This document shows, in pieces, positions 1 through 48,476 of a stretch of 48,476 nt of DNA. The DNA lies in the IMG/VR virus record IMGVR_UViG_3300000367_000001, positions 1 to 48,476 of that record. One strand, 5' to 3'. Position 1 is the first letter of the stretch, and each line of letters starts with the position of its first letter. Made by a program: the position numbers and the translations under genes. This stretch comes from a virus. The notes beneath the pieces are model-generated. The model had not been told where the DNA came from. It was given only the letters and a program-made list of their open reading frames with translations, and did not search any database.

Positions 1-57
1 CACCAGATCGTCGAGGGCGTCGCCGACGATCTGTTCGGCTTGTTCGCGTGCGTCCAT
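1..57 (-). CDS. small protein, N-terminal part only (runs off window)
   Basis: ATG at 57-55 overlaps the stop of the upstream gene (TGATG). The visible residues MDAREQAEQIVGDALDDLV end in a short helix with A-L-D, like the conserved C-terminal tails (ARAALDGE, YRAALDGE) of the three genes just upstream. It is probably another member of this tandem cassette. Function is unknown and the rest lies outside the window. Confidence 0.55.
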   Translation of the reverse strand, partial: MDAREQAEQIVGDALDDLV

Positions 58-215
58 CACGCCTCCTCCCCGTCGAGCGCGGCGCGGTACAGATCACCCA
101 CGACCGGGCACGACTCATTGCACCCTTCCCACTCGCAAGCGCATTCGTACTCACCGTCCGGCCACACCGGAGAGATGGGCTCCCCGCAGCACGAGCAATC
201 AACGAGTGCCACCAT
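57..215 (-). CDS. small Cys-rich protein with RAALDGE tail
   Basis: 52 aa. The start is the ATG at 215-213, which overlaps the upstream stop (TAATG); a longer reading frame in this phase lacks a sensible start. It has an N-terminal CSCCGE knuckle and further Cys residues (ECACEWEGC, C-P-V-V), so it probably binds zinc. It ends in DLYRAALDGEEA, matching the tails of its neighbours. No family is recognised. Confidence 0.55.
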   Translation of the reverse strand: MVALVDCSCCGEPISPVWPDGEYECACEWEGCNESCPVVGDLYRAALDGEEA

Positions 216-385
216 TACTGCTCCTCCTCGTCGAGCGCGGCGCGGGCCAAGTCGTCGCGACGCTGTCGGCGCTCGGGCGACAGGAGATGGAGTGGCACGA
301 CGGTCCACAGCAGGGCGCAGTCGTCGCAGGGGCACCATCCGGCTCCCACACCGCCGGGATGTGCATGTCCGCACGTCGGGCACAT
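215..385 (-). CDS. small zinc-knuckle protein with RAALDEE tail
   Basis: 56 aa, starting MCPTCGHAHPGG at the ATG 385-383, two bases after the upstream stop. C-P-T-C-G-H and C-P-C-D-D-C form a likely zinc knuckle. The C-terminal DDLARAALDEEEQ repeats the tail of the adjacent genes, so the run looks like duplicated or domain-shuffled small genes. Role unknown. Confidence 0.55.
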   Translation of the reverse strand: MCPTCGHAHPGGVGAGWCPCDDCALLWTVVPLHLLSPERRQRRDDLARAALDEEEQ

Positions 386-387
386 CG

Positions 388-672
388 CTACCCCTCCCCG
401 TCGAGTGCGGCACGGGCAATCTCGACTAAGCGACCGGGGACGATGCTGTTGCAACCGTCTGGCATACGCACAACCTGTGTCGCAGGGTCAGCGATGAGTT
501 CAAGCGCCTCGCGGAGGCGGTCGCAGTCGTCGTGGCCGAGCGCCGTCAGCAGCGCGTTGCGGTCGATACGCTCGACCACCTCTCGAAGCGAGAGTGCGAG
601 GTCTTGGGCATTGATCGCGAGTTGTGCCTGCAAGATCACGTCAGCGATCGCGTCGGTGGTGTCGTCAGCCAT
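388..672 (-). CDS. small helical protein with ARAALDGEG tail
   Basis: 94 aa, starting MADDTTDAIADVIL. It is mostly amphipathic helix with no cysteines and ends EIARAALDGEG, the tail shared with the two genes downstream. Its start overlaps the end of the preceding gene by 8 nt. No catalytic motif is visible and function is unknown. Confidence 0.6.
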   Translation of the reverse strand: MADDTTDAIADVILQAQLAINAQDLALSLREVVERIDRNALLTALGHDDCDRLREALELIADPATQVVRMPDGCNSIVPGRLVEIARAALDGEG

Positions 673-1000
673 CCCACGACTCCTTCGGCTCGTACTTACC
701 TGCGAAATAGATGGGATCCACTGGCCAGTGATCGGTGAGATCTCCGGGCTTGCGCACGACCCAGTGCCCGAGTGGCACCGGCACCCATCCCTGCGCGCCG
801 TCCTGGCCAGCCAGGATCTTGACCTCCGGGTTCTCGGGCGGATCCCAGTCCCCGGTGGGCTGGACGAAGTCCACGACCTCTTGGTCGCGGCTCATCTTGC
901 GCCCGGCGATGAACTCGGCCAACTCCTCGACCAGGCCCTCACGGAACTCCGGGCCGTACTGGAACGCCTCGACTTCCTGGGGCTTGCTGACGTAGCGCAT
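665..1000 (-). CDS. conserved small phage protein (PGDW/PGDY-like)
   Basis: 111 aa from the second of two adjacent ATGs, chosen because AGGAG then sits 5 nt upstream. The reading frame extends further upstream, but without a ribosome site. The pattern KPQEVEAFQY near the N-terminus, then VPLGHWVVRKPGD and a final PVDPIYFAGKYEP, follows a small protein common in phages (EAFQW ... GDWVVR ... P..F...Y). The molecular role of that family is unknown to me. It is the first full-size gene of the leftward unit that starts near 1110. Confidence 0.7.
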   Translation of the reverse strand: MRYVSKPQEVEAFQYGPEFREGLVEELAEFIAGRKMSRDQEVVDFVQPTGDWDPPENPEVKILAGQDGAQGWVPVPLGHWVVRKPGDLTDHWPVDPIYFAGKYEPKESWDG

Positions 1001-1013
1001 CATCTCTCCTATC

Positions 1014-1079
1014 TCACGATCTTGTGGACGACGTTCGTACGGGGGCGGATCGGCGTCCCCTCGGGGCCTCAGTATCCAT
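1014..1079 (-). CDS. possible 21-aa leader ORF
   Basis: MDTEAPRGRRSAPVRTSSTRS. The ATG at 1079 has a strong AAGGAG 6 nt upstream, inside the conserved CCGCCGACCA leader element. The ORF stops 13 nt before the next gene. It could be a leader peptide coupling ribosomes to the downstream gene, or a chance ORF. Confidence 0.35.
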   Translation of the reverse strand: MDTEAPRGRRSAPVRTSSTRS

Positions 1080-1090
1080 GTCCGTCTCCT

Positions 1091-1116
1091 TGGTCGGCGG
1101 TGACACCGCAAGTCTA
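1091..1116 (-). promoter_or_regulatory. -10 box and CCGCCGACCA leader element
   Basis: On the minus strand TAGACT (1116-1111) resembles an actinobacterial -10. It is followed by CACCGCCGACCA (1102-1091), the leader element seen at five other transcription-unit starts. A good -35 at 17 bp is not evident. A TTGACA exists (1129-1124), but only 7 bp upstream, too close to pair with it. Confidence 0.4.
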
Positions 1117-1125
1117 CCTTCCCTG

Positions 1126-1266
1126 TCAACGGATGTTCCCTAGCCTCCTCGTCCCCCGGAGTTCCCCCTCCCCATCTCATCCGGGGTTCCCTACCGGACC
1201 TTCGTCCCTCCAGTTCATCCGAGGTTCCCTATAGGGCTTTCATGGCCCCAGTTCATCCGGGGTTCC
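1126..1266. repeat. direct repeats with core CCGRGGTTCCCTA, about 37-38 bp period
   Basis: Clear copies lie at 1176-1191, 1213-1229 and 1251-1266, with core TTCATCCGRGGTTCC and start spacings of 37 and 38 bp. Degenerate copies GGATGTTCCCTA (about 1131-1142) and CCCCGGAGTTCCCC (about 1153) precede them. Regular spacing in a non-coding divergent region suggests protein-binding sites (operators or iterons). No protein can be assigned. Confidence 0.6.
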
Positions 1267-1773
1267 TGCCGCCCCCCTCCCTGGAGAATCTCGGCTAACG
1301 GTGGGGGGCCTTACGCAGCGTAGTAGGTATTGACATCCGCTTGCGCGTGTGCTCCAGGGAAAAAGTTTCTGGCTGCATAGAGGATGTTGGGCCGGGCCGG
1401 AAAGCCTTACGGGGCAAGGGTTTCTCGGCAAGGCCGTATGCATAACTCCTGGCGAGCCATTCACGGGCCTCACAAGAAATCTCTTGACAAGATGTTTGCT
1501 ACGCTGCGTCACGGCAAGTAGATACGGCCTTGCTACGCAACGTGATGTAGACTCGCCCTAGCACACCAAGATCCATCTGTCAAATCGGCGCGGCCCAAAG
1601 AAATCTGAGAAATCTTCTGGCCCGAAAGCCTTGCTGTGCAAGGGTTTCAGGATGTTGGCCAGCGAGATCACCAACTTCTTGGAAGTCAAGCATCTCGGCC
1701 AACTTCTTGGCCCCGCTCGTTCCCTACGGGCAGTGAAGATGGCGATGTCCAGGGGGGCTGGCTGACCCACACA

Positions 1774-1856
1774 GGTATATAGGTAAACAGGAGTTCTCAC
1801 AGGTATATCTGTAAACAGGAGTTGCCAGGGGGTATCTCTGTAAACGAGAGTTGTCC
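1774..1856. repeat. three 26-bp direct repeats, 28-29 bp period
   Basis: Copies begin at 1774, 1802 and 1831. The consensus is GGTATATCTGTAAACAGGAG followed by TTGYC. Copy 2 holds the inverted repeat CTGT-AA-ACAG. The period is close to 2.7-2.8 helical turns. They may be regulator-binding sites or origin iterons. Confidence 0.6.
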
Positions 1857-2125
1857 ACGAACCCACAGAGGTCAGGATGGAGATGAGGCCAAGGAGATAC
1901 ACACACACCTACCTTCTGGGGACTGTCCTCTCTCTCTCTATGGGTACGATTGGCCTTCGGCGCGCGCTATGGGTTCCTATGGGGTCTCTCGTGCGCTGGG
2001 GATGATATGGTGGTGGGACTCTTCCCCGCCGTCGGTCCGAGAGGGCTCACTGGCGGGGCTTTTATATGTCTGGCCTTTCGGCGCGCGCTCGTTGGACGTA
2101 TGGGGCGAGGTGTTGTGCGTGGGTG

Positions 2126-2153
2126 TAGACTCTGGCTTGCCCGACCGAGGAGG
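2126..2153 (+). promoter_or_regulatory. -10 box, CCCGACC leader and strong RBS for the 2163 gene
   Basis: TAGACT (2126-2131) is followed by a leader containing CCCGACCGAGGAGG, a variant of the CCGACCA leader element that runs directly into the Shine-Dalgarno. No convincing -35 lies 17 bp upstream. Confidence 0.35.
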
Positions 2154-2162
2154 ATGGGAGAG

Positions 2163-2801
2163 ATGCGCTACCCCGCACATGTGTGGATCGCGGAGACTTC
2201 TGCGGACCATGTGACGGCTCTGGTGAACGAGCGTGAGGTGTTTGCCGAGGGGGAGAGCGAGGCGGGGATGCTGGGCGCGGTCCTGTGGGCGGCGATGCGC
2301 TATGAGCGCAATACCCGCAAGAGGATCATCTCGTGGCCGTGCCATGTTCAAGAGACCGGTGGCGAGATCGAGGCCCTGGAGTGGGGCTGGGAGATCATCC
2401 CGTCCAAGCGGCGCAGCGAGTACAACATCTGGGCAGTAGGGCGAGATCATCCCGAGACCTCGCACATGGCGATGGCTGCTGTACTCAAGAAGATCTCCGA
2501 GAGGGAGAGATGGGTCATGGAGTTCGTCCACGCTCGTGGGATCCGGGGTGCGACCTCTGACGAGGTCGAGCAGAGCGTGCCTGCGGCGTGGGGGATACAC
2601 CAGTCGGTGTCCTCGCTGACCTCGCAGATGCGGACCAAGAACCTGCTGTTCACCGTGCCGGGGTACCGACGCCCGACGAAGTCCAGTCGTGGTGCGGATG
2701 TGCTGCTCACGAGGTTCTGGTGGGAGGAGGCGTGGGATCGGTACGGTCCTGCGCTGAACAGCGATGGCCAGGGCTCGAAGATGATCTACTTCACGAGATG
2801 A
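2163..2801 (+). CDS. winged helix-turn-helix protein
   Basis: 212 aa. ATG 2163 is chosen because GAGGAGG ends 9 nt upstream; the frame is open back to 1950 but that part is compositionally odd and has no ribosome site. The N-terminal half (about 1-100) is unrecognised. Residues about 105-185 look like a winged helix: a helix (AAVLKKISERERWVMEFV), a second segment ATSDEVEQSVPAAWGIHQSV, a recognition-like helix SSLTSQMRTKNLL and a wing with T-V-P-G-Y-R-R. It is first in the rightward unit beside the repeats, so it may be a regulator acting there (inference). Confidence 0.65.
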   Translation: MRYPAHVWIAETSADHVTALVNEREVFAEGESEAGMLGAVLWAAMRYERNTRKRIISWPCHVQETGGEIEALEWGWEIIPSKRRSEYNIWAVGRDHPETSHMAMAAVLKKISERERWVMEFVHARGIRGATSDEVEQSVPAAWGIHQSVSSLTSQMRTKNLLFTVPGYRRPTKSSRGADVLLTRFWWEEAWDRYGPALNSDGQGSKMIYFTR

Positions 2802-2812
2802 GGAGACATGGC

Positions 2813-2905
2813 ATGGAGGCGCACCTGGTGTACTGTCCTGCGGCCAACTGCCCGTGCGACGAGTGTTGGTGGGACTGCATCTTCAATGACGAGGAGGAGA
2901 CGTAG
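2813..2905 (+). CDS. 30-aa Cys-rich protein
   Basis: MEAHLVYCPAANC then PCDECWWDC and an acidic end. AGGAG lies 7 nt upstream of ATG 2813. Four Cys in C-x4-C-x-C-x2-C plus a last Cys suggest a small metal knuckle. It abuts the next gene (TAGTG). Confidence 0.5.
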   Translation: MEAHLVYCPAANCPCDECWWDCIFNDEEET

Positions 2906-2988
2906 TGGAAGACTTCGTTGGCGACGACCTCTACTACGACGAATGGGCAGCCGAACTACAGGCGCAGTACGAGTCAGAGGAGAACTGA
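2905..2988 (+). CDS. 27-aa acidic protein
   Basis: GTG start overlaps the previous stop (TAGTG); GAGGAGGAGA lies just upstream. The product begins VEDFVGDDLYYDEWAAEL and is strongly acidic and aromatic. Function unknown. Confidence 0.4.
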   Translation: MEDFVGDDLYYDEWAAELQAQYESEEN

Positions 2989-3026
2989 GATGAGCAAAGA
3001 GATGGGCGAGGAGATTTGAGGTTCAG

Positions 3027-3161
3027 ATGAAGCGATGGATCGTGATGAGACTAGAGGATCTCTGTGAACTGCTTCGGCACCCGTGGCGGTGCAGGCTCGC
3101 TGAATGGAGCGAGCGCCTCGATGCGAGGTGGGACACCGGCTTGTGGAAGGAGAGCGAGTAG
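3027..3161 (+). CDS. 44-aa basic/Trp-rich protein
   Basis: MKRWIVMRLEDLCELLRHPW and a C-terminal helix with three further Trp. GAGG lies 6 nt upstream. Its stop overlaps the GTG of the next gene (TAGTG). No family is recognised. Confidence 0.45.
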   Translation: MKRWIVMRLEDLCELLRHPWRCRLAEWSERLDARWDTGLWKESE

Positions 3162-3412
3162 TGGTCAAGGTAGTCAAACGACGTAGGGAAAAGGTCACGC
3201 TGAGGACGAAGACTCAGGCCCAATGCTCTGCGTGCAAGGAGATCTTCAGCAGCACGTCCAACTTCGACAAGCACCTGAAGGGAACCGCTGAACCCGAGTG
3301 CAGAGATCCCGAGAACATCGGCATGGTCTATGGGTCCACGGGATGGAAGACGCCGACTCCACCAGGCAAGGAGAGGTGGTGGGAGAAGGTCAAGGAGAGT
3401 CAAGAAGACTGA
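3161..3412 (+). CDS. small zinc-finger protein (FDKHL type)
   Basis: 83 aa from GTG 3161, overlapping the preceding stop. C-S-A-C-K at about 23-26, then SSTSNFDKHLKG and a later Cys (EPEC), give a C2HC arrangement. A final G-S-T-G-W-K-T-P segment follows. Small proteins with C-x2-C ... FDxH ... C-x-D-P ... G.W..P are frequent in actinophages, with unknown targets. The N-terminus VVKVVKRR is nearly identical to that of the gene at 23455-23610. Confidence 0.7.
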   Translation: MVKVVKRRREKVTLRTKTQAQCSACKEIFSSTSNFDKHLKGTAEPECRDPENIGMVYGSTGWKTPTPPGKERWWEKVKESQED

Positions 3413-3498
3413 TAAGGGGTCATAGACAGAGTATGGCACCCCTGCCACACTGAGAAGTCGGAGAGCACTCGGAAGCCTCTTCGGGAGATGAGCACGAC

Positions 3499-3645
3499 AT
3501 GGAGATCATACTGCTACTCGTAGTTCTCGTCGTGGTGCCGTGGGTGGCGGGCTACACGTTGGGCTGGCTGCATTGCTCGTACCGGGTCAAACACCCTAAG
3601 CGCCCCAAGTCTCAGAGGCTTCACAGGACTTATCAGTCATCATGA
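3499..3645 (+). CDS. 48-aa single-span membrane protein
   Basis: MEIILLLVVLVVVPWVAGYT gives one strong N-terminal transmembrane helix, followed by a basic tail (KHPKRPKSQRLHR). GGGAG is 11 nt upstream. Position-inside topology is inferred from the basic tail. Function unknown. Confidence 0.55.
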   Translation: MEIILLLVVLVVVPWVAGYTLGWLHCSYRVKHPKRPKSQRLHRTYQSS

Positions 3646-3649
3646 GGAC

Positions 3650-3814
3650 ATGCGCTGGCTGCACTGGGCCTGTGAGCAGTACACCAAGGCATTGACGCCT
3701 GTCGTAGAGCGGGCCTTGGACTACTACCTCGGGGAGGACTGGGATGGACAACACGGCTCTGCCGATGATGGTGGCGATGTTCAAGATGGAGCACCACGTT
3801 CAGATCTTCAATGA
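3650..3814 (+). CDS. 54-aa hypothetical protein overlapping the next gene
   Basis: MRWLHWACEQYTKALTPVVE continues into an acidic stretch. The last 71 nt overlap the following gene in another frame, so it may be shorter in function or not expressed. Confidence 0.4.
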   Translation: MRWLHWACEQYTKALTPVVERALDYYLGEDWDGQHGSADDGGDVQDGAPRSDLQ

Positions 3815-4166
3815 GGAATACTTGACCTTCCCCTGCCCCCACCCCGAGTGTGACTGGGCTGCGCACCTCCCCCAGATCCTGGTCAATGAGCACACCTACT
3901 ACCACGTCGTGCTCCCGCCCGTCATTGAGCACATCGAAGAGGACCACAAGGAGATCTACGACGAGATGCGCAACCAGGCGCTTGCCGCCATGGGGGAGTC
4001 AGACATCCGAGAGCGCAACCGTGGCAGGGAGCAGATCCTCGTAGCGTGCCCCTCAGTGAGATGCTGGTGGTATCGCGTGTGTGACGTGCCCCGGAGCCAG
4101 GAAGAGGCCAACAAGATCTCATACGTAGCCGACGAGCACTACATGGACCACTTCATCAAGGGCTAG
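3744..4166 (+). CDS. 140-aa protein with putative zinc site
   Basis: ATG 3744 has GGGGAGG 7 nt upstream. The order is a helix MVAMFKMEHHVQIFNEEY, then CPHPECDW (C-x4-C with nearby His), a His-rich helix (HIEEDHKEIYDEM) and a second CPSVRCWW motif. Two C-x4-C pairs suggest one or two metal sites. It is the last rightward gene and its end overlaps the convergent gene by 4 nt. Family not recognised. Confidence 0.7.
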   Translation: MDNTALPMMVAMFKMEHHVQIFNEEYLTFPCPHPECDWAAHLPQILVNEHTYYHVVLPPVIEHIEEDHKEIYDEMRNQALAAMGESDIRERNRGREQILVACPSVRCWWYRVCDVPRSQEEANKISYVADEHYMDHFIKG

Positions 4167-4834
4167 GACTCGTTCTCGAACCACGGCTGGCCGCGTCGAT
4201 TGAAGAGCCTCCCCTGCTTGGATTGCGCTATCTCGTTCACGCTCTCCGCAACCTCTTGATGCAAGGTACTGGTGCCATATCGGGTCTCACCCTCATGGCC
4301 GTAGGCAGCGAATGAGGGAGTGCCCTCGTAACCCTCATACTCCCGGTGGTGGTAGGGCACCGTGTCGAGCACCTGGGCGTCTTGGAAACTCCGCAAGCGC
4401 ACCGAGGTCGAGCCTGGATCCTCGAACTTGTTCTCGTAGTGCAGGTTGCCGCCCGTGGCCTCCTCGGCCTCGATCGCAGCACGAGGAGGGCTCATGTACG
4501 AGGTTGTTTGCATCTTGTCCATCGAGTTTACAACCTCATCTTCGTAGTGCTCGGCGCTCTCGGCGGGCGGAAGCGAGGGAGCACGGAAGGCGGTGATGTA
4601 GCCCTTGCCTCGCTCCAATGGATACCCTCCAGGCGTCCTCTGAATGGTCTTCTTGGGCACCTTGGAGTAGGAGCGATCCAAAGCAGCGTCGATCGTGCCG
4701 CCGTGGAAAGGCTGGTCGGTGATGTTCGGATTAGGAGGATGATTGCTGTAGTGGTAGTAGATCGAGGAGTCCTGAGGCTCGGGAGGCTCGAAGAGATGGG
4801 GCTGCTCGAACTGTCCCTCGTTGAGGTTCGGCAT
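4163..4834 (-). CDS. tagged putative ADP-ribosyltransferase-like protein 1
   Basis: 223 aa. N-terminal tag MPNLNEGQFEQPHLFEP (1-17). An ART-like core follows: HGGT with His44 (FHGGTIDAALDRS), GKGYITAFRA (Tyr79), and the Glu motif LHYENKFEDPGSTS (about 131-144). This H...Y...E order, with a final Y.N..E..GS.S strand, resembles the ART domains of phage and plasmid 'polyvalent' proteins as I recall them; a profile search would be needed. It is the last gene of the nine-gene operon and starts in a TGATG overlap. The substrate is unknown. Alternatives are a non-catalytic ART fold or a structural protein. Confidence 0.6.
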   Translation of the reverse strand: MPNLNEGQFEQPHLFEPPEPQDSSIYYHYSNHPPNPNITDQPFHGGTIDAALDRSYSKVPKKTIQRTPGGYPLERGKGYITAFRAPSLPPAESAEHYEDEVVNSMDKMQTTSYMSPPRAAIEAEEATGGNLHYENKFEDPGSTSVRLRSFQDAQVLDTVPYHHREYEGYEGTPSFAAYGHEGETRYGTSTLHQEVAESVNEIAQSKQGRLFNRRGQPWFENES

Positions 4835-5766
4835 CAGATGTCCCTACCGTGACGGCGGCGCTTGCGAGTCCACTGCAGGTTCTCCGCAGGACCGTAGGGA
4901 TCATCTGGATCAGCCGGTCGAGCCCAGAAGTCCGAGCCTCCGCTGAAGCCCTGCGCTCGGAGATCAGAGGCCGAGGCGGGAAGCGGAGGCTGGTAGGTCT
5001 GCTCCTCGCGGGTGTAGTTGACCGGAATCCCTTGGTCCTCGAAGCGCTGACCCACTTCCATGCGCTCCTGGGTCTTCTGTGCCTGGTTGAATCCGGGCTC
5101 GTTGAGCACCGCGCGCTCAGGGAGGTTCATCTCCACACCTCGGACTTCTTCGAGTCCCACGCCAAGGCGTCCGGGGGTAGGTTCCACCTGAGCCTCCACG
5201 TACTTGAATGACCCCAGGGCGGTGGGGTTGTCCACGAACGCCTGCCGCTCGACATCACGGTCATAGTGGTTCCTGCGGTCGAGGACCGAGGCCGACATCG
5301 AGACATTGCTCCTACCCGATGCCACGTCCTCGATGGGAACCACGGGCGCAGTCTCTCCGAGAGAGTCGCCGTGCATGATCGTGGTACGAGGACGCACCGA
5401 GCGGCTCAACTGCATCCCCACCGCTCCGTACTGGCCCTCGTCGCTGCGATGTAACTGACTTACGCCAGGAGTCTGAACGCTGCCGTAAATCGGATTGCTA
5501 ATCCCTTGGGCCGTCTCCCACTTGTAGCGAAAGTCCGGCGTGTACGACCCCTGAGAGGTGCCGGTGTGGTGCTGGCTCAGAATCTCCTCATCATCGAGGA
5601 CGTGGTGCGCCTCCCGAACGGGCGCATTGACCTGCACGACCCCGCCACGGGCGTAGTTCTGCATCTCCTCGTGGTAGCGGTCCTCCGTGGTCGGCTGCCC
5701 GACCTCCTGCCGTGATCGGGGGAACAGCGACGGTTGGGTGAACTGCTGAGAGTTGAGTCTCGGCAT
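4834..5766 (-). CDS. tagged protein, long variable body
   Basis: 310 aa from ATG 5766 (TGATG with the upstream stop; a longer frame exists but begins inside the neighbour). The tag is MPRLNSQQFTQPSLFPR. The middle contains YGAVGMQLSRSVRPRTTIMH followed by GDSLG. An R-T-T-x-x-x-G-D-S arrangement recalls tails of some phage head proteins and DUF3626, but I would not assign it. No H-G-T or Y.N..E motif is seen, so it is probably a different domain on the same tag. The C-terminus is basic (RKRRRHGRD). Confidence 0.55.
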   Translation of the reverse strand: MPRLNSQQFTQPSLFPRSRQEVGQPTTEDRYHEEMQNYARGGVVQVNAPVREAHHVLDDEEILSQHHTGTSQGSYTPDFRYKWETAQGISNPIYGSVQTPGVSQLHRSDEGQYGAVGMQLSRSVRPRTTIMHGDSLGETAPVVPIEDVASGRSNVSMSASVLDRRNHYDRDVERQAFVDNPTALGSFKYVEAQVEPTPGRLGVGLEEVRGVEMNLPERAVLNEPGFNQAQKTQERMEVGQRFEDQGIPVNYTREEQTYQPPLPASASDLRAQGFSGGSDFWARPADPDDPYGPAENLQWTRKRRRHGRDI

Positions 5767-6482
5767 CAGGCATACCTCCCCGTGCCCGGAGCCCCCCCGA
5801 AGGGCGGGTGCTCCTTCCAGGTGATCCCCCAAGGATCATGCTCGTTGAACAACGCCTGCTGGTGAGGCTCGTTGGCGGGGTACTTCACCCGCTGCACAGG
5901 GTCGTTGATGGGCGGCTCCTTCTGAGGAACACCACGGGGTTTACGCTCTAGGTGGGGGTACCCCCTGACATTGAACGGCTGCTGACCCACCACCTCGACA
6001 TGGCTCAAGCCCGGAACCACCGCGCTGATCGAGCCACGGTCCTCGGCATCGTTGGTGTAGTACAGGCCCCGCTCACCGAGGTTCTCGGTGTTGCGCTGCT
6101 GCCACTCGACACGGCGCTGCTTCCAGTCATCCCGGCCTTGAGGAGAGTCTGGGGGCTCCTCTCCAACGTGCTCTTGGAACGCTTCTCCGGCGTACCCCAA
6201 GCCCTCGTCATCAGAGATCATGGTGTTGGCGAAGGAGTCTGAGACCGGCACCTCGGGGGCGTTGGCCATCTCTCCCCGAATCCGCAGCGCGTACATCTGC
6301 CCAGTGCTGCGCGGCCGAGAGATGTCCGCTGCTGCCTGCTGCGTCCCCATGTGTAGTGGATGATCAGTGATGCGGGGGTCCAGACCCTCCCCGCGAGAGA
6401 AGTGCGCATAGACGTTGGGGTCTTGAGTCGGACCAGGATCGAACATCCTGGGCTGGAACTGGCTCTCGTTGAGGTTAGGCAC
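5766..6482 (-). CDS. tagged putative ADP-ribosyltransferase-like protein 2
   Basis: 238 aa. The start is GTG 6482, because the tag VPNLNESQFQPRMFDPG begins there and GGAAGGAA precedes it. Motifs: HMGTQQAAADI (His44), GQMYALRIRG (Tyr64), SDSFAN and YYTNDAEDRGSIS (about 141-153). It is a close paralogue of the gene at 7302-8051, sharing even the C-terminal FN...TW..HPPFG..PG.GRY. Its start overlaps the upstream stop region by 8 nt. Predicted ART-like; activity unproven. Confidence 0.6.
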   Translation of the reverse strand: MPNLNESQFQPRMFDPGPTQDPNVYAHFSRGEGLDPRITDHPLHMGTQQAAADISRPRSTGQMYALRIRGEMANAPEVPVSDSFANTMISDDEGLGYAGEAFQEHVGEEPPDSPQGRDDWKQRRVEWQQRNTENLGERGLYYTNDAEDRGSISAVVPGLSHVEVVGQQPFNVRGYPHLERKPRGVPQKEPPINDPVQRVKYPANEPHQQALFNEHDPWGITWKEHPPFGGAPGTGRYA

Positions 6483-7302
6483 GAGGGTTCCTTCCCATCC
6501 GCGACCACGCATCGCTGGGCTTGTAGGCAGTCCCAGGCAGTTGGCCCAGTTCAGGGGGCTGGTGGCTCAGCCGGTGCTCGTGGGATTCCTCCACGGCAGG
6601 AGAGCGGATGCTCTCGCCGACGTTGCCGAACTGCTGCTCGTTGGTGAGTAGCGCGTGGCGCACGTCCTTGGCACGAGGCGGGTGATCTCGCAGGTACTCC
6701 CGCTCGGCTCGCACACCGGGAGGCACAGGAAGGCCCTCGCCCACTGCCTGGTCCACTAACTCCCCGTGGGTGGTCAGCGCGCTCTTGGGGGCCACCACTG
6801 AGATCGAGCCAGTGTCCTCGTGATCGTTGGTGTACCTCAGCCCTCCCAAGGTCTCGTAATCCTCACGAGCGAACCTGATCGTGTCCTGTAACTCATGGTC
6901 ATCATAGTCGTAGTCATCGTCCCCAAGATCCCCTTGCTCGTCAGCGAACTCGTTCAGGTAGTCATCCATAGCGAAGGAGTCATCGTTCGAGGCAATGTTG
7001 GCGTAGGCGTCGCTGACCGGGCCTGGCTGCCACTGCATCTGGCTCTCATCGAGGGCCATGGGATAGAGGTAACCCTCTCCTCCCGTACTACTCGCACGGT
7101 CGGCTGCGGCGCTCAACGTGCCAGCGTGTGTGGCCCGGTAAGGCTCCCAATCCCTGATCGGGTCACGAGACGAGTGCCACTGCACGTCGGGACGGGCCAT
7201 GAACTCGTGCTGGCGCTGAAGCCACGGCTCGCCCTCGTGTGAGGGGCCTGGGTCGAACAACGGCTCCTGCTGAGGGAACTGGTTCTCGTTGAGATTCGGC
7301 AT
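6475..7302 (-). CDS. tagged putative ADP-ribosyltransferase-like protein 3
   Basis: 275 aa. Tag MPNLNENQFPQQEPLFDPGP. ART-like motifs: THAGTLSAAADRA (His59), GEGYLYPMALD (Tyr78/80), SDAYAN, an acidic insert (DDDYDYDDHE), and GGLRYTNDHEDTGSISVVAP (about 153-172), the clearest Glu motif of the set. The C-terminal 100 residues are unlike the paralogues. TGATG start coupling to the upstream gene. Confidence 0.62.
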   Translation of the reverse strand: MPNLNENQFPQQEPLFDPGPSHEGEPWLQRQHEFMARPDVQWHSSRDPIRDWEPYRATHAGTLSAAADRASSTGGEGYLYPMALDESQMQWQPGPVSDAYANIASNDDSFAMDDYLNEFADEQGDLGDDDYDYDDHELQDTIRFAREDYETLGGLRYTNDHEDTGSISVVAPKSALTTHGELVDQAVGEGLPVPPGVRAEREYLRDHPPRAKDVRHALLTNEQQFGNVGESIRSPAVEESHEHRLSHQPPELGQLPGTAYKPSDAWSRMGRNPRA

Positions 7303-8051
7303 CAGGAGTACCTCCCTCGTCCTGGGCTGTCACCGAAGGGCGGGTGGTCCTGCCAAGTCACATCAGGCTTGTCCCGGTTGAACATCGCCTGCTGGTACGG
7401 CTCATCCGCCGGGCGGGTCTGAACCTGCTGCACCGGGTCATCGATGATCTCTTTGGCCATCACTTCCTTGGATCTGGTGGGCCTGATCCCAACACGGGAA
7501 TAATCGCTGGAGCGATAAGGCTGTTGGCCAACGACTTCCGCCTGACCCAACCCAGAGACCACGACGCTGGTCGAACCACGATCTTCTTCGGAGTTCTCGT
7601 AGTACAGACCGCGCCCACCGATGTTTTCGATGTTCTCCTCTTGCCACGCCAGAGCGTCCGCTTCCCAGTCCTCGCGCTTGTCCGCCAACTCCGCCGCACG
7701 TCCAGGGTGTAGATCGGGGTCTAATGGCCTTTCCATCCCGGTGTGCTGCTCGTACGCGGCCTGCGCGTACCCGCTGCCGGGGCGCGAGTACATGGCGTTG
7801 GCGAAGGCATCCGAGACCGGCATCTCCGGAGCGTTGGCCATCTCCCCACGAGGACGTAGGGCGTACATCGTGCCTCTGGCCCACAGCCCGCCGAGGTCCA
7901 CAGAAGCCTGCTGAGTGCCCATGTGCAGCGGGCGGTCGGTGACGTCGGGATCCAGGCCCGCAGACGAGTAGTGCATGTAGATGTTGGGGTCTTGGCGCTC
8001 AGGCGGATCGAACATCCTGGGCTGGAACTGACCCTCGTTGAGGCGCGGCAT
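7302..8051 (-). CDS. tagged putative ADP-ribosyltransferase-like protein 4
   Basis: 249 aa from ATG 8051 (TGATG). Tag MPRLNEGQFQPRMFDPP. Motifs: HMGTQQASVDL (His43), GTMYALRPRG (Tyr63), SDAFAN, an alpha-helical insert, and YYENSEEDRGSTSVVV (about 150-165). The C-terminal block is shared with the 5766-6482 gene, indicating duplication of the whole gene and not only of the tag. Confidence 0.6.
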   Translation of the reverse strand: MPRLNEGQFQPRMFDPPERQDPNIYMHYSSAGLDPDVTDRPLHMGTQQASVDLGGLWARGTMYALRPRGEMANAPEMPVSDAFANAMYSRPGSGYAQAAYEQHTGMERPLDPDLHPGRAAELADKREDWEADALAWQEENIENIGGRGLYYENSEEDRGSTSVVVSGLGQAEVVGQQPYRSSDYSRVGIRPTRSKEVMAKEIIDDPVQQVQTRPADEPYQQAMFNRDKPDVTWQDHPPFGDSPGRGRYS

Positions 8052-8947
8052 CACGACCACTCTCCCGGCAACTTCGGTGGGTGACGCTTGGGCTGGTGCT
8101 TCTGGCCCTCGGCGAGGAACTCCGCACGACGGGAGTTGGCGGTCAGGTGCGAGATGGCCGCGTGCTGCAGATCTTGACCTTCCTTGATGAAGTCTTCCAT
8201 GTCGCCACGGCCCTGATCCTCGTACTCCTCGAAGTGGCGAAGAAGATCGCGCTCGGTGGGAATGCCCTTCTTCTCGAACGCGCCCGCCCCGGCGTTGGTG
8301 AAGTCACCGGCATGGACAATGCCCTCGGCGTCGGACATGAAGTCCATCATGGCGTCCTTGGACCAACCACGCCCCTTGTACAGCGGATTGATCTCGGCGT
8401 AGTTGACATGAGGACCGAACGTCCCCTCCTCGTAGTCCACGCGCCCGGCTAGCGTGCCCTCAGGGGTGTAATAGTCGCGCTGCCCCAGGCCCCAGTCACC
8501 TTCCTCGGAGTAGAGATCGCGGAAGGCCATGTCCGGGTTGACCTTCTTGGGATAGGCGTCGTAGCCGAGCGTGGACTGCTCTTGGATCGCTTGCTCATGG
8601 GCGATCTTATATGCCTCATGTTGCCGCTCCGACGAGCCCGCTGGAGAGGTGAACTCGAAGAACTGCCCGGATGTCGAGCCCATGTCTCCGTACTCGTCGT
8701 AACCGGGCGCACCAGGATCATCGGGGTCGTACCCGAGAATCCTCTTCTCATCCTTTATGAGAGGCACACTTGGCTGATCTGATGTCCAGTCACGCGCGTC
8801 GGGTGAGTCAATGCGGCTGTAGACGTTGGCCGGGCCAGCGTTGCGCACCCCGAACAACGGCATCTGCCCACTGACCTCGTCCTGGGTGCCCGGCAACTGC
8901 GGCTGATACCTCTTCGGGAACTGCACGGGGTTGGTGTTGCGGTTCAT
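8051..8947 (-). CDS. tagged GNAT-like acetyltransferase domain protein
   Basis: 298 aa from ATG 8947 with AGGAGG 5 nt upstream. The tag is divergent (MNRNTNPVQFPKRY ... QMPLFG). Residues about 160-228 look like a GNAT core: strands GTLAGRVDYEE and VNYAEINPLY, the acetyl-CoA-binding-like KGRGWSKDAM (191-200), then HAGDFTNAGAGAFEKKGIP, typical of the last helix and 'fast-Phe-x-K-x-G-F' end. No acceptor can be predicted. It contains the fragment GDMGSTSGQF, reminiscent of the ART Glu motif of its neighbours. Confidence 0.55.
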   Translation of the reverse strand: MNRNTNPVQFPKRYQPQLPGTQDEVSGQMPLFGVRNAGPANVYSRIDSPDARDWTSDQPSVPLIKDEKRILGYDPDDPGAPGYDEYGDMGSTSGQFFEFTSPAGSSERQHEAYKIAHEQAIQEQSTLGYDAYPKKVNPDMAFRDLYSEEGDWGLGQRDYYTPEGTLAGRVDYEEGTFGPHVNYAEINPLYKGRGWSKDAMMDFMSDAEGIVHAGDFTNAGAGAFEKKGIPTERDLLRHFEEYEDQGRGDMEDFIKEGQDLQHAAISHLTANSRRAEFLAEGQKHQPKRHPPKLPGEWS

Positions 8948-9603
8948 CACATCCTCCTCGCAGGATCCTCGGGTAGCCCCCGCATCTTGCGAACGAGGTC
9001 ACTGGCGTCCTCGGCTTCCACGACATGGGCCTGGATCTCTCCGCTGCCCTCACGGCTGCGCGCCGCAGCAAGACGGTGATGACCTTCGAGGACGTAAGAC
9101 TTCCCCTTCATCCTGGCCACCCACGGGTGTGCGTCATAGGTCTCGGGGTCGACGTCTTTCAACTCTCCGACCTGTGAGCGCTCGACCTCATTCTGACCAG
9201 TGCGGAGTTGGGCCTCGGGACCGATCCTCTCGACCGGAAGCGCCTCCCAGTTCTTCTGGACCGCCGACGGACGATGCGGTGTACGCGCTCCCCCACCCAC
9301 AGCCCACATGCGCTCGCTGTACGTGGGGTCGGTCTTCTCACTGACCAGCACCGCAGGAGGTGAGTCGAAAGTAGGGGAGTCAGCCTCGTAAGGCTCACCA
9401 CGCATGTTGAACTTCGTGGTGCGCTTGGGACGCCCACCCACCTCCAGGGGATGGTCGGGCTTGTCGAAGTTCATGACCTGCTGGCCTGGAGCCTCGACCT
9501 GAGGATCTCCGGCTTGGCGCACGTAGGGCTGAGGCTTGGGCTGAGCGGTCTCGGGACCGGGGTCAAAGAGACGCTCGAACTGACCTTCGTTGAGATTCGG
9601 CAT
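8947..9603 (-). CDS. tagged ParB/sulfiredoxin-like domain protein
   Basis: 218 aa. Tag MPNLNEGQFERLFDPGPET. A low-complexity middle is followed by a C-terminal domain with PWVARMKGKSYVLEGHHRLA then AARSREGSGEIQAHVV (about 155-198). This matches the ParB N-terminal/Srx pattern (G-H-H-R-L-A-A). Such domains bind nucleotides or act as nucleases in phage proteins; here only the fold class is supported. TGATG coupling at both ends. Confidence 0.6.
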   Translation of the reverse strand: MPNLNEGQFERLFDPGPETAQPKPQPYVRQAGDPQVEAPGQQVMNFDKPDHPLEVGGRPKRTTKFNMRGEPYEADSPTFDSPPAVLVSEKTDPTYSERMWAVGGGARTPHRPSAVQKNWEALPVERIGPEAQLRTGQNEVERSQVGELKDVDPETYDAHPWVARMKGKSYVLEGHHRLAAARSREGSGEIQAHVVEAEDASDLVRKMRGLPEDPARRM

Positions 9604-9803
9604 CAGCGCCTCTTCCTCCTCAGACGCTCGGCAACCCGCTCGTACACGAAGACGTCGGGAAGCCTGCGATCATCGGCAAGACGACGTGGCTCCAACTTGC
9701 GGTAGTGCGCGCCCGTGAACGGCAGCGAGGGGCCGGTGTGCTCGTAGGACTCAGGGTCCACGGGCTTGAGGTGACCGAACTGACGCTCGCTGACGTTGGC
9801 CAT
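9603..9803 (-). CDS. short tagged protein
   Basis: 66 aa, starting MANVSERQFGHLKPVDPESY, a divergent form of the tag (x-Q-F ... D-P), followed by a basic C-terminus (ERLRRKRR). It is too short for an enzymatic domain and is essentially a tag with a basic tail. Overlaps its neighbours by TGATG. Confidence 0.5.
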   Translation of the reverse strand: MANVSERQFGHLKPVDPESYEHTGPSLPFTGAHYRKLEPRRLADDRRLPDVFVYERVAERLRRKRR

Positions 9804-10363
9804 CAGAACATCGGGGTGTCGGTGTAGCCCTTGCGTTGCTTGGTCTCCTCGGGCGGCTCCATCCCTCCCTGGCGCTCCAGTTGGAGTTCACGCTGCTGGC
9901 GCTGAGCCGTGCGGTGCCCCTCGCCGATGCGGTTGCGCTGACCCTTGGGCAGGTGCTCGAAGAGGGTGCCTCGGATCGTCTGGCGAGGCTTGGCGGGCAC
10001 GGCGTGCTCGCTCATCTGATCGAGGTTGAACACGGCCCGCTGAGCGTGCTCACGTCCATAGTCCATGGCCTCGCGTCGGCCCTCGATGTTGACGCTCTCG
10101 TCCAAGAACGTCGTGCCTTCACTCTGCCACGCCCCGTGATAGGACGAGGGATCGCGCATGTGCTCGCCATGGCGCTCCAAGTACCCGCCGATGTCCTCAG
10201 GTTGGGCCGTGCCAGGCACCTGCTCCTCGTGTCCCCATCGCGAGACCATGTAGCCCGACTCAGGCTCGGCCCCGGTGTGAGGGTTCGCTGAGTAGCCGCC
10301 CCAGCCTTCGGGGTCGGTCAACTTGCCGTGGAACTCGTCTGGGGAGAGGGCGCGATGAGACAT
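9803..10363 (-). CDS. first gene of the tagged-protein operon, uncharacterised
   Basis: 186 aa from ATG 10363. The start MSHRALSPDEFHGKLTDPEG is a distant form of the tag. The segment GGYSANPHTGAEPESGYMVS, followed by YLERHG, SSYHGAW and TTFLDESVNIEG, resembles a domain I recall from other phage proteins but cannot name. No Shine-Dalgarno is seen; a TAGACT box ends 6 nt before ATG, so the mRNA may be leaderless. Confidence 0.55.
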   Translation of the reverse strand: MSHRALSPDEFHGKLTDPEGWGGYSANPHTGAEPESGYMVSRWGHEEQVPGTAQPEDIGGYLERHGEHMRDPSSYHGAWQSEGTTFLDESVNIEGRREAMDYGREHAQRAVFNLDQMSEHAVPAKPRQTIRGTLFEHLPKGQRNRIGEGHRTAQRQQRELQLERQGGMEPPEETKQRKGYTDTPMF

Positions 10364-10369
10364 GCCCAC

Positions 10370-10375
10370 AGTCTA
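10370..10375 (-). promoter_or_regulatory. -10 box implying a leaderless transcript
   Basis: Minus-strand TAGACT is separated by 6 nt (GTGGGC) from the ATG of the 10363 gene, which lacks a ribosome site. The transcription start would fall at or next to the A of ATG. It would drive the nine-gene tagged operon. The -35 is poor. Confidence 0.4.
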
Positions 10376-10426
10376 CGAGATGGGCCTCATGGATCCGAGG
10401 GAGGGCAATGCTTGGCAGACTAGGTA

Positions 10427-10455
10427 TTGCAGAACATGTCCATCCCCTATATCAT
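10427..10455 (+). promoter_or_regulatory. sigma-70-type promoter with CCGACCA leader
   Basis: TTGCAG (10427-10432), 17-bp spacer, TATCAT (10450-10455). ACCGACCA (10464-10471) and AAGGAG follow, then ATG 10485. The shared leader element and exact spacing support it. Confidence 0.6.
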
Positions 10456-10484
10456 GGGGGAGTACCGACCAAGGAGATCCCGAG

Positions 10485-11633
10485 ATGACCCAGCACATCG
10501 TCCGCACCACCTCCCTCAACGCGATCGCCGACGAGATCGTTCGCCTCAACAAGCGGGCCGCGAAGATCGGCGTCGAGCCCCTGATCCTGCGCCTCGTCTC
10601 CTCTGAGGACCGCCAAGTCCCCAACAAGGACGGGGTCTACGAGATCGTCAACTACTCGACCGTCGAACTGGTCGGCGAGACCCCGCGCCTGGAGGGCTGG
10701 ACCTTCGTCGCCGCCCTGGAGCACACCGAGGCGGGCAACATCATCCGCACCGTCCCCGGCCACGAGGACGACCTGCCCGTCGAGTACCGCGAGGTCGGCC
10801 CCGACTGCGACCACTGCGGCCTGGACCGTCGCCGCAAGGACACCTTCGTCGTTCGCCACCAGGACGGCCACTACGCCCACGTCGGGCGCACCTGCCTCAA
10901 GGACTTCACCGGGCACGCCAACCCGCTGCGCCTGGCTGCTTGGTTCGAGGCCGTCCAGGCCCTGGTGGACGACATCGAGGGCGACGACTTCGAGGGCGGG
11001 GGCGAGCGCCGCTGGAGCGTGCTGAGCCTGACCGTCGCTGCCGCCGCCGCCATCCGCGTGGACGGCTTCACCAGCCGCCGCAAGGCCAAGGAAGAGGGCG
11101 GGCTGGCCACCGCCGACACCGTCGGCCGGATCCTCAACGGCAGCCTGTCTCGCGACATCGAGAAGGACTACGAGTTCACCGCCGAGGACGAGGCCGTGGC
11201 CGAGGGCACCATCGCCTGGGTCGAGGGCCTGGCTGGCCGCAACGACTACGAGCACAACCTGCAGGTGGTCTTCGCTCAGACCTCAGCCAACGCCCGCGCC
11301 CTGGGCTTCATCGCCGCCGCCGTCAACGGCTTCCGCTCACAGGCCGAGAAGAACGCCCGCGAGCAGGCCACCACCCCAGTCCCCACCGGCCGTCAGGTGG
11401 TCGAGGGCGAGGTCGTCAAGACCGACGTCAAGGACAACGCCTACGGCGTCCGCTACGTCTTCACCGTCCGCGCCACCGAGGGCTTCCTGGTCTGGGGCAC
11501 GATCCCCAAGGCCATCCAGAGCCAGGTCGAGGTGGGCTCCAAGGTCCGCTTCACCGCCACCCTGGACCGCAGCGACCGTGACGAGACCTTCGGCTTCTTC
11601 TCGCGCCCCTCGAAGGCCGAGGTGGTCGCGTGA
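10485..11633 (+). CDS. zinc-ribbon and OB-fold-like nucleic-acid-binding protein
   Basis: 382 aa; AAGGAG 8 nt before ATG 10485. Residues about 105-140 hold CDHCGLDRRRKDTFVV then HVGRTCLKDFTG, a C-x2-C ... C zinc site. The middle is helical. The C-terminal 80 residues (GEVVKTDVKDNAYGVRYVF to FGFFSRPSKAEVV) alternate strands as in an OB-fold. Similar proteins occur in actinophages as hypotheticals. Binding to single-stranded nucleic acid is inferred. GC-rich codon use and a dedicated promoter suggest strong expression. Confidence 0.6.
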   Translation: MTQHIVRTTSLNAIADEIVRLNKRAAKIGVEPLILRLVSSEDRQVPNKDGVYEIVNYSTVELVGETPRLEGWTFVAALEHTEAGNIIRTVPGHEDDLPVEYREVGPDCDHCGLDRRRKDTFVVRHQDGHYAHVGRTCLKDFTGHANPLRLAAWFEAVQALVDDIEGDDFEGGGERRWSVLSLTVAAAAAIRVDGFTSRRKAKEEGGLATADTVGRILNGSLSRDIEKDYEFTAEDEAVAEGTIAWVEGLAGRNDYEHNLQVVFAQTSANARALGFIAAAVNGFRSQAEKNAREQATTPVPTGRQVVEGEVVKTDVKDNAYGVRYVFTVRATEGFLVWGTIPKAIQSQVEVGSKVRFTATLDRSDRDETFGFFSRPSKAEVVA

Positions 11634-11743
11634 CACAGACACGGATCACCAAGACCTCCCGCCCCCGACCCCGGTGGTGGGAGGTCGAGGAGGAGGAAGC
11701 CAGCACCGAAGACATCCTCACCCAAGCCAAGGAGAACAAGTGA
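11630..11743 (+). CDS. 37-aa hypothetical protein
   Basis: GTGA overlap with the preceding gene. The product begins VTQTRITKTSRPRPRWWEVE: basic then acidic, with a helical tail. Function unknown. It ends in a GTGA overlap with the next start. Confidence 0.5.
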   Translation: MTQTRITKTSRPRPRWWEVEEEEASTEDILTQAKENK

Positions 11744-11907
11744 TCTACCTCATCGCCGCGTGGATCGTCGCCATCGTCTGGTGGCTGATCATCGTGTGGC
11801 GGGAGTCTCAGAACCCCGCGCACGACCACCACGAAGACTTCTTCCTCCCCGAAACCTGCGCTGGGTGCGAGCACATCAGCCGGACGCTGAAGGACCGGCA
11901 ACGATGA
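11740..11907 (+). CDS. 55-aa membrane protein with C-x2-C tail
   Basis: GTG 11740 has AAGGAG 5 nt upstream. One transmembrane helix (LIAAWIVAIVWWLIIVW) is followed by a His-rich linker and CAGCEH, a possible metal pair. Start and stop overlap the neighbours. Confidence 0.55.
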   Translation: MIYLIAAWIVAIVWWLIIVWRESQNPAHDHHEDFFLPETCAGCEHISRTLKDRQR

Positions 11908-12014
11908 ACAACTGGTACGTGCAACTCGGGCTCGCCATCGCCATCGCCGTCGGGATCCTGATCTGGATCTGGATCATGTACCTGACCGGCGGTGCGGAGA
12001 TGGACCTCCCCTAG
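11904..12014 (+). CDS. 36-aa single-span membrane protein
   Basis: MNNWYVQLGLAIAIAVGILI continues the hydrophobic span to about residue 27, with a short acidic tail. ATGA overlap with the previous gene. The stop is immediately followed by the terminator. Confidence 0.5.
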   Translation: MNNWYVQLGLAIAIAVGILIWIWIMYLTGGAEMDLP

Positions 12015-12059
12015 ACACGAGAAGGGGCCGGGAGCGAATCCTGGCCCCTTCTCGTGTCT
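12013..12059. terminator. bidirectional hairpin terminator
   Basis: A perfect 17-bp stem (12013-12029 with 12043-12059, AGACACGAGAAGGGGCC arm) and a 13-nt loop sit between convergent genes ending at 12014 and 12082. It lacks a long T tract, as is common in actinobacterial genomes. Confidence 0.8.
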
Positions 12060-12081
12060 CAGGCTGAGAGAGACACCACGA

Positions 12082-12642
12082 TCATCGCAAGCCCAGTGAA
12101 TCGGCACAAGCAGGCCACGCACCGATCCCGGCGGGATGGATCTCCAGCAGACGCTCGGCTACCGCGATCTGCTGCTCACGAGTGGCGTGGTGGGGCCACT
12201 CGGCATACTGCTGACCGCCAGCCCAGTCCCACGATCGCTTCTCGAACTGCAGGCCACCGTAGAACCCGTTGCCGGTGTCGATGTCCCAGGTCTGGTTGGA
12301 CTCGCACTCGGCAAGAGAGTCCCAAGGCACTCCAGATGAGCCTGAGGCGGGCGCTGCGGGCTCCTGAGAAGTCTCCGGGGTGCTGGTATCAGCAGGGGGG
12401 TCCGAAGCCTCCTGAGGGCTCTCAGCGCTTCCAGAGAGCGAGAGCACCTGACCGGGGAAGATCAGGTTGGGGTCAGAGATCTTGTGGGCGTTGGCCTGAT
12501 GGACCGCCTCCCACGAGGTGCCGTGCTGGTTGGCGATGGTGCTGAGGGTGTCGCCCTCCTGCACCTCGACCTGGGCGAGCGCGGCGGGGGCGAACAAGAG
12601 CAGGAACAGGGCAGTCATGCCCAGGATTAGAGAAGCACGCAT
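12082..12642 (-). CDS. secreted LysM-Rpf-like muralytic protein
   Basis: 186 aa from ATG 12642, with AAGGAG 5 nt upstream. Signal peptide about 1-23 (MRASLILGMTALFLLLFAPA, cleavage after ALA). LysM domain about 25-70 (VQEGDTLSTIANQHGTSWEA). Ser/Pro/Thr/Glu-rich linker 71-104. Rpf-type transglycosylase domain 105-184 (PWDSLAECESNQTWDI, GFYGGLQF, catalytic Glu114 by analogy with RpfB). Resuscitation-promoting factors cleave actinobacterial peptidoglycan. The Sec signal is unusual for a phage lysin because it would export the enzyme without a holin. The leader holds CCACCGACCC, a variant of the shared element. Confidence 0.85.
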   Translation of the reverse strand: MRASLILGMTALFLLLFAPAALAQVEVQEGDTLSTIANQHGTSWEAVHQANAHKISDPNLIFPGQVLSLSGSAESPQEASDPPADTSTPETSQEPAAPASGSSGVPWDSLAECESNQTWDIDTGNGFYGGLQFEKRSWDWAGGQQYAEWPHHATREQQIAVAERLLEIHPAGIGAWPACADSLGLR

Positions 12643-12793
12643 GATGGCTCCTTGGGTCGGTGGCACGGATCACTCGTTGCCCGCCAAGCCCGCAGACAAC
12701 GAAGAACCGAAGATACTCACCGACTCAAGACCAGCCACCGTCCAACCGGCCAGTGGAGAGAGAAGGGGGTTACATGCCCGGAACAGGGGTCCG

Positions 12794-14203
12794 CTAGTTC
12801 TTATCGCCTTCAGCCAGTTCGATGACGTCCTCAGTGGGGATCTCGTGGTCGAACTGCTTCTGGGCGTCTCCCACGCCCGAGCCGAAGATCCTGCTGAGCA
12901 CCCCCGCATTGGCCTTTGCCTCGATGCCAATGGAGATCTGGTCGCGGTTGTCGTTGATGTCCTTGAACCGCTCGGTCATCTTGAAGAAGCGATCGATCTC
13001 GGCGCTGATCGCAGGGTCGGGGTAGCCGCCCTCCAGCATCTCGCTGAATCGCCCGAACATGGCCCGTTGAGCCTGAATCTCCAGCAATCCGCTCATGACG
13101 TCGTTGAGGTCATCAGTGGACCTCAGACGCACCGGGATGTCGTAGGCGCAGTCAGACCCAGGCTTGTAGGCGGGGCACTTGGCAGCCAGGACACACTGGT
13201 TGCACTGCATGAGGTTCTCGGCCCTCACACGGGGCGAGGAGACCTCCTTGGACTCCGTGACGTTGCCGTTCTCGTCTGTGGTCTCCTCGGTGCGTGAGAA
13301 CATCTCCAAGATGGGCAACAACTTGCGATCAGCACGGGGCTCGACTTCCGTGTTCTGAGGGGGGTCAGCAGGGGCGACATCAACTTCCGAACCCCCCACT
13401 TCCGTATTCGGAGCCTCTTCTTCCATAGGCTCGGTATCTGCTAACGCCTGCTCCATGGACATGAAGGAAGCCACAGCGAGGGCACACAAAGTCTCCGCGT
13501 CCCCTTGCTCGACGGCTTCGGTATCCCACCCAGCCTCGTCCATGATCGAGCGGTGTCGCTTTACCCCACGTTCGAAGTACTTGGCGCTGTAGCGCCGCAG
13601 GCGCGTACCCGTCCACACGATCAGTTCACCGTACTTCTCGGGGCTCAGCCAGGACGAGGTCGTGGCAGCCGTGACTGGTAGTGCCGTGAGGTCAGACACC
13701 TTCGTCGTACCCAGGGCCAGGATCTCCAGCCCCTGCTGAGCAGCGACCGTCCTCACCATCCGACGCACGGCGTCGTCACCCAGCGCCCTCTCGTGGATCC
13801 CCACGTACCGGAAGCGCAGAGCAAGATCCTCGATCTCCTCCTGCCCATGCTCAGGACGCCATACTGGGACAGCCTTGTTGTCGGGCAGGTGGCTCCAGAA
13901 CTCCTTGCGATTGAGGACCACCCGCTCGTGGTCCTCGTGATCGATCTCGACCGCCAGGCTCAGTCGCTGGATGTTGGCAGCGATGAACTCGTGGTAACCG
14001 TGATCATCACGATCCTCGTGAGGCGTGCCACCATGCACCATGGCCTCGACGTCGGGCGGCAAGTGCTCGTGGATCTGGTAAGGCTTGGTCTTAGGCAGCC
14101 TGGGCACCAGGCTCGACCAGGAGTAGGAGATCGCCTCGGCCCCGTAACGGATCAGGCGATCGCGGTGGGTGGGGTTGCTCGCGCCCTCGAAGAAGATCTG
14201 CAT
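12794..14203 (-). CDS. TIM-barrel transglycosylase-like protein with Cys cluster
   Basis: 469 aa from ATG 14203, 4 nt after the upstream stop. Residues 1-255 resemble the barrel of TGT/DpdA-type enzymes: AISYSWSSL, HEFIAANIQRLSLAVEIDHE, KAVPVWRPEHG, FRYVGIHE, LEILALGTTK and LPVTAATTSSWLSPEKYGEL. The Asp expected near the SSW element in DpdA (V-D-S-T-S-W) is Ala/Thr here, so catalysis is doubtful. After an acidic linker, Cys334, 337, 343 and 352 form a likely metal site and a helical C-terminal domain follows. No queuosine or preQ0 genes lie in the window. An alternative is a packaging-related scaffold. Confidence 0.4.
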   Translation of the reverse strand: MQIFFEGASNPTHRDRLIRYGAEAISYSWSSLVPRLPKTKPYQIHEHLPPDVEAMVHGGTPHEDRDDHGYHEFIAANIQRLSLAVEIDHEDHERVVLNRKEFWSHLPDNKAVPVWRPEHGQEEIEDLALRFRYVGIHERALGDDAVRRMVRTVAAQQGLEILALGTTKVSDLTALPVTAATTSSWLSPEKYGELIVWTGTRLRRYSAKYFERGVKRHRSIMDEAGWDTEAVEQGDAETLCALAVASFMSMEQALADTEPMEEEAPNTEVGGSEVDVAPADPPQNTEVEPRADRKLLPILEMFSRTEETTDENGNVTESKEVSSPRVRAENLMQCNQCVLAAKCPAYKPGSDCAYDIPVRLRSTDDLNDVMSGLLEIQAQRAMFGRFSEMLEGGYPDPAISAEIDRFFKMTERFKDINDNRDQISIGIEAKANAGVLSRIFGSGVGDAQKQFDHEIPTEDVIELAEGDKN

Positions 14204-14207
14204 GAGA

Positions 14208-14627
14208 TCAAGGGTACAGGGCCTCGAAGGCTCGACGGTTGACGTCCCTGGGGTACGAGGTCTGAGCCTCACGGAAGCAGAAGGCACTGATCCCCGTCTC
14301 GCTCAGAGCGTTCACGACCTCCAGATCCGCATCGACATGGAACAGCACCGTGCTCTGCAAGCCCATGGCCTGGAGCACGGCCTCGACCACCATCTCGTCG
14401 TGCTTGAGGTTGGTGACCCAAGGGATGGCCGTCCAGCGGACCTGTCGCTCCAGCCACTTCATGGCGTGGTCTCGGGGCGCGTCAACGGGGATCAGGACAT
14501 GCAAGGGGAACCGCTCAGAGAACGCCTCCACGAGTGCCAGGCCCTGGGGGATGGCTCGTGCTGCGGTGATTGGTGTTCCCTGCTTCCAATCAGCCAGCAC
14601 CCCCTCGAAGCGGACGGTGACGATCAT
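14208..14627 (-). CDS. degenerate HAD-like protein
   Basis: 139 aa. MIVTVRFEGVLADWKQGTPI resembles HAD motif I (D-x-D-G-T-L), but the catalytic Asp pair is replaced (R-F-E-G-V-L). Later FPLHVLIPVDAPRDHAMKWL and VTNLKHDEMVVEAVL fit the Rossmann core, and LFHVDADLEVVNAL the last acidic motif. It is probably a HAD-fold protein without phosphatase chemistry, coupled to the barrel gene downstream. The start overlaps the preceding stop (ATGA). Confidence 0.45.
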   Translation of the reverse strand: MIVTVRFEGVLADWKQGTPITAARAIPQGLALVEAFSERFPLHVLIPVDAPRDHAMKWLERQVRWTAIPWVTNLKHDEMVVEAVLQAMGLQSTVLFHVDADLEVVNALSETGISAFCFREAQTSYPRDVNRRAFEALYP

Positions 14628-14917
14628 GGCTTGACGATCCCACGCTGCGCCTGCTGAGCAAGACGAGCCTGCTCTTGGATGCAGCGCTGCGCAGTCTCCA
14701 CAGCCTGGACGTCCTTGGCCACCTCGGTGCAGGCGCGATAGATGTCCTGCAGTGCGGGCTGGTGAAGGACGTCGAACTTCTCGATGTCCTGGTAGTCCAT
14801 GAGGGCCTGAGCCTGGCCACGCTCATCGATGACGATCATGAAGGCGGTGAGCGCCTTAGGGCGCTCGTCCTGCTCCGGCCCATGGTCGTGGTTCGTCTCG
14901 TGCTGCGTGTCGTCCAT
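14624..14917 (-). CDS. 97-aa hypothetical helical protein
   Basis: An acidic, His-rich N-terminus (MDDTQHETNHDHGPEQDERP) is followed by a possible beta segment (TAFMIVIDERGQAQALMDY) and a coiled-coil-like helix (AKDVQAVETAQRCIQEQARL). No family is recognised. ATGA overlap with the next gene. Confidence 0.6.
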   Translation of the reverse strand: MDDTQHETNHDHGPEQDERPKALTAFMIVIDERGQAQALMDYQDIEKFDVLHQPALQDIYRACTEVAKDVQAVETAQRCIQEQARLAQQAQRGIVKP

Positions 14918-14919
14918 GT

Positions 14920-15483
14920 CTAGGTGCTCCTCTTCTTGCTCAGCAGGTTGGTGAAGTAGGGGCAGTAGTAGCAGATGTACATCCTCGTGTTCCTGCGAAG
15001 CGACTTCATCGACTCCTGCTGAGCCCGAGTCAACTCCGAGATCTCGTCTTGCTGCTGCAGGGAGTTGGTGACCCGCTTGGACTTGTCACGGAAGTCGATG
15101 CACCCATCCTCAGCGGTGGGCCGGTTGTGCTTCTCGAAGCACCGAGAGGCTTCCTCACGGAAGGTGTTCCTCGTCGCGTAGAACTTGTCATCCAGGCCCG
15201 TGTGGCCCTCCTCCTTGCGGATACGCTCGATGATCTCCCTGCGATGGCCCTCGTTGTGCCAGTGCTTGGTCTCGACATCGAGGAGCCGAGCATCGGGGTG
15301 CTCGCCACCCAAGGTCATCGTCTGGTGGTTGTGACGCTCCAGCAGACCGAGGAGCAGCACATCGTTGTCGGGGTCGTCCCGGTCGTGCATCGGGAGTTCC
15401 TCGATGGTCTGGCAACGGTTGCAGACCAGCAGGCGGATGCGCTCCTCAGATGGTGCAGGAGTCGTTGGAGCAATATCGATCAC
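14920..15483 (-). CDS. zinc-binding phage protein
   Basis: 187 aa. GTG 15483 has GGAGG 6 nt upstream, so the gene starts inside the RNR C-terminus (38-nt overlap). LLVCNRCQTIEELP near the N-terminus, then a His-rich stretch (KHWHNEGH), CFEKHNRP...C and YICYYCPYF at the C-terminus give two or three metal sites. The layout C-x2-C..ELP ... C-x3-H-x-R-P is familiar from actinophage hypotheticals. Function unknown. Confidence 0.65.
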   Translation of the reverse strand: MIDIAPTTPAPSEERIRLLVCNRCQTIEELPMHDRDDPDNDVLLLGLLERHNHQTMTLGGEHPDARLLDVETKHWHNEGHRREIIERIRKEEGHTGLDDKFYATRNTFREEASRCFEKHNRPTAEDGCIDFRDKSKRVTNSLQQQDEISELTRAQQESMKSLRRNTRMYICYYCPYFTNLLSKKRST

Positions 15484-17584
15484 CGTCTTCCTCCCGGTTC
15501 GTCTGGTACAGCGAGTCCCAGTCTAAGGGACTGATCTCCATGGACATGCGGTCGTGCTGCTCCTCAGTGACCCGCTCGTAGGGCATCTGGTCATAGATCC
15601 CGTCAGCGAGGGGCAAGAACGAAACCGCTTTCAGTTGCCCCTCAAAGGCCCTGATGACATTGCCCAGTTGGTCAGACTCGTTCTTGGGGTCGAAGGTCGC
15701 CGTCACTGAGACCTGATTGTCAGCCCACCATCGCTGCATCTCCGCAGCGAGGTTCATCTTCTCCCAGACGGTGACCTCGGACTCGACCCTGATCTGCGGT
15801 CCACGAACAGGGAAGGACACCACTGCCGTGGACTCGTCGTTGACCGCTGGCTCAACGTGGTAGCCAGCGGCCTGCAGGAAGGGCACGAGCGGATCCTCGA
15901 AGCCGATCCTCATTCGGCGGATGTAGAGGTCAGCGACCGGCCAATGAACTCCCGGCGTTACCCCCGCCAAGAGCGAGACCGTGCCCGAGGGCTTGATGCT
16001 GGTCGTCTTGATGCTCGGGCGAACGCACAGCCACTCGCTGTACTGGTGGTCCCGTCGCTGGACCTCCTCGTAGCCCTGGTCTGCCCACTGCCGCAACTCT
16101 GGGAGCCCACGGTTCTCCGCGAACTGAGCCAGCCCGCTCAATGAAGTGCCGATGCGGCGATTGCGAAGGATGATGGCGTTGGTCTCGGGCCACGGGGTAG
16201 GGAGGAGGGTCACGCTCTTGGCGTACATGTACGAGAACTTCAGCACCCGCTCGAACTCGTTGTAGGTCTCGCAGTTGGTGGGAAAGTCCTCCACCAGGCA
16301 GCAGAGTTCCTTGCTCTCCAACGATTGCTCGACGCATGGATTAGACCCCGCCACGCGGTAGTCCTTGTAGTTCGGTGGATCCGCGAGCCGTCCATGGCTA
16401 CGTGCCAGGTCACGCCAGAACAGCCCAGGCTCTCCCATCTTGATGATGCGATCCACGATGGGACCGTAGGAGGTGCATCCAACCGAAGCCACCACGCTGT
16501 TGTTCGAAGCCCAGCCCCAGCCCTGCTTGATGTCGTTGCGCTCGGGATTGACTTCCCAGTCCTTGAGGTCGAGGAACTCCTCGCTCTCATCCCCGAAGCA
16601 GATCTCAGCGCTGCGCCGCACGTTGCCCGCCACCACGCACTTGCCAATCAGGTTCATGAGGTCAGCGATGTCACGCCTCGTGACGAAGTCACCTATGCGC
16701 CCATCGAAGAGATGGTGAATGTAGGTGTGCAGATCCTTCAGCGGACCTGGGCCAGCCGCCGTACCTCCGAATCCATGGATTGGAGCGCCAGCGGGACGGA
16801 TCTCGGAGTAGTCGAACTTGGGAAGACCTTCTTGATGTTCGTTCGAGAGGTAGAACTCCAGCAGGAGCCGCACACTCTTGACCCACCCCTCCCGACTGTC
16901 AGAGATGACGTAGTCGTACGACTCAAAGCCCTGGGACGTGCGATGGATCATGAAGCGACCTGCGCCCAGCACATCGAAGCCTACGCCCACACCCAACATC
17001 GAGGCTTCCATGAGCCAGCACGCTGGGTCGATGATCTCGTGCTCGGTGCTGACGAACCCGCAGTTCATCAGCGCCGCAGCGTTGTGGTTCTCGTGAACGA
17101 ACGGCGTGCCCATCATCCACAGCCCGCGCCCCGGTGGGAGGAACTTGAAGGTGAAGATGTACTCGAACATCTCCAAGGCACTTCGCAACGCCTTCTCGTC
17201 CGACCACGGCAGGCGGTTAGTCAAGCACCAGTCCCGCTGGATCGAGTACGTGCCCTCTACGACGCGCCTCACAACCTCGGGCCACGTCTCCTTACGAGTT
17301 CTCAGCGGTATCTCTGTGCCTTCGAGCGCCTCGTAGGTCTTGGAGTCGATGCGCTGCCATCCCCGGTAGACATCGAAGTCGCCCCACTGCTCATAGATCG
17401 TGCGGCTGTAGGTACGGTAGAAGGTGATCTCCCCGAGCGAGTTTCCTCCACCACATGGGAATCCCCAAGGGACACTCCGCTCCTTGAAGGGCTGGAAGTG
17501 TTCCTCGGGGATCCTGAACGAGAGGAAGGAGAAGTACTCGCGGTCGTAGGCGGATGTAACAGGGTATTGGGCAATAGGAGACAC
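15446..17584 (-). CDS. nrdJ: adenosylcobalamin-dependent ribonucleoside-triphosphate reductase (class II)
   Basis: 712 aa from GTG 17584 with GGAGG 6 nt upstream. It reduces ribonucleotides to deoxyribonucleotides for phage DNA synthesis. Matches to the monomeric Lactobacillus-type RTPR: MNCGFVST (Cys175), SNPCVEQS (thiyl Cys417, Glu419), ELCC (Cys428, 11 residues after Cys417 as in RTPR), SIKPSGTVSLLAGVTPG, and a C-terminal CSNDSC pair (Cys705/Cys710, 5 apart as in RTPR). All redox cysteines are retained. It needs host B12 but no oxygen or separate activase. No intein interrupts it. Confidence 0.92.
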   Translation of the reverse strand: MSPIAQYPVTSAYDREYFSFLSFRIPEEHFQPFKERSVPWGFPCGGGNSLGEITFYRTYSRTIYEQWGDFDVYRGWQRIDSKTYEALEGTEIPLRTRKETWPEVVRRVVEGTYSIQRDWCLTNRLPWSDEKALRSALEMFEYIFTFKFLPPGRGLWMMGTPFVHENHNAAALMNCGFVSTEHEIIDPACWLMEASMLGVGVGFDVLGAGRFMIHRTSQGFESYDYVISDSREGWVKSVRLLLEFYLSNEHQEGLPKFDYSEIRPAGAPIHGFGGTAAGPGPLKDLHTYIHHLFDGRIGDFVTRRDIADLMNLIGKCVVAGNVRRSAEICFGDESEEFLDLKDWEVNPERNDIKQGWGWASNNSVVASVGCTSYGPIVDRIIKMGEPGLFWRDLARSHGRLADPPNYKDYRVAGSNPCVEQSLESKELCCLVEDFPTNCETYNEFERVLKFSYMYAKSVTLLPTPWPETNAIILRNRRIGTSLSGLAQFAENRGLPELRQWADQGYEEVQRRDHQYSEWLCVRPSIKTTSIKPSGTVSLLAGVTPGVHWPVADLYIRRMRIGFEDPLVPFLQAAGYHVEPAVNDESTAVVSFPVRGPQIRVESEVTVWEKMNLAAEMQRWWADNQVSVTATFDPKNESDQLGNVIRAFEGQLKAVSFLPLADGIYDQMPYERVTEEQHDRMSMEISPLDWDSLYQTNREEDGDRYCSNDSCTI

Positions 17585-17622
17585 AGGCGCGCCCTCCGCG
17601 TTCGATGTGTGGTCGGTTGAAC

Positions 17623-17841
17623 TTACCGGTTGTGGTACGTGGTCCCGTCTGGTAGCGCAGTGGTGCCGGGGTACGAGTCATCAGACTCGTAGTCATAAAG
17701 ATCCCGAGCCAGGTCGGCTCGGGCGTGTGCGGTGGTGTCCTCTTCGATGCCCCCACGATTCGGGTTCGCCTTCTTCCGCGAACCGTCGATCATGCCCTGG
17801 GACATCTCTCCGGTCATCGAGCGAGCGGGGATGTCAGCCAT
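17623..17841 (-). CDS. 72-aa hypothetical protein
   Basis: MADIPARSMTGEMSQGMIDG is followed by a basic patch (SRKKANPNRGG) and a Tyr/Asp-rich C-terminus (YDYESDDSYPG). It is the last gene of the 20605-17623 block, with an 8-nt overlap with the preceding gene. Function unknown. Confidence 0.6.
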   Translation of the reverse strand: MADIPARSMTGEMSQGMIDGSRKKANPNRGGIEEDTTAHARADLARDLYDYESDDSYPGTTALPDGTTYHNR

Positions 17842-18043
17842 GTCCTTGCTGCTCCTGTGCGTAGTGGGGACTGCCGGTGTACTCCCCGACCTGCGCCCCA
17901 GGGTCCGCGAAGACCAGACGGACCGTGAGCGCACGTCGATCATACCCGAACTTATCGGGAATCCAAGGGGTGCGGAAGTCCGGGCGCGTCGAAGCCTCCT
18001 GCTCGATGGCAGGCGGGATGGGGGCGACGGAGACCTCAGCCAC
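17834..18043 (-). CDS. 69-aa hypothetical protein
   Basis: GTG 18043 overlaps the end of the large upstream gene. VAEVSVAPIPPAIEQEASTR then PDFRTPWIPDKFGYDRR and VRLVFADPGAQVGEYTG. No family is recognised. It was placed by frame and overlap with both neighbours, since the longer frame in this phase is only a shadow of the upstream gene. Confidence 0.5.
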   Translation of the reverse strand: MAEVSVAPIPPAIEQEASTRPDFRTPWIPDKFGYDRRALTVRLVFADPGAQVGEYTGSPHYAQEQQGHG

Positions 18044-19493
18044 GACGCTGGCCAAGACCCCGCGCAACGACGCGCTCTGCTTCCCGAGCCTCGCGCTTCT
18101 CGGCCCGGTCTTGCTTGACCGACTCCTTGCGCGCACGGTTGTACGCCGTGTCCGTCGAGGCCGGACCCCCGCCGCCGGGGTCGGCCACGGCACCAGGCTG
18201 GTGAGCCGTGGGGCTCTTGAGCGTCGGCACTCGGCGCTTCTGCGCGGTCCACGCCACCGGCTGGACCATGCCGGGCGTGACCTCGAAGTCGGTCTGGTGA
18301 CGCGACTGCAGTTCCTTGCCCGCCTGTCGCGTGGCCTCGTTCTCCCAAGCATGGCGCAGCGCCGCAGGAGATCCGGGGGCCTTCTCCATGCCGGGCTTGT
18401 AGACCTGCTGACGCTTCCCGGTCTTCGTCGTGGGAACCTCGCCGGTCTCCGGGTCCGGGGGCGCGTCCTGCTGCTTCGTGAAGGGATCGAGGTCGCCCGC
18501 TGACTTCTCGTACGCGGGCACCGAGAAGTGATCACTGGTCGTCATCGACATCTCCCAGGTGTCCTCGGGGGTGTGGCCCATCGGATCGAGGGGCTGCGGC
18601 GACCGCACCTCCCTGGGGACGTCGTAGCCCGCCTCGTAACGCGCCTCCTGCTCACGATGACGAGTCCACGCCTGAGCCGAAGCACGCTCAGATGGGGATG
18701 CCATCGCATCATCGCTGGCCCAAGACCGAGGAGAGGTCTCGCCGAACAGCGCCAACGTGCCCTGGCGGGGATTCTCCTCGCCCCGAATGACGCGACCAAG
18801 ATGCGTGTTGCGGGCCTCGATCTCCGTCTCGATCTCGGAGCCAGGCACCGCAGAGACTGACGCGCGGGTGTAGCCGTACTGTTTGGGATCCTTCGCTGGG
18901 TTCTGCGCCTCTTCCCACGGGACCTCTCCCGACACGACCTTCTCGGCCCGAGACGTTGCCCCTCGTCCCATGATGCGGGCGGTGCTGCCCTTCTGCGCCA
19001 CCTCGCGGATCGCCTTGCGCTCTTCTTCCGGCGTCGTGCCCGCCGACATCTCCGACCCAGCAGCAAGCAGGTTCTCCGTAGGGATGTCAGGATCGACCTC
19101 GCGTCCGATGTCACGGACCTCACGGTGGTGCTCGAAGAACCACTGTGATCCCGCCACACCCTCGTCCGACAAGCGTCGATCGCTCGCCGCATCCTCGTAG
19201 CGGTCCGCTCGTGTCTGTGCCGCTTGGCGGATCGTTACCGGACCAGGCGCGAAGTCCTCCGCTGCGGATTCAAGACGATCCGCCTTGCTCCGATACGACT
19301 GCGCCGACGAGCCGCCCTGATCGGACTGGCGCTGGAGTTGCGCGGCCTTCCGACGAGCCTGCTCGGGAAACTCCTGACCAATCGCCTGCATCTCACGCTG
19401 CACGGCTCGCTGACCGGCTCGCGGGATGTTGTGCCACTGCAACGGCTGCTCAGCCGTCGTGGGACTCCACGAGTGACGCTTCTCTCTGGGCAT
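18036..19493 (-). CDS. large uncharacterised phage protein (possible polyvalent-type)
   Basis: 485 aa from ATG 19493 with TAGGAGG 7 nt upstream. The N-terminal third is charged coiled coil. About 125-175 (GSQWFFEHHREVRDIGREVD, NLLAAGSEMSAGTTPEEERK) and about 320-420 (DTWEMSMTT...SPAALRHAWENEATRQAG, MVQPVAWTAQKRR) resemble a domain frequent in actinophage genomes, of DUF7178 type as far as I recall. Internal TLALFGETSP recalls the LFDP part of the tags in the 4163-10363 operon. The basic C-terminus ends with an EKREAREAERV helix. Function unknown. Confidence 0.55.
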   Translation of the reverse strand: MPREKRHSWSPTTAEQPLQWHNIPRAGQRAVQREMQAIGQEFPEQARRKAAQLQRQSDQGGSSAQSYRSKADRLESAAEDFAPGPVTIRQAAQTRADRYEDAASDRRLSDEGVAGSQWFFEHHREVRDIGREVDPDIPTENLLAAGSEMSAGTTPEEERKAIREVAQKGSTARIMGRGATSRAEKVVSGEVPWEEAQNPAKDPKQYGYTRASVSAVPGSEIETEIEARNTHLGRVIRGEENPRQGTLALFGETSPRSWASDDAMASPSERASAQAWTRHREQEARYEAGYDVPREVRSPQPLDPMGHTPEDTWEMSMTTSDHFSVPAYEKSAGDLDPFTKQQDAPPDPETGEVPTTKTGKRQQVYKPGMEKAPGSPAALRHAWENEATRQAGKELQSRHQTDFEVTPGMVQPVAWTAQKRRVPTLKSPTAHQPGAVADPGGGGPASTDTAYNRARKESVKQDRAEKREAREAERVVARGLGQRRG

Positions 19494-19503
19494 CTTGATC
19501 CTC

Positions 19504-19962
19504 CTACTTCGCCGGGGAGCCGGAAGACCACGGCGTGACACGAGGAAGCACAACCTGGGGGTTGCTCGGCTTGCCGGGACCAATCTTGCCCGACGCGGTT
19601 TGCATGACCGGCTCGTACTCCATCTTGGGGCGCTGCTTCACGCCCTTGGCCACGGCCTTCACCCCATCGGTCGGCTTGAAGTGAGACGGCCAGAAGTACG
19701 CTTCAGGGTCCATGCGCGAGCCGTGGTGGACCCCGCGATCGTAGTCCTTGTGGTCGCTGCGACGACCAAGACGGTCGACCAGTTCATCTCGCTTGCCTCG
19801 GTGCGCGCCGAGATACCCCGAGGGGTACTGGGCGTCCGGTGTGCGTCCCTGCGACCGTCGATGGTCGAGAGTCGACCGATACAACGGCATCGGGTACGAC
19901 GGCATCGGCGGCTCGGCAGTGCCCGGAGCCGGATGACGCCGACTTGTCATCCACTGACTCAT
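19504..19962 (-). CDS. 152-aa hypothetical protein
   Basis: ATG 19962 has AGGAGG 9 nt upstream. Pro/Arg-rich and mostly disordered-looking (RSTLDHRRSQGRTPDAQYPS), with HHGSRMDPEAYFWPSHF in the middle. No domain is recognised. It belongs to the same block as its neighbours. Confidence 0.6.
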   Translation of the reverse strand: MSQWMTSRRHPAPGTAEPPMPSYPMPLYRSTLDHRRSQGRTPDAQYPSGYLGAHRGKRDELVDRLGRRSDHKDYDRGVHHGSRMDPEAYFWPSHFKPTDGVKAVAKGVKQRPKMEYEPVMQTASGKIGPGKPSNPQVVLPRVTPWSSGSPAK

Positions 19963-19975
19963 CGGCGGTGACCTC

Positions 19976-20050
19976 CTACAGCAGGCGCGTGAGCACGAAG
20001 ACCAAGACCACGATGAGGATCGCGATCACGACCGCCCGCTCGATGCTCAC
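19976..20050 (-). CDS. 24-aa single-span membrane peptide
   Basis: GTG 20050 overlaps the previous stop (GTGA). MSIERAVVIAILIVVLVFVL then TRLL: almost the whole peptide is one transmembrane helix. The tight coupling argues that it is real. Confidence 0.5.
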   Translation of the reverse strand: MSIERAVVIAILIVVLVFVLTRLL

Positions 20051-20403
20051 TGATACCCCATCGACGGACCCTGGTTGAAGGTGTCCCGGTGGGTCGCCGC
20101 GCTGGAGGGCACGATCAGGACGTTGCGCTCCTTGTCGGGATGCGTCGTCCGGTGCGTGGCGTGGGTGTTCTTGTCCACCGCCCGACGCGCACCCAGGCGC
20201 TCGGCCTGGCCCGGCATCGTTCCCTGCTTGGACGTCGCCGTCCCTTGGCTCGGATCGACGGGGGTACGGGCGTGGGACTTGGCGATGTACGCGGCCTGCT
20301 GCTCCGACCGAGGACCGCCCAGTTGCGGGCTCAGGATGTTGTGGATGTCGCCGACGTAGTCCATCGGTCCGATGGGCGCGGGGTTCACGTTGGGGTCAGC
20401 CAT
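20047..20403 (-). CDS. 118-aa hypothetical protein
   Basis: MADPNVNPAPIGPMDYVGDI, then NILSPQLGGPRSEQQAAYIA and a basic, Thr/His-rich C-terminus (NTHATHRTTHPDK). Soluble and probably partly disordered. Start overlaps the upstream gene by 8 nt. Function unknown. Confidence 0.6.
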   Translation of the reverse strand: MADPNVNPAPIGPMDYVGDIHNILSPQLGGPRSEQQAAYIAKSHARTPVDPSQGTATSKQGTMPGQAERLGARRAVDKNTHATHRTTHPDKERNVLIVPSSAATHRDTFNQGPSMGYQ

Positions 20404-20605
20404 GGCGCTTGATCCTTGTGAGCGGGTCCATCCTGGGCAAGGTGTTGGCGTCGAGGCCCAGTCCTTCTCCGACCTCGGTGCCGTAGTACTCGGGGATGGG
20501 CGGCTCCCCCAGACTCTGGGGCTTGGTGTGCTCGGCCGCGACGTAGACACTCGACTCGTAACCCTCACGCCGACGGACGGCGTTGCCCTGCATCCTACGA
20601 TCCAT
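20396..20605 (-). CDS. 69-aa hypothetical protein, first of its block
   Basis: ATG 20605 has GGAGG 6 nt upstream. MDRRMQGNAVRRREGYESSV, then PPIPEYYGTEVGEGLGLDAN. A TAGACT (minus, 20637-20632) upstream could be the -10 for the 20605-17623 block; the -35 is unclear. Confidence 0.6.
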   Translation of the reverse strand: MDRRMQGNAVRRREGYESSVYVAAEHTKPQSLGEPPIPEYYGTEVGEGLGLDANTLPRMDPLTRIKRHG

Positions 20606-20717
20606 CCCACACCTCCTCAGGTTCGTGACCAAGTCTACCCGAGGGGTCGGAGAAGAACGACCGAGGGTCGAATACCCTTGGGAAGCAAGCCCTCATCCAC
20701 TCACACCGAGGACCACC

Positions 20718-21080
20718 ATGGAGAAGCCGCAGACAAGCGAACGAGTCCGTGACGGAGGGGCAGTCATCGCGCTTGCTCTCGCCGTCGTCGCCCTGATCAA
20801 CGCCGCAGTGCCGTTGTTCGGGATCGATGTGGACATGCAGGCACTAGCAACCTTCAACGCCGCGCTCGTTGGTATGGCAGCCGCCGCTGAAGTGCTCATC
20901 ACCAAATGGCAGCGCGACCACGTCTTCGCGCCGGAGACAGTCGAGTACGAGAAGGATCTCCGCGAGCGGGCCGTGGAGGAAGGACCGCCAGAAGATGGCA
21001 CCGAGCCCGAGGATTACGACCTCGACGCCATCACCGAGCCCTGGTCGGACGACTACGACTGCCCGGAGCCGTCCGCATGA
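20718..21080 (+). CDS. holin-like membrane protein
   Basis: 120 aa. Two hydrophobic segments (AVIALALAVVALINAAVPLF and ALATFNAALVGMAAAAEVLI), a short turn and a long acidic C-terminus. It sits directly before the amidase with an ATGA overlap, the usual holin position. Holins make membrane lesions that release or activate the endolysin. Assignment is by topology and position, not by motif. Confidence 0.65.
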   Translation: MEKPQTSERVRDGGAVIALALAVVALINAAVPLFGIDVDMQALATFNAALVGMAAAAEVLITKWQRDHVFAPETVEYEKDLRERAVEEGPPEDGTEPEDYDLDAITEPWSDDYDCPEPSA

Positions 21081-22135
21081 GCACGCTGCTCCAACGCCGC
21101 AACGACCTGCCGAGACTGCTTCGCGCCGAGCCCGTCGATCTCACCCTCGTCTCGGCCTGGCAGACCAATACACGCCCGTGGACGTTCTCCCCGGCGTGCA
21201 TCATGGTCCACTGGACCGCCACAGCGAGCGCCTCGCCCCGCAACCCGCAGCCCACGCTGAACGTCGTTCGCAACGGCTGGGGTTCCCTGCCTGGTCCGCT
21301 CTACCACGTCCTCGTCGGACAGACGGGGAGGGTGTTCCTCGTCCACATCCAGGGAGGCAACCACGGAGGCCGTGGGAACAGCGCAGCGCAGCAGGCCGCG
21401 ATCGCCAACGGACGCCGTCTGGTCTGGGGTCACCGTCCTGGGGGCGACAACATCGGCACGAGCGCACGCTCCTGGGGCGTGGCTGCGGATCACTCCGGGT
21501 CGGGACCGATGCCAGCCGCGCAGCAGCAGGCAATGGTGCGCGTGTGCGCAGCGATCTGCCGACTGGAGGGCTGGAGCGCCAACCGCGTCTACCACCACGC
21601 ATCCAGCACACGCCGCAAGGTAGACGTTCGCGGCTGGCCGGACCTCGTGCCCCTGGTCAGTAGCCAACTCCGTTCAAGAACTAGCGGAGGATCATCGCAG
21701 CCTGCACCTGCACCTGCGCCGCCGCCCCCACCACCAGAGGAGCCAGAGGACATGCACTACGGCCAGACTGACGCCAAGGACTTCGACAACCGCCCCGTCA
21801 TCCTCAGCCTGCAGCGCACGCTCAACCGCTTCCACGTCGACACCGCTGACATGCCCCGCCTAGAGCAGTACCGAGGCAAGACCGGGATCGAGGTGCTTCG
21901 CGATCTCGACGGCGGGGAGTACTCCGCTCACGGCGTCCAGCAACGCCACCTCCAGGAAGATGGGGCCTACGGAGACGCCACGCGACGAGCCGTGTGGTCA
22001 GCGATCCATCGCTCCGGGTGGATCCTGGGCTTCAGCGTGCGCCCGTCAACAGGAACCAGGCACGACGTCGTGACCCAGGATCTGATCGCGTACGTGGCTC
22101 AGGCCCACATGCGCTACCGGGACAAGCACCGCTGA
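21077..22135 (+). CDS. N-acetylmuramoyl-L-alanine amidase endolysin
   Basis: 352 aa. Amidase_2/PGRP-type domain about 25-195: IMVHWTATASA (zinc His45), LYHVLVGQTGRVFLVH, NHGGRGNSAAQQ, and VYHHASSTRRKVDVRGWPD (His173/174, final metal region). A Pro-rich linker (208-222) leads to a C-terminal domain with VILSLQRTLNRF and DGAYGDATRRAVW, as in peptidoglycan-binding type 1 domains, interrupted by about 45 extra residues. It cleaves the amide between MurNAc and L-Ala. No signal peptide, consistent with holin-dependent release. Confidence 0.88.
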   Translation: MSTLLQRRNDLPRLLRAEPVDLTLVSAWQTNTRPWTFSPACIMVHWTATASASPRNPQPTLNVVRNGWGSLPGPLYHVLVGQTGRVFLVHIQGGNHGGRGNSAAQQAAIANGRRLVWGHRPGGDNIGTSARSWGVAADHSGSGPMPAAQQQAMVRVCAAICRLEGWSANRVYHHASSTRRKVDVRGWPDLVPLVSSQLRSRTSGGSSQPAPAPAPPPPPPEEPEDMHYGQTDAKDFDNRPVILSLQRTLNRFHVDTADMPRLEQYRGKTGIEVLRDLDGGEYSAHGVQQRHLQEDGAYGDATRRAVWSAIHRSGWILGFSVRPSTGTRHDVVTQDLIAYVAQAHMRYRDKHR

Positions 22136-22136
22136 T

Positions 22137-22502
22137 CTATGAGACCACCACGCACTTGAGGACGATCACTGACCTCTCCTGAGGGCCTCGGCCTCGCCCG
22201 TCGTCCTCGAAGGTCACAGTCTCCATGCCTGGACGGACCAGAAGATCCCAGCCACGCAGCGCCACGTACGAGCGCGCCTTGATGATCCCTTTGATGGCTT
22301 GGTTCGCCGCTCCGGCACCGATCGAGCGCACCGAGACCTCACGGTCCTCATAGAGCGCGTTGGCGATAGCCCCGGCCACAGCATCGACCTCAGAGGATCC
22401 TGAGACCCTGAGCGCCGCCTCCTGGGTGTCCTTCCGGGTGTCCCACGGGACCACCGTCTCGGGGACAGCGACCTCCTCAGGAACCGCGATCTCCTCGGTC
22501 AT
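22137..22502 (-). CDS. SpoVS-like protein
   Basis: 121 aa. Residues about 30-96 match stage V sporulation protein S: LRVSGSSEVDAVAGAIANAL, then VSVRSIGAGAANQAIKGIIK and YVALRGWDLLVRP, with the signature GAGAxNQAIK. SpoVS is an Alba-related nucleic-acid-binding protein. An acidic, Val/Pro-rich N-terminal extension (1-29) and a short charged C-terminus are extra. It lies at the 3' end of the DNA-metabolism block and converges on the amidase gene. A role in binding DNA or RNA, or in manipulating host development, is inferred. Confidence 0.8.
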   Translation of the reverse strand: MTEEIAVPEEVAVPETVVPWDTRKDTQEAALRVSGSSEVDAVAGAIANALYEDREVSVRSIGAGAANQAIKGIIKARSYVALRGWDLLVRPGMETVTFEDDGRGRGPQERSVIVLKCVVVS

Positions 22503-22569
22503 CTCTTACCCCATCTCGTAGGTCGTGGACCTCGTCAGTGAGGCAAGTGTACGAATCAGCAGACCGATC

Positions 22570-23109
22570 TCAGCCGATGGGTCCGTTCAGCCCTTCCAGT
22601 GCCCGTACATGACTCTTGGGAAGGTCAACGGTGGGCTGGCCGATGAGGTGGTTGCCCAGTTCCCACAGCCACAGCGCGTCGGCCTGGTTGTTATCGCTAG
22701 GGGTGGCCTCAAATCTCTTGACCGCTTCATACCCCACCGCTTCCTTGGAAGCGTTGCCCTTACCCGTGGCGAGCATCTTCAGCGTGTTGGGCGAGATCAG
22801 GTAGAAGGGCACACCCTCCTCCAGTAGACGGGTGCGGATCACCCCACCCAACTCACCGAGTTGGTGAGCCTGGAACTTCGAGGCGTGCGAGTAGTTCTCG
22901 ATCACCAGCACGGGTTGATCGAGTTCACGGACCCGGTCCATGAGGCAATCACGGATCGAGATCAACCGCAGGTACGTGTCATACCCCGTCTTAGGGGTGC
23001 TCGCCTTGATCGTCTCAGGTTCCCTGCCGGAAACGACCACCCCAGTGGCCGTCAGACTAGGGTCCACCCCCATGACCTGGGGCTTGGGCCTGCGCCGCCT
23101 TACCTTCAT
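22570..23109 (-). CDS. RuvC-like Holliday junction resolvase
   Basis: 179 aa from ATG 23109 (ATGA overlap with the upstream stop). RNase H-fold resolvase motifs: VMGVDPSLTATGVVV (Asp16), VLVIENYSHASKF (Glu71), GELGGVIRTRL (Glu86), ISPNTLKMLATGKGNASK and NNQADALWLW (Asp144). All four acidic metal ligands are present. It resolves branched DNA during replication and packaging. A second, PD-(D/E)XK-type candidate resolvase lies at 25657-25986. Confidence 0.85.
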   Translation of the reverse strand: MKVRRRRPKPQVMGVDPSLTATGVVVSGREPETIKASTPKTGYDTYLRLISIRDCLMDRVRELDQPVLVIENYSHASKFQAHQLGELGGVIRTRLLEEGVPFYLISPNTLKMLATGKGNASKEAVGYEAVKRFEATPSDNNQADALWLWELGNHLIGQPTVDLPKSHVRALEGLNGPIG

Positions 23110-23462
23110 CTTGGCAGTCTCTGCCGCAGCAAGAACAAGTGACTGCGCGCAACCGCCCGCGCACGCTTGAGCAAGTAGGGGATGTGACGCCAGCGCGTGT
23201 GCCACGGCAGAAGACCTCGCCCACTGCACTGCGGGCACGGCACGAAGTGCCAGCCATCGCAGACGTGCGGGCCACTCGACTCATGCACCTGCATCCATAG
23301 GAAGCGGAGCAGGAAGTCCGTCTCGTGTCTTGCTAGAAGTCGTCCCCCACCGCGCTGGTCCCCTCCCTCCAGGTAGACCGACACCACACCAGTCGCCTCG
23401 CACGGACCACGGCAGCCCGCGAAGAACCTCATCGAAGCAAGGGATCCGTCGCGGTCAGCCAT
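23106..23462 (-). CDS. 118-aa Cys-rich hypothetical protein
   Basis: MADRDGSLASMRFFAGCRGP with C-x3-C, then SGPHVCDGWHFVPCPQCSGR, a DnaJ-like C-x2-C-x-G knuckle, and a basic C-terminal helix (YLLKRARAVARSHLF). Probably zinc-binding. Coupled to the resolvase gene, but its function is unknown. Confidence 0.65.
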   Translation of the reverse strand: MADRDGSLASMRFFAGCRGPCEATGVVSVYLEGGDQRGGGRLLARHETDFLLRFLWMQVHESSGPHVCDGWHFVPCPQCSGRGLLPWHTRWRHIPYLLKRARAVARSHLFLLRQRLPR

Positions 23463-23610
23463 CTTGTGCCTCCTGTTTCGTCGGGTGCTTCGAGCAAGGT
23501 ACCCCAGTCATGTACTTGCAGGTCTTAGGCATCCCATGGAGACACCACCACGACGGCTCCTTGGGCGGGGGTGGGGTCTTGGAAGGTCGGCGCTTGACGA
23601 CCTTCACCAT
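23455..23610 (-). CDS. 51-aa basic/Cys protein
   Basis: Start at ATG 23610 (GGGAG 6 nt upstream). MVKVVKRRPSKTPPPPKEPS, then WWCLHGMPKTCKYMTGVPC, a three-Cys knuckle. Its first eight residues repeat those of the zinc-finger gene at 3161-3412. Overlaps both neighbours by 7-8 nt. Confidence 0.6.
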   Translation of the reverse strand: MVKVVKRRPSKTPPPPKEPSWWCLHGMPKTCKYMTGVPCSKHPTKQEAQDG

Positions 23611-23747
23611 GGCGGGCTCCCGCATCGCTGGAAGTGCGCCCCGCACGAGCACTCGTGCCGACCATCATGATCTGGGGGCAGGATGCACTGGCAAGTCTCT
23701 CCGCCATTCTTCCACACAGGGCCGAGCACCCAGCCACACGTCACCAT
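23604..23747 (-). CDS. 47-aa Cys/His zinc-knuckle protein
   Basis: Short gene fitting the gap between its neighbours: MVTCGWVLGPVWKNGGETCQ, C-I-L-P-P-D-H-D-G-R, then HECSCGAHFQRC. Five to six Cys with two His suggest one or two zinc sites. The D.DGRHECSCGA arrangement is typical of small actinophage proteins. Its start overlaps the upstream stop by 7 nt and its stop overlaps the downstream start. Confidence 0.65.
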   Translation of the reverse strand: MVTCGWVLGPVWKNGGETCQCILPPDHDGRHECSCGAHFQRCGSPPW

Positions 23748-24274
23748 GTCGAGGTCCGATGCGTGCGGCGCTGGCCGGACTCCATCTCCGTGCGTCGAGT
23801 CAGTTCCCTACTCAGAGCGTTCACGCTGCGCTCCGCGCGGCGATAGATGGTGGACACCAACTTGCGTCTGGCATAGGCAACCTGGAGTTGCTCCTTCGCC
23901 TCCTGCACCTCGGGAGAGATGTCTCGCTTGGCACGGGAGATGTTGACGCGGTCGCCTGACGTCCCGCCCCAGTTCTTGATCAGCCCTTCGGCTTCGAGCA
24001 CTTCCACGATGCTCTCGTACCCACGCTCCTCGGCCTCGGCCAGGGCAACCTCAGCGTCGAGGAAGTCGGTCCAGCGCGTGTACAGCGCCAGTTCCGACAT
24101 CAGTTTACGGTCGGACAAAGTAGACAAGTCGTCGGGAAGTTCCGGCGGTGACCGGTACTTCTCCGGTCGTGGAGCCAGTTCCAAGTCGCGCTGAGCCAGG
24201 GCCTTCGTCTCCTCGGCCTTCTGCCTCGCTCTCCTGATCTTGGGGTCCGTTCCCCATTGCGGCTTCTTGGCCAT
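23741..24274 (-). CDS. 177-aa helical hypothetical protein
   Basis: MAKKPQWGTDPKIRRARQKA, then LSDRKLMSELALYTRWTDFL, DAEVALAEAEERGYESIVEV and coiled-coil-like helices (VQEAKEQLQVAYARRKLVST, YRRAERSVNALSREL). No catalytic motif. The first 170 nt overlap the 3' end of the upstream nuclease gene in another frame. Confidence 0.65.
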   Translation of the reverse strand: MAKKPQWGTDPKIRRARQKAEETKALAQRDLELAPRPEKYRSPPELPDDLSTLSDRKLMSELALYTRWTDFLDAEVALAEAEERGYESIVEVLEAEGLIKNWGGTSGDRVNISRAKRDISPEVQEAKEQLQVAYARRKLVSTIYRRAERSVNALSRELTRRTEMESGQRRTHRTSTW

Positions 24275-25178
24275 CTTGTGCCTCGTCTCGTTCGTCCCAG
24301 CACACCCGATAGAACTTGCACGCCTTGCAGGACCGGTGGGTGGGGTCCGCCCAATCCGGCGGTTCGGGTGGTGCGCCTACCTCTAATGCGTCGTCTATCT
24401 TCTTCGCCTGGTCAAGCAGATGTGCGATCTTGCGATCATCCCGCTTGACCCGGAACTCCTTGTGGGCTTGGCTCATCTTGCTCTCATAGAGGAACACTGC
24501 CTCGTCGTAGTCCCCGACCCAGCAGTACAGCAACCCCTGCCGAATGTGGGAGGGGAAGGGACTGCGGATCGCGCGCCACAGACCTTCTACATCCACGACG
24601 CTCTTCCCATCAGCCTTGTACGTGTGGGCCTTGAGCAGGTGCGGGGCCTCCATCCTCACTGTGCCCACGCCAACGCTCTTCACCTCGACCATCCCCGAAC
24701 GGCTGTAGCCGTCGTCCAGGCCCCCGTCAGCGTGGCCTCCGACCCGGTAGTCCCAGTTGACCATCGGCACCTCTAGGTAGCGCAGGTGATCGGTGCCGAT
24801 CCACCCGCACCCAGGGCAGGCTCTCGGCGACGTCTCCCACCAACGGTGGTCACAGAGGATGCACCGCCACTTGCCGTGGAGGATGCCCATCTCCCACAAC
24901 CGGGTCTGCCACTTCTCGTGAATCCGGTCACCCTCATCGAAGACCCCGCGAGCCCGGAAGTGGACCTCCTCCGACGCAGCCTCGTACCCCGCCAGCGCGT
25001 AGTAGCCCGCTCTCAGACACCAGTCTGGCTTGGACATCTCGCTGACATGCAGGATGTCCGTGCGCCGGTCATCCTCCGGCTTGAGTTGCAGATGCTGCTC
25101 GACCTTGCCCAGCACACGGGTCGAGGACTTGCCGCTCTTGACCAGATCCCAGAGGGATGACTTCGGCTTCGTGGACAC
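24105..25178 (-). CDS. Cas4/RecB-like PD-(D/E)XK nuclease with predicted Fe-S cluster
   Basis: 357 aa. Nuclease core: RIHEKW (His87), GGHADGGL (Asp151), VEVKS (Glu165/Lys167) and HIRQGLLYCW (Gln214). Cys54 (KPDWCLRAGYY) with Cys284, 287 and 293 (SCKACKFYRVC) gives the N/C-terminal four-Cys pattern of Cas4/AddB Fe-S nucleases. A zinc ribbon (CILCDH...CPGCGW, Cys106-124) is inserted before the core. Expected role: exonuclease in recombination or DNA turnover. The 60 residues after the last Cys are read across the next gene and look non-conserved; true protein end or frameshift is uncertain. Confidence 0.75.
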   Translation of the reverse strand: MSTKPKSSLWDLVKSGKSSTRVLGKVEQHLQLKPEDDRRTDILHVSEMSKPDWCLRAGYYALAGYEAASEEVHFRARGVFDEGDRIHEKWQTRLWEMGILHGKWRCILCDHRWWETSPRACPGCGWIGTDHLRYLEVPMVNWDYRVGGHADGGLDDGYSRSGMVEVKSVGVGTVRMEAPHLLKAHTYKADGKSVVDVEGLWRAIRSPFPSHIRQGLLYCWVGDYDEAVFLYESKMSQAHKEFRVKRDDRKIAHLLDQAKKIDDALEVGAPPEPPDWADPTHRSCKACKFYRVCWDERDEAQDGQEAAMGNGPQDQESEAEGRGDEGPGSARLGTGSTTGEVPVTAGTSRRLVYFVRP

Positions 25179-25656
25179 GCGGGAGCCCCTGTCTCGTTCT
25201 GCGGCCTCTTCTGCGGAGTCGCGCTCTCTCCTCAGGACTCAGGCCACCCCACACTCCAAGGTGAACGCTGTTGTCCATCGCGAATCCAAGGCACTCGTCT
25301 CGTACTGGGCACGGGGGATGGTCCTCGTCCCCGTTACAGATCGACTTCGCAACCTGGGCCTCCTCGAAGGCCCTGCCGCCCTTGCGCGGCATCCAGATGT
25401 TGTCCGGGGGGTCAACCTCCCCGCCGCAGTCCTCGCACGTCCTGCGGTAACTCCCCGACGGCGCTCCTCCCACCAGATCCCGACGCATGGCCGAGAACAG
25501 GGGCTCGACATAGTGGCCACACTCCAGCAGTTCCTTGCCCCCTTCCAGTGCTACCACCGTGCGGAGATACTGATGACGACCACCCGAGTTCAAAGAGCCG
25601 AAGCACAAGCCCTCATGCATCCACGAGGGCCATATCTGCTCCACGATGTCGGGCAT
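25069..25656 (-). CDS. WhiB-like protein with inserted zinc knuckle
   Basis: 195 aa. The C-terminal WhiB signature is clear: CPVRDECLGFAMDN (Cys116/122), VWGGLSPEERARLRR (136-150) and Cys107. The fourth ligand is probably Cys18 (HEGLCFGS). Two departures from standard WhiB: eight residues, not two, separate Cys107 and Cys116, and 50-60 residues with C-G-H...C-E-D-C-G (Cys46, His48, Cys74, Cys77) lie between the first and second iron ligands. WhiB proteins are Fe-S partners of the sigma factor, and phage copies can alter host gene expression. Its last 110 nt overlap the next gene. Confidence 0.75.
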   Translation of the reverse strand: MPDIVEQIWPSWMHEGLCFGSLNSGGRHQYLRTVVALEGGKELLECGHYVEPLFSAMRRDLVGGAPSGSYRRTCEDCGGEVDPPDNIWMPRKGGRAFEEAQVAKSICNGDEDHPPCPVRDECLGFAMDNSVHLGVWGGLSPEERARLRRRGRRTRQGLPRVHEAEVIPLGSGQERQVLDPCAGQGRAASATQAGG

Positions 25657-25986
25657 CTACTCCTCTCTGGCACGGTCTCTGAGGTCTAGGCCGTCGGCCT
25701 TCGTCATCAACAGGTAACTCCGTCCTCCGATCTCGATCTCTAGGTAGGGCACTTTACCCGCAGCCACGGCTTCAGAGAAGATCTTATCTAACCAATCGCG
25801 CTTCAGGGTGATCTGCGTGCCGTCCGTTCTCTTGTTCTCCACCATCTCCATCGATGTGGCGACATCGCCCTTCGCACCCCAGAGTGCCCCAGAAGCGGGA
25901 GTTACACGACCCCCGAAGTCCTCAGCGGTCTGTCGCTCCTGGCGCTTGACCTTGCGCCTGCGCCGCCTCTCCTCGTTGCTAACCAC
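25657..25986 (-). CDS. PD-(D/E)XK endonuclease, possible Holliday junction resolvase
   Basis: 109 aa from GTG 25986, which overlaps the recA stop. A basic N-terminus (EERRRRRKVKRQERQ), then GGRVTPASGALWGAKGDV and MEMVENKRTDGTQITL: Ser/Gly loop, Asp of GDV and E-N-K (Glu-x-Lys), followed by KIFSEAVAAGKVPYLEIEI. This matches the small phage nuclease layout GSGA..KGDV..E.K.T. Immediately downstream of recA, consistent with recombination. Confidence 0.7.
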   Translation of the reverse strand: MVSNEERRRRRKVKRQERQTAEDFGGRVTPASGALWGAKGDVATSMEMVENKRTDGTQITLKRDWLDKIFSEAVAAGKVPYLEIEIGGRSYLLMTKADGLDLRDRAREE

Positions 25987-27115
25987 CCGCTTCGGTCTTC
26001 CGTCGCTTCTTGGGAGTGGACTTGGTCGCCTCCTGATCCTCATCCTCGGGCGCAGGAGGATTCTCCTTACGAGCCAGGATCGCCCGAACCTCCTTCTCCA
26101 TGGACTCCCGTAGGTAGACATCGTCTCTCACCGCTGACTTCACGGACTCGATGCCCCGCCACTTCTGGTCTCGGTAGGTGTACGACCCCTGCGCCGGGTT
26201 CTCCAGCACGCCGTAGAGCAGTGCTGTGCTCACGACCTCCTTCGCATTGTCGAAGTCTCCAGGCTCGAAGTCCTTGTACGGCTCGAAATAGAAGTCAACG
26301 TGGGCTGTCTTGTGCGGAGCAGCCGACTTGTTCTTGGCCGTGTAGTACTTCATCTCCTGACCAACCTTGGACTTGTTGTCCGAGCCCGTCAGCCAGTCAC
26401 CACGACGGGCCTCGACCCGCACGAAGTAGGCGTAGTTCTTCCCTTGCCCTCCGGGCGTGGTCTTCGGTGTGCCTTGGGGACTCCAGCCACCGATCTGGTC
26501 ACGCCACTGATTGATCACCAGGCCCAGGATGGGACGCTCGTCCTCGACCAGGCTGCGCTTCATGGCCTTGCCAATGCGCCGAAAGAACTTGTTGGTCAGA
26601 CGCGCGCCGACCCCGACCTGCATGTCCTCCATGTTGGCCCCGGCTTCGTCGCTGGGAACCATGGCAGGTAAGGAGTCGAGCACCACCGCATCCACAGACC
26701 GGCTCTCGGCATAGCGCTCAGCAGCCTCGTAGCCGACCTCCATGATGTTGTCCTCGACCACGATGATCCGGCTGAGATCCACTCCGAGAGCCTCAGCCCA
26801 CTCCACCACGAAGTGCTCGGCAGCGACCCATACGCACGTCCAATCCGGGTCGAGCGCCTGGTTGGCAGCGACGGTCTTGAGTGCAAGCGCGGTCTTACCA
26901 GACGACTCCCTGCCGATGATCTCAGCCCACTGGTTCGCGGGCCATCCTCCCCCCAGCGCCACGTCCACAGCGAGAGAGCCAGAAGTCATGCGGGGGAGGG
27001 TCTTACGTTTGACGTCACTGCCACGGACGATGGTGCCGATACCGTGCTGCTTATTGATGTCAGCGGCAATCTCAGCGGACGTAGACAGGCCAGCAGGGGT
27101 CTGCTTCTTAGGCAT
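25979..27115 (-). CDS. recA: RecA-like recombinase
   Basis: 378 aa. Walker A GRESSGKT (68-75), the Glu of VAAEH (about 100) equivalent to the ATPase Glu, Walker B VDAVVLDSLPAM (141-152), VINQWRDQIGG in the L2 region, and an acidic/basic C-terminal tail. It forms filaments on ssDNA and catalyses strand exchange. Somewhat longer than host RecA but no intein. It sits between PolA/SSB upstream and two nucleases downstream. Confidence 0.9.
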   Translation of the reverse strand: MPKKQTPAGLSTSAEIAADINKQHGIGTIVRGSDVKRKTLPRMTSGSLAVDVALGGGWPANQWAEIIGRESSGKTALALKTVAANQALDPDWTCVWVAAEHFVVEWAEALGVDLSRIIVVEDNIMEVGYEAAERYAESRSVDAVVLDSLPAMVPSDEAGANMEDMQVGVGARLTNKFFRRIGKAMKRSLVEDERPILGLVINQWRDQIGGWSPQGTPKTTPGGQGKNYAYFVRVEARRGDWLTGSDNKSKVGQEMKYYTAKNKSAAPHKTAHVDFYFEPYKDFEPGDFDNAKEVVSTALLYGVLENPAQGSYTYRDQKWRGIESVKSAVRDDVYLRESMEKEVRAILARKENPPAPEDEDQEATKSTPKKRRKTEAGG

Positions 27116-27143
27116 CTCGCTCCCTTAGAACGGAGACAGGGGA

Positions 27144-27341
27144 TCAGGACTTCTTCTTGCCCGACTTCTTGCCGCCCTTTTTCGAGGCGCGGTCTTTTTT
27201 GGATTCGTTCTTGGTGCCGACGTTGGCGTTGGAGATCTTGGCTGCCTGCTCCTTGCTGTACCCCTCACGCTTGAGGGCCTCGTACTGGCGCGTACCCTTG
27301 ATCTGGTTGCCGTGCTTGCGTTCACCGCTCTTCTTCGGCAT
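27144..27341 (-). CDS. 65-aa Lys-rich conserved protein
   Basis: Start at MPKKSGERKHGNQIKGTRQY, then EALKREGYSKEQAAKISNAN and a Lys-rich tail. The pattern Y-E-x-L-(K/R)-x-x-G-x-S-K-E-x-A-A-x-I-S-N-A matches a short family found in actinobacteria and their phages (DUF7218 type, from memory). Its function is unknown; the basic tail suggests nucleic-acid contact. A membrane-like upstream extension of the frame has no ribosome site. Confidence 0.65.
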   Translation of the reverse strand: MPKKSGERKHGNQIKGTRQYEALKREGYSKEQAAKISNANVGTKNESKKDRASKKGGKKSGKKKS

Positions 27342-27345
27342 CAGT

Positions 27346-27828
27346 TCACCCTCGCCAATCTGGGAACGTCCAATACCGCCCACGCTCAGGATCATCAGGG
27401 CCAAGGATCCGAGGACCAACAGGACCACCAAACTGATCCCCGGTCGGATCCAGCACTCCCCCTTCAGGGGTCTCCACCCAGGCGTGAGCGCCGAACTGGT
27501 CCTCGGCCTCCGCTCCGAGGTTCTCTTCCAACTCCTCCCGGCTGTACTTCATGTCGGGGCGGGACTGATAGTCCTCACGATGAGGGGCGAACGCATGCCA
27601 ATAATCAGGACCGGACTCGACGAACTCATCCCGCTCGTTGAGCACCAGCCCTTGGCGCGTGGGAAAACCCGTTTCTTGCGACAAGACTTCTGCAGCGGCG
27701 AAACAGCCTCCCTCTGCACGAAGCGACGCGCACTTGTCAACAGACAGTACCCGTCCTCCTTCCGCAAACGCCGCCTGGCGCGCCCTTCTGACAGCATCGG
27801 GGAACTGCTGATCGTTGAGTTCGGGCAT
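27346..27828 (-). CDS. tagged transglutaminase/cysteine-peptidase-like protein
   Basis: 160 aa from ATG 27828 (TGATG). N-terminus MPELNDQQFPDAVRR is the same tag as in the 4163-10363 operon, 17 kb away. EGGCFAAAEVLSQETGFPTR (Cys42) and FGAHAWVETPEGGVLDPTGD (His115, Asp127) give the Cys-His-Asp order and local sequence of transglutaminase-like/papain-fold enzymes. Possible roles are protein or peptide cleavage or crosslinking; the substrate is unknown. It lies in the DNA-metabolism block between a zinc-ribbon protein and the 65-aa basic protein. Confidence 0.6.
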   Translation of the reverse strand: MPELNDQQFPDAVRRARQAAFAEGGRVLSVDKCASLRAEGGCFAAAEVLSQETGFPTRQGLVLNERDEFVESGPDYWHAFAPHREDYQSRPDMKYSREELEENLGAEAEDQFGAHAWVETPEGGVLDPTGDQFGGPVGPRILGPDDPERGRYWTFPDWRG

Positions 27829-28265
27829 CACTCGTTGCCTCCTACTCGCGCGATGATCTGATCAGTGTGGGCTCCGGTGTAGAAGCCCTTGGGCTGACGA
27901 GCGTGACCTCCGTACTCCGCAGCGTTGGGGTTGACCTTCTGCTGCGAGCCTCCGGTTCCCTGCTCCGATCCGTACTGGACGAAGACCGTGGAGCCGCAGT
28001 CGAAGCACTTGGGAACGTAGGTGCCTCGGCTTGGGATCTCCCAGTAGTTCGCCCCTCCGCACTTCTGGCAGCGGCCAGTCTGCTGACGCTGCTCATGCGT
28101 CCCCTGCCAACTCTGTGCGGCCTCGGAGACATGGACCTGACCGTTGGGGTCAGCGGGCGCGTTCGGGGCCACAGGAGCCGTCTGAGGCTGTTGTGCGGGC
28201 ATCTGAGAGGGCTGGGGCATCGGGGCCTGGCCCGTCAGCCGCTTGGTCCACCATCCGCTGCTCAT
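27828..28265 (-). CDS. zinc-ribbon phage protein
   Basis: 145 aa from ATG 28265 (GAGG 6 nt upstream). MSSGWWTKRLTGQAPMPQPS, a Pro/Gln-rich linker, then RCQKCGGANYWEIPSRGTYV and PKCFDCGSTVFVQYGSEQG: a four-Cys ribbon. This W-linker-ribbon layout is seen in many Streptomyces-type phages, with function unknown. Overlaps the tagged gene downstream. Confidence 0.65.
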   Translation of the reverse strand: MSSGWWTKRLTGQAPMPQPSQMPAQQPQTAPVAPNAPADPNGQVHVSEAAQSWQGTHEQRQQTGRCQKCGGANYWEIPSRGTYVPKCFDCGSTVFVQYGSEQGTGGSQQKVNPNAAEYGGHARQPKGFYTGAHTDQIIARVGGNE

Positions 28266-28272
28266 CTCGTCC

Positions 28273-30225
28273 TCACTTCGCTTGGCTCCAGTCGTCCACG
28301 ATCTTGACCTCGGCCTCGATCGGGACATCGAGCATCTCTTGGATCCCAGGTCCAGTCATCGCCTCACTCACCAAGGATACGGCCTCGTCGACACGATCGG
28401 AAGGCGTCACCCCCACGACCTCGTCGTGAACCGTCAGTATCACGTACATGCCCTCATTGGCGGGGAGAGCACGGTGCAAGCGCACGAAGGCAGTCTTCAT
28501 GATCTCGCCAGCAGTTCCCTGGATTCGGTGGTTGATGGCCTGGCGCTCCGCTCGGGCACGGTCGGCCTCGTCCTGACTTCGAAGATCGGGAAGACGACGC
28601 TTGCGACCCATCAACGTCGTGGTGTGCGGCGAGTCATGGAAGCGGGCCTCTCGGATGGTCTGCTGCATCCACCGATACGCGGTCGGGAAAGACTTGAAGA
28701 AGTCGTTCCGCAGCCTCTTGGCCCGCTTCATCGTAACCCCGAGTTGGCTTGCGATGTTGCCGATGCCCACGCCGTACATCAGCGAGAGCACCAGCACCTT
28801 CATCGCGTCCCGCTCAGCCCTCTCGACCTCGCTCTGAGGCTTGCCGTAGACCTGCGCCCCCATCCCGGTGTAGACGTCCTCGCCAGCCCGGAAGATCCTC
28901 AACAGTTCGGGATCCTGACAGAAGTGGGCCAACGTCCGAGGTTCGATCTGCGCGTAATCAGCCACGAAGAGCCTGGACCCCTCGGGCGGCACGAACATGC
29001 CCCGGATCTTGCGACCCAGATCGTTACGAGGGGCTGGGATGTTCTGAAGATTTGGATCGCTGCACGACAGCCTTCCAGTGACTGCCTTGGCGATGCGGTG
29101 GTTCGGGTGAACGTGCTCATCGTTGAGCCGCTTGTGGATTCCCTCGACATAGGTGCCATACATCTTGGAGAGTTCCGCGTGCTCCAAGATCCGACCTATG
29201 TACTGGTCCTTCTTCGCCAGTGGCTTGAGTGCTGCCTCATCGGTCTTGGGCTTGGGCGTTCCCTGCTTGCCGCCTGAGGTCCACCCAGGGATCTTGTGGC
29301 CACGGTGCTCGTACACGAACCACGCGACTTGGTCGTTGGAGTTGAGGTTGATCTCCTCTTCGGCCTCACGCCAGATCAGTGCCTTGACCTCCTTCATGCG
29401 GTGGTCGAGGTCTTCACGCAACTCATCCATGAGCGCGATGTTGATCCGAGCGCCTGCGTGCTCGGCATGGGCCAGTGCCTCCAGCAGATCCATGTCAAGG
29501 CGCATGATCTCGCTGAACCCGCGCTGAAAGATGGCCTGCTCCTGGTGCTTGAAGCGGATCCAGTTGAAGGTCGCACCACGGAAGTTGTACTTGGCCACAG
29601 CACTGAAGGGCTGCTCATCGATGTTGCCGCCCGCTGCCACTGGCTCGATCTGGAACTTGTAGGCCCGTTGCACGACATCCACAAGGCGTTTGGTGACGAG
29701 GTTCTCGTTGAGGATGTGCTCAGCCACCTCCCCATCCCAGAAGGGACCAGGAAGAATCCTCTCGCCGTAGTACTTGGCGATGCTCTTGACGTCGAACTTG
29801 AGGTTCCATCCGACCTTGAGCGCATCACTGAACAGCAACGGCTCAAGGATCGGCAACGCCTGATCGCGACGAATCTGATGCGGCGGGTCAGTGAATACGG
29901 CGGGATAGTGGACCATCCTCCACTTCTTGCGAGGGTTCCCCGCCTTCGTGAGATTCGCGTAGTCGTACCACGGCTCCTTCTGCTTCCACGCCTCAGTCTT
30001 CATCTCCCCGACAGAATGGCCAAGCGGAACAGTGAAGATCCCCGCCGCCGACCCGATCGTGATCCAGAAGACGTCATTCCGCTTCACGTCTAGCGGATCC
30101 TCGCCACGAGTCTCGACGTCGAAAACGAAGGCGTCGGTCTCCAGAGTGTCACTCACTCTCTGCTTCAGTACATCGGGATCCAAGATCACGCACTCGCTGA
30201 AGGGAGCCCGACGCCTTCTCGTCAT
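28273..30225 (-). CDS. polA: family A DNA polymerase (PolA)
   Basis: 650 aa. 3'-5' exonuclease domain: Exo I FDVET (Asp36/Glu38), Exo II NLKFD (Asn141-Asp145). The Exo III tyrosine region reads YNFRGATF, with Gly where the Asp of Y-x3-D is expected. Polymerase domain: motif A VADYAQIEPR (Asp423), O-helix RDAMKVLVLSLMYG (Lys476, Leu480, Tyr484), motif C VHDE (600-603 region). Leu480 sits at the position of E. coli Phe762. There is no 5'-3' exonuclease domain. It is the replicative polymerase and lies 4 nt after the SSB gene. Confidence 0.93.
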   Translation of the reverse strand: MTRRRRAPFSECVILDPDVLKQRVSDTLETDAFVFDVETRGEDPLDVKRNDVFWITIGSAAGIFTVPLGHSVGEMKTEAWKQKEPWYDYANLTKAGNPRKKWRMVHYPAVFTDPPHQIRRDQALPILEPLLFSDALKVGWNLKFDVKSIAKYYGERILPGPFWDGEVAEHILNENLVTKRLVDVVQRAYKFQIEPVAAGGNIDEQPFSAVAKYNFRGATFNWIRFKHQEQAIFQRGFSEIMRLDMDLLEALAHAEHAGARINIALMDELREDLDHRMKEVKALIWREAEEEINLNSNDQVAWFVYEHRGHKIPGWTSGGKQGTPKPKTDEAALKPLAKKDQYIGRILEHAELSKMYGTYVEGIHKRLNDEHVHPNHRIAKAVTGRLSCSDPNLQNIPAPRNDLGRKIRGMFVPPEGSRLFVADYAQIEPRTLAHFCQDPELLRIFRAGEDVYTGMGAQVYGKPQSEVERAERDAMKVLVLSLMYGVGIGNIASQLGVTMKRAKRLRNDFFKSFPTAYRWMQQTIREARFHDSPHTTTLMGRKRRLPDLRSQDEADRARAERQAINHRIQGTAGEIMKTAFVRLHRALPANEGMYVILTVHDEVVGVTPSDRVDEAVSLVSEAMTGPGIQEMLDVPIEAEVKIVDDWSQAK

Positions 30226-30228
30226 ACC

Positions 30229-31047
30229 TTACTTCTTGCTGCTACGACGCTTGCGAGGACGCTCTTCCTCTTCCTCCTCGTCGTCATCATCGTGATCGAT
30301 GTTCGCGACGAAGTCCGCAGCGGCTTCCAAGTCCTCGATGTCCTCAGCCTTGACGTAGTCCTTCTCGGTGTACATCAGGTCTTCGTACGCCTCCAGTTCC
30401 TCCTCGTTGAGCGGAGGGATATCCAAGTCCTCCTCCAGATCTGAGGACTTGAGGTAGTGGACCTGATAGCCGATGAAGCCGTTCTTCTGCTTCTCTTGCA
30501 ACACCTCCCAGTATTCCTTGTCGAGCGGCCCCTTGCGCTTGTCCTCGTTGAGGTCACTGAGGGTCGCAGCCAAACCTGCGGGGCACTCCCAGATCTTGAC
30601 GTCGGAGGGCTCCTCGTACTCACCGTCCTTGCCCACCACGACGACGTTGAACGCCACGCGAGTCTCAGGCTCGTGACCGGCCTCGCACAAGGGGCAGTCG
30701 TCCTCCTCAGTGCAGACGTAGGACTTGCGCTCACCGCGCGGCATCTCGTTGATCCAGTGGCGCAAGTACACCGAGAAGGGATCAGAGGACAGGAACTTCA
30801 CGATCAGGGGCTTGTCTATCTCGAACTTCAGCCGATCGGGGAACCCGGTCTTGCCTCCTCCCTTCGCGCGAAACTCATCCCACTTGCTGCTGCTGCTCTT
30901 CTCCTTCTTCTTGCTCTTGCTCTTGCGACGGGGACGAGCCTCTTCCTCTTCCTCGTCCTCCTCCCGAGCACGGGCCTCGTACTCCTCCTCGACAGGGGTC
31001 TCCTCCGCGTCGCGGGTCCGACGTCGGCGCTGTGTGGTTCGTGCCAT
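30229..31047 (-). CDS. probable single-stranded DNA-binding protein
   Basis: 272 aa; AAGGAG 9 nt upstream. A highly charged N-terminus (acidic runs then KSKSKKKEKSSSS), then a core with LIVKFLSSDPFSVYLRHWIN, CPLCEAG (zinc pair) and VAFNVVVVG, and a long acidic C-terminal tail (DDDDEEEEEE) ending in basic residues. A zinc site within an OB-like core plus an acidic tail is the plan of T4 gp32-type SSBs. Position directly before polA supports it. The assignment is structural and by context. Confidence 0.7.
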   Translation of the reverse strand: MARTTQRRRRTRDAEETPVEEEYEARAREEDEEEEEARPRRKSKSKKKEKSSSSKWDEFRAKGGGKTGFPDRLKFEIDKPLIVKFLSSDPFSVYLRHWINEMPRGERKSYVCTEEDDCPLCEAGHEPETRVAFNVVVVGKDGEYEEPSDVKIWECPAGLAATLSDLNEDKRKGPLDKEYWEVLQEKQKNGFIGYQVHYLKSSDLEEDLDIPPLNEEELEAYEDLMYTEKDYVKAEDIEDLEAAADFVANIDHDDDDEEEEEERPRKRRSSKK

Positions 31048-31067
31048 GTGTGTGTTCTCCTTCTCGT

Positions 31068-31379
31068 TCAGCGGGTGCGCTTGCGACGGCGCTTGGGCGC
31101 TTGCTCCTTCTCGGGATCGAGGAACGAATGGACCACGCTCCCTGGCTCGCAGATCTTCTGCATGTGCGAGATCTCATCACGAGCCTGTGACATCAACTCC
31201 TCACTGATGTCCTCACGGATCTTGCTCTCGATGGTCTCACGCTCTTCGTCGGAGAGCGCGGCCAGTTCGTCGTCGGTCAGGCCGTAGTCATGGTGGGACC
31301 GACTGGCCCACACCTCGAAAGAGTAGTTCTCGTAGTCCTGCACCTTGGCACTGAGCCGGAATCCTCGGGAGAGTCTCAC
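31068..31379 (-). CDS. 103-aa hypothetical protein
   Basis: GTG 31379 overlaps the previous stop (GTGA). VRLSRGFRLSAKVQDYENYS, then SFEVWASRSHHDYGLTDDEL, an acidic helix and a basic end (KRRRKRTR). The N-terminal strand-rich part with later helices recalls a small phage family I cannot name. It may act with the SSB gene downstream. Confidence 0.6.
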   Translation of the reverse strand: MRLSRGFRLSAKVQDYENYSFEVWASRSHHDYGLTDDELAALSDEERETIESKIREDISEELMSQARDEISHMQKICEPGSVVHSFLDPEKEQAPKRRRKRTR

Positions 31380-31855
31380 TCCTCTTCCAATCCGTAGATC
31401 TGACGGATCTCAGCGAACAGCCGGTGAACCCGCTCAGGAAAGTTGGTGCTCTCCATCTTGGGAGCCTTCTGCGGCTCCACGAACAGCCCCTCATCCCTGG
31501 CGATTTCCCGCGCTCCTTCGATCATCTCGCGGGTGTATAGACGTCTTCGGCCACGAGCCTGTACCGGGCCAGTGATGAACGTGCGCGGGAACCACCCCTT
31601 GTGCTCCCACGAGCGGATCGTGACCGACTTGCGATGGAGAGCCTCGGCCATCGCCCCTACGGGGTAGAGCGGCACCGGCTTGCCGTTCAACAGGTAGATG
31701 ACGGCCCGGTCCTCCCAAGTCTTCTTGGGAGGGTCGTCCTCCTCATCCTCCGCATCCCCAGGCAAGACCTCGTTGGCATCATCGGGCTCAAAGTCTTCGG
31801 GATGGTCAACCCGAGGATGCATGAACTTCTGGAGGACCGGGTCATCGTCGCTCAT
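31376..31855 (-). CDS. MerR-like helix-turn-helix protein
   Basis: 159 aa from ATG 31855 (TGATG). An acidic N-terminus, then PLYPVGAMAEALHRKSVTIR, SWEHKGWFPRTFI and RGRRRLYTREMIEGAREIAR: the MerR/excisionase-type HTH (LYPVG..A..L..+..TIR.WE..G..P.......G.RR.Y). Probably DNA-binding; either a transcription regulator or an architectural factor for replication. Confidence 0.7.
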   Translation of the reverse strand: MSDDDPVLQKFMHPRVDHPEDFEPDDANEVLPGDAEDEEDDPPKKTWEDRAVIYLLNGKPVPLYPVGAMAEALHRKSVTIRSWEHKGWFPRTFITGPVQARGRRRLYTREMIEGAREIARDEGLFVEPQKAPKMESTNFPERVHRLFAEIRQIYGLEEE

Positions 31856-32292
31856 CACTTCACCGGCTTGAAGGCGTAGTTCACGCTCTCGGTGGTCAGG
31901 GCCTCGATCTCCTCGGCGGTGACGGTGCCCTCATAGACCTGGGCGTAGAGCGCGTCCTCATCGATGACCGGCTGCCAGGAGACAACCGCGTCCACCAGAC
32001 CGCGCTCCTCCAACAGCGCCATGGTCTTCTCGGTGTCGAGCCGCACCGTCCGGCGGCACTCGCGCTTGAGCAGGTGGTAGCCCTCGACGGCCTCGCCGAG
32101 ATCGAAGAACTGGTGGCCGTTCTCGTCTGGCTGTCCGTGCTCCTCGACCACCTCAGAGAGACGGTTGCGAAGATCCTTCTTGCGGCGCTCGATGTCCTTC
32201 AGTTCGCTGTCGAGAGTGACGAACTGGCGCACCCACTCCTTGACTGCAGCCTTGTTGAGGCCCTTCTTCTTGCGCTTCTGGACGGTGGGCAT
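31855..32292 (-). CDS. 145-aa hypothetical protein
   Basis: Start at MPTVQKRKKKGLNKAAVKEW (GAGGAG 6 nt upstream). A coiled-coil-like stretch (ELKDIERRKKDLRNRLSEVV) is followed by an alpha/beta part (HQFFDLGEAVEGYHLLKREC, VDAVVSWQPVIDEDALY). It is present in the replication operon; similar proteins occur in actinophages beside SNF2 helicases. No activity can be inferred. Confidence 0.6.
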   Translation of the reverse strand: MPTVQKRKKKGLNKAAVKEWVRQFVTLDSELKDIERRKKDLRNRLSEVVEEHGQPDENGHQFFDLGEAVEGYHLLKRECRRTVRLDTEKTMALLEERGLVDAVVSWQPVIDEDALYAQVYEGTVTAEEIEALTTESVNYAFKPVK

Positions 32293-32335
32293 CTCGGTCT
32301 CCTCAAGTAGTCGGCAAGGCGGTAGCAACTATACC

Positions 32336-33949
32336 TCACACGGACGAGTTTGCCAAGAACTTGCTCAGGCTCCTGATCTCGACATCCATGGACCCCCGGC
32401 GCGCCTCACCGTCCACGAGGGCCTGACTCGTCTTGAGTTGGACCTCGATGATGTCGAGCATCCACTCCTCGATCGAGCCGTCGATGAGCAGCGCCTCTTG
32501 ACGGACCTCAGCGAACTGACTGGACATCCGCACGATACGCGCGTTGCGCTGGCCGTGCTTGCCCGCACCCCAGGGCAAATCGAAGTTGATGAGGTGGTCA
32601 GCAGCGGGTAGATCGAGGCCGTAGCCGCCCGCATCAGTGGAAAGGAAGATGCGCGTGGCAGGGTCTTCGAGGAACTGACGCTTGGCGACGTCCTTGGCCT
32701 TGGCGTTCTTGGAGCCGTGGTAGGTCACCAGCGGCGCGACCTGGGACAGGCTCTGCTCCAGCAGTTGCAACGCCTCATAGAAGTTCGTGAAGACCACGAC
32801 CTTGCTGCGCTCCTCGGTGCCGAGGATCTCTGAGACCCGCTGCAGGAGCGCCGCCTCCTTCGGGGACTTCGAGCCTGGGGGGAGAATAGACCCTGCTTCC
32901 TTGAGCACCGCCGCGTACGCAGCCCCATGCTTGCCTTCGGTGCGAACGTGCTTGTCGGCACTGACGTGCAGCAGATCCGGGTGGTCACACAACATCCTCA
33001 AGCACAGCAACTTGCTCATAACCCGACCACGGATCATGTCGGCTTGAGGGTCTTTGTGGCCCGCATAGTGAGCCCAGATGTTGAACGACCTTCCCAACGA
33101 CCTCTTGGCCTCATCCAACTCCTCGATCAGCGCATCAGCGACATGATGGTAGAGATCCGCAGTGTCCCGATCTGCCTTGATCCACCGAGGATCCATGCCT
33201 CCCCCGCTGATCTCAGGAAGATTCTCTTCCACGTCTGTCTGCTCATGGCGCACCATGACCTGGCTGAGCAGACGGTTGAAGAGCCGGGGATCCTTGCACT
33301 CGATCACGTTGCCGAAGCGGTCGCGTTCGATGAACACCTTCTCGAAGACATGAGGTGGGCCGAAGACCTCGGGATCGATCCACCGCAAGATGAAGTAGGC
33401 ATCCTCGATCTTGTTCTCAATGGGGGCTCCCGTGAGCCCGAGACGACGTGGTGCCCACAACTTCGGTGCTTTGCGCTCGTCATAGAAGACCTTAGAGCGC
33501 GCCGCTTGAGGGTTCTTGATGGCTGTGATCTCGTCCGCGATGATGAAGTCTCGCGGCAGGGTCATGACCTTGCGCCACTCATCTACAAGTTGTGGGTAGC
33601 CCAGGACGATGTAGCGATACTTGCCGCTCTTGGCCTCGGCGTACTGTGTGCGGCGCTGCTCGGGGGTGCCGTCGATGACGATGGCTGGCGAGTCGGTGAA
33701 CCCCTTGATGCCCGAGGGCTTGATGTCCTTGGCCAGGTCACCTTCCTGACCGAGCCACTGGTACTTCAACCCAGGCTCGCAGACCACCCAGCCCGTATCG
33801 GCTTCACCGCACTCGATGAGATCCTCGGCCCAGGCCAATGCCACCGGGGTCTTGCCCAGGCCGAACAGGTACGACAGCAGGCCGCCTTCGAGATCCAGCA
33901 AGCGCTTGACCCCCTCGCGCTGAAACGGCTTCAGCGTGCCCGTGAAGAT
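32336..33949 (-). CDS. SNF2-like (SF2) DNA helicase/translocase
   Basis: About 537 aa. LKPFQREGVKRLLD, Walker A YLFGLGKTPVALAW, motif II IIADEITAIKN (DEIT replacing DEAH), LTGAPIENK, RTEGKHG, VVFTNFYEALQLL, STDAGGYGLDLPAADHLINF and QRNARIVRMSS (motif VI). No ATG or GTG opens this frame before the conserved LKPFQ segment. The strong GGAGGTG sits about 10 nt before an ATC at 33949-33947, used here as a tentative start; the first usual alternative is TTG 33901, which would lose conserved residues. The 5' end overlaps the primase gene. Family role: translocation on dsDNA or fork remodelling. Confidence 0.85.
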   Translation of the reverse strand: MFTGTLKPFQREGVKRLLDLEGGLLSYLFGLGKTPVALAWAEDLIECGEADTGWVVCEPGLKYQWLGQEGDLAKDIKPSGIKGFTDSPAIVIDGTPEQRRTQYAEAKSGKYRYIVLGYPQLVDEWRKVMTLPRDFIIADEITAIKNPQAARSKVFYDERKAPKLWAPRRLGLTGAPIENKIEDAYFILRWIDPEVFGPPHVFEKVFIERDRFGNVIECKDPRLFNRLLSQVMVRHEQTDVEENLPEISGGGMDPRWIKADRDTADLYHHVADALIEELDEAKRSLGRSFNIWAHYAGHKDPQADMIRGRVMSKLLCLRMLCDHPDLLHVSADKHVRTEGKHGAAYAAVLKEAGSILPPGSKSPKEAALLQRVSEILGTEERSKVVVFTNFYEALQLLEQSLSQVAPLVTYHGSKNAKAKDVAKRQFLEDPATRIFLSTDAGGYGLDLPAADHLINFDLPWGAGKHGQRNARIVRMSSQFAEVRQEALLIDGSIEEWMLDIIEVQLKTSQALVDGEARRGSMDVEIRSLSKFLANSSV

Positions 33950-34917
33950 GGCCTCTTCACCTCCATCCTGATCTCTGGGTAGATGCCTGCCTCCTGCGCG
34001 TTCTCGATGCCTGCGACGATCTGCTCATCGTCCATGTCGCCCGGATCCTTCTGATCCTCGGTCGGCTCGGCCGCATCGTAGTTGAAAGCGAAGATCGACA
34101 TACGATGACGCAACGCATGATAGATCTTCTCTGCCGACTTCCACCCAGCAGGGTCATCGTCCATGGCCAGCAGCAGGCTCGTGGACCGATCATCAATCAA
34201 ATCGATCTGCTCCGGGCGCACGTAACTGCCCACGCTGGCCACCGCACCGTCATAGCCCACGGAGTGGATCCTCACCGCATCAAGGGGAGACTCCACCAGG
34301 ATCAGGGTCTTGGGCTCGACCACATCAATACCGAAGAGTGTGTGCCGCTTCTGCATCCCTGCGGGGTAGTTCTCGGTCCCCTGCGCGTCCTTGTACTGCC
34401 ACCCCAGCAACGTACCGTCAGGCATACGAATCGGGAGCACCCAACGGTCCTCGCGATAGTCCCAGAGGATGCCGTAGTGTCGAGCCGACTCCCGCGAGAG
34501 GTTGCGCCTCTCCAGTTCCAAGCGCGGCACCGAGGTGAACAGCACCAGGCTCGCTTCGTCCACCTGTGGGGCGTACTCCCCGGACTCCTCTGGCGCGGCC
34601 TCCATCTCCAACCGCAGACCGTGCTTGACGATCCAGCCCTTGGCTTCACCCTGCTCGTATCCAGTCACCCACTTCACCAGGCTCAGGAACGATCCCCCGA
34701 ACCCACAGGCGTAGCAGAAGTGCTGACCAGTCTTGGCGTTGACCGACCAAGAGCCCACATTGCGGTCCTGGCGTCCCAACAGTCGAGGGTGCCCTGGGCA
34801 CCGAGCCCAGATCTCGTCCCCGGTGATACGAGCAGGCTCGATCCCCAACTGGCGAACCGCGCTCTGAACGTCCTTTGGGACGTAGCCGCTAGTCGAAGTC
34901 TGCGTCATCGAGCGCAT
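33931..34917 (-). CDS. DNA primase (CHC2 zinc finger and TOPRIM)
   Basis: 328 aa from ATG 34917 (AAAGAG 7 nt upstream; ATG 34908 is also possible). Zinc motif RCPGHPR ... FCYACGFGGSFLSLV (Cys40, His43, Cys68, Cys71). A primase core follows, then TOPRIM motifs LILVESPLDAVR and LLLAMDDDPAGWKSAE. It lays RNA primers for lagging-strand synthesis and overlaps the dnaB-like gene upstream, its expected partner. Shorter than DnaG, lacking the helicase-interaction domain. Confidence 0.88.
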   Translation of the reverse strand: MRSMTQTSTSGYVPKDVQSAVRQLGIEPARITGDEIWARCPGHPRLLGRQDRNVGSWSVNAKTGQHFCYACGFGGSFLSLVKWVTGYEQGEAKGWIVKHGLRLEMEAAPEESGEYAPQVDEASLVLFTSVPRLELERRNLSRESARHYGILWDYREDRWVLPIRMPDGTLLGWQYKDAQGTENYPAGMQKRHTLFGIDVVEPKTLILVESPLDAVRIHSVGYDGAVASVGSYVRPEQIDLIDDRSTSLLLAMDDDPAGWKSAEKIYHALRHRMSIFAFNYDAAEPTEDQKDPGDMDDEQIVAGIENAQEAGIYPEIRMEVKRPSSRAR

Positions 34918-36124
34918 CACCCAACTCTTTGAAGGTGCTCATGGACCAGTCCACGCCGATCTCGATGCTCCGCAAACCGCTGTTCCTCGACGCCAGGATC
35001 CTCAAAATCATGGTGCCGTCGTCATCGTCTGGCTTCTCGATGCCTAAGAGCACGTCGCTGTCCTGTTGGAACGAGGACGTGTAACCCGCGCTGTTCTGAT
35101 CTAGGCGACCGCCACGACGGGTCTTCGACGCCAGAGCCTGGGTCGTAACCACGATGGGGATCTGCCGCTTCTGAGCGAGCCGCTTGAGGCTGCGAGTCAG
35201 GTTGGTTAGGCGCTCGTTCTCACGCTCACCCTCGACATCCATCAAGTACGCACCATCAACGATCACGAGGTCGGGACGGGTGGTCTCGATCTTCGCAGCA
35301 AGGCCGTTGACGGTCGTCAGCGCGTGAACATCGTGAGAGATCATGATGTCCTGGCCAAGACGTTCACGCTCCTGCCACAACGACTTCAGACGCTTGCGCT
35401 GTAAAGAGGTAGTCCTGCCGGTCATGATATTGGTGCTGTCGCACTCCAGACACATGGCGTCGAACCGCGCTGCCTGCTCGTCGGCGCTCATCTCAAACGA
35501 GACGAACATCGGCATCAGGCCAAGGTCGCTGACCTCCTTCGCGACCCGCAACGCGATCCACGACTTGCCCGCCTTAGCCTGGCCAATGATCGTCACGAGT
35601 TGCTCAGCCTGCAGCCCATTGGTGGCCTCATCGATGGCCGGGAAGCCGGTGGGCAGACCCGCCAACTCGTCCTTGGTCTCCGACAGTTCCCTGTACCAGG
35701 CGATCCGCTCCTTCCAGGTCTCTGCGAGGCGCTCCTCAGTCAGCGACGGGATGATGGTACTGAGTCGTTCAAGGCCCTCCGACATGATCTCGACGGCCTT
35801 GTCCTGTCCCCGCTGACTGCCCATCGCCTCGTGAGAAGAGGCGAGGATATCGTAGACCAACTCCCTCTTGCGCTGCTGCTGAAGACGGCGAACGAGCCAG
35901 TCCAGCGACTCCTCGATGTCCCTCTCCATGCGGAACGTCGGGTAGGAGTCCTTGACCACCCGTGACGTGGGGACCGCGCCCTCATCACGCCAGTACTCGT
36001 TGATCCACTCGAAGATCTCAGCGTGAGTCTTGTCGAAGAAGTCCTTAGTGATAGCCGCTTCATGGACCAGCGAGAGGTCTTGGTCCTCGATGATCTTGGA
36101 GATGAGCGCCCGCTCTACGTTCAT
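34889..36124 (-). CDS. DnaB-like replicative helicase
   Basis: 411 aa from ATG 36124, 5 nt after the upstream stop; the open frame further upstream is a shadow of the neighbour. N-terminal helical domain (MNVERALISKIIEDQDLSLV, FFDKTHAEIFEWI), RecA-like core with GLPTGFPAIDEATNGLQAEQ, Walker A GQAKAGKS (181-188), VSFEMSADEQAAR, Walker B DLVIVDGAYLM (Asp290), VVTTQAL and SSFQQDSDVLL. It unwinds DNA 5' to 3' at the fork and works with the loader encoded upstream and the primase downstream. Confidence 0.9.
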   Translation of the reverse strand: MNVERALISKIIEDQDLSLVHEAAITKDFFDKTHAEIFEWINEYWRDEGAVPTSRVVKDSYPTFRMERDIEESLDWLVRRLQQQRKRELVYDILASSHEAMGSQRGQDKAVEIMSEGLERLSTIIPSLTEERLAETWKERIAWYRELSETKDELAGLPTGFPAIDEATNGLQAEQLVTIIGQAKAGKSWIALRVAKEVSDLGLMPMFVSFEMSADEQAARFDAMCLECDSTNIMTGRTTSLQRKRLKSLWQERERLGQDIMISHDVHALTTVNGLAAKIETTRPDLVIVDGAYLMDVEGERENERLTNLTRSLKRLAQKRQIPIVVTTQALASKTRRGGRLDQNSAGYTSSFQQDSDVLLGIEKPDDDDGTMILRILASRNSGLRSIEIGVDWSMSTFKELGDALDDADFD

Positions 36125-36128
36125 GTGC

Positions 36129-36581
36129 TCACGCCGTGGGGTCGAAGACGATGGGATCAGGCACGAACCGTCCCTTGGACCCGTAGACCCAGGACCGCTC
36201 GGGCTCGACATCGAACACACGCGCGATGCCTGGAGTGTTGGCCTCGTAGGCGAAGCGCTCGGGAGTGGTGGCGGTGACGTTGCCGAACGGGGTGCGCTCG
36301 GCGTCAAGACGCTGTCGCAACGGCTCCTCGAAGGGCTCAGGCAGGTAGGTGATGACGTCGAGGCCGTAGTCATGGTTCCAGTGGGTGCGCCAGACCTGGG
36401 CCATCATCGTGGTGTCGGTGACCCACAGCGCCAGCGCCTCGGAAGTCTTACCGTGCTTGCGCTGACGCCGCATGATCTTGTCCCAGTCACGACGACGTTC
36501 TGTGGGCAGGTGCGCGAGTAGGTGCTCCCACACAAAGACCAGACGAGGTGCCGTACGGGACGAGATGTCGCCGTGCCTCAT
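36129..36581 (-). CDS. 150-aa hypothetical protein between loader and helicase
   Basis: MRHGDISSRTAPRLVFVWEH, LERRQRRKHGKTSEALALWV-like helix, then FEEPLRQRLDAERTPFGNVT and a Trp/Tyr-rich end. ATGA overlap with the loader gene. Its position suggests a replication accessory, but no motif supports a specific role. Confidence 0.6.
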   Translation of the reverse strand: MRHGDISSRTAPRLVFVWEHLLAHLPTERRRDWDKIMRRQRKHGKTSEALALWVTDTTMMAQVWRTHWNHDYGLDVITYLPEPFEEPLRQRLDAERTPFGNVTATTPERFAYEANTPGIARVFDVEPERSWVYGSKGRFVPDPIVFDPTA

Positions 36582-37465
36582 GAACCCTCCTCTTCCTTCT
36601 TCCTCTTCTGCCTCTCACGCTTCTCAGCGCGCTCTGTCCTCGTCTTGTCTTTGTGCGTAGAGCGATTCCGTCCGCCCCAAGCAGCACGCTCATCTACGCT
36701 CTCCCGCTCTTCTCGATTCACGCCCACATCCTCGAAGAAGTAGTTAGTGCGCTCCACGAACGAGGTCGTGGCCGCGTCATAGGAATCAGCCCAGACCGAC
36801 AGCGGCTCGTTCGTCGTGATGATGGTGGGCTTGCCTCGGTCGTACCGACTGCGGAGCAGGTAGGCGAGTTCCTTCTGGATGAACCGCGACGATGTCACGT
36901 ACTCCTTTCCCACATCATCGAGCACGAGGAACCACGCATCATCGGCCAGACGCTTACGTCGGTACGCGGCATCGACATCGAGGTCTCCCTCGGGGCCGTT
37001 AGAGAGGCGCGCGTCTTTGGCGTACTGGGCCATCGGCACGTACCGGCTTCGAAAGATCTTCCGCTCCTGAGGAGGCGCGGACTCCACCTGACGATCAAGG
37101 ATCTCCCCGAGCACTGCACACGCCAGCATGGTCTTGCCCCGGTCAGGAGGCCCCTCAAGAACGATCCCGTGCCCAATGGTGTCGCGATGGTCGAGGTTCT
37201 CGTAGGGCAGGTAGTTCCGGTAGTTCTCCGCGTACCCTTCCAAGAACGCGACTACGGTCTCGTCCTTCTCCGAGGAGATCTGATAGTCGCTCAGCCGCAC
37301 CCTACAGAAGTGCTGGGGGATCTTGGCCTGCCGCCGAAGGTGGATCTTCTCGTACTTCTCTGGATTGTCCTTCTTGTCCAACTCCTCGGCGCTATACATC
37401 GAGCGATCAAACGGCTCACGAGGGGTACGAGGCTCCCGCTCATACCACTGCTTGCGTAGGGACAC
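36578..37465 (-). CDS. DnaC/IstB-like AAA+ helicase loader
   Basis: 295 aa from GTG 37465 (AGGAGG 4 nt upstream), just after a promoter and the leader element. PQHFCRVRLSDYQ, Walker A GIVLEGPPDRGKTMLACAVL (residues 100-119), Walker B WFLVLDDVGKEY, ITTNEPLS (sensor I region) and a Lys/Arg-rich C-terminus (EKRERQKRKKEEE). It loads the DnaB-type helicase. It is the first gene of the main replication operon. Confidence 0.85.
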   Translation of the reverse strand: MSLRKQWYEREPRTPREPFDRSMYSAEELDKKDNPEKYEKIHLRRQAKIPQHFCRVRLSDYQISSEKDETVVAFLEGYAENYRNYLPYENLDHRDTIGHGIVLEGPPDRGKTMLACAVLGEILDRQVESAPPQERKIFRSRYVPMAQYAKDARLSNGPEGDLDVDAAYRRKRLADDAWFLVLDDVGKEYVTSSRFIQKELAYLLRSRYDRGKPTIITTNEPLSVWADSYDAATTSFVERTNYFFEDVGVNREERESVDERAAWGGRNRSTHKDKTRTERAEKRERQKRKKEEEGS

Positions 37466-37489
37466 GTCGCCTCCTCGCTGAGTCCACGG

Positions 37490-37543
37490 TGGTCGGTGGG
37501 GTAGAGCGGGGAGGAGCGTACCTCGCGAACCGACCGCGATCAA
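37490..37543 (-). promoter_or_regulatory. promoter and CCACCGACCA leader of the replication operon
   Basis: On the minus strand TTGATC (37543-37538), 17-bp spacer, TACGCT (37520-37515), then CCCCACCGACCA (37501-37490) and AGGAGG before GTG 37465. The same 17-bp spacing and leader element occur at 10427, 40513 and 42097. Confidence 0.65.
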
Positions 37544-37560
37544 CTACCCCTGGTTCGGGA

Positions 37561-37908
37561 CTACTGCCGACCTTCAGCCTCGCGTTCCCTGACCCGAGAC
37601 CTCCAGAGCGCGAGCGCCCCAAGGACAATCGCCGCAGAGTTGAAGATCGGCACCACCGCCCAGATCTCTGTCGATCCGAAGTTGGCCAGATGAGGCCAGA
37701 TACCCGCTAAGGCGAACAGCGCCCAGGAGATCACCGCCCACCACGGCAGCACCACCGAAGACGGGTCCACGATCCGACTACCGACCCCTGACGAAGCCTG
37801 ACGATGATGCAACGCGAGCCCGACAAGGGATCCAACGAGCAGCGCCCCGCAGAAGATCACGATGACGCGGATCACGTCCGCGAAGAGCCCAATATCGAAG
37901 ACAATCAT
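37561..37908 (-). CDS. 115-aa membrane protein
   Basis: Three hydrophobic segments: VIRVIVIFCGALLVGSLVGL, VLPWWAVISWALFALAGIW and WAVVPIFNSAAIVLGALALW, with a charged C-terminus. Three consecutive small membrane genes (this and the next two) could form a second lysis or membrane-remodelling module. No specific motif. Confidence 0.65.
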   Translation of the reverse strand: MIVFDIGLFADVIRVIVIFCGALLVGSLVGLALHHRQASSGVGSRIVDPSSVVLPWWAVISWALFALAGIWPHLANFGSTEIWAVVPIFNSAAIVLGALALWRSRVREREAEGRQ

Positions 37909-37913
37909 GATGC

Positions 37914-38144
37914 CTACCCCGTCCGGTCTTCCTCTGGATGCCTCTTGCCGTTCTCCTTGCGGGCCTCCTCAGCCTTCAAGAAGCCGGTCAGCCCGATCAT
38001 GGCAGCAAACAGGGCGAGAAGGAAAGGGCGCTCGACCTCAGCGATGATGGTCTCGTGGATGACCCCGAGAAGGCCCGCACTGAAGAGGACGAGATCTCTG
38101 GAGAGCGTGAACTCTTGGCGGCGGGAGCGGAAGATGCGCGGCAT
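37914..38144 (-). CDS. 76-aa membrane protein
   Basis: A basic N-terminus (MPRIFRSRRQEF), two hydrophobic segments (LVLFSAGLLGVIHETII; FLLALFAAMIGLTGFL) and a charged tail (EEARKENGKRHPEED). Topology and size fit holin-like proteins of actinophages. The start is 8 nt after the previous gene. Confidence 0.6.
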   Translation of the reverse strand: MPRIFRSRRQEFTLSRDLVLFSAGLLGVIHETIIAEVERPFLLALFAAMIGLTGFLKAEEARKENGKRHPEEDRTG

Positions 38145-38152
38145 CGCGCACC

Positions 38153-38521
38153 TTACCTGAGAAGACCATTTGGAACCTGCCGCACCTTATTCTCGCAGTC
38201 CAGCGGTCCAACAATGTCTTGGAACCTGTCCATGGTCTCCTCGCTGCGCTTGTCGGACTCAGCGATGAACGCCTGCAAGTCATCAGACGCAGTCTCGGGA
38301 ACAGGACGCGGGGGGAGAAGCGTGTCCTCTAACGCGAGGATGATCGAGGCACGAAGTTCGTTCTGCTCCTCGCAGATCCGCAACTCGTTCTCTCGCGCAA
38401 CACTGTCGACCTCACGGACCAGCATCTCGATGCGCCAGAGCCCGTAGACGATGACGACAGCGAGTAGGACGTAGGCGAGGATGCGACCGTTAGTCCGAAC
38501 CCACTTCCACCCAAATCGCAT
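38153..38521 (-). CDS. 122-aa membrane-anchored protein
   Basis: Short cationic N-terminus, one transmembrane helix (ILAYVLLAVVIVYGLW), then a helical periplasm-side region with three Cys (RICEEQNEL, PLDCENKV). A type II-like, spanin- or antiholin-like plan is possible but not proven. Confidence 0.6.
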   Translation of the reverse strand: MRFGWKWVRTNGRILAYVLLAVVIVYGLWRIEMLVREVDSVARENELRICEEQNELRASIILALEDTLLPPRPVPETASDDLQAFIAESDKRSEETMDRFQDIVGPLDCENKVRQVPNGLLR

Positions 38522-38566
38522 CGGCTCGTCACCCTGTGATCGCCTCCACCCTACAAGTGCAGGGTA

Positions 38567-40228
38567 TCAGCCACCCTGCTGGTTCCTCTCTGAGCGGCGA
38601 AGACGACGCTCAGCAACCACCTGACGAACGTGCTCCTGCAGACGCTCCTGGGCTCGGGCATCGATCGCACGCTGCTCGGGGGTGTAGATCTGACGAGCCT
38701 TGAACGCCTGACGGGCTCGACGCTCTAGGTGACTGGACTGGCGCACGAAGTCCATGAAGGGATCCTCGATCTCGTCCTTGCGGCTCCTGGCCTCCTTGAT
38801 GTAGGTGTCGATCATGTAGCAGACCACCCACGGGTGGAGATCCCCATCCACGACCCAGCCTTCGAGGATGTTGGTGTTACGGGCGATGCCCGTGTGGGTT
38901 CCCGAGAGCCCTGCATCATTCGCCACGCAGCGGAAGTACACCGCGATCTCGTAGGGGGTGCGGTGGGATGGATGGACTGCACTCATCTTCCCTGGACGTC
39001 CCTTGAAGGTCCACTCCCACAGCGGTCGCTCACCAAGAGCCCGAAGGCGACCGATGGCCGTGTCCGCATCCATGCGGGTTCCGCCTGGAGAGAGCGGGTG
39101 GACTGCAGAGCCAAGAGCGGCCTGGGAGGGGGTGTAGCGAACATCCTCATAGGGTCGTCCATCACCTGGAGGAGTACCCACAGGCCCTGCGACTTCTTGG
39201 ATCTCGTGCTCCTTGAGCGGATCAGTGTCCGCCGAGAGGATGCGTGGCCCACGGCCACGGTGAGCATCAGCCTTCCTGCGCTGTCGCCTCACCTTCTTGT
39301 ACTGGGCCTTCTTGGTCACCCGTTCACGGGATTCTTCGGGATCGAACACTTGATCCATAGCCGGTGGTCCATTCTCTGTCTCTGGTGCTTCGGCCTCAAC
39401 GAGGCAGAGTACTGGAGTCTCTGTAAGAGACGGAAGTACGTTCTCCTCCTTGGCAGGAGTCTCACGTACACAGCGGGGGCTTGGCATGTCTGCTATCCGC
39501 ACTGATCCGATCTCAGTGCCCGTAGGGTCCAGTATGTCCCGTGCCTGGTCCACGACATAGGCAGGCCGCCTCACGATCCTCTCAGCCTGGAGGTCGATGA
39601 CGTTGGTGGTCTTGTTGGCGTAGACGGTGACCACGGTGCGCCACCGGAAGGCCCCGTCGTCATCCCGTCCCTGGATTCGGTGGAGCAAGCCATGCTCCAC
39701 AAGGGTGGCCAGGATGCGCCTGGAGGTGTTCTCCCCGTCGGCGAAGCACTTGGCTAGCCGCTTGATCGTGACGTTGCTCTGCCACCCGCTCGGCCAGCCC
39801 AGGAGAATCTGATGCGCCCACACCAGCGTGGGGTCGAGGTCGGTGACCTCCCACCAGCCCCTCTGCATCCGATAGCCCCAGTCCTCACTCCCGTAGGCGA
39901 GGCGTCCCTCGTCGTCCCGACATCGGAAGATCCGCTGGTCCCCAGGATCCTCGGGGATCTCCACGTCGAGGCGCTCGCGGACGCGGTAACGGCACTGTCC
40001 CCGGATCGACCGCTCGCTCTCCTGCACCCACAGCCCGTAGGTCACCAACTCCCTGATCGCGCTGTTGACCTTGTCCTTGCCCCACCCGGTGCGCTGCTGG
40101 AGGTCGGCGTGCCAGATCTTCCAGTCGTCCGGCATCCCGAGGATCATCGCGTGCAGCGCCTGGGCCTTGAGCGAGAGGTCGGGGTTGCGCTGGGTGGTCT
40201 GTTGGCTGGCGAAGTAGTACGATGTCAC
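38567..40228 (-). CDS. double winged-helix protein, possible replication initiator
   Basis: 553 aa from GTG 40228 (AGAGAGG about 9 nt upstream). Two winged-helix units: about 18-85 (LKAQALHAMILGMPDDWKIW, GKDKVNSAIRELVTYGLWVQ) and about 130-210 (VWAHQILLGWPSGWQSNVTI, NTSRRILATLVEHGLLHRIQ). A linker rich in Pro/Glu and basic residues follows, then a C-terminal helical domain (EIAVYFRCVANDAGLSG, VVCYMIDTYIKEARSRKDEI). Paired winged helices followed by a DnaD-like helical part is the plan of many replication initiators; assignment is inferential. Confidence 0.6.
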   Translation of the reverse strand: MTSYYFASQQTTQRNPDLSLKAQALHAMILGMPDDWKIWHADLQQRTGWGKDKVNSAIRELVTYGLWVQESERSIRGQCRYRVRERLDVEIPEDPGDQRIFRCRDDEGRLAYGSEDWGYRMQRGWWEVTDLDPTLVWAHQILLGWPSGWQSNVTIKRLAKCFADGENTSRRILATLVEHGLLHRIQGRDDDGAFRWRTVVTVYANKTTNVIDLQAERIVRRPAYVVDQARDILDPTGTEIGSVRIADMPSPRCVRETPAKEENVLPSLTETPVLCLVEAEAPETENGPPAMDQVFDPEESRERVTKKAQYKKVRRQRRKADAHRGRGPRILSADTDPLKEHEIQEVAGPVGTPPGDGRPYEDVRYTPSQAALGSAVHPLSPGGTRMDADTAIGRLRALGERPLWEWTFKGRPGKMSAVHPSHRTPYEIAVYFRCVANDAGLSGTHTGIARNTNILEGWVVDGDLHPWVVCYMIDTYIKEARSRKDEIEDPFMDFVRQSSHLERRARQAFKARQIYTPEQRAIDARAQERLQEHVRQVVAERRLRRSERNQQGG

Positions 40229-40333
40229 TGTGATTGACCTCTCTCGATGTCTGAGGGAGACGCCTTGTTGGATCGGCCGACCGACTTACGCACCCCTCAA
40301 GAGTAGGGACCGGTACCCCCGAGATCAACAAGG

Positions 40334-40362
40334 TTGTGACACGTACGTGATCGGGGTACGCT
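40334..40362 (+). promoter_or_regulatory. promoter upstream of hairpin (possible small RNA)
   Basis: TTGTGA (40334-40339), 17-bp spacer, TACGCT (40357-40362). No gene starts before the hairpin at 40458-40493, so the product would be an RNA of about 125 nt. Confidence 0.45.
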
Positions 40363-40457
40363 CAGACCAGACGAGCCACGCGCCCGCAGCGTTCGTCACA
40401 CGGCTCCCGCCGCGCTTGTTTCCTCCTTGGTCGGTGGGGCAAGGACGGGAGGCACGG

Positions 40458-40493
40458 AAGAAGGCCCTTTCACTCCGGTGAGGGGGCCTTCTT
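40458..40493. terminator. hairpin, probable terminator
   Basis: Perfect 10-bp stem AAGAAGGCCC (40458-40467) with GGGCCTTCTT (40484-40493), 16-nt loop. It lies between the two rightward promoters, so it may end a short transcript from the first or insulate the UvrD-like gene. It could act on both strands. Confidence 0.65.
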
Positions 40494-40512
40494 CATGCTC
40501 AGGATCACGTAG

Positions 40513-40560
40513 TTGATACCGGTCTCCTCACGTAGTACCTTGTCGTAGACCCGCCGACCA
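40513..40560 (+). promoter_or_regulatory. promoter and ACCCGCCGACCA leader of the UvrD-like gene
   Basis: TTGATA (40513-40518), 17-bp spacer, TACCTT (40536-40541), then ACCCGCCGACCA (40549-40560) and GAGGAG before ATG 40582. The 12-base element is identical to that at 42138-42149. Confidence 0.65.
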
Positions 40561-40581
40561 GACCCCGAGGAGATCCACCCC

Positions 40582-42093
40582 ATGAAGCCGACCGAAGAGC
40601 AAGCGCACGCCGTTGACCTCTTCCTCGACGGGGGCAACCTCGCCATCGAGGCCGGTGCAGGCACCGGTAAGACCTCGACGCTGCGGCTGCTGGCCGACGC
40701 CACCGACGATCATGGCCAGTACGTGGCCTTCAACAAATCGATCGTGGAGGAGAGCAAGGGCAAGTTCCCTTCCTGGGTGAAGTGCAACACCGCCCACAGC
40801 CTGGCCTACCGCGCCGTGATGGTCCGCAACGACGCCTACAAGGCCAGACTCCACAACTCCAAGCGGACCCCGATCTGGGAGGTCGCTGACCTGCTGGAGT
40901 TCGACCGCCACGACGAGTTCGAGTTCACGACTCCTCGGGGAGAGACCAAGGTCTTCAACGCGAACCGCTTGGCGGGCCACACCCTGCGATCTCTGACCCG
41001 GTTCTGCCAGACGGCTGACGAGGAGCCTGGCCCCCAGCACGTCCCCTACATCCCCGGCATCGACCGCAAGGAGGACGAAGTCTGGATCAACGGTCGACGC
41101 ACGGAGATTGGACCCAACAACCGCCGTGTGCGAAAGATCGTCAGCGAGGCGCTTGAGGACGCCTGGGAAGGAGTCATCGAGCCCGAGGGCAAGATCCCCT
41201 TCAGGCACGAGCACTACCTCAAGATCTGGCAACTCGGCAATCCCAAGATCGAGGCCGACTTCATCCTCTTTGACGAGGCGCAAGACGCCAACCCAGTGAT
41301 GAGGTCCATCGTGGACGCCCAGACCCACGCCCAGCGCGTGTGGGTCGGGGACTCCCAGCAACAGATCTACTCGTGGATGGGCGCGGTCAACGCCCTGGCC
41401 TCGGTGCCTGCTGAGCAGCGTGCCTTCCTGACCCAGTCCTTCCGCTTCGGTCCCAAGATCGCGAAGAAGGCCAACGAGGTACTGGAGCGCCTCGACGCCG
41501 ACCTTCGCATCAAAGGTCTGGACACGATCCCCAGCATCGTCGGAGTCGTGGACGCTCCCAACGCCTGCCTGGCCCGCACCAACGCCGGAGCGGTCGGTGC
41601 GCTGCTGAACGAGGTCAAGGTTGGTCGTCGCCCCCATCTCGTAGGAGGAGGCAACGAGATCGCCAAGTTCATGCGCGGCTTGAAAGACCTGGAGGTCTCG
41701 GGCAAGACCAGCCACCCAGACCTGTGGATGTTCTCGCACCCCGACGAGGTCACGCAGTACGCCAAGAACGAGGAGGACGGCGAAGACCTGAAGATGCTGG
41801 TCACCTTGGTCGAGTCCTTCGGCGTGAACTCCATCCTCAACGCGCTGGACAACATGCCCTCCGAAGAACGCGCCGACGTCGTGATCTCCACCGCCCACAA
41901 GGCCAAGGGCCGGGAGTGGAACACCGTGGCGCTGCTGGACGACTTCCCGACGCCCGATGAAGATAGGCCCCTCACGCCCGAGGAGTACCGTCTGCTGTAC
42001 GTGGCCTGCACCCGCGCTCGCTACTCACTGGACGTGAACCGCGTCCCGGTTCTCAACGGCATGGACATCGGGCTTCTCCCCGAGGAAGTCTAA
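40582..42093 (+). CDS. UvrD/Rep-like superfamily 1 DNA helicase
   Basis: 503 aa; GAGGAG 9 nt upstream. Q-motif region MKPTEEQAHAVDLFL, Walker A AGAGTGKTSTLRLL (24-31 core), motif Ia YVAFNKSIVEE, NTAHSLAY, motif II ADFILFDEAQDANPV, motif III VGDSQQQIYSWMGA, QSFRF, motif V VISTAHKAKGREW and motif VI RLLYVACTRAR. 3'-5' translocase of the FBH1/UvrD type, probably in recombination or repair. It has its own promoter, opposite in direction to the main replication operon. Confidence 0.88.
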   Translation: MKPTEEQAHAVDLFLDGGNLAIEAGAGTGKTSTLRLLADATDDHGQYVAFNKSIVEESKGKFPSWVKCNTAHSLAYRAVMVRNDAYKARLHNSKRTPIWEVADLLEFDRHDEFEFTTPRGETKVFNANRLAGHTLRSLTRFCQTADEEPGPQHVPYIPGIDRKEDEVWINGRRTEIGPNNRRVRKIVSEALEDAWEGVIEPEGKIPFRHEHYLKIWQLGNPKIEADFILFDEAQDANPVMRSIVDAQTHAQRVWVGDSQQQIYSWMGAVNALASVPAEQRAFLTQSFRFGPKIAKKANEVLERLDADLRIKGLDTIPSIVGVVDAPNACLARTNAGAVGALLNEVKVGRRPHLVGGGNEIAKFMRGLKDLEVSGKTSHPDLWMFSHPDEVTQYAKNEEDGEDLKMLVTLVESFGVNSILNALDNMPSEERADVVISTAHKAKGREWNTVALLDDFPTPDEDRPLTPEEYRLLYVACTRARYSLDVNRVPVLNGMDIGLLPEEV

Positions 42094-42096
42094 GAG

Positions 42097-42149
42097 TTGT
42101 GAAGTGGTGCGAGATCGTGTAGATTGGGTCTTGCACCACCCGCCGACCA
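42097..42149 (+). promoter_or_regulatory. promoter and ACCCGCCGACCA leader
   Basis: TTGTGA (42097-42102), 17-bp spacer, TAGATT (42120-42125), then ACCCGCCGACCA (42138-42149) and AAGGAG before ATG 42166. It lies directly after the helicase stop. Confidence 0.65.
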
Positions 42150-42165
42150 CTCAAGGAGCAGTCAG

Positions 42166-42369
42166 ATGACCCAACTCTCCCTCTTCTTCACCGCCGACTA
42201 CGACGGCCGCGTGCCTGCCTCCGAGTCGGAGTACCGCGAGTTCATCAAGGCCCGCGCCCCCTACAGCGCGGCCGAGTGGGACTACCTGGAGGAACAGTTC
42301 GACATCACGGTCTCGGAGGCCCACGCCGAGCGGATCAACGAGCGGTTCTTCGAGGAGCGTGATGTGTGA
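42166..42369 (+). CDS. 67-aa acidic hypothetical protein
   Basis: MTQLSLFFTADYDGRVPASE, then EYREFIKARAPYSAAEWDYL and a helical tail. AAGGAG 7 nt upstream, its own promoter, and GC-rich codon use suggest good expression. Function unknown. TGATG coupling to the next gene. Confidence 0.65.
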   Translation: MTQLSLFFTADYDGRVPASESEYREFIKARAPYSAAEWDYLEEQFDITVSEAHAERINERFFEERDV

Positions 42370-42608
42370 TGGACCCCACCTGGATCATCCTGGGCGTGCT
42401 GCTGGCCATGGCAGTGCGCTGGGGTCAGCAGAACCGAGGCGGACAGCAGGGACACTCAGCCGAGCAGATCCAGGCGATGATGCACAGCCACGGCAACGCC
42501 GAGCACTGGCACCACGGCCAGGAGCGGCTCCACATCCACCACGGCCATCCACACGTCGACTTCCACCCCATCCCCTACACCCCCCCGAGCACCGAGGAGC
42601 AGCGATGA
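42369..42608 (+). CDS. 79-aa His-rich membrane-anchored protein
   Basis: One N-terminal transmembrane helix (MDPTWIILGVLLAMAVRW), then a Gln-rich linker and a His-rich tail (HSHGNAEHWHHGQERLHIHH, GHPHVDFH): over a dozen His in about 40 residues. Metal binding is plausible. ATGA overlap with the next gene. No family is recognised. Confidence 0.6.
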   Translation: MDPTWIILGVLLAMAVRWGQQNRGGQQGHSAEQIQAMMHSHGNAEHWHHGQERLHIHHGHPHVDFHPIPYTPPSTEEQR

Positions 42609-42868
42609 AGACGAGGCAACTACAGGCCCAGGCGATCACCGTCCCCGGCTTCGGCGACTACGAGGTGCTCGTCTTCGACGCCCACTGGGACGAGTACAAC
42701 GAGACCTGGGAGCAGGGCGACCCGATCGCCACCGCGTCCCTGGACGACATCAGCGGGGAGGGCGACTACGACCCCGACACCGGCCTGACCGCGCTCGGCT
42801 ACCGCGTGATCGGCGAGTGGACCCCCACCGACTTCGGCGAGGTCGTTACCGTCGAGCCTCAGCCGTAA
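42605..42868 (+). CDS. 87-aa hypothetical protein
   Basis: MKTRQLQAQAITVPGFGDYE, LVFDAHWDEYNETWEQGDPI, ASLDDISGEGDYDPDTG and YRVIGEWTPTDFGEVV: acidic, strand-rich, perhaps a small beta-barrel. Last gene before the terminator. Function unknown. Confidence 0.6.
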   Translation: MKTRQLQAQAITVPGFGDYEVLVFDAHWDEYNETWEQGDPIATASLDDISGEGDYDPDTGLTALGYRVIGEWTPTDFGEVVTVEPQP

Positions 42869-42883
42869 TCCCGGCTGCGACAT

Positions 42884-42924
42884 GAAGAAGACCCCCAGGA
42901 ACGGGCAGACCTGGGGGTCTCTTC
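42884..42924. terminator. bidirectional hairpin terminator
   Basis: Stem GACCCCCAGG (42890-42899) with CCTGGGGGTC (42910-42919), extended by GAAGA/TCTTC with a slight bulge; 10-nt loop. It lies between convergent genes ending at 42868 and 42937. Confidence 0.75.
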
Positions 42925-42936
42925 GTGCGGTAGGTC

Positions 42937-44019
42937 TTACCGCCGCGCGCGGCGCTTGCCGGAGGGACGCTTGCGGCGTGGTGCCTCCTCTTCCTCCTCC
43001 TCCTCTTCCTCGTCCGGCTCCTCGGCCGTGGCCCCGTTCTTGGACAGTGCCTCGGCCACCGCCCCGGTGATCTCGTTCACGATCTCGGTCTGCCACTCCT
43101 TCAGGCGCTTGTCCAGCGCCTTGGTGAGGCTATCGGAGATGTGGGCGGTAGCCTCGCTCACGGAGACCATCTCCGGGGTGCTCTTCTCCTCTACAGGATC
43201 GTCCTTCTTCTTCTCGTCCTTCTTGCCCTCCCGCTTGCGGGAGGGCTTCTCCTCGGCCTTCTGGTTCTTCTCCACGTCCTCGCCGTAGGCAGCGTCGGCC
43301 TCGTCGTAGTGGTCGAGCAACAGCGACACCAAGGTCTTGGTGTGGGTCTTGCTCTTCTTGTCCACCAAGCCAGCCTTGACCGCGAGGGCCTTGACATCCT
43401 CGCGATTCATGGCTTCGAGTTCGTCTCGGGTGTACGGGCCGTCAGCCACTTCAGCCTCTTCCTTATCGGTGTCCTCGTCTTCCTCTTCCTCAGCCTCCTC
43501 GGGCTCTTCAGCCTCGACCTCCTCTTCCTTCTCCTCGTCCTCCTCGACTTCCTCGTCCTCACCAGCGAACGAGACCACGTCCATGGCGTCGGTCAGGTCG
43601 TAGACCTTGATCCCGGCCTTGTCTGCCTCCTCAGCGGCCTTGTAGCCGACCTCGGGATCTTCGGAGTCGTGATCCCAGAGCACCACGAGAGCCGCTTCAC
43701 CCTCCACGTTGTCGAGGATCTGGACGATCTTCTTGTCCACCCTCTGGACCTTGTGCTTGGAAGCCGCATCCTTGAGAAGGGCTTTGGCGACCTTGAGGTC
43801 TGCGCCGTCATCGTTGTAAACGACTTCGTAGTCGAAGTCCTCGTAGTACTCCCAGATCTCGCTCTTGACCTCGTCCCAGGTCTCGTCCAACGCGAAGACG
43901 AACCGCAGTTCGTCATCCGCCACCTCGCGAGAGTCGATGAAGTTGTCCAACAGCGCCGTGGCACTCTCCGGGGAGGTCTTTCCCTGTCCGATGATCCCGA
44001 TCGTGAGGTTATCTGCCAT
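42937..44019 (-). CDS. SLOG-like and SAP-like domain protein with charged tails
   Basis: 360 aa from ATG 44019 (GGAG 6 nt upstream). N-terminal Rossmann-like part about 1-150 (TIGIIGQGKTSPESATALLD, ALVVLWDHDSEDPEVGYKAA, GIKVYDLTDAMDVV). A long Glu run follows. A SAP-like helical motif about 195-235 (YTRDELEAMNREDVKALAVK, TLVSLLLDHYDEAD) is next. The C-terminal amphipathic part and a Glu run end in Arg/Lys (RRKRPSGKRRARR). The nucleotide-binding-like domain plus DNA-binding-like SAP suggest a role on DNA, perhaps packaging or regulation (inference). Confidence 0.55.
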   Translation of the reverse strand: MADNLTIGIIGQGKTSPESATALLDNFIDSREVADDELRFVFALDETWDEVKSEIWEYYEDFDYEVVYNDDGADLKVAKALLKDAASKHKVQRVDKKIVQILDNVEGEAALVVLWDHDSEDPEVGYKAAEEADKAGIKVYDLTDAMDVVSFAGEDEEVEEDEEKEEEVEAEEPEEAEEEEDEDTDKEEAEVADGPYTRDELEAMNREDVKALAVKAGLVDKKSKTHTKTLVSLLLDHYDEADAAYGEDVEKNQKAEEKPSRKREGKKDEKKKDDPVEEKSTPEMVSVSEATAHISDSLTKALDKRLKEWQTEIVNEITGAVAEALSKNGATAEEPDEEEEEEEEEAPRRKRPSGKRRARR

Positions 44020-44046
44020 CTGATTCTCCATGTTCGTGTCGCGGTT

Positions 44047-44331
44047 CTATCGTCTCAAGCGGTGGAGCAGTCCAACGCGCACCGCACTCAACATGTTGCC
44101 GAGAAGCCTCAGAAGACCTGCGGCCCCTGCAGCAGCAAGGGAGTGCAAGACCAAGTTCGCTATGTCTAGCCGAAGAAGCGCTCCCAGACCAAACGCGACC
44201 AAGATCGCGAAGAAGATCCTGACCCAGGCCGGTACTCCGATGGCATCCCCGACGGAGATGAAGTCGTCGGTGACCTGCTCGAAGAGGTCGGCGAGCACGA
44301 GAACGGCGAGAGACATGAGAAGCAAGGTCAT
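44047..44331 (-). CDS. 94-aa small membrane protein
   Basis: Hydrophobic segments LLLMSLAVLVLADLF, VRIFFAILVAFGLGALL and LVLHSLAAAGAAGLL with a basic C-terminus. A TAGACT box ends 7 nt before ATG and no ribosome site is present, so the mRNA may be leaderless. Function unknown; holin-like size. Confidence 0.6.
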   Translation of the reverse strand: MTLLLMSLAVLVLADLFEQVTDDFISVGDAIGVPAWVRIFFAILVAFGLGALLRLDIANLVLHSLAAAGAAGLLRLLGNMLSAVRVGLLHRLRR

Positions 44332-44338
44332 GTTGGTC

Positions 44339-44367
44339 AGTCTATCTGGCTGGATAGGCAGAGTCTA
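44339..44367 (-). promoter_or_regulatory. promoter for a leaderless mRNA
   Basis: On the minus strand TAGACT (44367-44362, 4 of 6 to TTGACA), a 17-bp spacer, TAGACT (44344-44339) and 7 nt to ATG 44331. Confidence 0.45.
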
Positions 44368-44378
44368 CCTACCCTGCC

Positions 44379-45974
44379 TCATGGACCCTGCAGATCTGGC
44401 TGACCCCAAGCCAGCGCTCCTTCCCCGACCCGGATCTCGAAGTCCAGACCCATCGGGATGTGCTCGGGGATCAACTGGGCGAGCCGGTTCTGCCGGGGCA
44501 GCCTGCGATCGTAGAAGTACGACGCGCTCTGATGGGTGTTCTGGTCCCAGAAGTACCAGGAGAGCGGCTCGAAGGATCCGTCGAAGTACGGAAGCGCCTC
44601 GTCCGCTCGCTCCAGCAGCACGCCGTCGACCCAATGAGACTCATCCTCGGTGCCCTGGATCTCGACAGCCACAGCCGCGAAGTGGACGTGGCGGGGAACA
44701 AGATCCCGAACCCACGGACGAACCCACTCCTCAGTCGAGGTAGTGAACGGCCGTGAGCGCGCCGACGTCACGAACTCCTTGTTCTCATCGAAGAAACTCA
44801 CTACCAGGAACGCGGTGCGGGAGATCTCGCTCTTGATATGCGCCGAGAACGTGTAGTGATGCCAGAAGGCTACCGGGGAAGGCCGGAATGGGATCATCGC
44901 GGCCTGGAAGCCGCCCTCCAACTCGTAGGTGTCGTCAGCGTAGGTCACGCTCTCGTCGCCGTAACTCGTCCACCCGTAGATCGCTACCGGGATGTCCATC
45001 TCGCTGGGAGCGAAAGCCCTGAGTGCCCCTGGATCGCCACCAGATGCTCGCTGCAGCCTCATCGAGGCTCCCCCGTACCGGGAGGTCGTCTCGTCCCTCT
45101 GCGCCTCTGTGTGGGCATCTGAGGCCCATCCCGTCATCACCGTCTCGAATGAGGGGTTGGGGATGAGGTTGAGGCGGTCGGGGAACAGCGGGACGATGAC
45201 CTTGCCCTCGGTCTCATCGTAGTAGGGATCCGAGTCCCACCCTGTTGCCGCCGCGACCAAGGCTCGCATCCCTAACTTGGTGCCCTTGTGTTGGTAGATG
45301 TAGACCGCATTCTGGATCATCCGGCGCGAGTAGGTGGCCCCCAGTTCCCCCTCGATCTCCATATCGAACTCATGGGCCATAAGAGGAAGCAGTCCCTCAG
45401 AGACCTTGTCGATATCACGCAGGTGCAGCAGCGTCTCATACTCACCACGGATGTGGTCGAACTGCTCTCCGAACATCCGCATGGTGCGTTCTAACGGACC
45501 CCGCTCCTCCCGCTGTGTGGTGAGGTCACGGTCGCGATCCATGTAGAACTCGGGCAGCAGGCTCAGCATCTTCTCCTGGTAGCCGAAGTCCTTGAGCGGG
45601 ATCCCGATCGCGTTACCTGCCCGTCGCCACGTCGAGAAGGTCTGGTCGTCTACGGTGATCTCGATGTAGGCCCACAACGAGTAGTAGTGGAAGACGCCAG
45701 GCTCCAGCCCTTCATCGTGGACCTGGGGATCGACCTCCTCTCGGGGAGCCTCGTAGAGGATCTCCCCATCATCTTCATGGACCGGGAACCCAGTGAGGCT
45801 CCGCACCAGTCTCATGGCGTTCCACTGCCCCGTCGGGATCTGCCAAATAACGGTGAGGTTGCCGTAGTCGTAAGAGGTCGCACGGAAGGGTTCGACGTCG
45901 TACTCAACGCGCAGCCACCCGTAAACGTTGTCGCCATAGACGGTGTAGCCGTAGACCGACCCAATCACAGGCAC
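44379..45974 (-). CDS. tail protein: gpI-like N-terminal half fused to carbohydrate-binding-like domain
   Basis: 531 aa from GTG 45974 (AGGGAG 7 nt upstream). About 140-260 fits phage tail protein I: LLPEFYMDRD, ERTMRMFGEQFDHIRGEYET, LLPLMAHEFDMEI, YIYQHKGTKLGMRALVAAAT. After about 275, NLIPNPSFETVMTGWASDAH begins a jelly-roll-like domain of the kind found in carbohydrate-binding modules (YGGASMRLQRA, HYTFSAHIKS, VRDLVPRHVHFAAVAVEI, HWVDGVLLER). Expected place: baseplate rim connecting to the fibre, with host-surface binding. The N-terminus has repeated YGYTVYGDNVYGW. Confidence 0.75.
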   Translation of the reverse strand: MPVIGSVYGYTVYGDNVYGWLRVEYDVEPFRATSYDYGNLTVIWQIPTGQWNAMRLVRSLTGFPVHEDDGEILYEAPREEVDPQVHDEGLEPGVFHYYSLWAYIEITVDDQTFSTWRRAGNAIGIPLKDFGYQEKMLSLLPEFYMDRDRDLTTQREERGPLERTMRMFGEQFDHIRGEYETLLHLRDIDKVSEGLLPLMAHEFDMEIEGELGATYSRRMIQNAVYIYQHKGTKLGMRALVAAATGWDSDPYYDETEGKVIVPLFPDRLNLIPNPSFETVMTGWASDAHTEAQRDETTSRYGGASMRLQRASGGDPGALRAFAPSEMDIPVAIYGWTSYGDESVTYADDTYELEGGFQAAMIPFRPSPVAFWHHYTFSAHIKSEISRTAFLVVSFFDENKEFVTSARSRPFTTSTEEWVRPWVRDLVPRHVHFAAVAVEIQGTEDESHWVDGVLLERADEALPYFDGSFEPLSWYFWDQNTHQSASYFYDRRLPRQNRLAQLIPEHIPMGLDFEIRVGEGALAWGQPDLQGP

Positions 45975-45986
45975 AGCGAGGCTCCC

Positions 45987-46883
45987 TTAGCCAGTGCGGA
46001 CGACGGTGGCTGACATGACGACGTGACGCACTCGGATGTTCGAGGTTCCACCGATCGCACGGAGGTGGATCTCGTAAGGACGCTCACCACTTCCTCCACT
46101 AGAGAACGCCCGTGTACCGTGCATGTGGACGGTGTACTCACGAGAGTAGGCAGGCCCGGCTTCGATGATCTGCCACCGCTCGGTACCGGTATTCATGGTC
46201 ATATCGTTGAAGTAGAGGAGCCACCCGATCCCGTGACCAACGTTAGCCAGGTTGTGGACCTGGACCGTGACGTGAAGCACGGCATCGTAACTATCCCACC
46301 CAGATGGAACGGTGATCGTGGAGCCGAACACTCTCGTCGTCTCAGCGGAGTACTCAGCGTTGTACTGCCGTCTATCCAAGACGATCGTGCCCAGCACTGG
46401 AGCGTGGCCGTGGCTGAGTTGCGAGTAGCGGTTGTCGCCTCGCGACTGGTTCAGGTACTGGGTGTGAGGATCACCAGACGTCAGCCCGGAGAGGTTGTTG
46501 TGGCTTGGGATCGTCGGGATGTCCCCAGGTTGCGCGTACCTCGCGTCGCCACGGGCCTGGGTCAGGTACTGCGGGTGAGGGTCACCAGAAGCAAGGTTGC
46601 TCAGCGCGTTGTGGCTCACGAAGCCGTGGGTCAACGCCGCGTGTCGCGCCTCAGTGAGGTACTGAGGGTACGGATCGCTGCCTGTGGGGATCTCGGCGAG
46701 GCTGCTCTCCAGCGACTCCAAGCGCGCTCGAACCGTGCTGTGTGTGCCTTGTGGCATGGACCCCAGCGCCTGCTGAGTCGCTGTGATCTCTCGTTGGGCA
46801 TCGTTCATGTGCGCCGCACGAACGACGTCTTCGAGATCGACGTGTTCGGCGAACACACGGACGTTGCCGGGGTAACTGGCCAT
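45987..46883 (-). CDS. tail fibre / receptor-binding protein
   Basis: 298 aa. N-terminal helical part (HMNDAQREITATQQALGSMP), three repeats of G-D-P-H-P-Q-Y-L-T-x-A-R-G-D-x-R-Y at about 69-83, 100-116 and 137-153 (typical fibre-shaft repeats), then a C-terminal beta-rich domain (about 160-298) ending RVRHVVMSATVVR. It lies directly downstream of baseplate J. Host recognition is inferred from position and repeats. Confidence 0.78.
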   Translation of the reverse strand: MASYPGNVRVFAEHVDLEDVVRAAHMNDAQREITATQQALGSMPQGTHSTVRARLESLESSLAEIPTGSDPYPQYLTEARHAALTHGFVSHNALSNLASGDPHPQYLTQARGDARYAQPGDIPTIPSHNNLSGLTSGDPHTQYLNQSRGDNRYSQLSHGHAPVLGTIVLDRRQYNAEYSAETTRVFGSTITVPSGWDSYDAVLHVTVQVHNLANVGHGIGWLLYFNDMTMNTGTERWQIIEAGPAYSREYTVHMHGTRAFSSGGSGERPYEIHLRAIGGTSNIRVRHVVMSATVVRTG

Positions 46884-46891
46884 GATCGCTC

Positions 46892-48343
46892 CTAGTCCAC
46901 TCCACCAGTGGCGTTGATCGTTACGGTCCCCTCGACCGGGAACTCGTTGACTCCAAGGTCCACGTCATTGGCTCCTGAGCCACCATCTCGTGCCAGTGTC
47001 GTCACCACACCGAAGTCCACTCCACCGATCACCGAGAAGGCGCGGTAGACCTGGCTGAGCGTGACCCGGTCATTGAGGTCCACGCGATCGAAGTCCAGTA
47101 CCTTCTTGAGCGCATCCTCAACCGCTTCCTGCGTGCGCTGCCGCGAGAAGGTCTCCTTGACCTGCAGATCCATCGTGATGTTGATCCCGACGTAAGTCGG
47201 GTCCGCGATGACCACCGTGTGGCCGAAGATCTTGCGCGTGTCGAAGTGGTCATCGAGCGCATCACGGAGTCGCGGAGGCACAGTCTCCTCCCCGTAGGGC
47301 ACGACGTAGACCGTGACCTCACGATCCCCGGTCTGCTCAGCGCTCGTACGCGCCGCGCCAGGAACCTGGAGCGCCAGAACCGCGTGATCTCGCAGACTCA
47401 CTGCTCGGTTCGTCGCGGCCATGGCACGGGGAGCGTTGACCCTGATGTCGTTGGTGGACTCAGGGTCTGCGCCCCCTCGTGCCGGGTTCGGGTTGACAAC
47501 TGACAGCACCCCGTCGACCACGTCCACGAACTGGATGATGGTGTTCTCAGCGACGTTGCCGCGCCGACCCCCACCAACCCGGAAACTGGCCTCTACCACA
47601 GCCTGGGTCGCAGGCACTTTGCCGTGAACCCGGTCCCCGAAGAGCAGGTAGGTCGTCTCCTCCTCATCGACGTCGAGTTGGTAGACCGCGTCCCGTGGCC
47701 CAGCGTCGAGCAGGTTGCCTACCTGCCGCCACATCATCGGACCCGCGCCCTCATCGATGCGGACCTCGACGGTGTCCTTGACAATCGGGCTGTAGGGAAG
47801 CGCTAGGCGCTGGCCAGGTCGCCCGGTCGAGCGCTCCCCCAGTTCCTCCCAGATGAAGGTCTCCCCCTCAGTGGCCCAGACGTGCTTGACCCTCTGCTCG
47901 GGATCGTCACCGACAAGCGTGATCTCCTCGTCGGTCTCAAAGACCACGATGTCACCTTCACCAACCTGAGGGACAGTCGAGACTCTCGTACGGCGCGGCA
48001 CTGTCACCGATCCCAGGCTCTCGCTGACCTCCATCTGCAACTCGACCTGGGCAGCCGTGCCCGCTGTGGGCTGGTAGTTGAGCATCTTGGCGATGTCGAG
48101 CACCGAGCGCCGACGCACCGCCGTACGAAGGAACGCCTCGTTGGCGATGCGATCAGCGTAGAACGAGAGGTTGTCCCCGATGTACGAGAACAGGTCGACA
48201 AGCACCATCCCGAAGTCGGACGGGTTGCGGCTCGTCCACTCTGGCACCCGGTTGGGGATCGTCTCGATCAAGTGCTCGCGGAACGACGCGAAGTCGCGCG
48301 AGGTGTAGTCCACCGGGGGCTGTGGCCAACGCTCCTCACTCAC
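46892..48343 (-). CDS. baseplate J-like protein
   Basis: 483 aa from GTG 48343 (GAGG upstream, GTGA overlap). Diagnostic segments: VDYTSRDFASFREHLIETIP, LVDLFSYIGDNLSFYADRIA, NEAFLRTAVRRRSVLDIAKM, VPRRTRVSTVP, GNVAENTI, GGADPESTNDIRVNAPRAMA and VSLRDHAVLALQVPGAARTS. This is the gpJ/gp6 wedge protein of contractile tails, and it marks the phage as a myovirus. Confidence 0.88.
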   Translation of the reverse strand: MSEERWPQPPVDYTSRDFASFREHLIETIPNRVPEWTSRNPSDFGMVLVDLFSYIGDNLSFYADRIANEAFLRTAVRRRSVLDIAKMLNYQPTAGTAAQVELQMEVSESLGSVTVPRRTRVSTVPQVGEGDIVVFETDEEITLVGDDPEQRVKHVWATEGETFIWEELGERSTGRPGQRLALPYSPIVKDTVEVRIDEGAGPMMWRQVGNLLDAGPRDAVYQLDVDEEETTYLLFGDRVHGKVPATQAVVEASFRVGGGRRGNVAENTIIQFVDVVDGVLSVVNPNPARGGADPESTNDIRVNAPRAMAATNRAVSLRDHAVLALQVPGAARTSAEQTGDREVTVYVVPYGEETVPPRLRDALDDHFDTRKIFGHTVVIADPTYVGINITMDLQVKETFSRQRTQEAVEDALKKVLDFDRVDLNDRVTLSQVYRAFSVIGGVDFGVVTTLARDGGSGANDVDLGVNEFPVEGTVTINATGGVD

Positions 48344-48476
48344 AGGATCCTCACATCCTCGACGCCACCACCCAGGTCGATGGCAGCGGCGTACATCGGC
48401 TGGTCGCCCTCAGACAAGTCTACGAGCGAGAAGGTCACTTCCAGAGTGAGGTGCCCAGTCTCGATCTCGTACTCAC
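48340..48476 (-). CDS. baseplate-region protein, C-terminal part only
   Basis: Open at the window edge. The visible end reads EYEIETGHLTLEVTFSLVDL then GGGVEDVRIL. The stop overlaps the baseplate J start (GTGA). In myoviruses the gene before J is often a gp25/W-type wedge protein, but too little is visible to assign it. Confidence 0.5.
   Translation of the reverse strand, partial: EYEIETGHLTLEVTFSLVDLSEGDQPMYAAAIDLGGGVEDVRIL

Follow-up and report, generated by a model that had tools for sequence, protein, structure and literature searches.

A common N-terminal peptide on an operon of small phage proteins: a candidate virion sorting signal

Several unrelated, probably host-modifying proteins of the contractile-tailed phage (a myovirus) presented here begin with the same short peptide, which is most likely an address label for the virion. 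The window, meaning the whole 48,476-nt stretch of DNA that was analysed, has no nucleotide similarity over its full length to known phages. We favor, at a probability of about 0.55 and by analogy with known systems, the reading that this tag is a sorting signal that loads early effectors into the virion for entry with the DNA. The operon products would be mostly single-domain early effectors with ADP-ribosyltransferase-type, ART-like, ParB-like and other bodies, and the short disordered tag would direct these unrelated bodies into the virion during assembly, to the head core, the portal region or the tail. Once loaded, they would enter the next host together with the DNA and immediately modify their targets there, the tag acting much as the capsid-targeting sequence (CTS) does on the T4 internal proteins, with a different sequence. 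We infer late expression, packaging, injection and enzymatic action of the tagged proteins. Outside T4 and some giant phages, the choice of virion-loaded effectors is largely unexplained, and most have come to light singly, each as a separate fusion. With a short common tag, whole payload sets can be located from protein N-termini by a simple search, and the tag offers a functional prediction for hundreds of small phage genes that are so far uncharacterised. Among phages, ARTs are over-represented in myoviruses, and for about 44% of phage ARTs the context points to packaging (PMC9503650).

The operon and its N-terminal tag

Nine ORFs (g1 to g9), all on the minus strand, occupy positions 4163-10363, as the first-pass annotation had described. 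That annotation took all of them to be coupled by TGATG overlaps, which holds for seven of the eight junctions (1-nt overlaps); at the g6/g7 junction the overlap is 8 nt and the start codon of g7 is GTG. The encoded proteins are 66-310 aa long with at most one recognised domain each (Pfam, PHROGs), and no window protein has more than one effector domain. The operon lies beyond the replication genes and close to endolysin and ribonucleotide reductase, the head genes not adjoining, a setting that in itself speaks against sorting. No terminase, portal or capsid gene and no recognised prohead protease was detected on the 48,476-nt contig, and no sigma-70 promoter was found in the divergent region 10300-10620.

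Six of the operon genes carry the tag [MV]P[NR]LN[ES]xQF followed by an [LM]F element, in agreement with what had been noticed earlier, over a length of about 16-18 aa. These are g3 (MPNLNEGQFERLFDP, 9559-9603), g5 (MPRLNEGQFQPRMFDP, 8004-8051), g6 (MPNLNENQFPQQEPLFDP, 7249-7302), g7 (VPNLNESQFQPRMFDP, 6435-6482), g8 (MPRLNSQQFTQPSLFP, 5719-5766) and g9 (MPNLNEGQFEQPHLFEP, 4784-4834), all on the minus strand. A seventh tagged gene, previously missed, is located at 27346-27828 on the same strand between recA-like and polA genes and encodes a 160 aa protein starting with MPELNDQQF, so that the tag also occurs outside the operon; this copy lacks the [LM]F half. Across the window, P.LN..QF occurs at seven start codons, where composition predicts 1.75e-4. 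When the N-termini of all starts in the window with a preceding SD were compared without bias, 14 pairs exceeded the threshold, 14 of 14 between tag genes, and the same comparison on two large parts of phage BRock gave none. Chance was rejected as the origin of the tag on the strength of the composition expectation and this comparison.

The second half of the tag needed correction. The [LM]F element is present, with a variable spacing of 2-5 from QF; a Q stands three residues before the L/M in five of six tags, which makes the second motif Q-x-x-[LM]-F. This motif is repeated near the C-terminus of g5 (QQAMF, 7380-7394), g7 (QQALF, 5847-5861) and g9 (QGRLF, 4202-4216). Tag codons vary synonymously (CCG/CCT/CCC, AAT/AAC, GAG/GAA, CGC/AGA) with the residues kept, and because of these differences at several codons we consider the tag to be selected as protein. 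To judge by the sequences, the tag is modular, one N-terminus standing before unrelated bodies. Structural models support a position outside the folded domain, with six tag positions preceding the first strand of the fold; a globular domain reaching through the tag would have contradicted the earlier proposal, and the modelled fold starts past it, about 22 residues in. In the AlphaFold model of g5 the tag region has a pLDDT below 50, in a model that is poor as a whole (pLDDT 45). Two DNA-pattern scans of IMG/VR for tag relatives gave one chance match (L010, rejected since the pattern sits inside another frame) and then none, and thus no other virus with the exact MPxLNxxQF tag was found in these scans. 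Comparison of g5, g3, g4, a g9-type consensus and the 27.8-kb protein with phage records retrieved nothing significant.

The bodies behind the tag

The body of g8 (4834-5766, minus strand, 310 aa), left unclassified at first, can now be assigned to the ADP-ribosyltransferase-type (DUF3626) domain. A profile of D29 gp2, SP-15 271, the DSL-LC01 post-portal protein and Tierra gp9 has g8 as its sole match in the window (E = 3.6e-17), spanning most of the body. The profile members match PF12294 (DUF3626), and Tierra gp9 is annotated as 'capsid maturation protease and ADP-ribosyltransferase'. The g8 body corresponds to the domain at the C-terminus of head proteins of the MuF-like or post-portal kind, and a Pfam search of g8 for the VG15 (MuF head) domain gave no match.

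Likewise, an HMM trained on tagged members from elsewhere picks out g1 (9803-10363, minus strand, 186 aa) and no other window ORF (E = 9.5e-20), and it also finds MoMoMixon gp107 and the SS120-1 internal virion protein. The family thus comprises proteins with a second tag, KDAxGHGSN, Bxz1-type gp107 and the internal virion protein of cyanophage SS120-1, and in Bxz1-type phages it lies in the head gene region. Three divergent tags had been claimed in the operon. The 'SPDEFHG' of g1 was rejected as one, its residues matching by eye the conserved start of the domain (the HMM alignment runs from residue 22), whereas g4 (8051-8947, minus strand, 298 aa) does have a divergent form, NPVQF with a distant QMPLFG at residue 28. 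The third, SERQF in g2 (9603-9803, minus strand, 66 aa), is a possible divergent tag on a protein too short to judge, for which Pfam, PHROGs and NCBIfam gave no match. The presence in the operon of g1, and perhaps g2, without a tag is an observation against sorting.

Four genes, namely g5 (7302-8051, 249 aa), g6 (6475-7302, 275 aa), g7 (5766-6482, 238 aa) and g9 (4163-4834, 223 aa, a divergent member), all on the minus strand, are mutually homologous. An HMM made only of outside sequences matches g5 (E = 9.6e-9), g6 (E = 1.8e-4) and g7 (E = 5.1e-14), and the g9 body without its tag matches the g5 ORF (E = 8.5e-10). The motifs H-x-S, H-x-G-T and Y-x-N-x-x-E-D-x-G-S-x-S are found in g5. Elsewhere the family occurs within polyvalent proteins of 1119-3645 aa with GNAT, NUDIX, ParB-like or kinase domains, or its gene follows directly after the tape-measure gene. 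AlphaFold modelled g5 with its three paralogues poorly (pLDDT 45), and the fold claims do not rest on that model; an outside member was modelled well (pLDDT 90.9), the fold beginning at the WYHGS strand. In the PDB, the best of its relevant matches are to RES toxins (E = 1.4, TM 0.35), and a viral structure library returned a PolyVal ART at E = 0.6. The four domains had been read as ART-like and their homology stands, with the ART fold at most weakly supported by these matches; since profile comparison of the family with ART-PolyVal gave no similarity, we call it ART-like and not ART.

The g3 protein (8947-9603, minus strand, 218 aa) has a body with the motif VLEGHHRLAAAR that may be ParB-like, as had been suggested, with a weak match to PHROG 1033 (E = 0.0032) and a Pfam ParBc_2 match below cut-off (E = 0.12). 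The GNAT-like domain assigned to g4 was recognized from a motif by eye and has no profile support, g4 giving no match of any kind in Pfam at E <= 10 and none in PHROGs or NCBIfam. Finally, the 27.8-kb protein shows a C...H.W...D pattern, a weak transglutaminase/papain-like hint, with below-cut-off matches in NCBIfam (lasso B2, E = 0.033) and in Pfam (Transglut_core3, E = 0.083). Three body types (g8, g1 and the g5/g7 family) therefore have kinship with virion or polyvalent proteins. The sorting proposal of the first-pass annotation keeps this kinship and a modular tag that appears to lie outside the fold, and loses a tagged g1, profile support for the GNAT domain and a firm ART fold.

A second tag and the rival explanations

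A scan for a different tag, KDAxGHGSN, turned up about 200 proteins of uncultivated phages, often grouped in arrays of 4-10 overlapping genes. Loci selected by the DNA of this tag alone (KDAxGHGxN) gave 18 tagged members of the g1 family as well as ART-PolyVal and ParB_N bodies, and the g5/g7 family is also represented among the tagged proteins. In T4-like contigs the tag is preceded by a leader that resembles a capsid-targeting sequence. Literature searches for a description of this GHGS tag gave unrelated papers, which does not prove its absence. That bodies of these kinds carry another, unrelated tag elsewhere strengthens the sorting-signal idea far beyond what the window offers by itself, and suggests a general strategy. 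We would tentatively extend it to tailed phages of several lineages, in which arrays of single-domain effector genes with a lineage-specific N-terminal tag may replace polyvalent fusion, any tagged body being virion-loaded and the arrays being open, exchangeable payload sets.

The main rival to sorting, which we consider unlikely, holds that the tag, chiefly its Q-x-x-[LM]-F half, lets the proteins dock on a sliding clamp, the beta clamp of the host, and that their enzymatic bodies would act in the cell on the replisome or on proteins bound to DNA. Nine copies of the motif are present in ten proteins against 0.31 expected from shuffles, the Q moves with [LM]F and not with QF in five of six tags, the motif lies in a disordered segment, and the ParB-like and RecA-adjacent genes fit a DNA-linked action. 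However, the better conserved half, P-x-L-N-x-x-Q-F, is left unexplained, g3 and the 27.8-kb gene have no Q-x-x-[LM]-F, and KDAxGHGSN carries no clamp motif on the same body kinds. Proline, frequent at the second motif position in the window proteins, is uncommon there in known clamp motifs. As for the Q-x-x-[LM]-F half, it fits a clamp-binding motif equally well; bacterial clamp binders have QL(S/D)LF with variation tolerated, and the toxin SocB acts via such a motif (PMC9690074).

It is rather improbable that the tag serves to recruit a phage partner (a chaperone, inhibitor or immunity protein) which holds toxic bodies inactive in the producing cell, any delivery taking place by other means. 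The small untagged genes g1 and g2 leave room for a partner in the operon, and in contractile injection systems an AAA ATPase to which the N-terminal signal peptides bind keeps payloads stable (PMC11495950), but one partner would have to serve the distant 27.8-kb gene too and no candidate was found. That the common N-terminus has no function as a peptide and is a relic of duplicated genes with exchanged bodies, or a feature of translation initiation, as four paralogous bodies and the TGATG coupling would allow, is very improbable given residues kept constant over synonymous codons, a tag found on unrelated bodies as well as on an unlinked gene, and a much greater divergence of the g6 and g9 bodies than of their tags. 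Virion sorting remains our preferred reading.

Comparison with known systems

The closest parallel is with the T4 internal proteins (IPI, IPII, IPIII, Alt), diverse small bodies with only the CTS in common (PMC3012670). There too the genes are clustered and variable and an ADP-ribosyltransferase (Alt) is among the bodies, and here a short conserved N-terminal peptide likewise stands on at least three families. The CTS (M-x-x-[FY]-x-x-F-[IL]-x-E type) is unrelated in sequence to MPxLNxxQF when the latter is compared by eye with the CTS-like leaders of T4-like contigs, and, in contrast to T4, no cleavage site or prohead protease was found. Polyvalent proteins (Iyer et al., 2017, PMC5512222) have the same repertoire as the operon, that is, the early-effector domains ART, ParB-like and the g5/g7 family, in solo versions too; they join many domains in one polypeptide, whereas the operon encodes separate proteins linked by a common tag only. 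Extracellular contractile injection systems also place a disordered N-terminal signal before diverse effectors (PMC11495950), of 50-70 aa compared with the much shorter tag of this phage. In relation to MuF-like head proteins that have an ADP-ribosyltransferase at the C-terminus (Mycobacterium phage Tierra gp9; PF12294), the g8 body is homologous and the tag stands where the MuF/VG15 head domain is. The bacterial beta-clamp-binding motif QL(S/D)LF fits Q-x-x-[LM]-F, half of the tag only. The KDAxGHGSN arrays have a tag of unrelated sequence and likewise consist of overlapping genes with a common N-terminal tag and g1, g5/g7, ART and ParB bodies.

A shared N-terminal peptide in the operon

Six of the nine minus-strand genes at 4163-10363 (g1, 9803-10363, to g9, 4163-4834) open with [MV]P[NR]LN[ES]xQF, and a seventh tagged start in the window, MPELNDQQF, lies at 27828. 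The composition-based expectation of such starts is 1.75e-4 per window, so the common N-terminal tag proposed in the first-pass annotation is not a product of chance. When the N-terminal residues at all starts preceded by a Shine-Dalgarno sequence were compared each against each, every above-threshold pair in the window consisted of two tag genes, and the same comparison on two large parts of the Streptomyces myovirus BRock gave zero such pairs. Tag codons vary synonymously among copies, revealing that the peptide and not the DNA is conserved. The second element, [LM]F, follows QF at a spacing of 2 to 5 residues. A Q invariably stands three residues ahead of its L/M in g5, g6, g7, g8 and g9; g3 lacks this Q and g4 carries QMPLF at a more distal position. 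The pentapeptide is repeated near the C-terminus of three proteins (QQAMF, QQALF, QGRLF), bringing the observed Q-x-x-[LM]-F occurrences to nine, versus 0.31 in shuffled proteins.

The tag had also been assigned to g1, which was not borne out: SPDEFHG...LTDP was rejected, as visual alignment places this segment where a conserved domain begins (HMM alignment from residue 22). TGATG coupling, claimed for all junctions, holds at seven of eight, while g6/g7 has an 8-nt overlap. The annotated start of g1 overlaps, at 10361-10364, that of a divergent ORF (10362-11633, plus strand, PHROG 2319). The true start of this ORF is probably more internal (its PHROG match begins at residue 46), which would leave a short divergent region upstream of g1, where no sigma-70-like promoter was found.

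The IMG/VR record is linear (48,476 bases) and probably a fragment; terminase, portal and capsid genes are absent from the contig. Baseplate wedge and P2 I-like tail proteins are encoded at its right end, followed by a DnaB-like helicase, a primase, a helicase and a DNA polymerase I-type enzyme. A RecA/UvsX-like recombinase, a Cas4-type exonuclease, an endolysin and a ribonucleotide reductase are also present. The nearest DNA polymerases, at 31-32% identity, belong to BRock and other Streptomyces myoviruses, in which the gene order from baseplate to replication is similar. The left half had no nucleotide-level match among phage collection records. A queuine tRNA-ribosyltransferase-like protein (12794-14287, minus strand; PHROG 887, E=2e-42) might have a role in DNA or tRNA modification.

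Bodies behind the tag

The bodies of g5, g6, g7 and g9 constitute a single family, whose domain is covered by no Pfam family. Outside members, first found via the motif E-D-x-G-S-x-S in a search that was then widened, are solo genes or parts of polyvalent proteins, 886-3645 aa long, in which the neighbouring segments are GNAT, NUDIX, ParB-like and kinase-like. A profile of outside members only recovers g7 (5e-14), g5 (1e-8) and g6 (2e-4). In two retrieved stretches (L022, L028) the family gene immediately follows the tape-measure gene. The domain was also seen in giant multi-domain proteins of L032, L034, L037-L040, L042 and L043, whose other parts are NUDIX, GNAT, ParB-like or PI3/4-kinase-like. 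The confidently predicted structure of an outside member (pLDDT 90.9) had only weak matches, to RES toxins among PDB entries (E=1.4, TM 0.35) and to PolyVal ARTs in a viral library (E=0.6). Profile comparison of the family with ART-PolyVal showed no similarity. We thus term these bodies ART-like, as possible ARTs.

Concerning g8, a profile made solely of D29 gp2, SP-15 271, the DSL-LC01 post-portal protein and Tierra gp9 gave it (E=3.6e-17) as the single match in the 576 ORFs of the window. Tierra gp9 is annotated as a capsid maturation protease and ADP-ribosyltransferase and is flanked by portal and scaffold genes; the DSL-LC01 gene lies immediately after the portal gene. Likewise, g1 was the sole window match of a profile from 18 outside proteins (E=9.5e-20), which also matches Bxz1-type gp107, encoded among head genes, and, in cyanophage SS120-1, an internal virion protein of 1807 aa. 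The g3 body is probably ParB-like and that of g4 is unclassified. The unlinked tagged gene (27346-27828, minus strand) sits between recA-like and polA genes. Its product gives a weak transglutaminase-like hint; the spacing of Cys, His and Asp is as in transglutaminase/papain-like folds.

A second tag in other phages

Solo outside members of the g5/g7 family begin M(P)KDAxGHGSNxxG, as do neighbours with other bodies, namely an ART-PolyVal (L022) and a ParB_N-type protein (L028). Scanning IMG/VR for DNA encoding KDAxGHGxN, regardless of body, yielded 92 stretches with about 210 distinct N-terminally tagged proteins, GHG standing at residue 5 or 6 (zero-based) in 193/210. Eighteen belong to the g1 family; among the other bodies are ParB_N, ART-PolyVal with E-values as low as 9e-14, and a candidate zincin of the HEIGH type. 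Many of these genes form arrays of 4-10 overlapping genes (for example L100:7278-10436, L104:2940-6505, L121:2369-6510 and L062:3804-9337). Across L044-L135, array products start with M(A/P/S)KDAxGHGS(N/D/E), their bodies mostly without assignment. One large contig (L028 and L100) has tagged genes at two places, next to the tape-measure gene and in an array of their own, resembling the window, where a tagged array is likewise accompanied by a tagged gene elsewhere. In T4-like contigs, GHGS comes immediately after a leader, for example MLSFISYIKEE or MITFKELFEA (L064:2704 and 3954, minus; L106:2848 and 4210, plus; L112:3631, plus; L051:2319, minus), with cytidylyltransferase-like or DUF6267 bodies behind. 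Judged by eye, these leaders resemble a capsid-targeting sequence.

A proposed address label and possible clamp docking

Body types of this operon reappear elsewhere, in unrelated phages that use another shared tag, and also untagged in proteins that are, or adjoin, virion components. Most simply explained, the tag would be an exchangeable address label, and the bodies would be early effectors delivered by the virion; the steps between packaging and host modification we infer. The strongest rival is that the Q-x-x-[LM]-F half may be a docking site for the sliding clamp, as it fits the bacterial clamp-binding motif (PMC9690074). Both readings could hold at once, with one half of the tag serving for sorting and the other binding the clamp once inside the new host.

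In the searches of open-access papers made for this analysis, neither tag was found described. By kind, the operon varies two known themes, the tagged internal proteins of T4 style and polyvalent effectors; what is new is the tag, the modular way in which separate single-domain proteins carry it, and the GHGS arrays that parallel it. Myoviruses are enriched in ART genes, which often sit in packaging contexts (PMC9503650). The T4 internal proteins are a diverse set whose sole common feature is the capsid-targeting sequence (PMC3012670), and the address label proposed here would work likewise.
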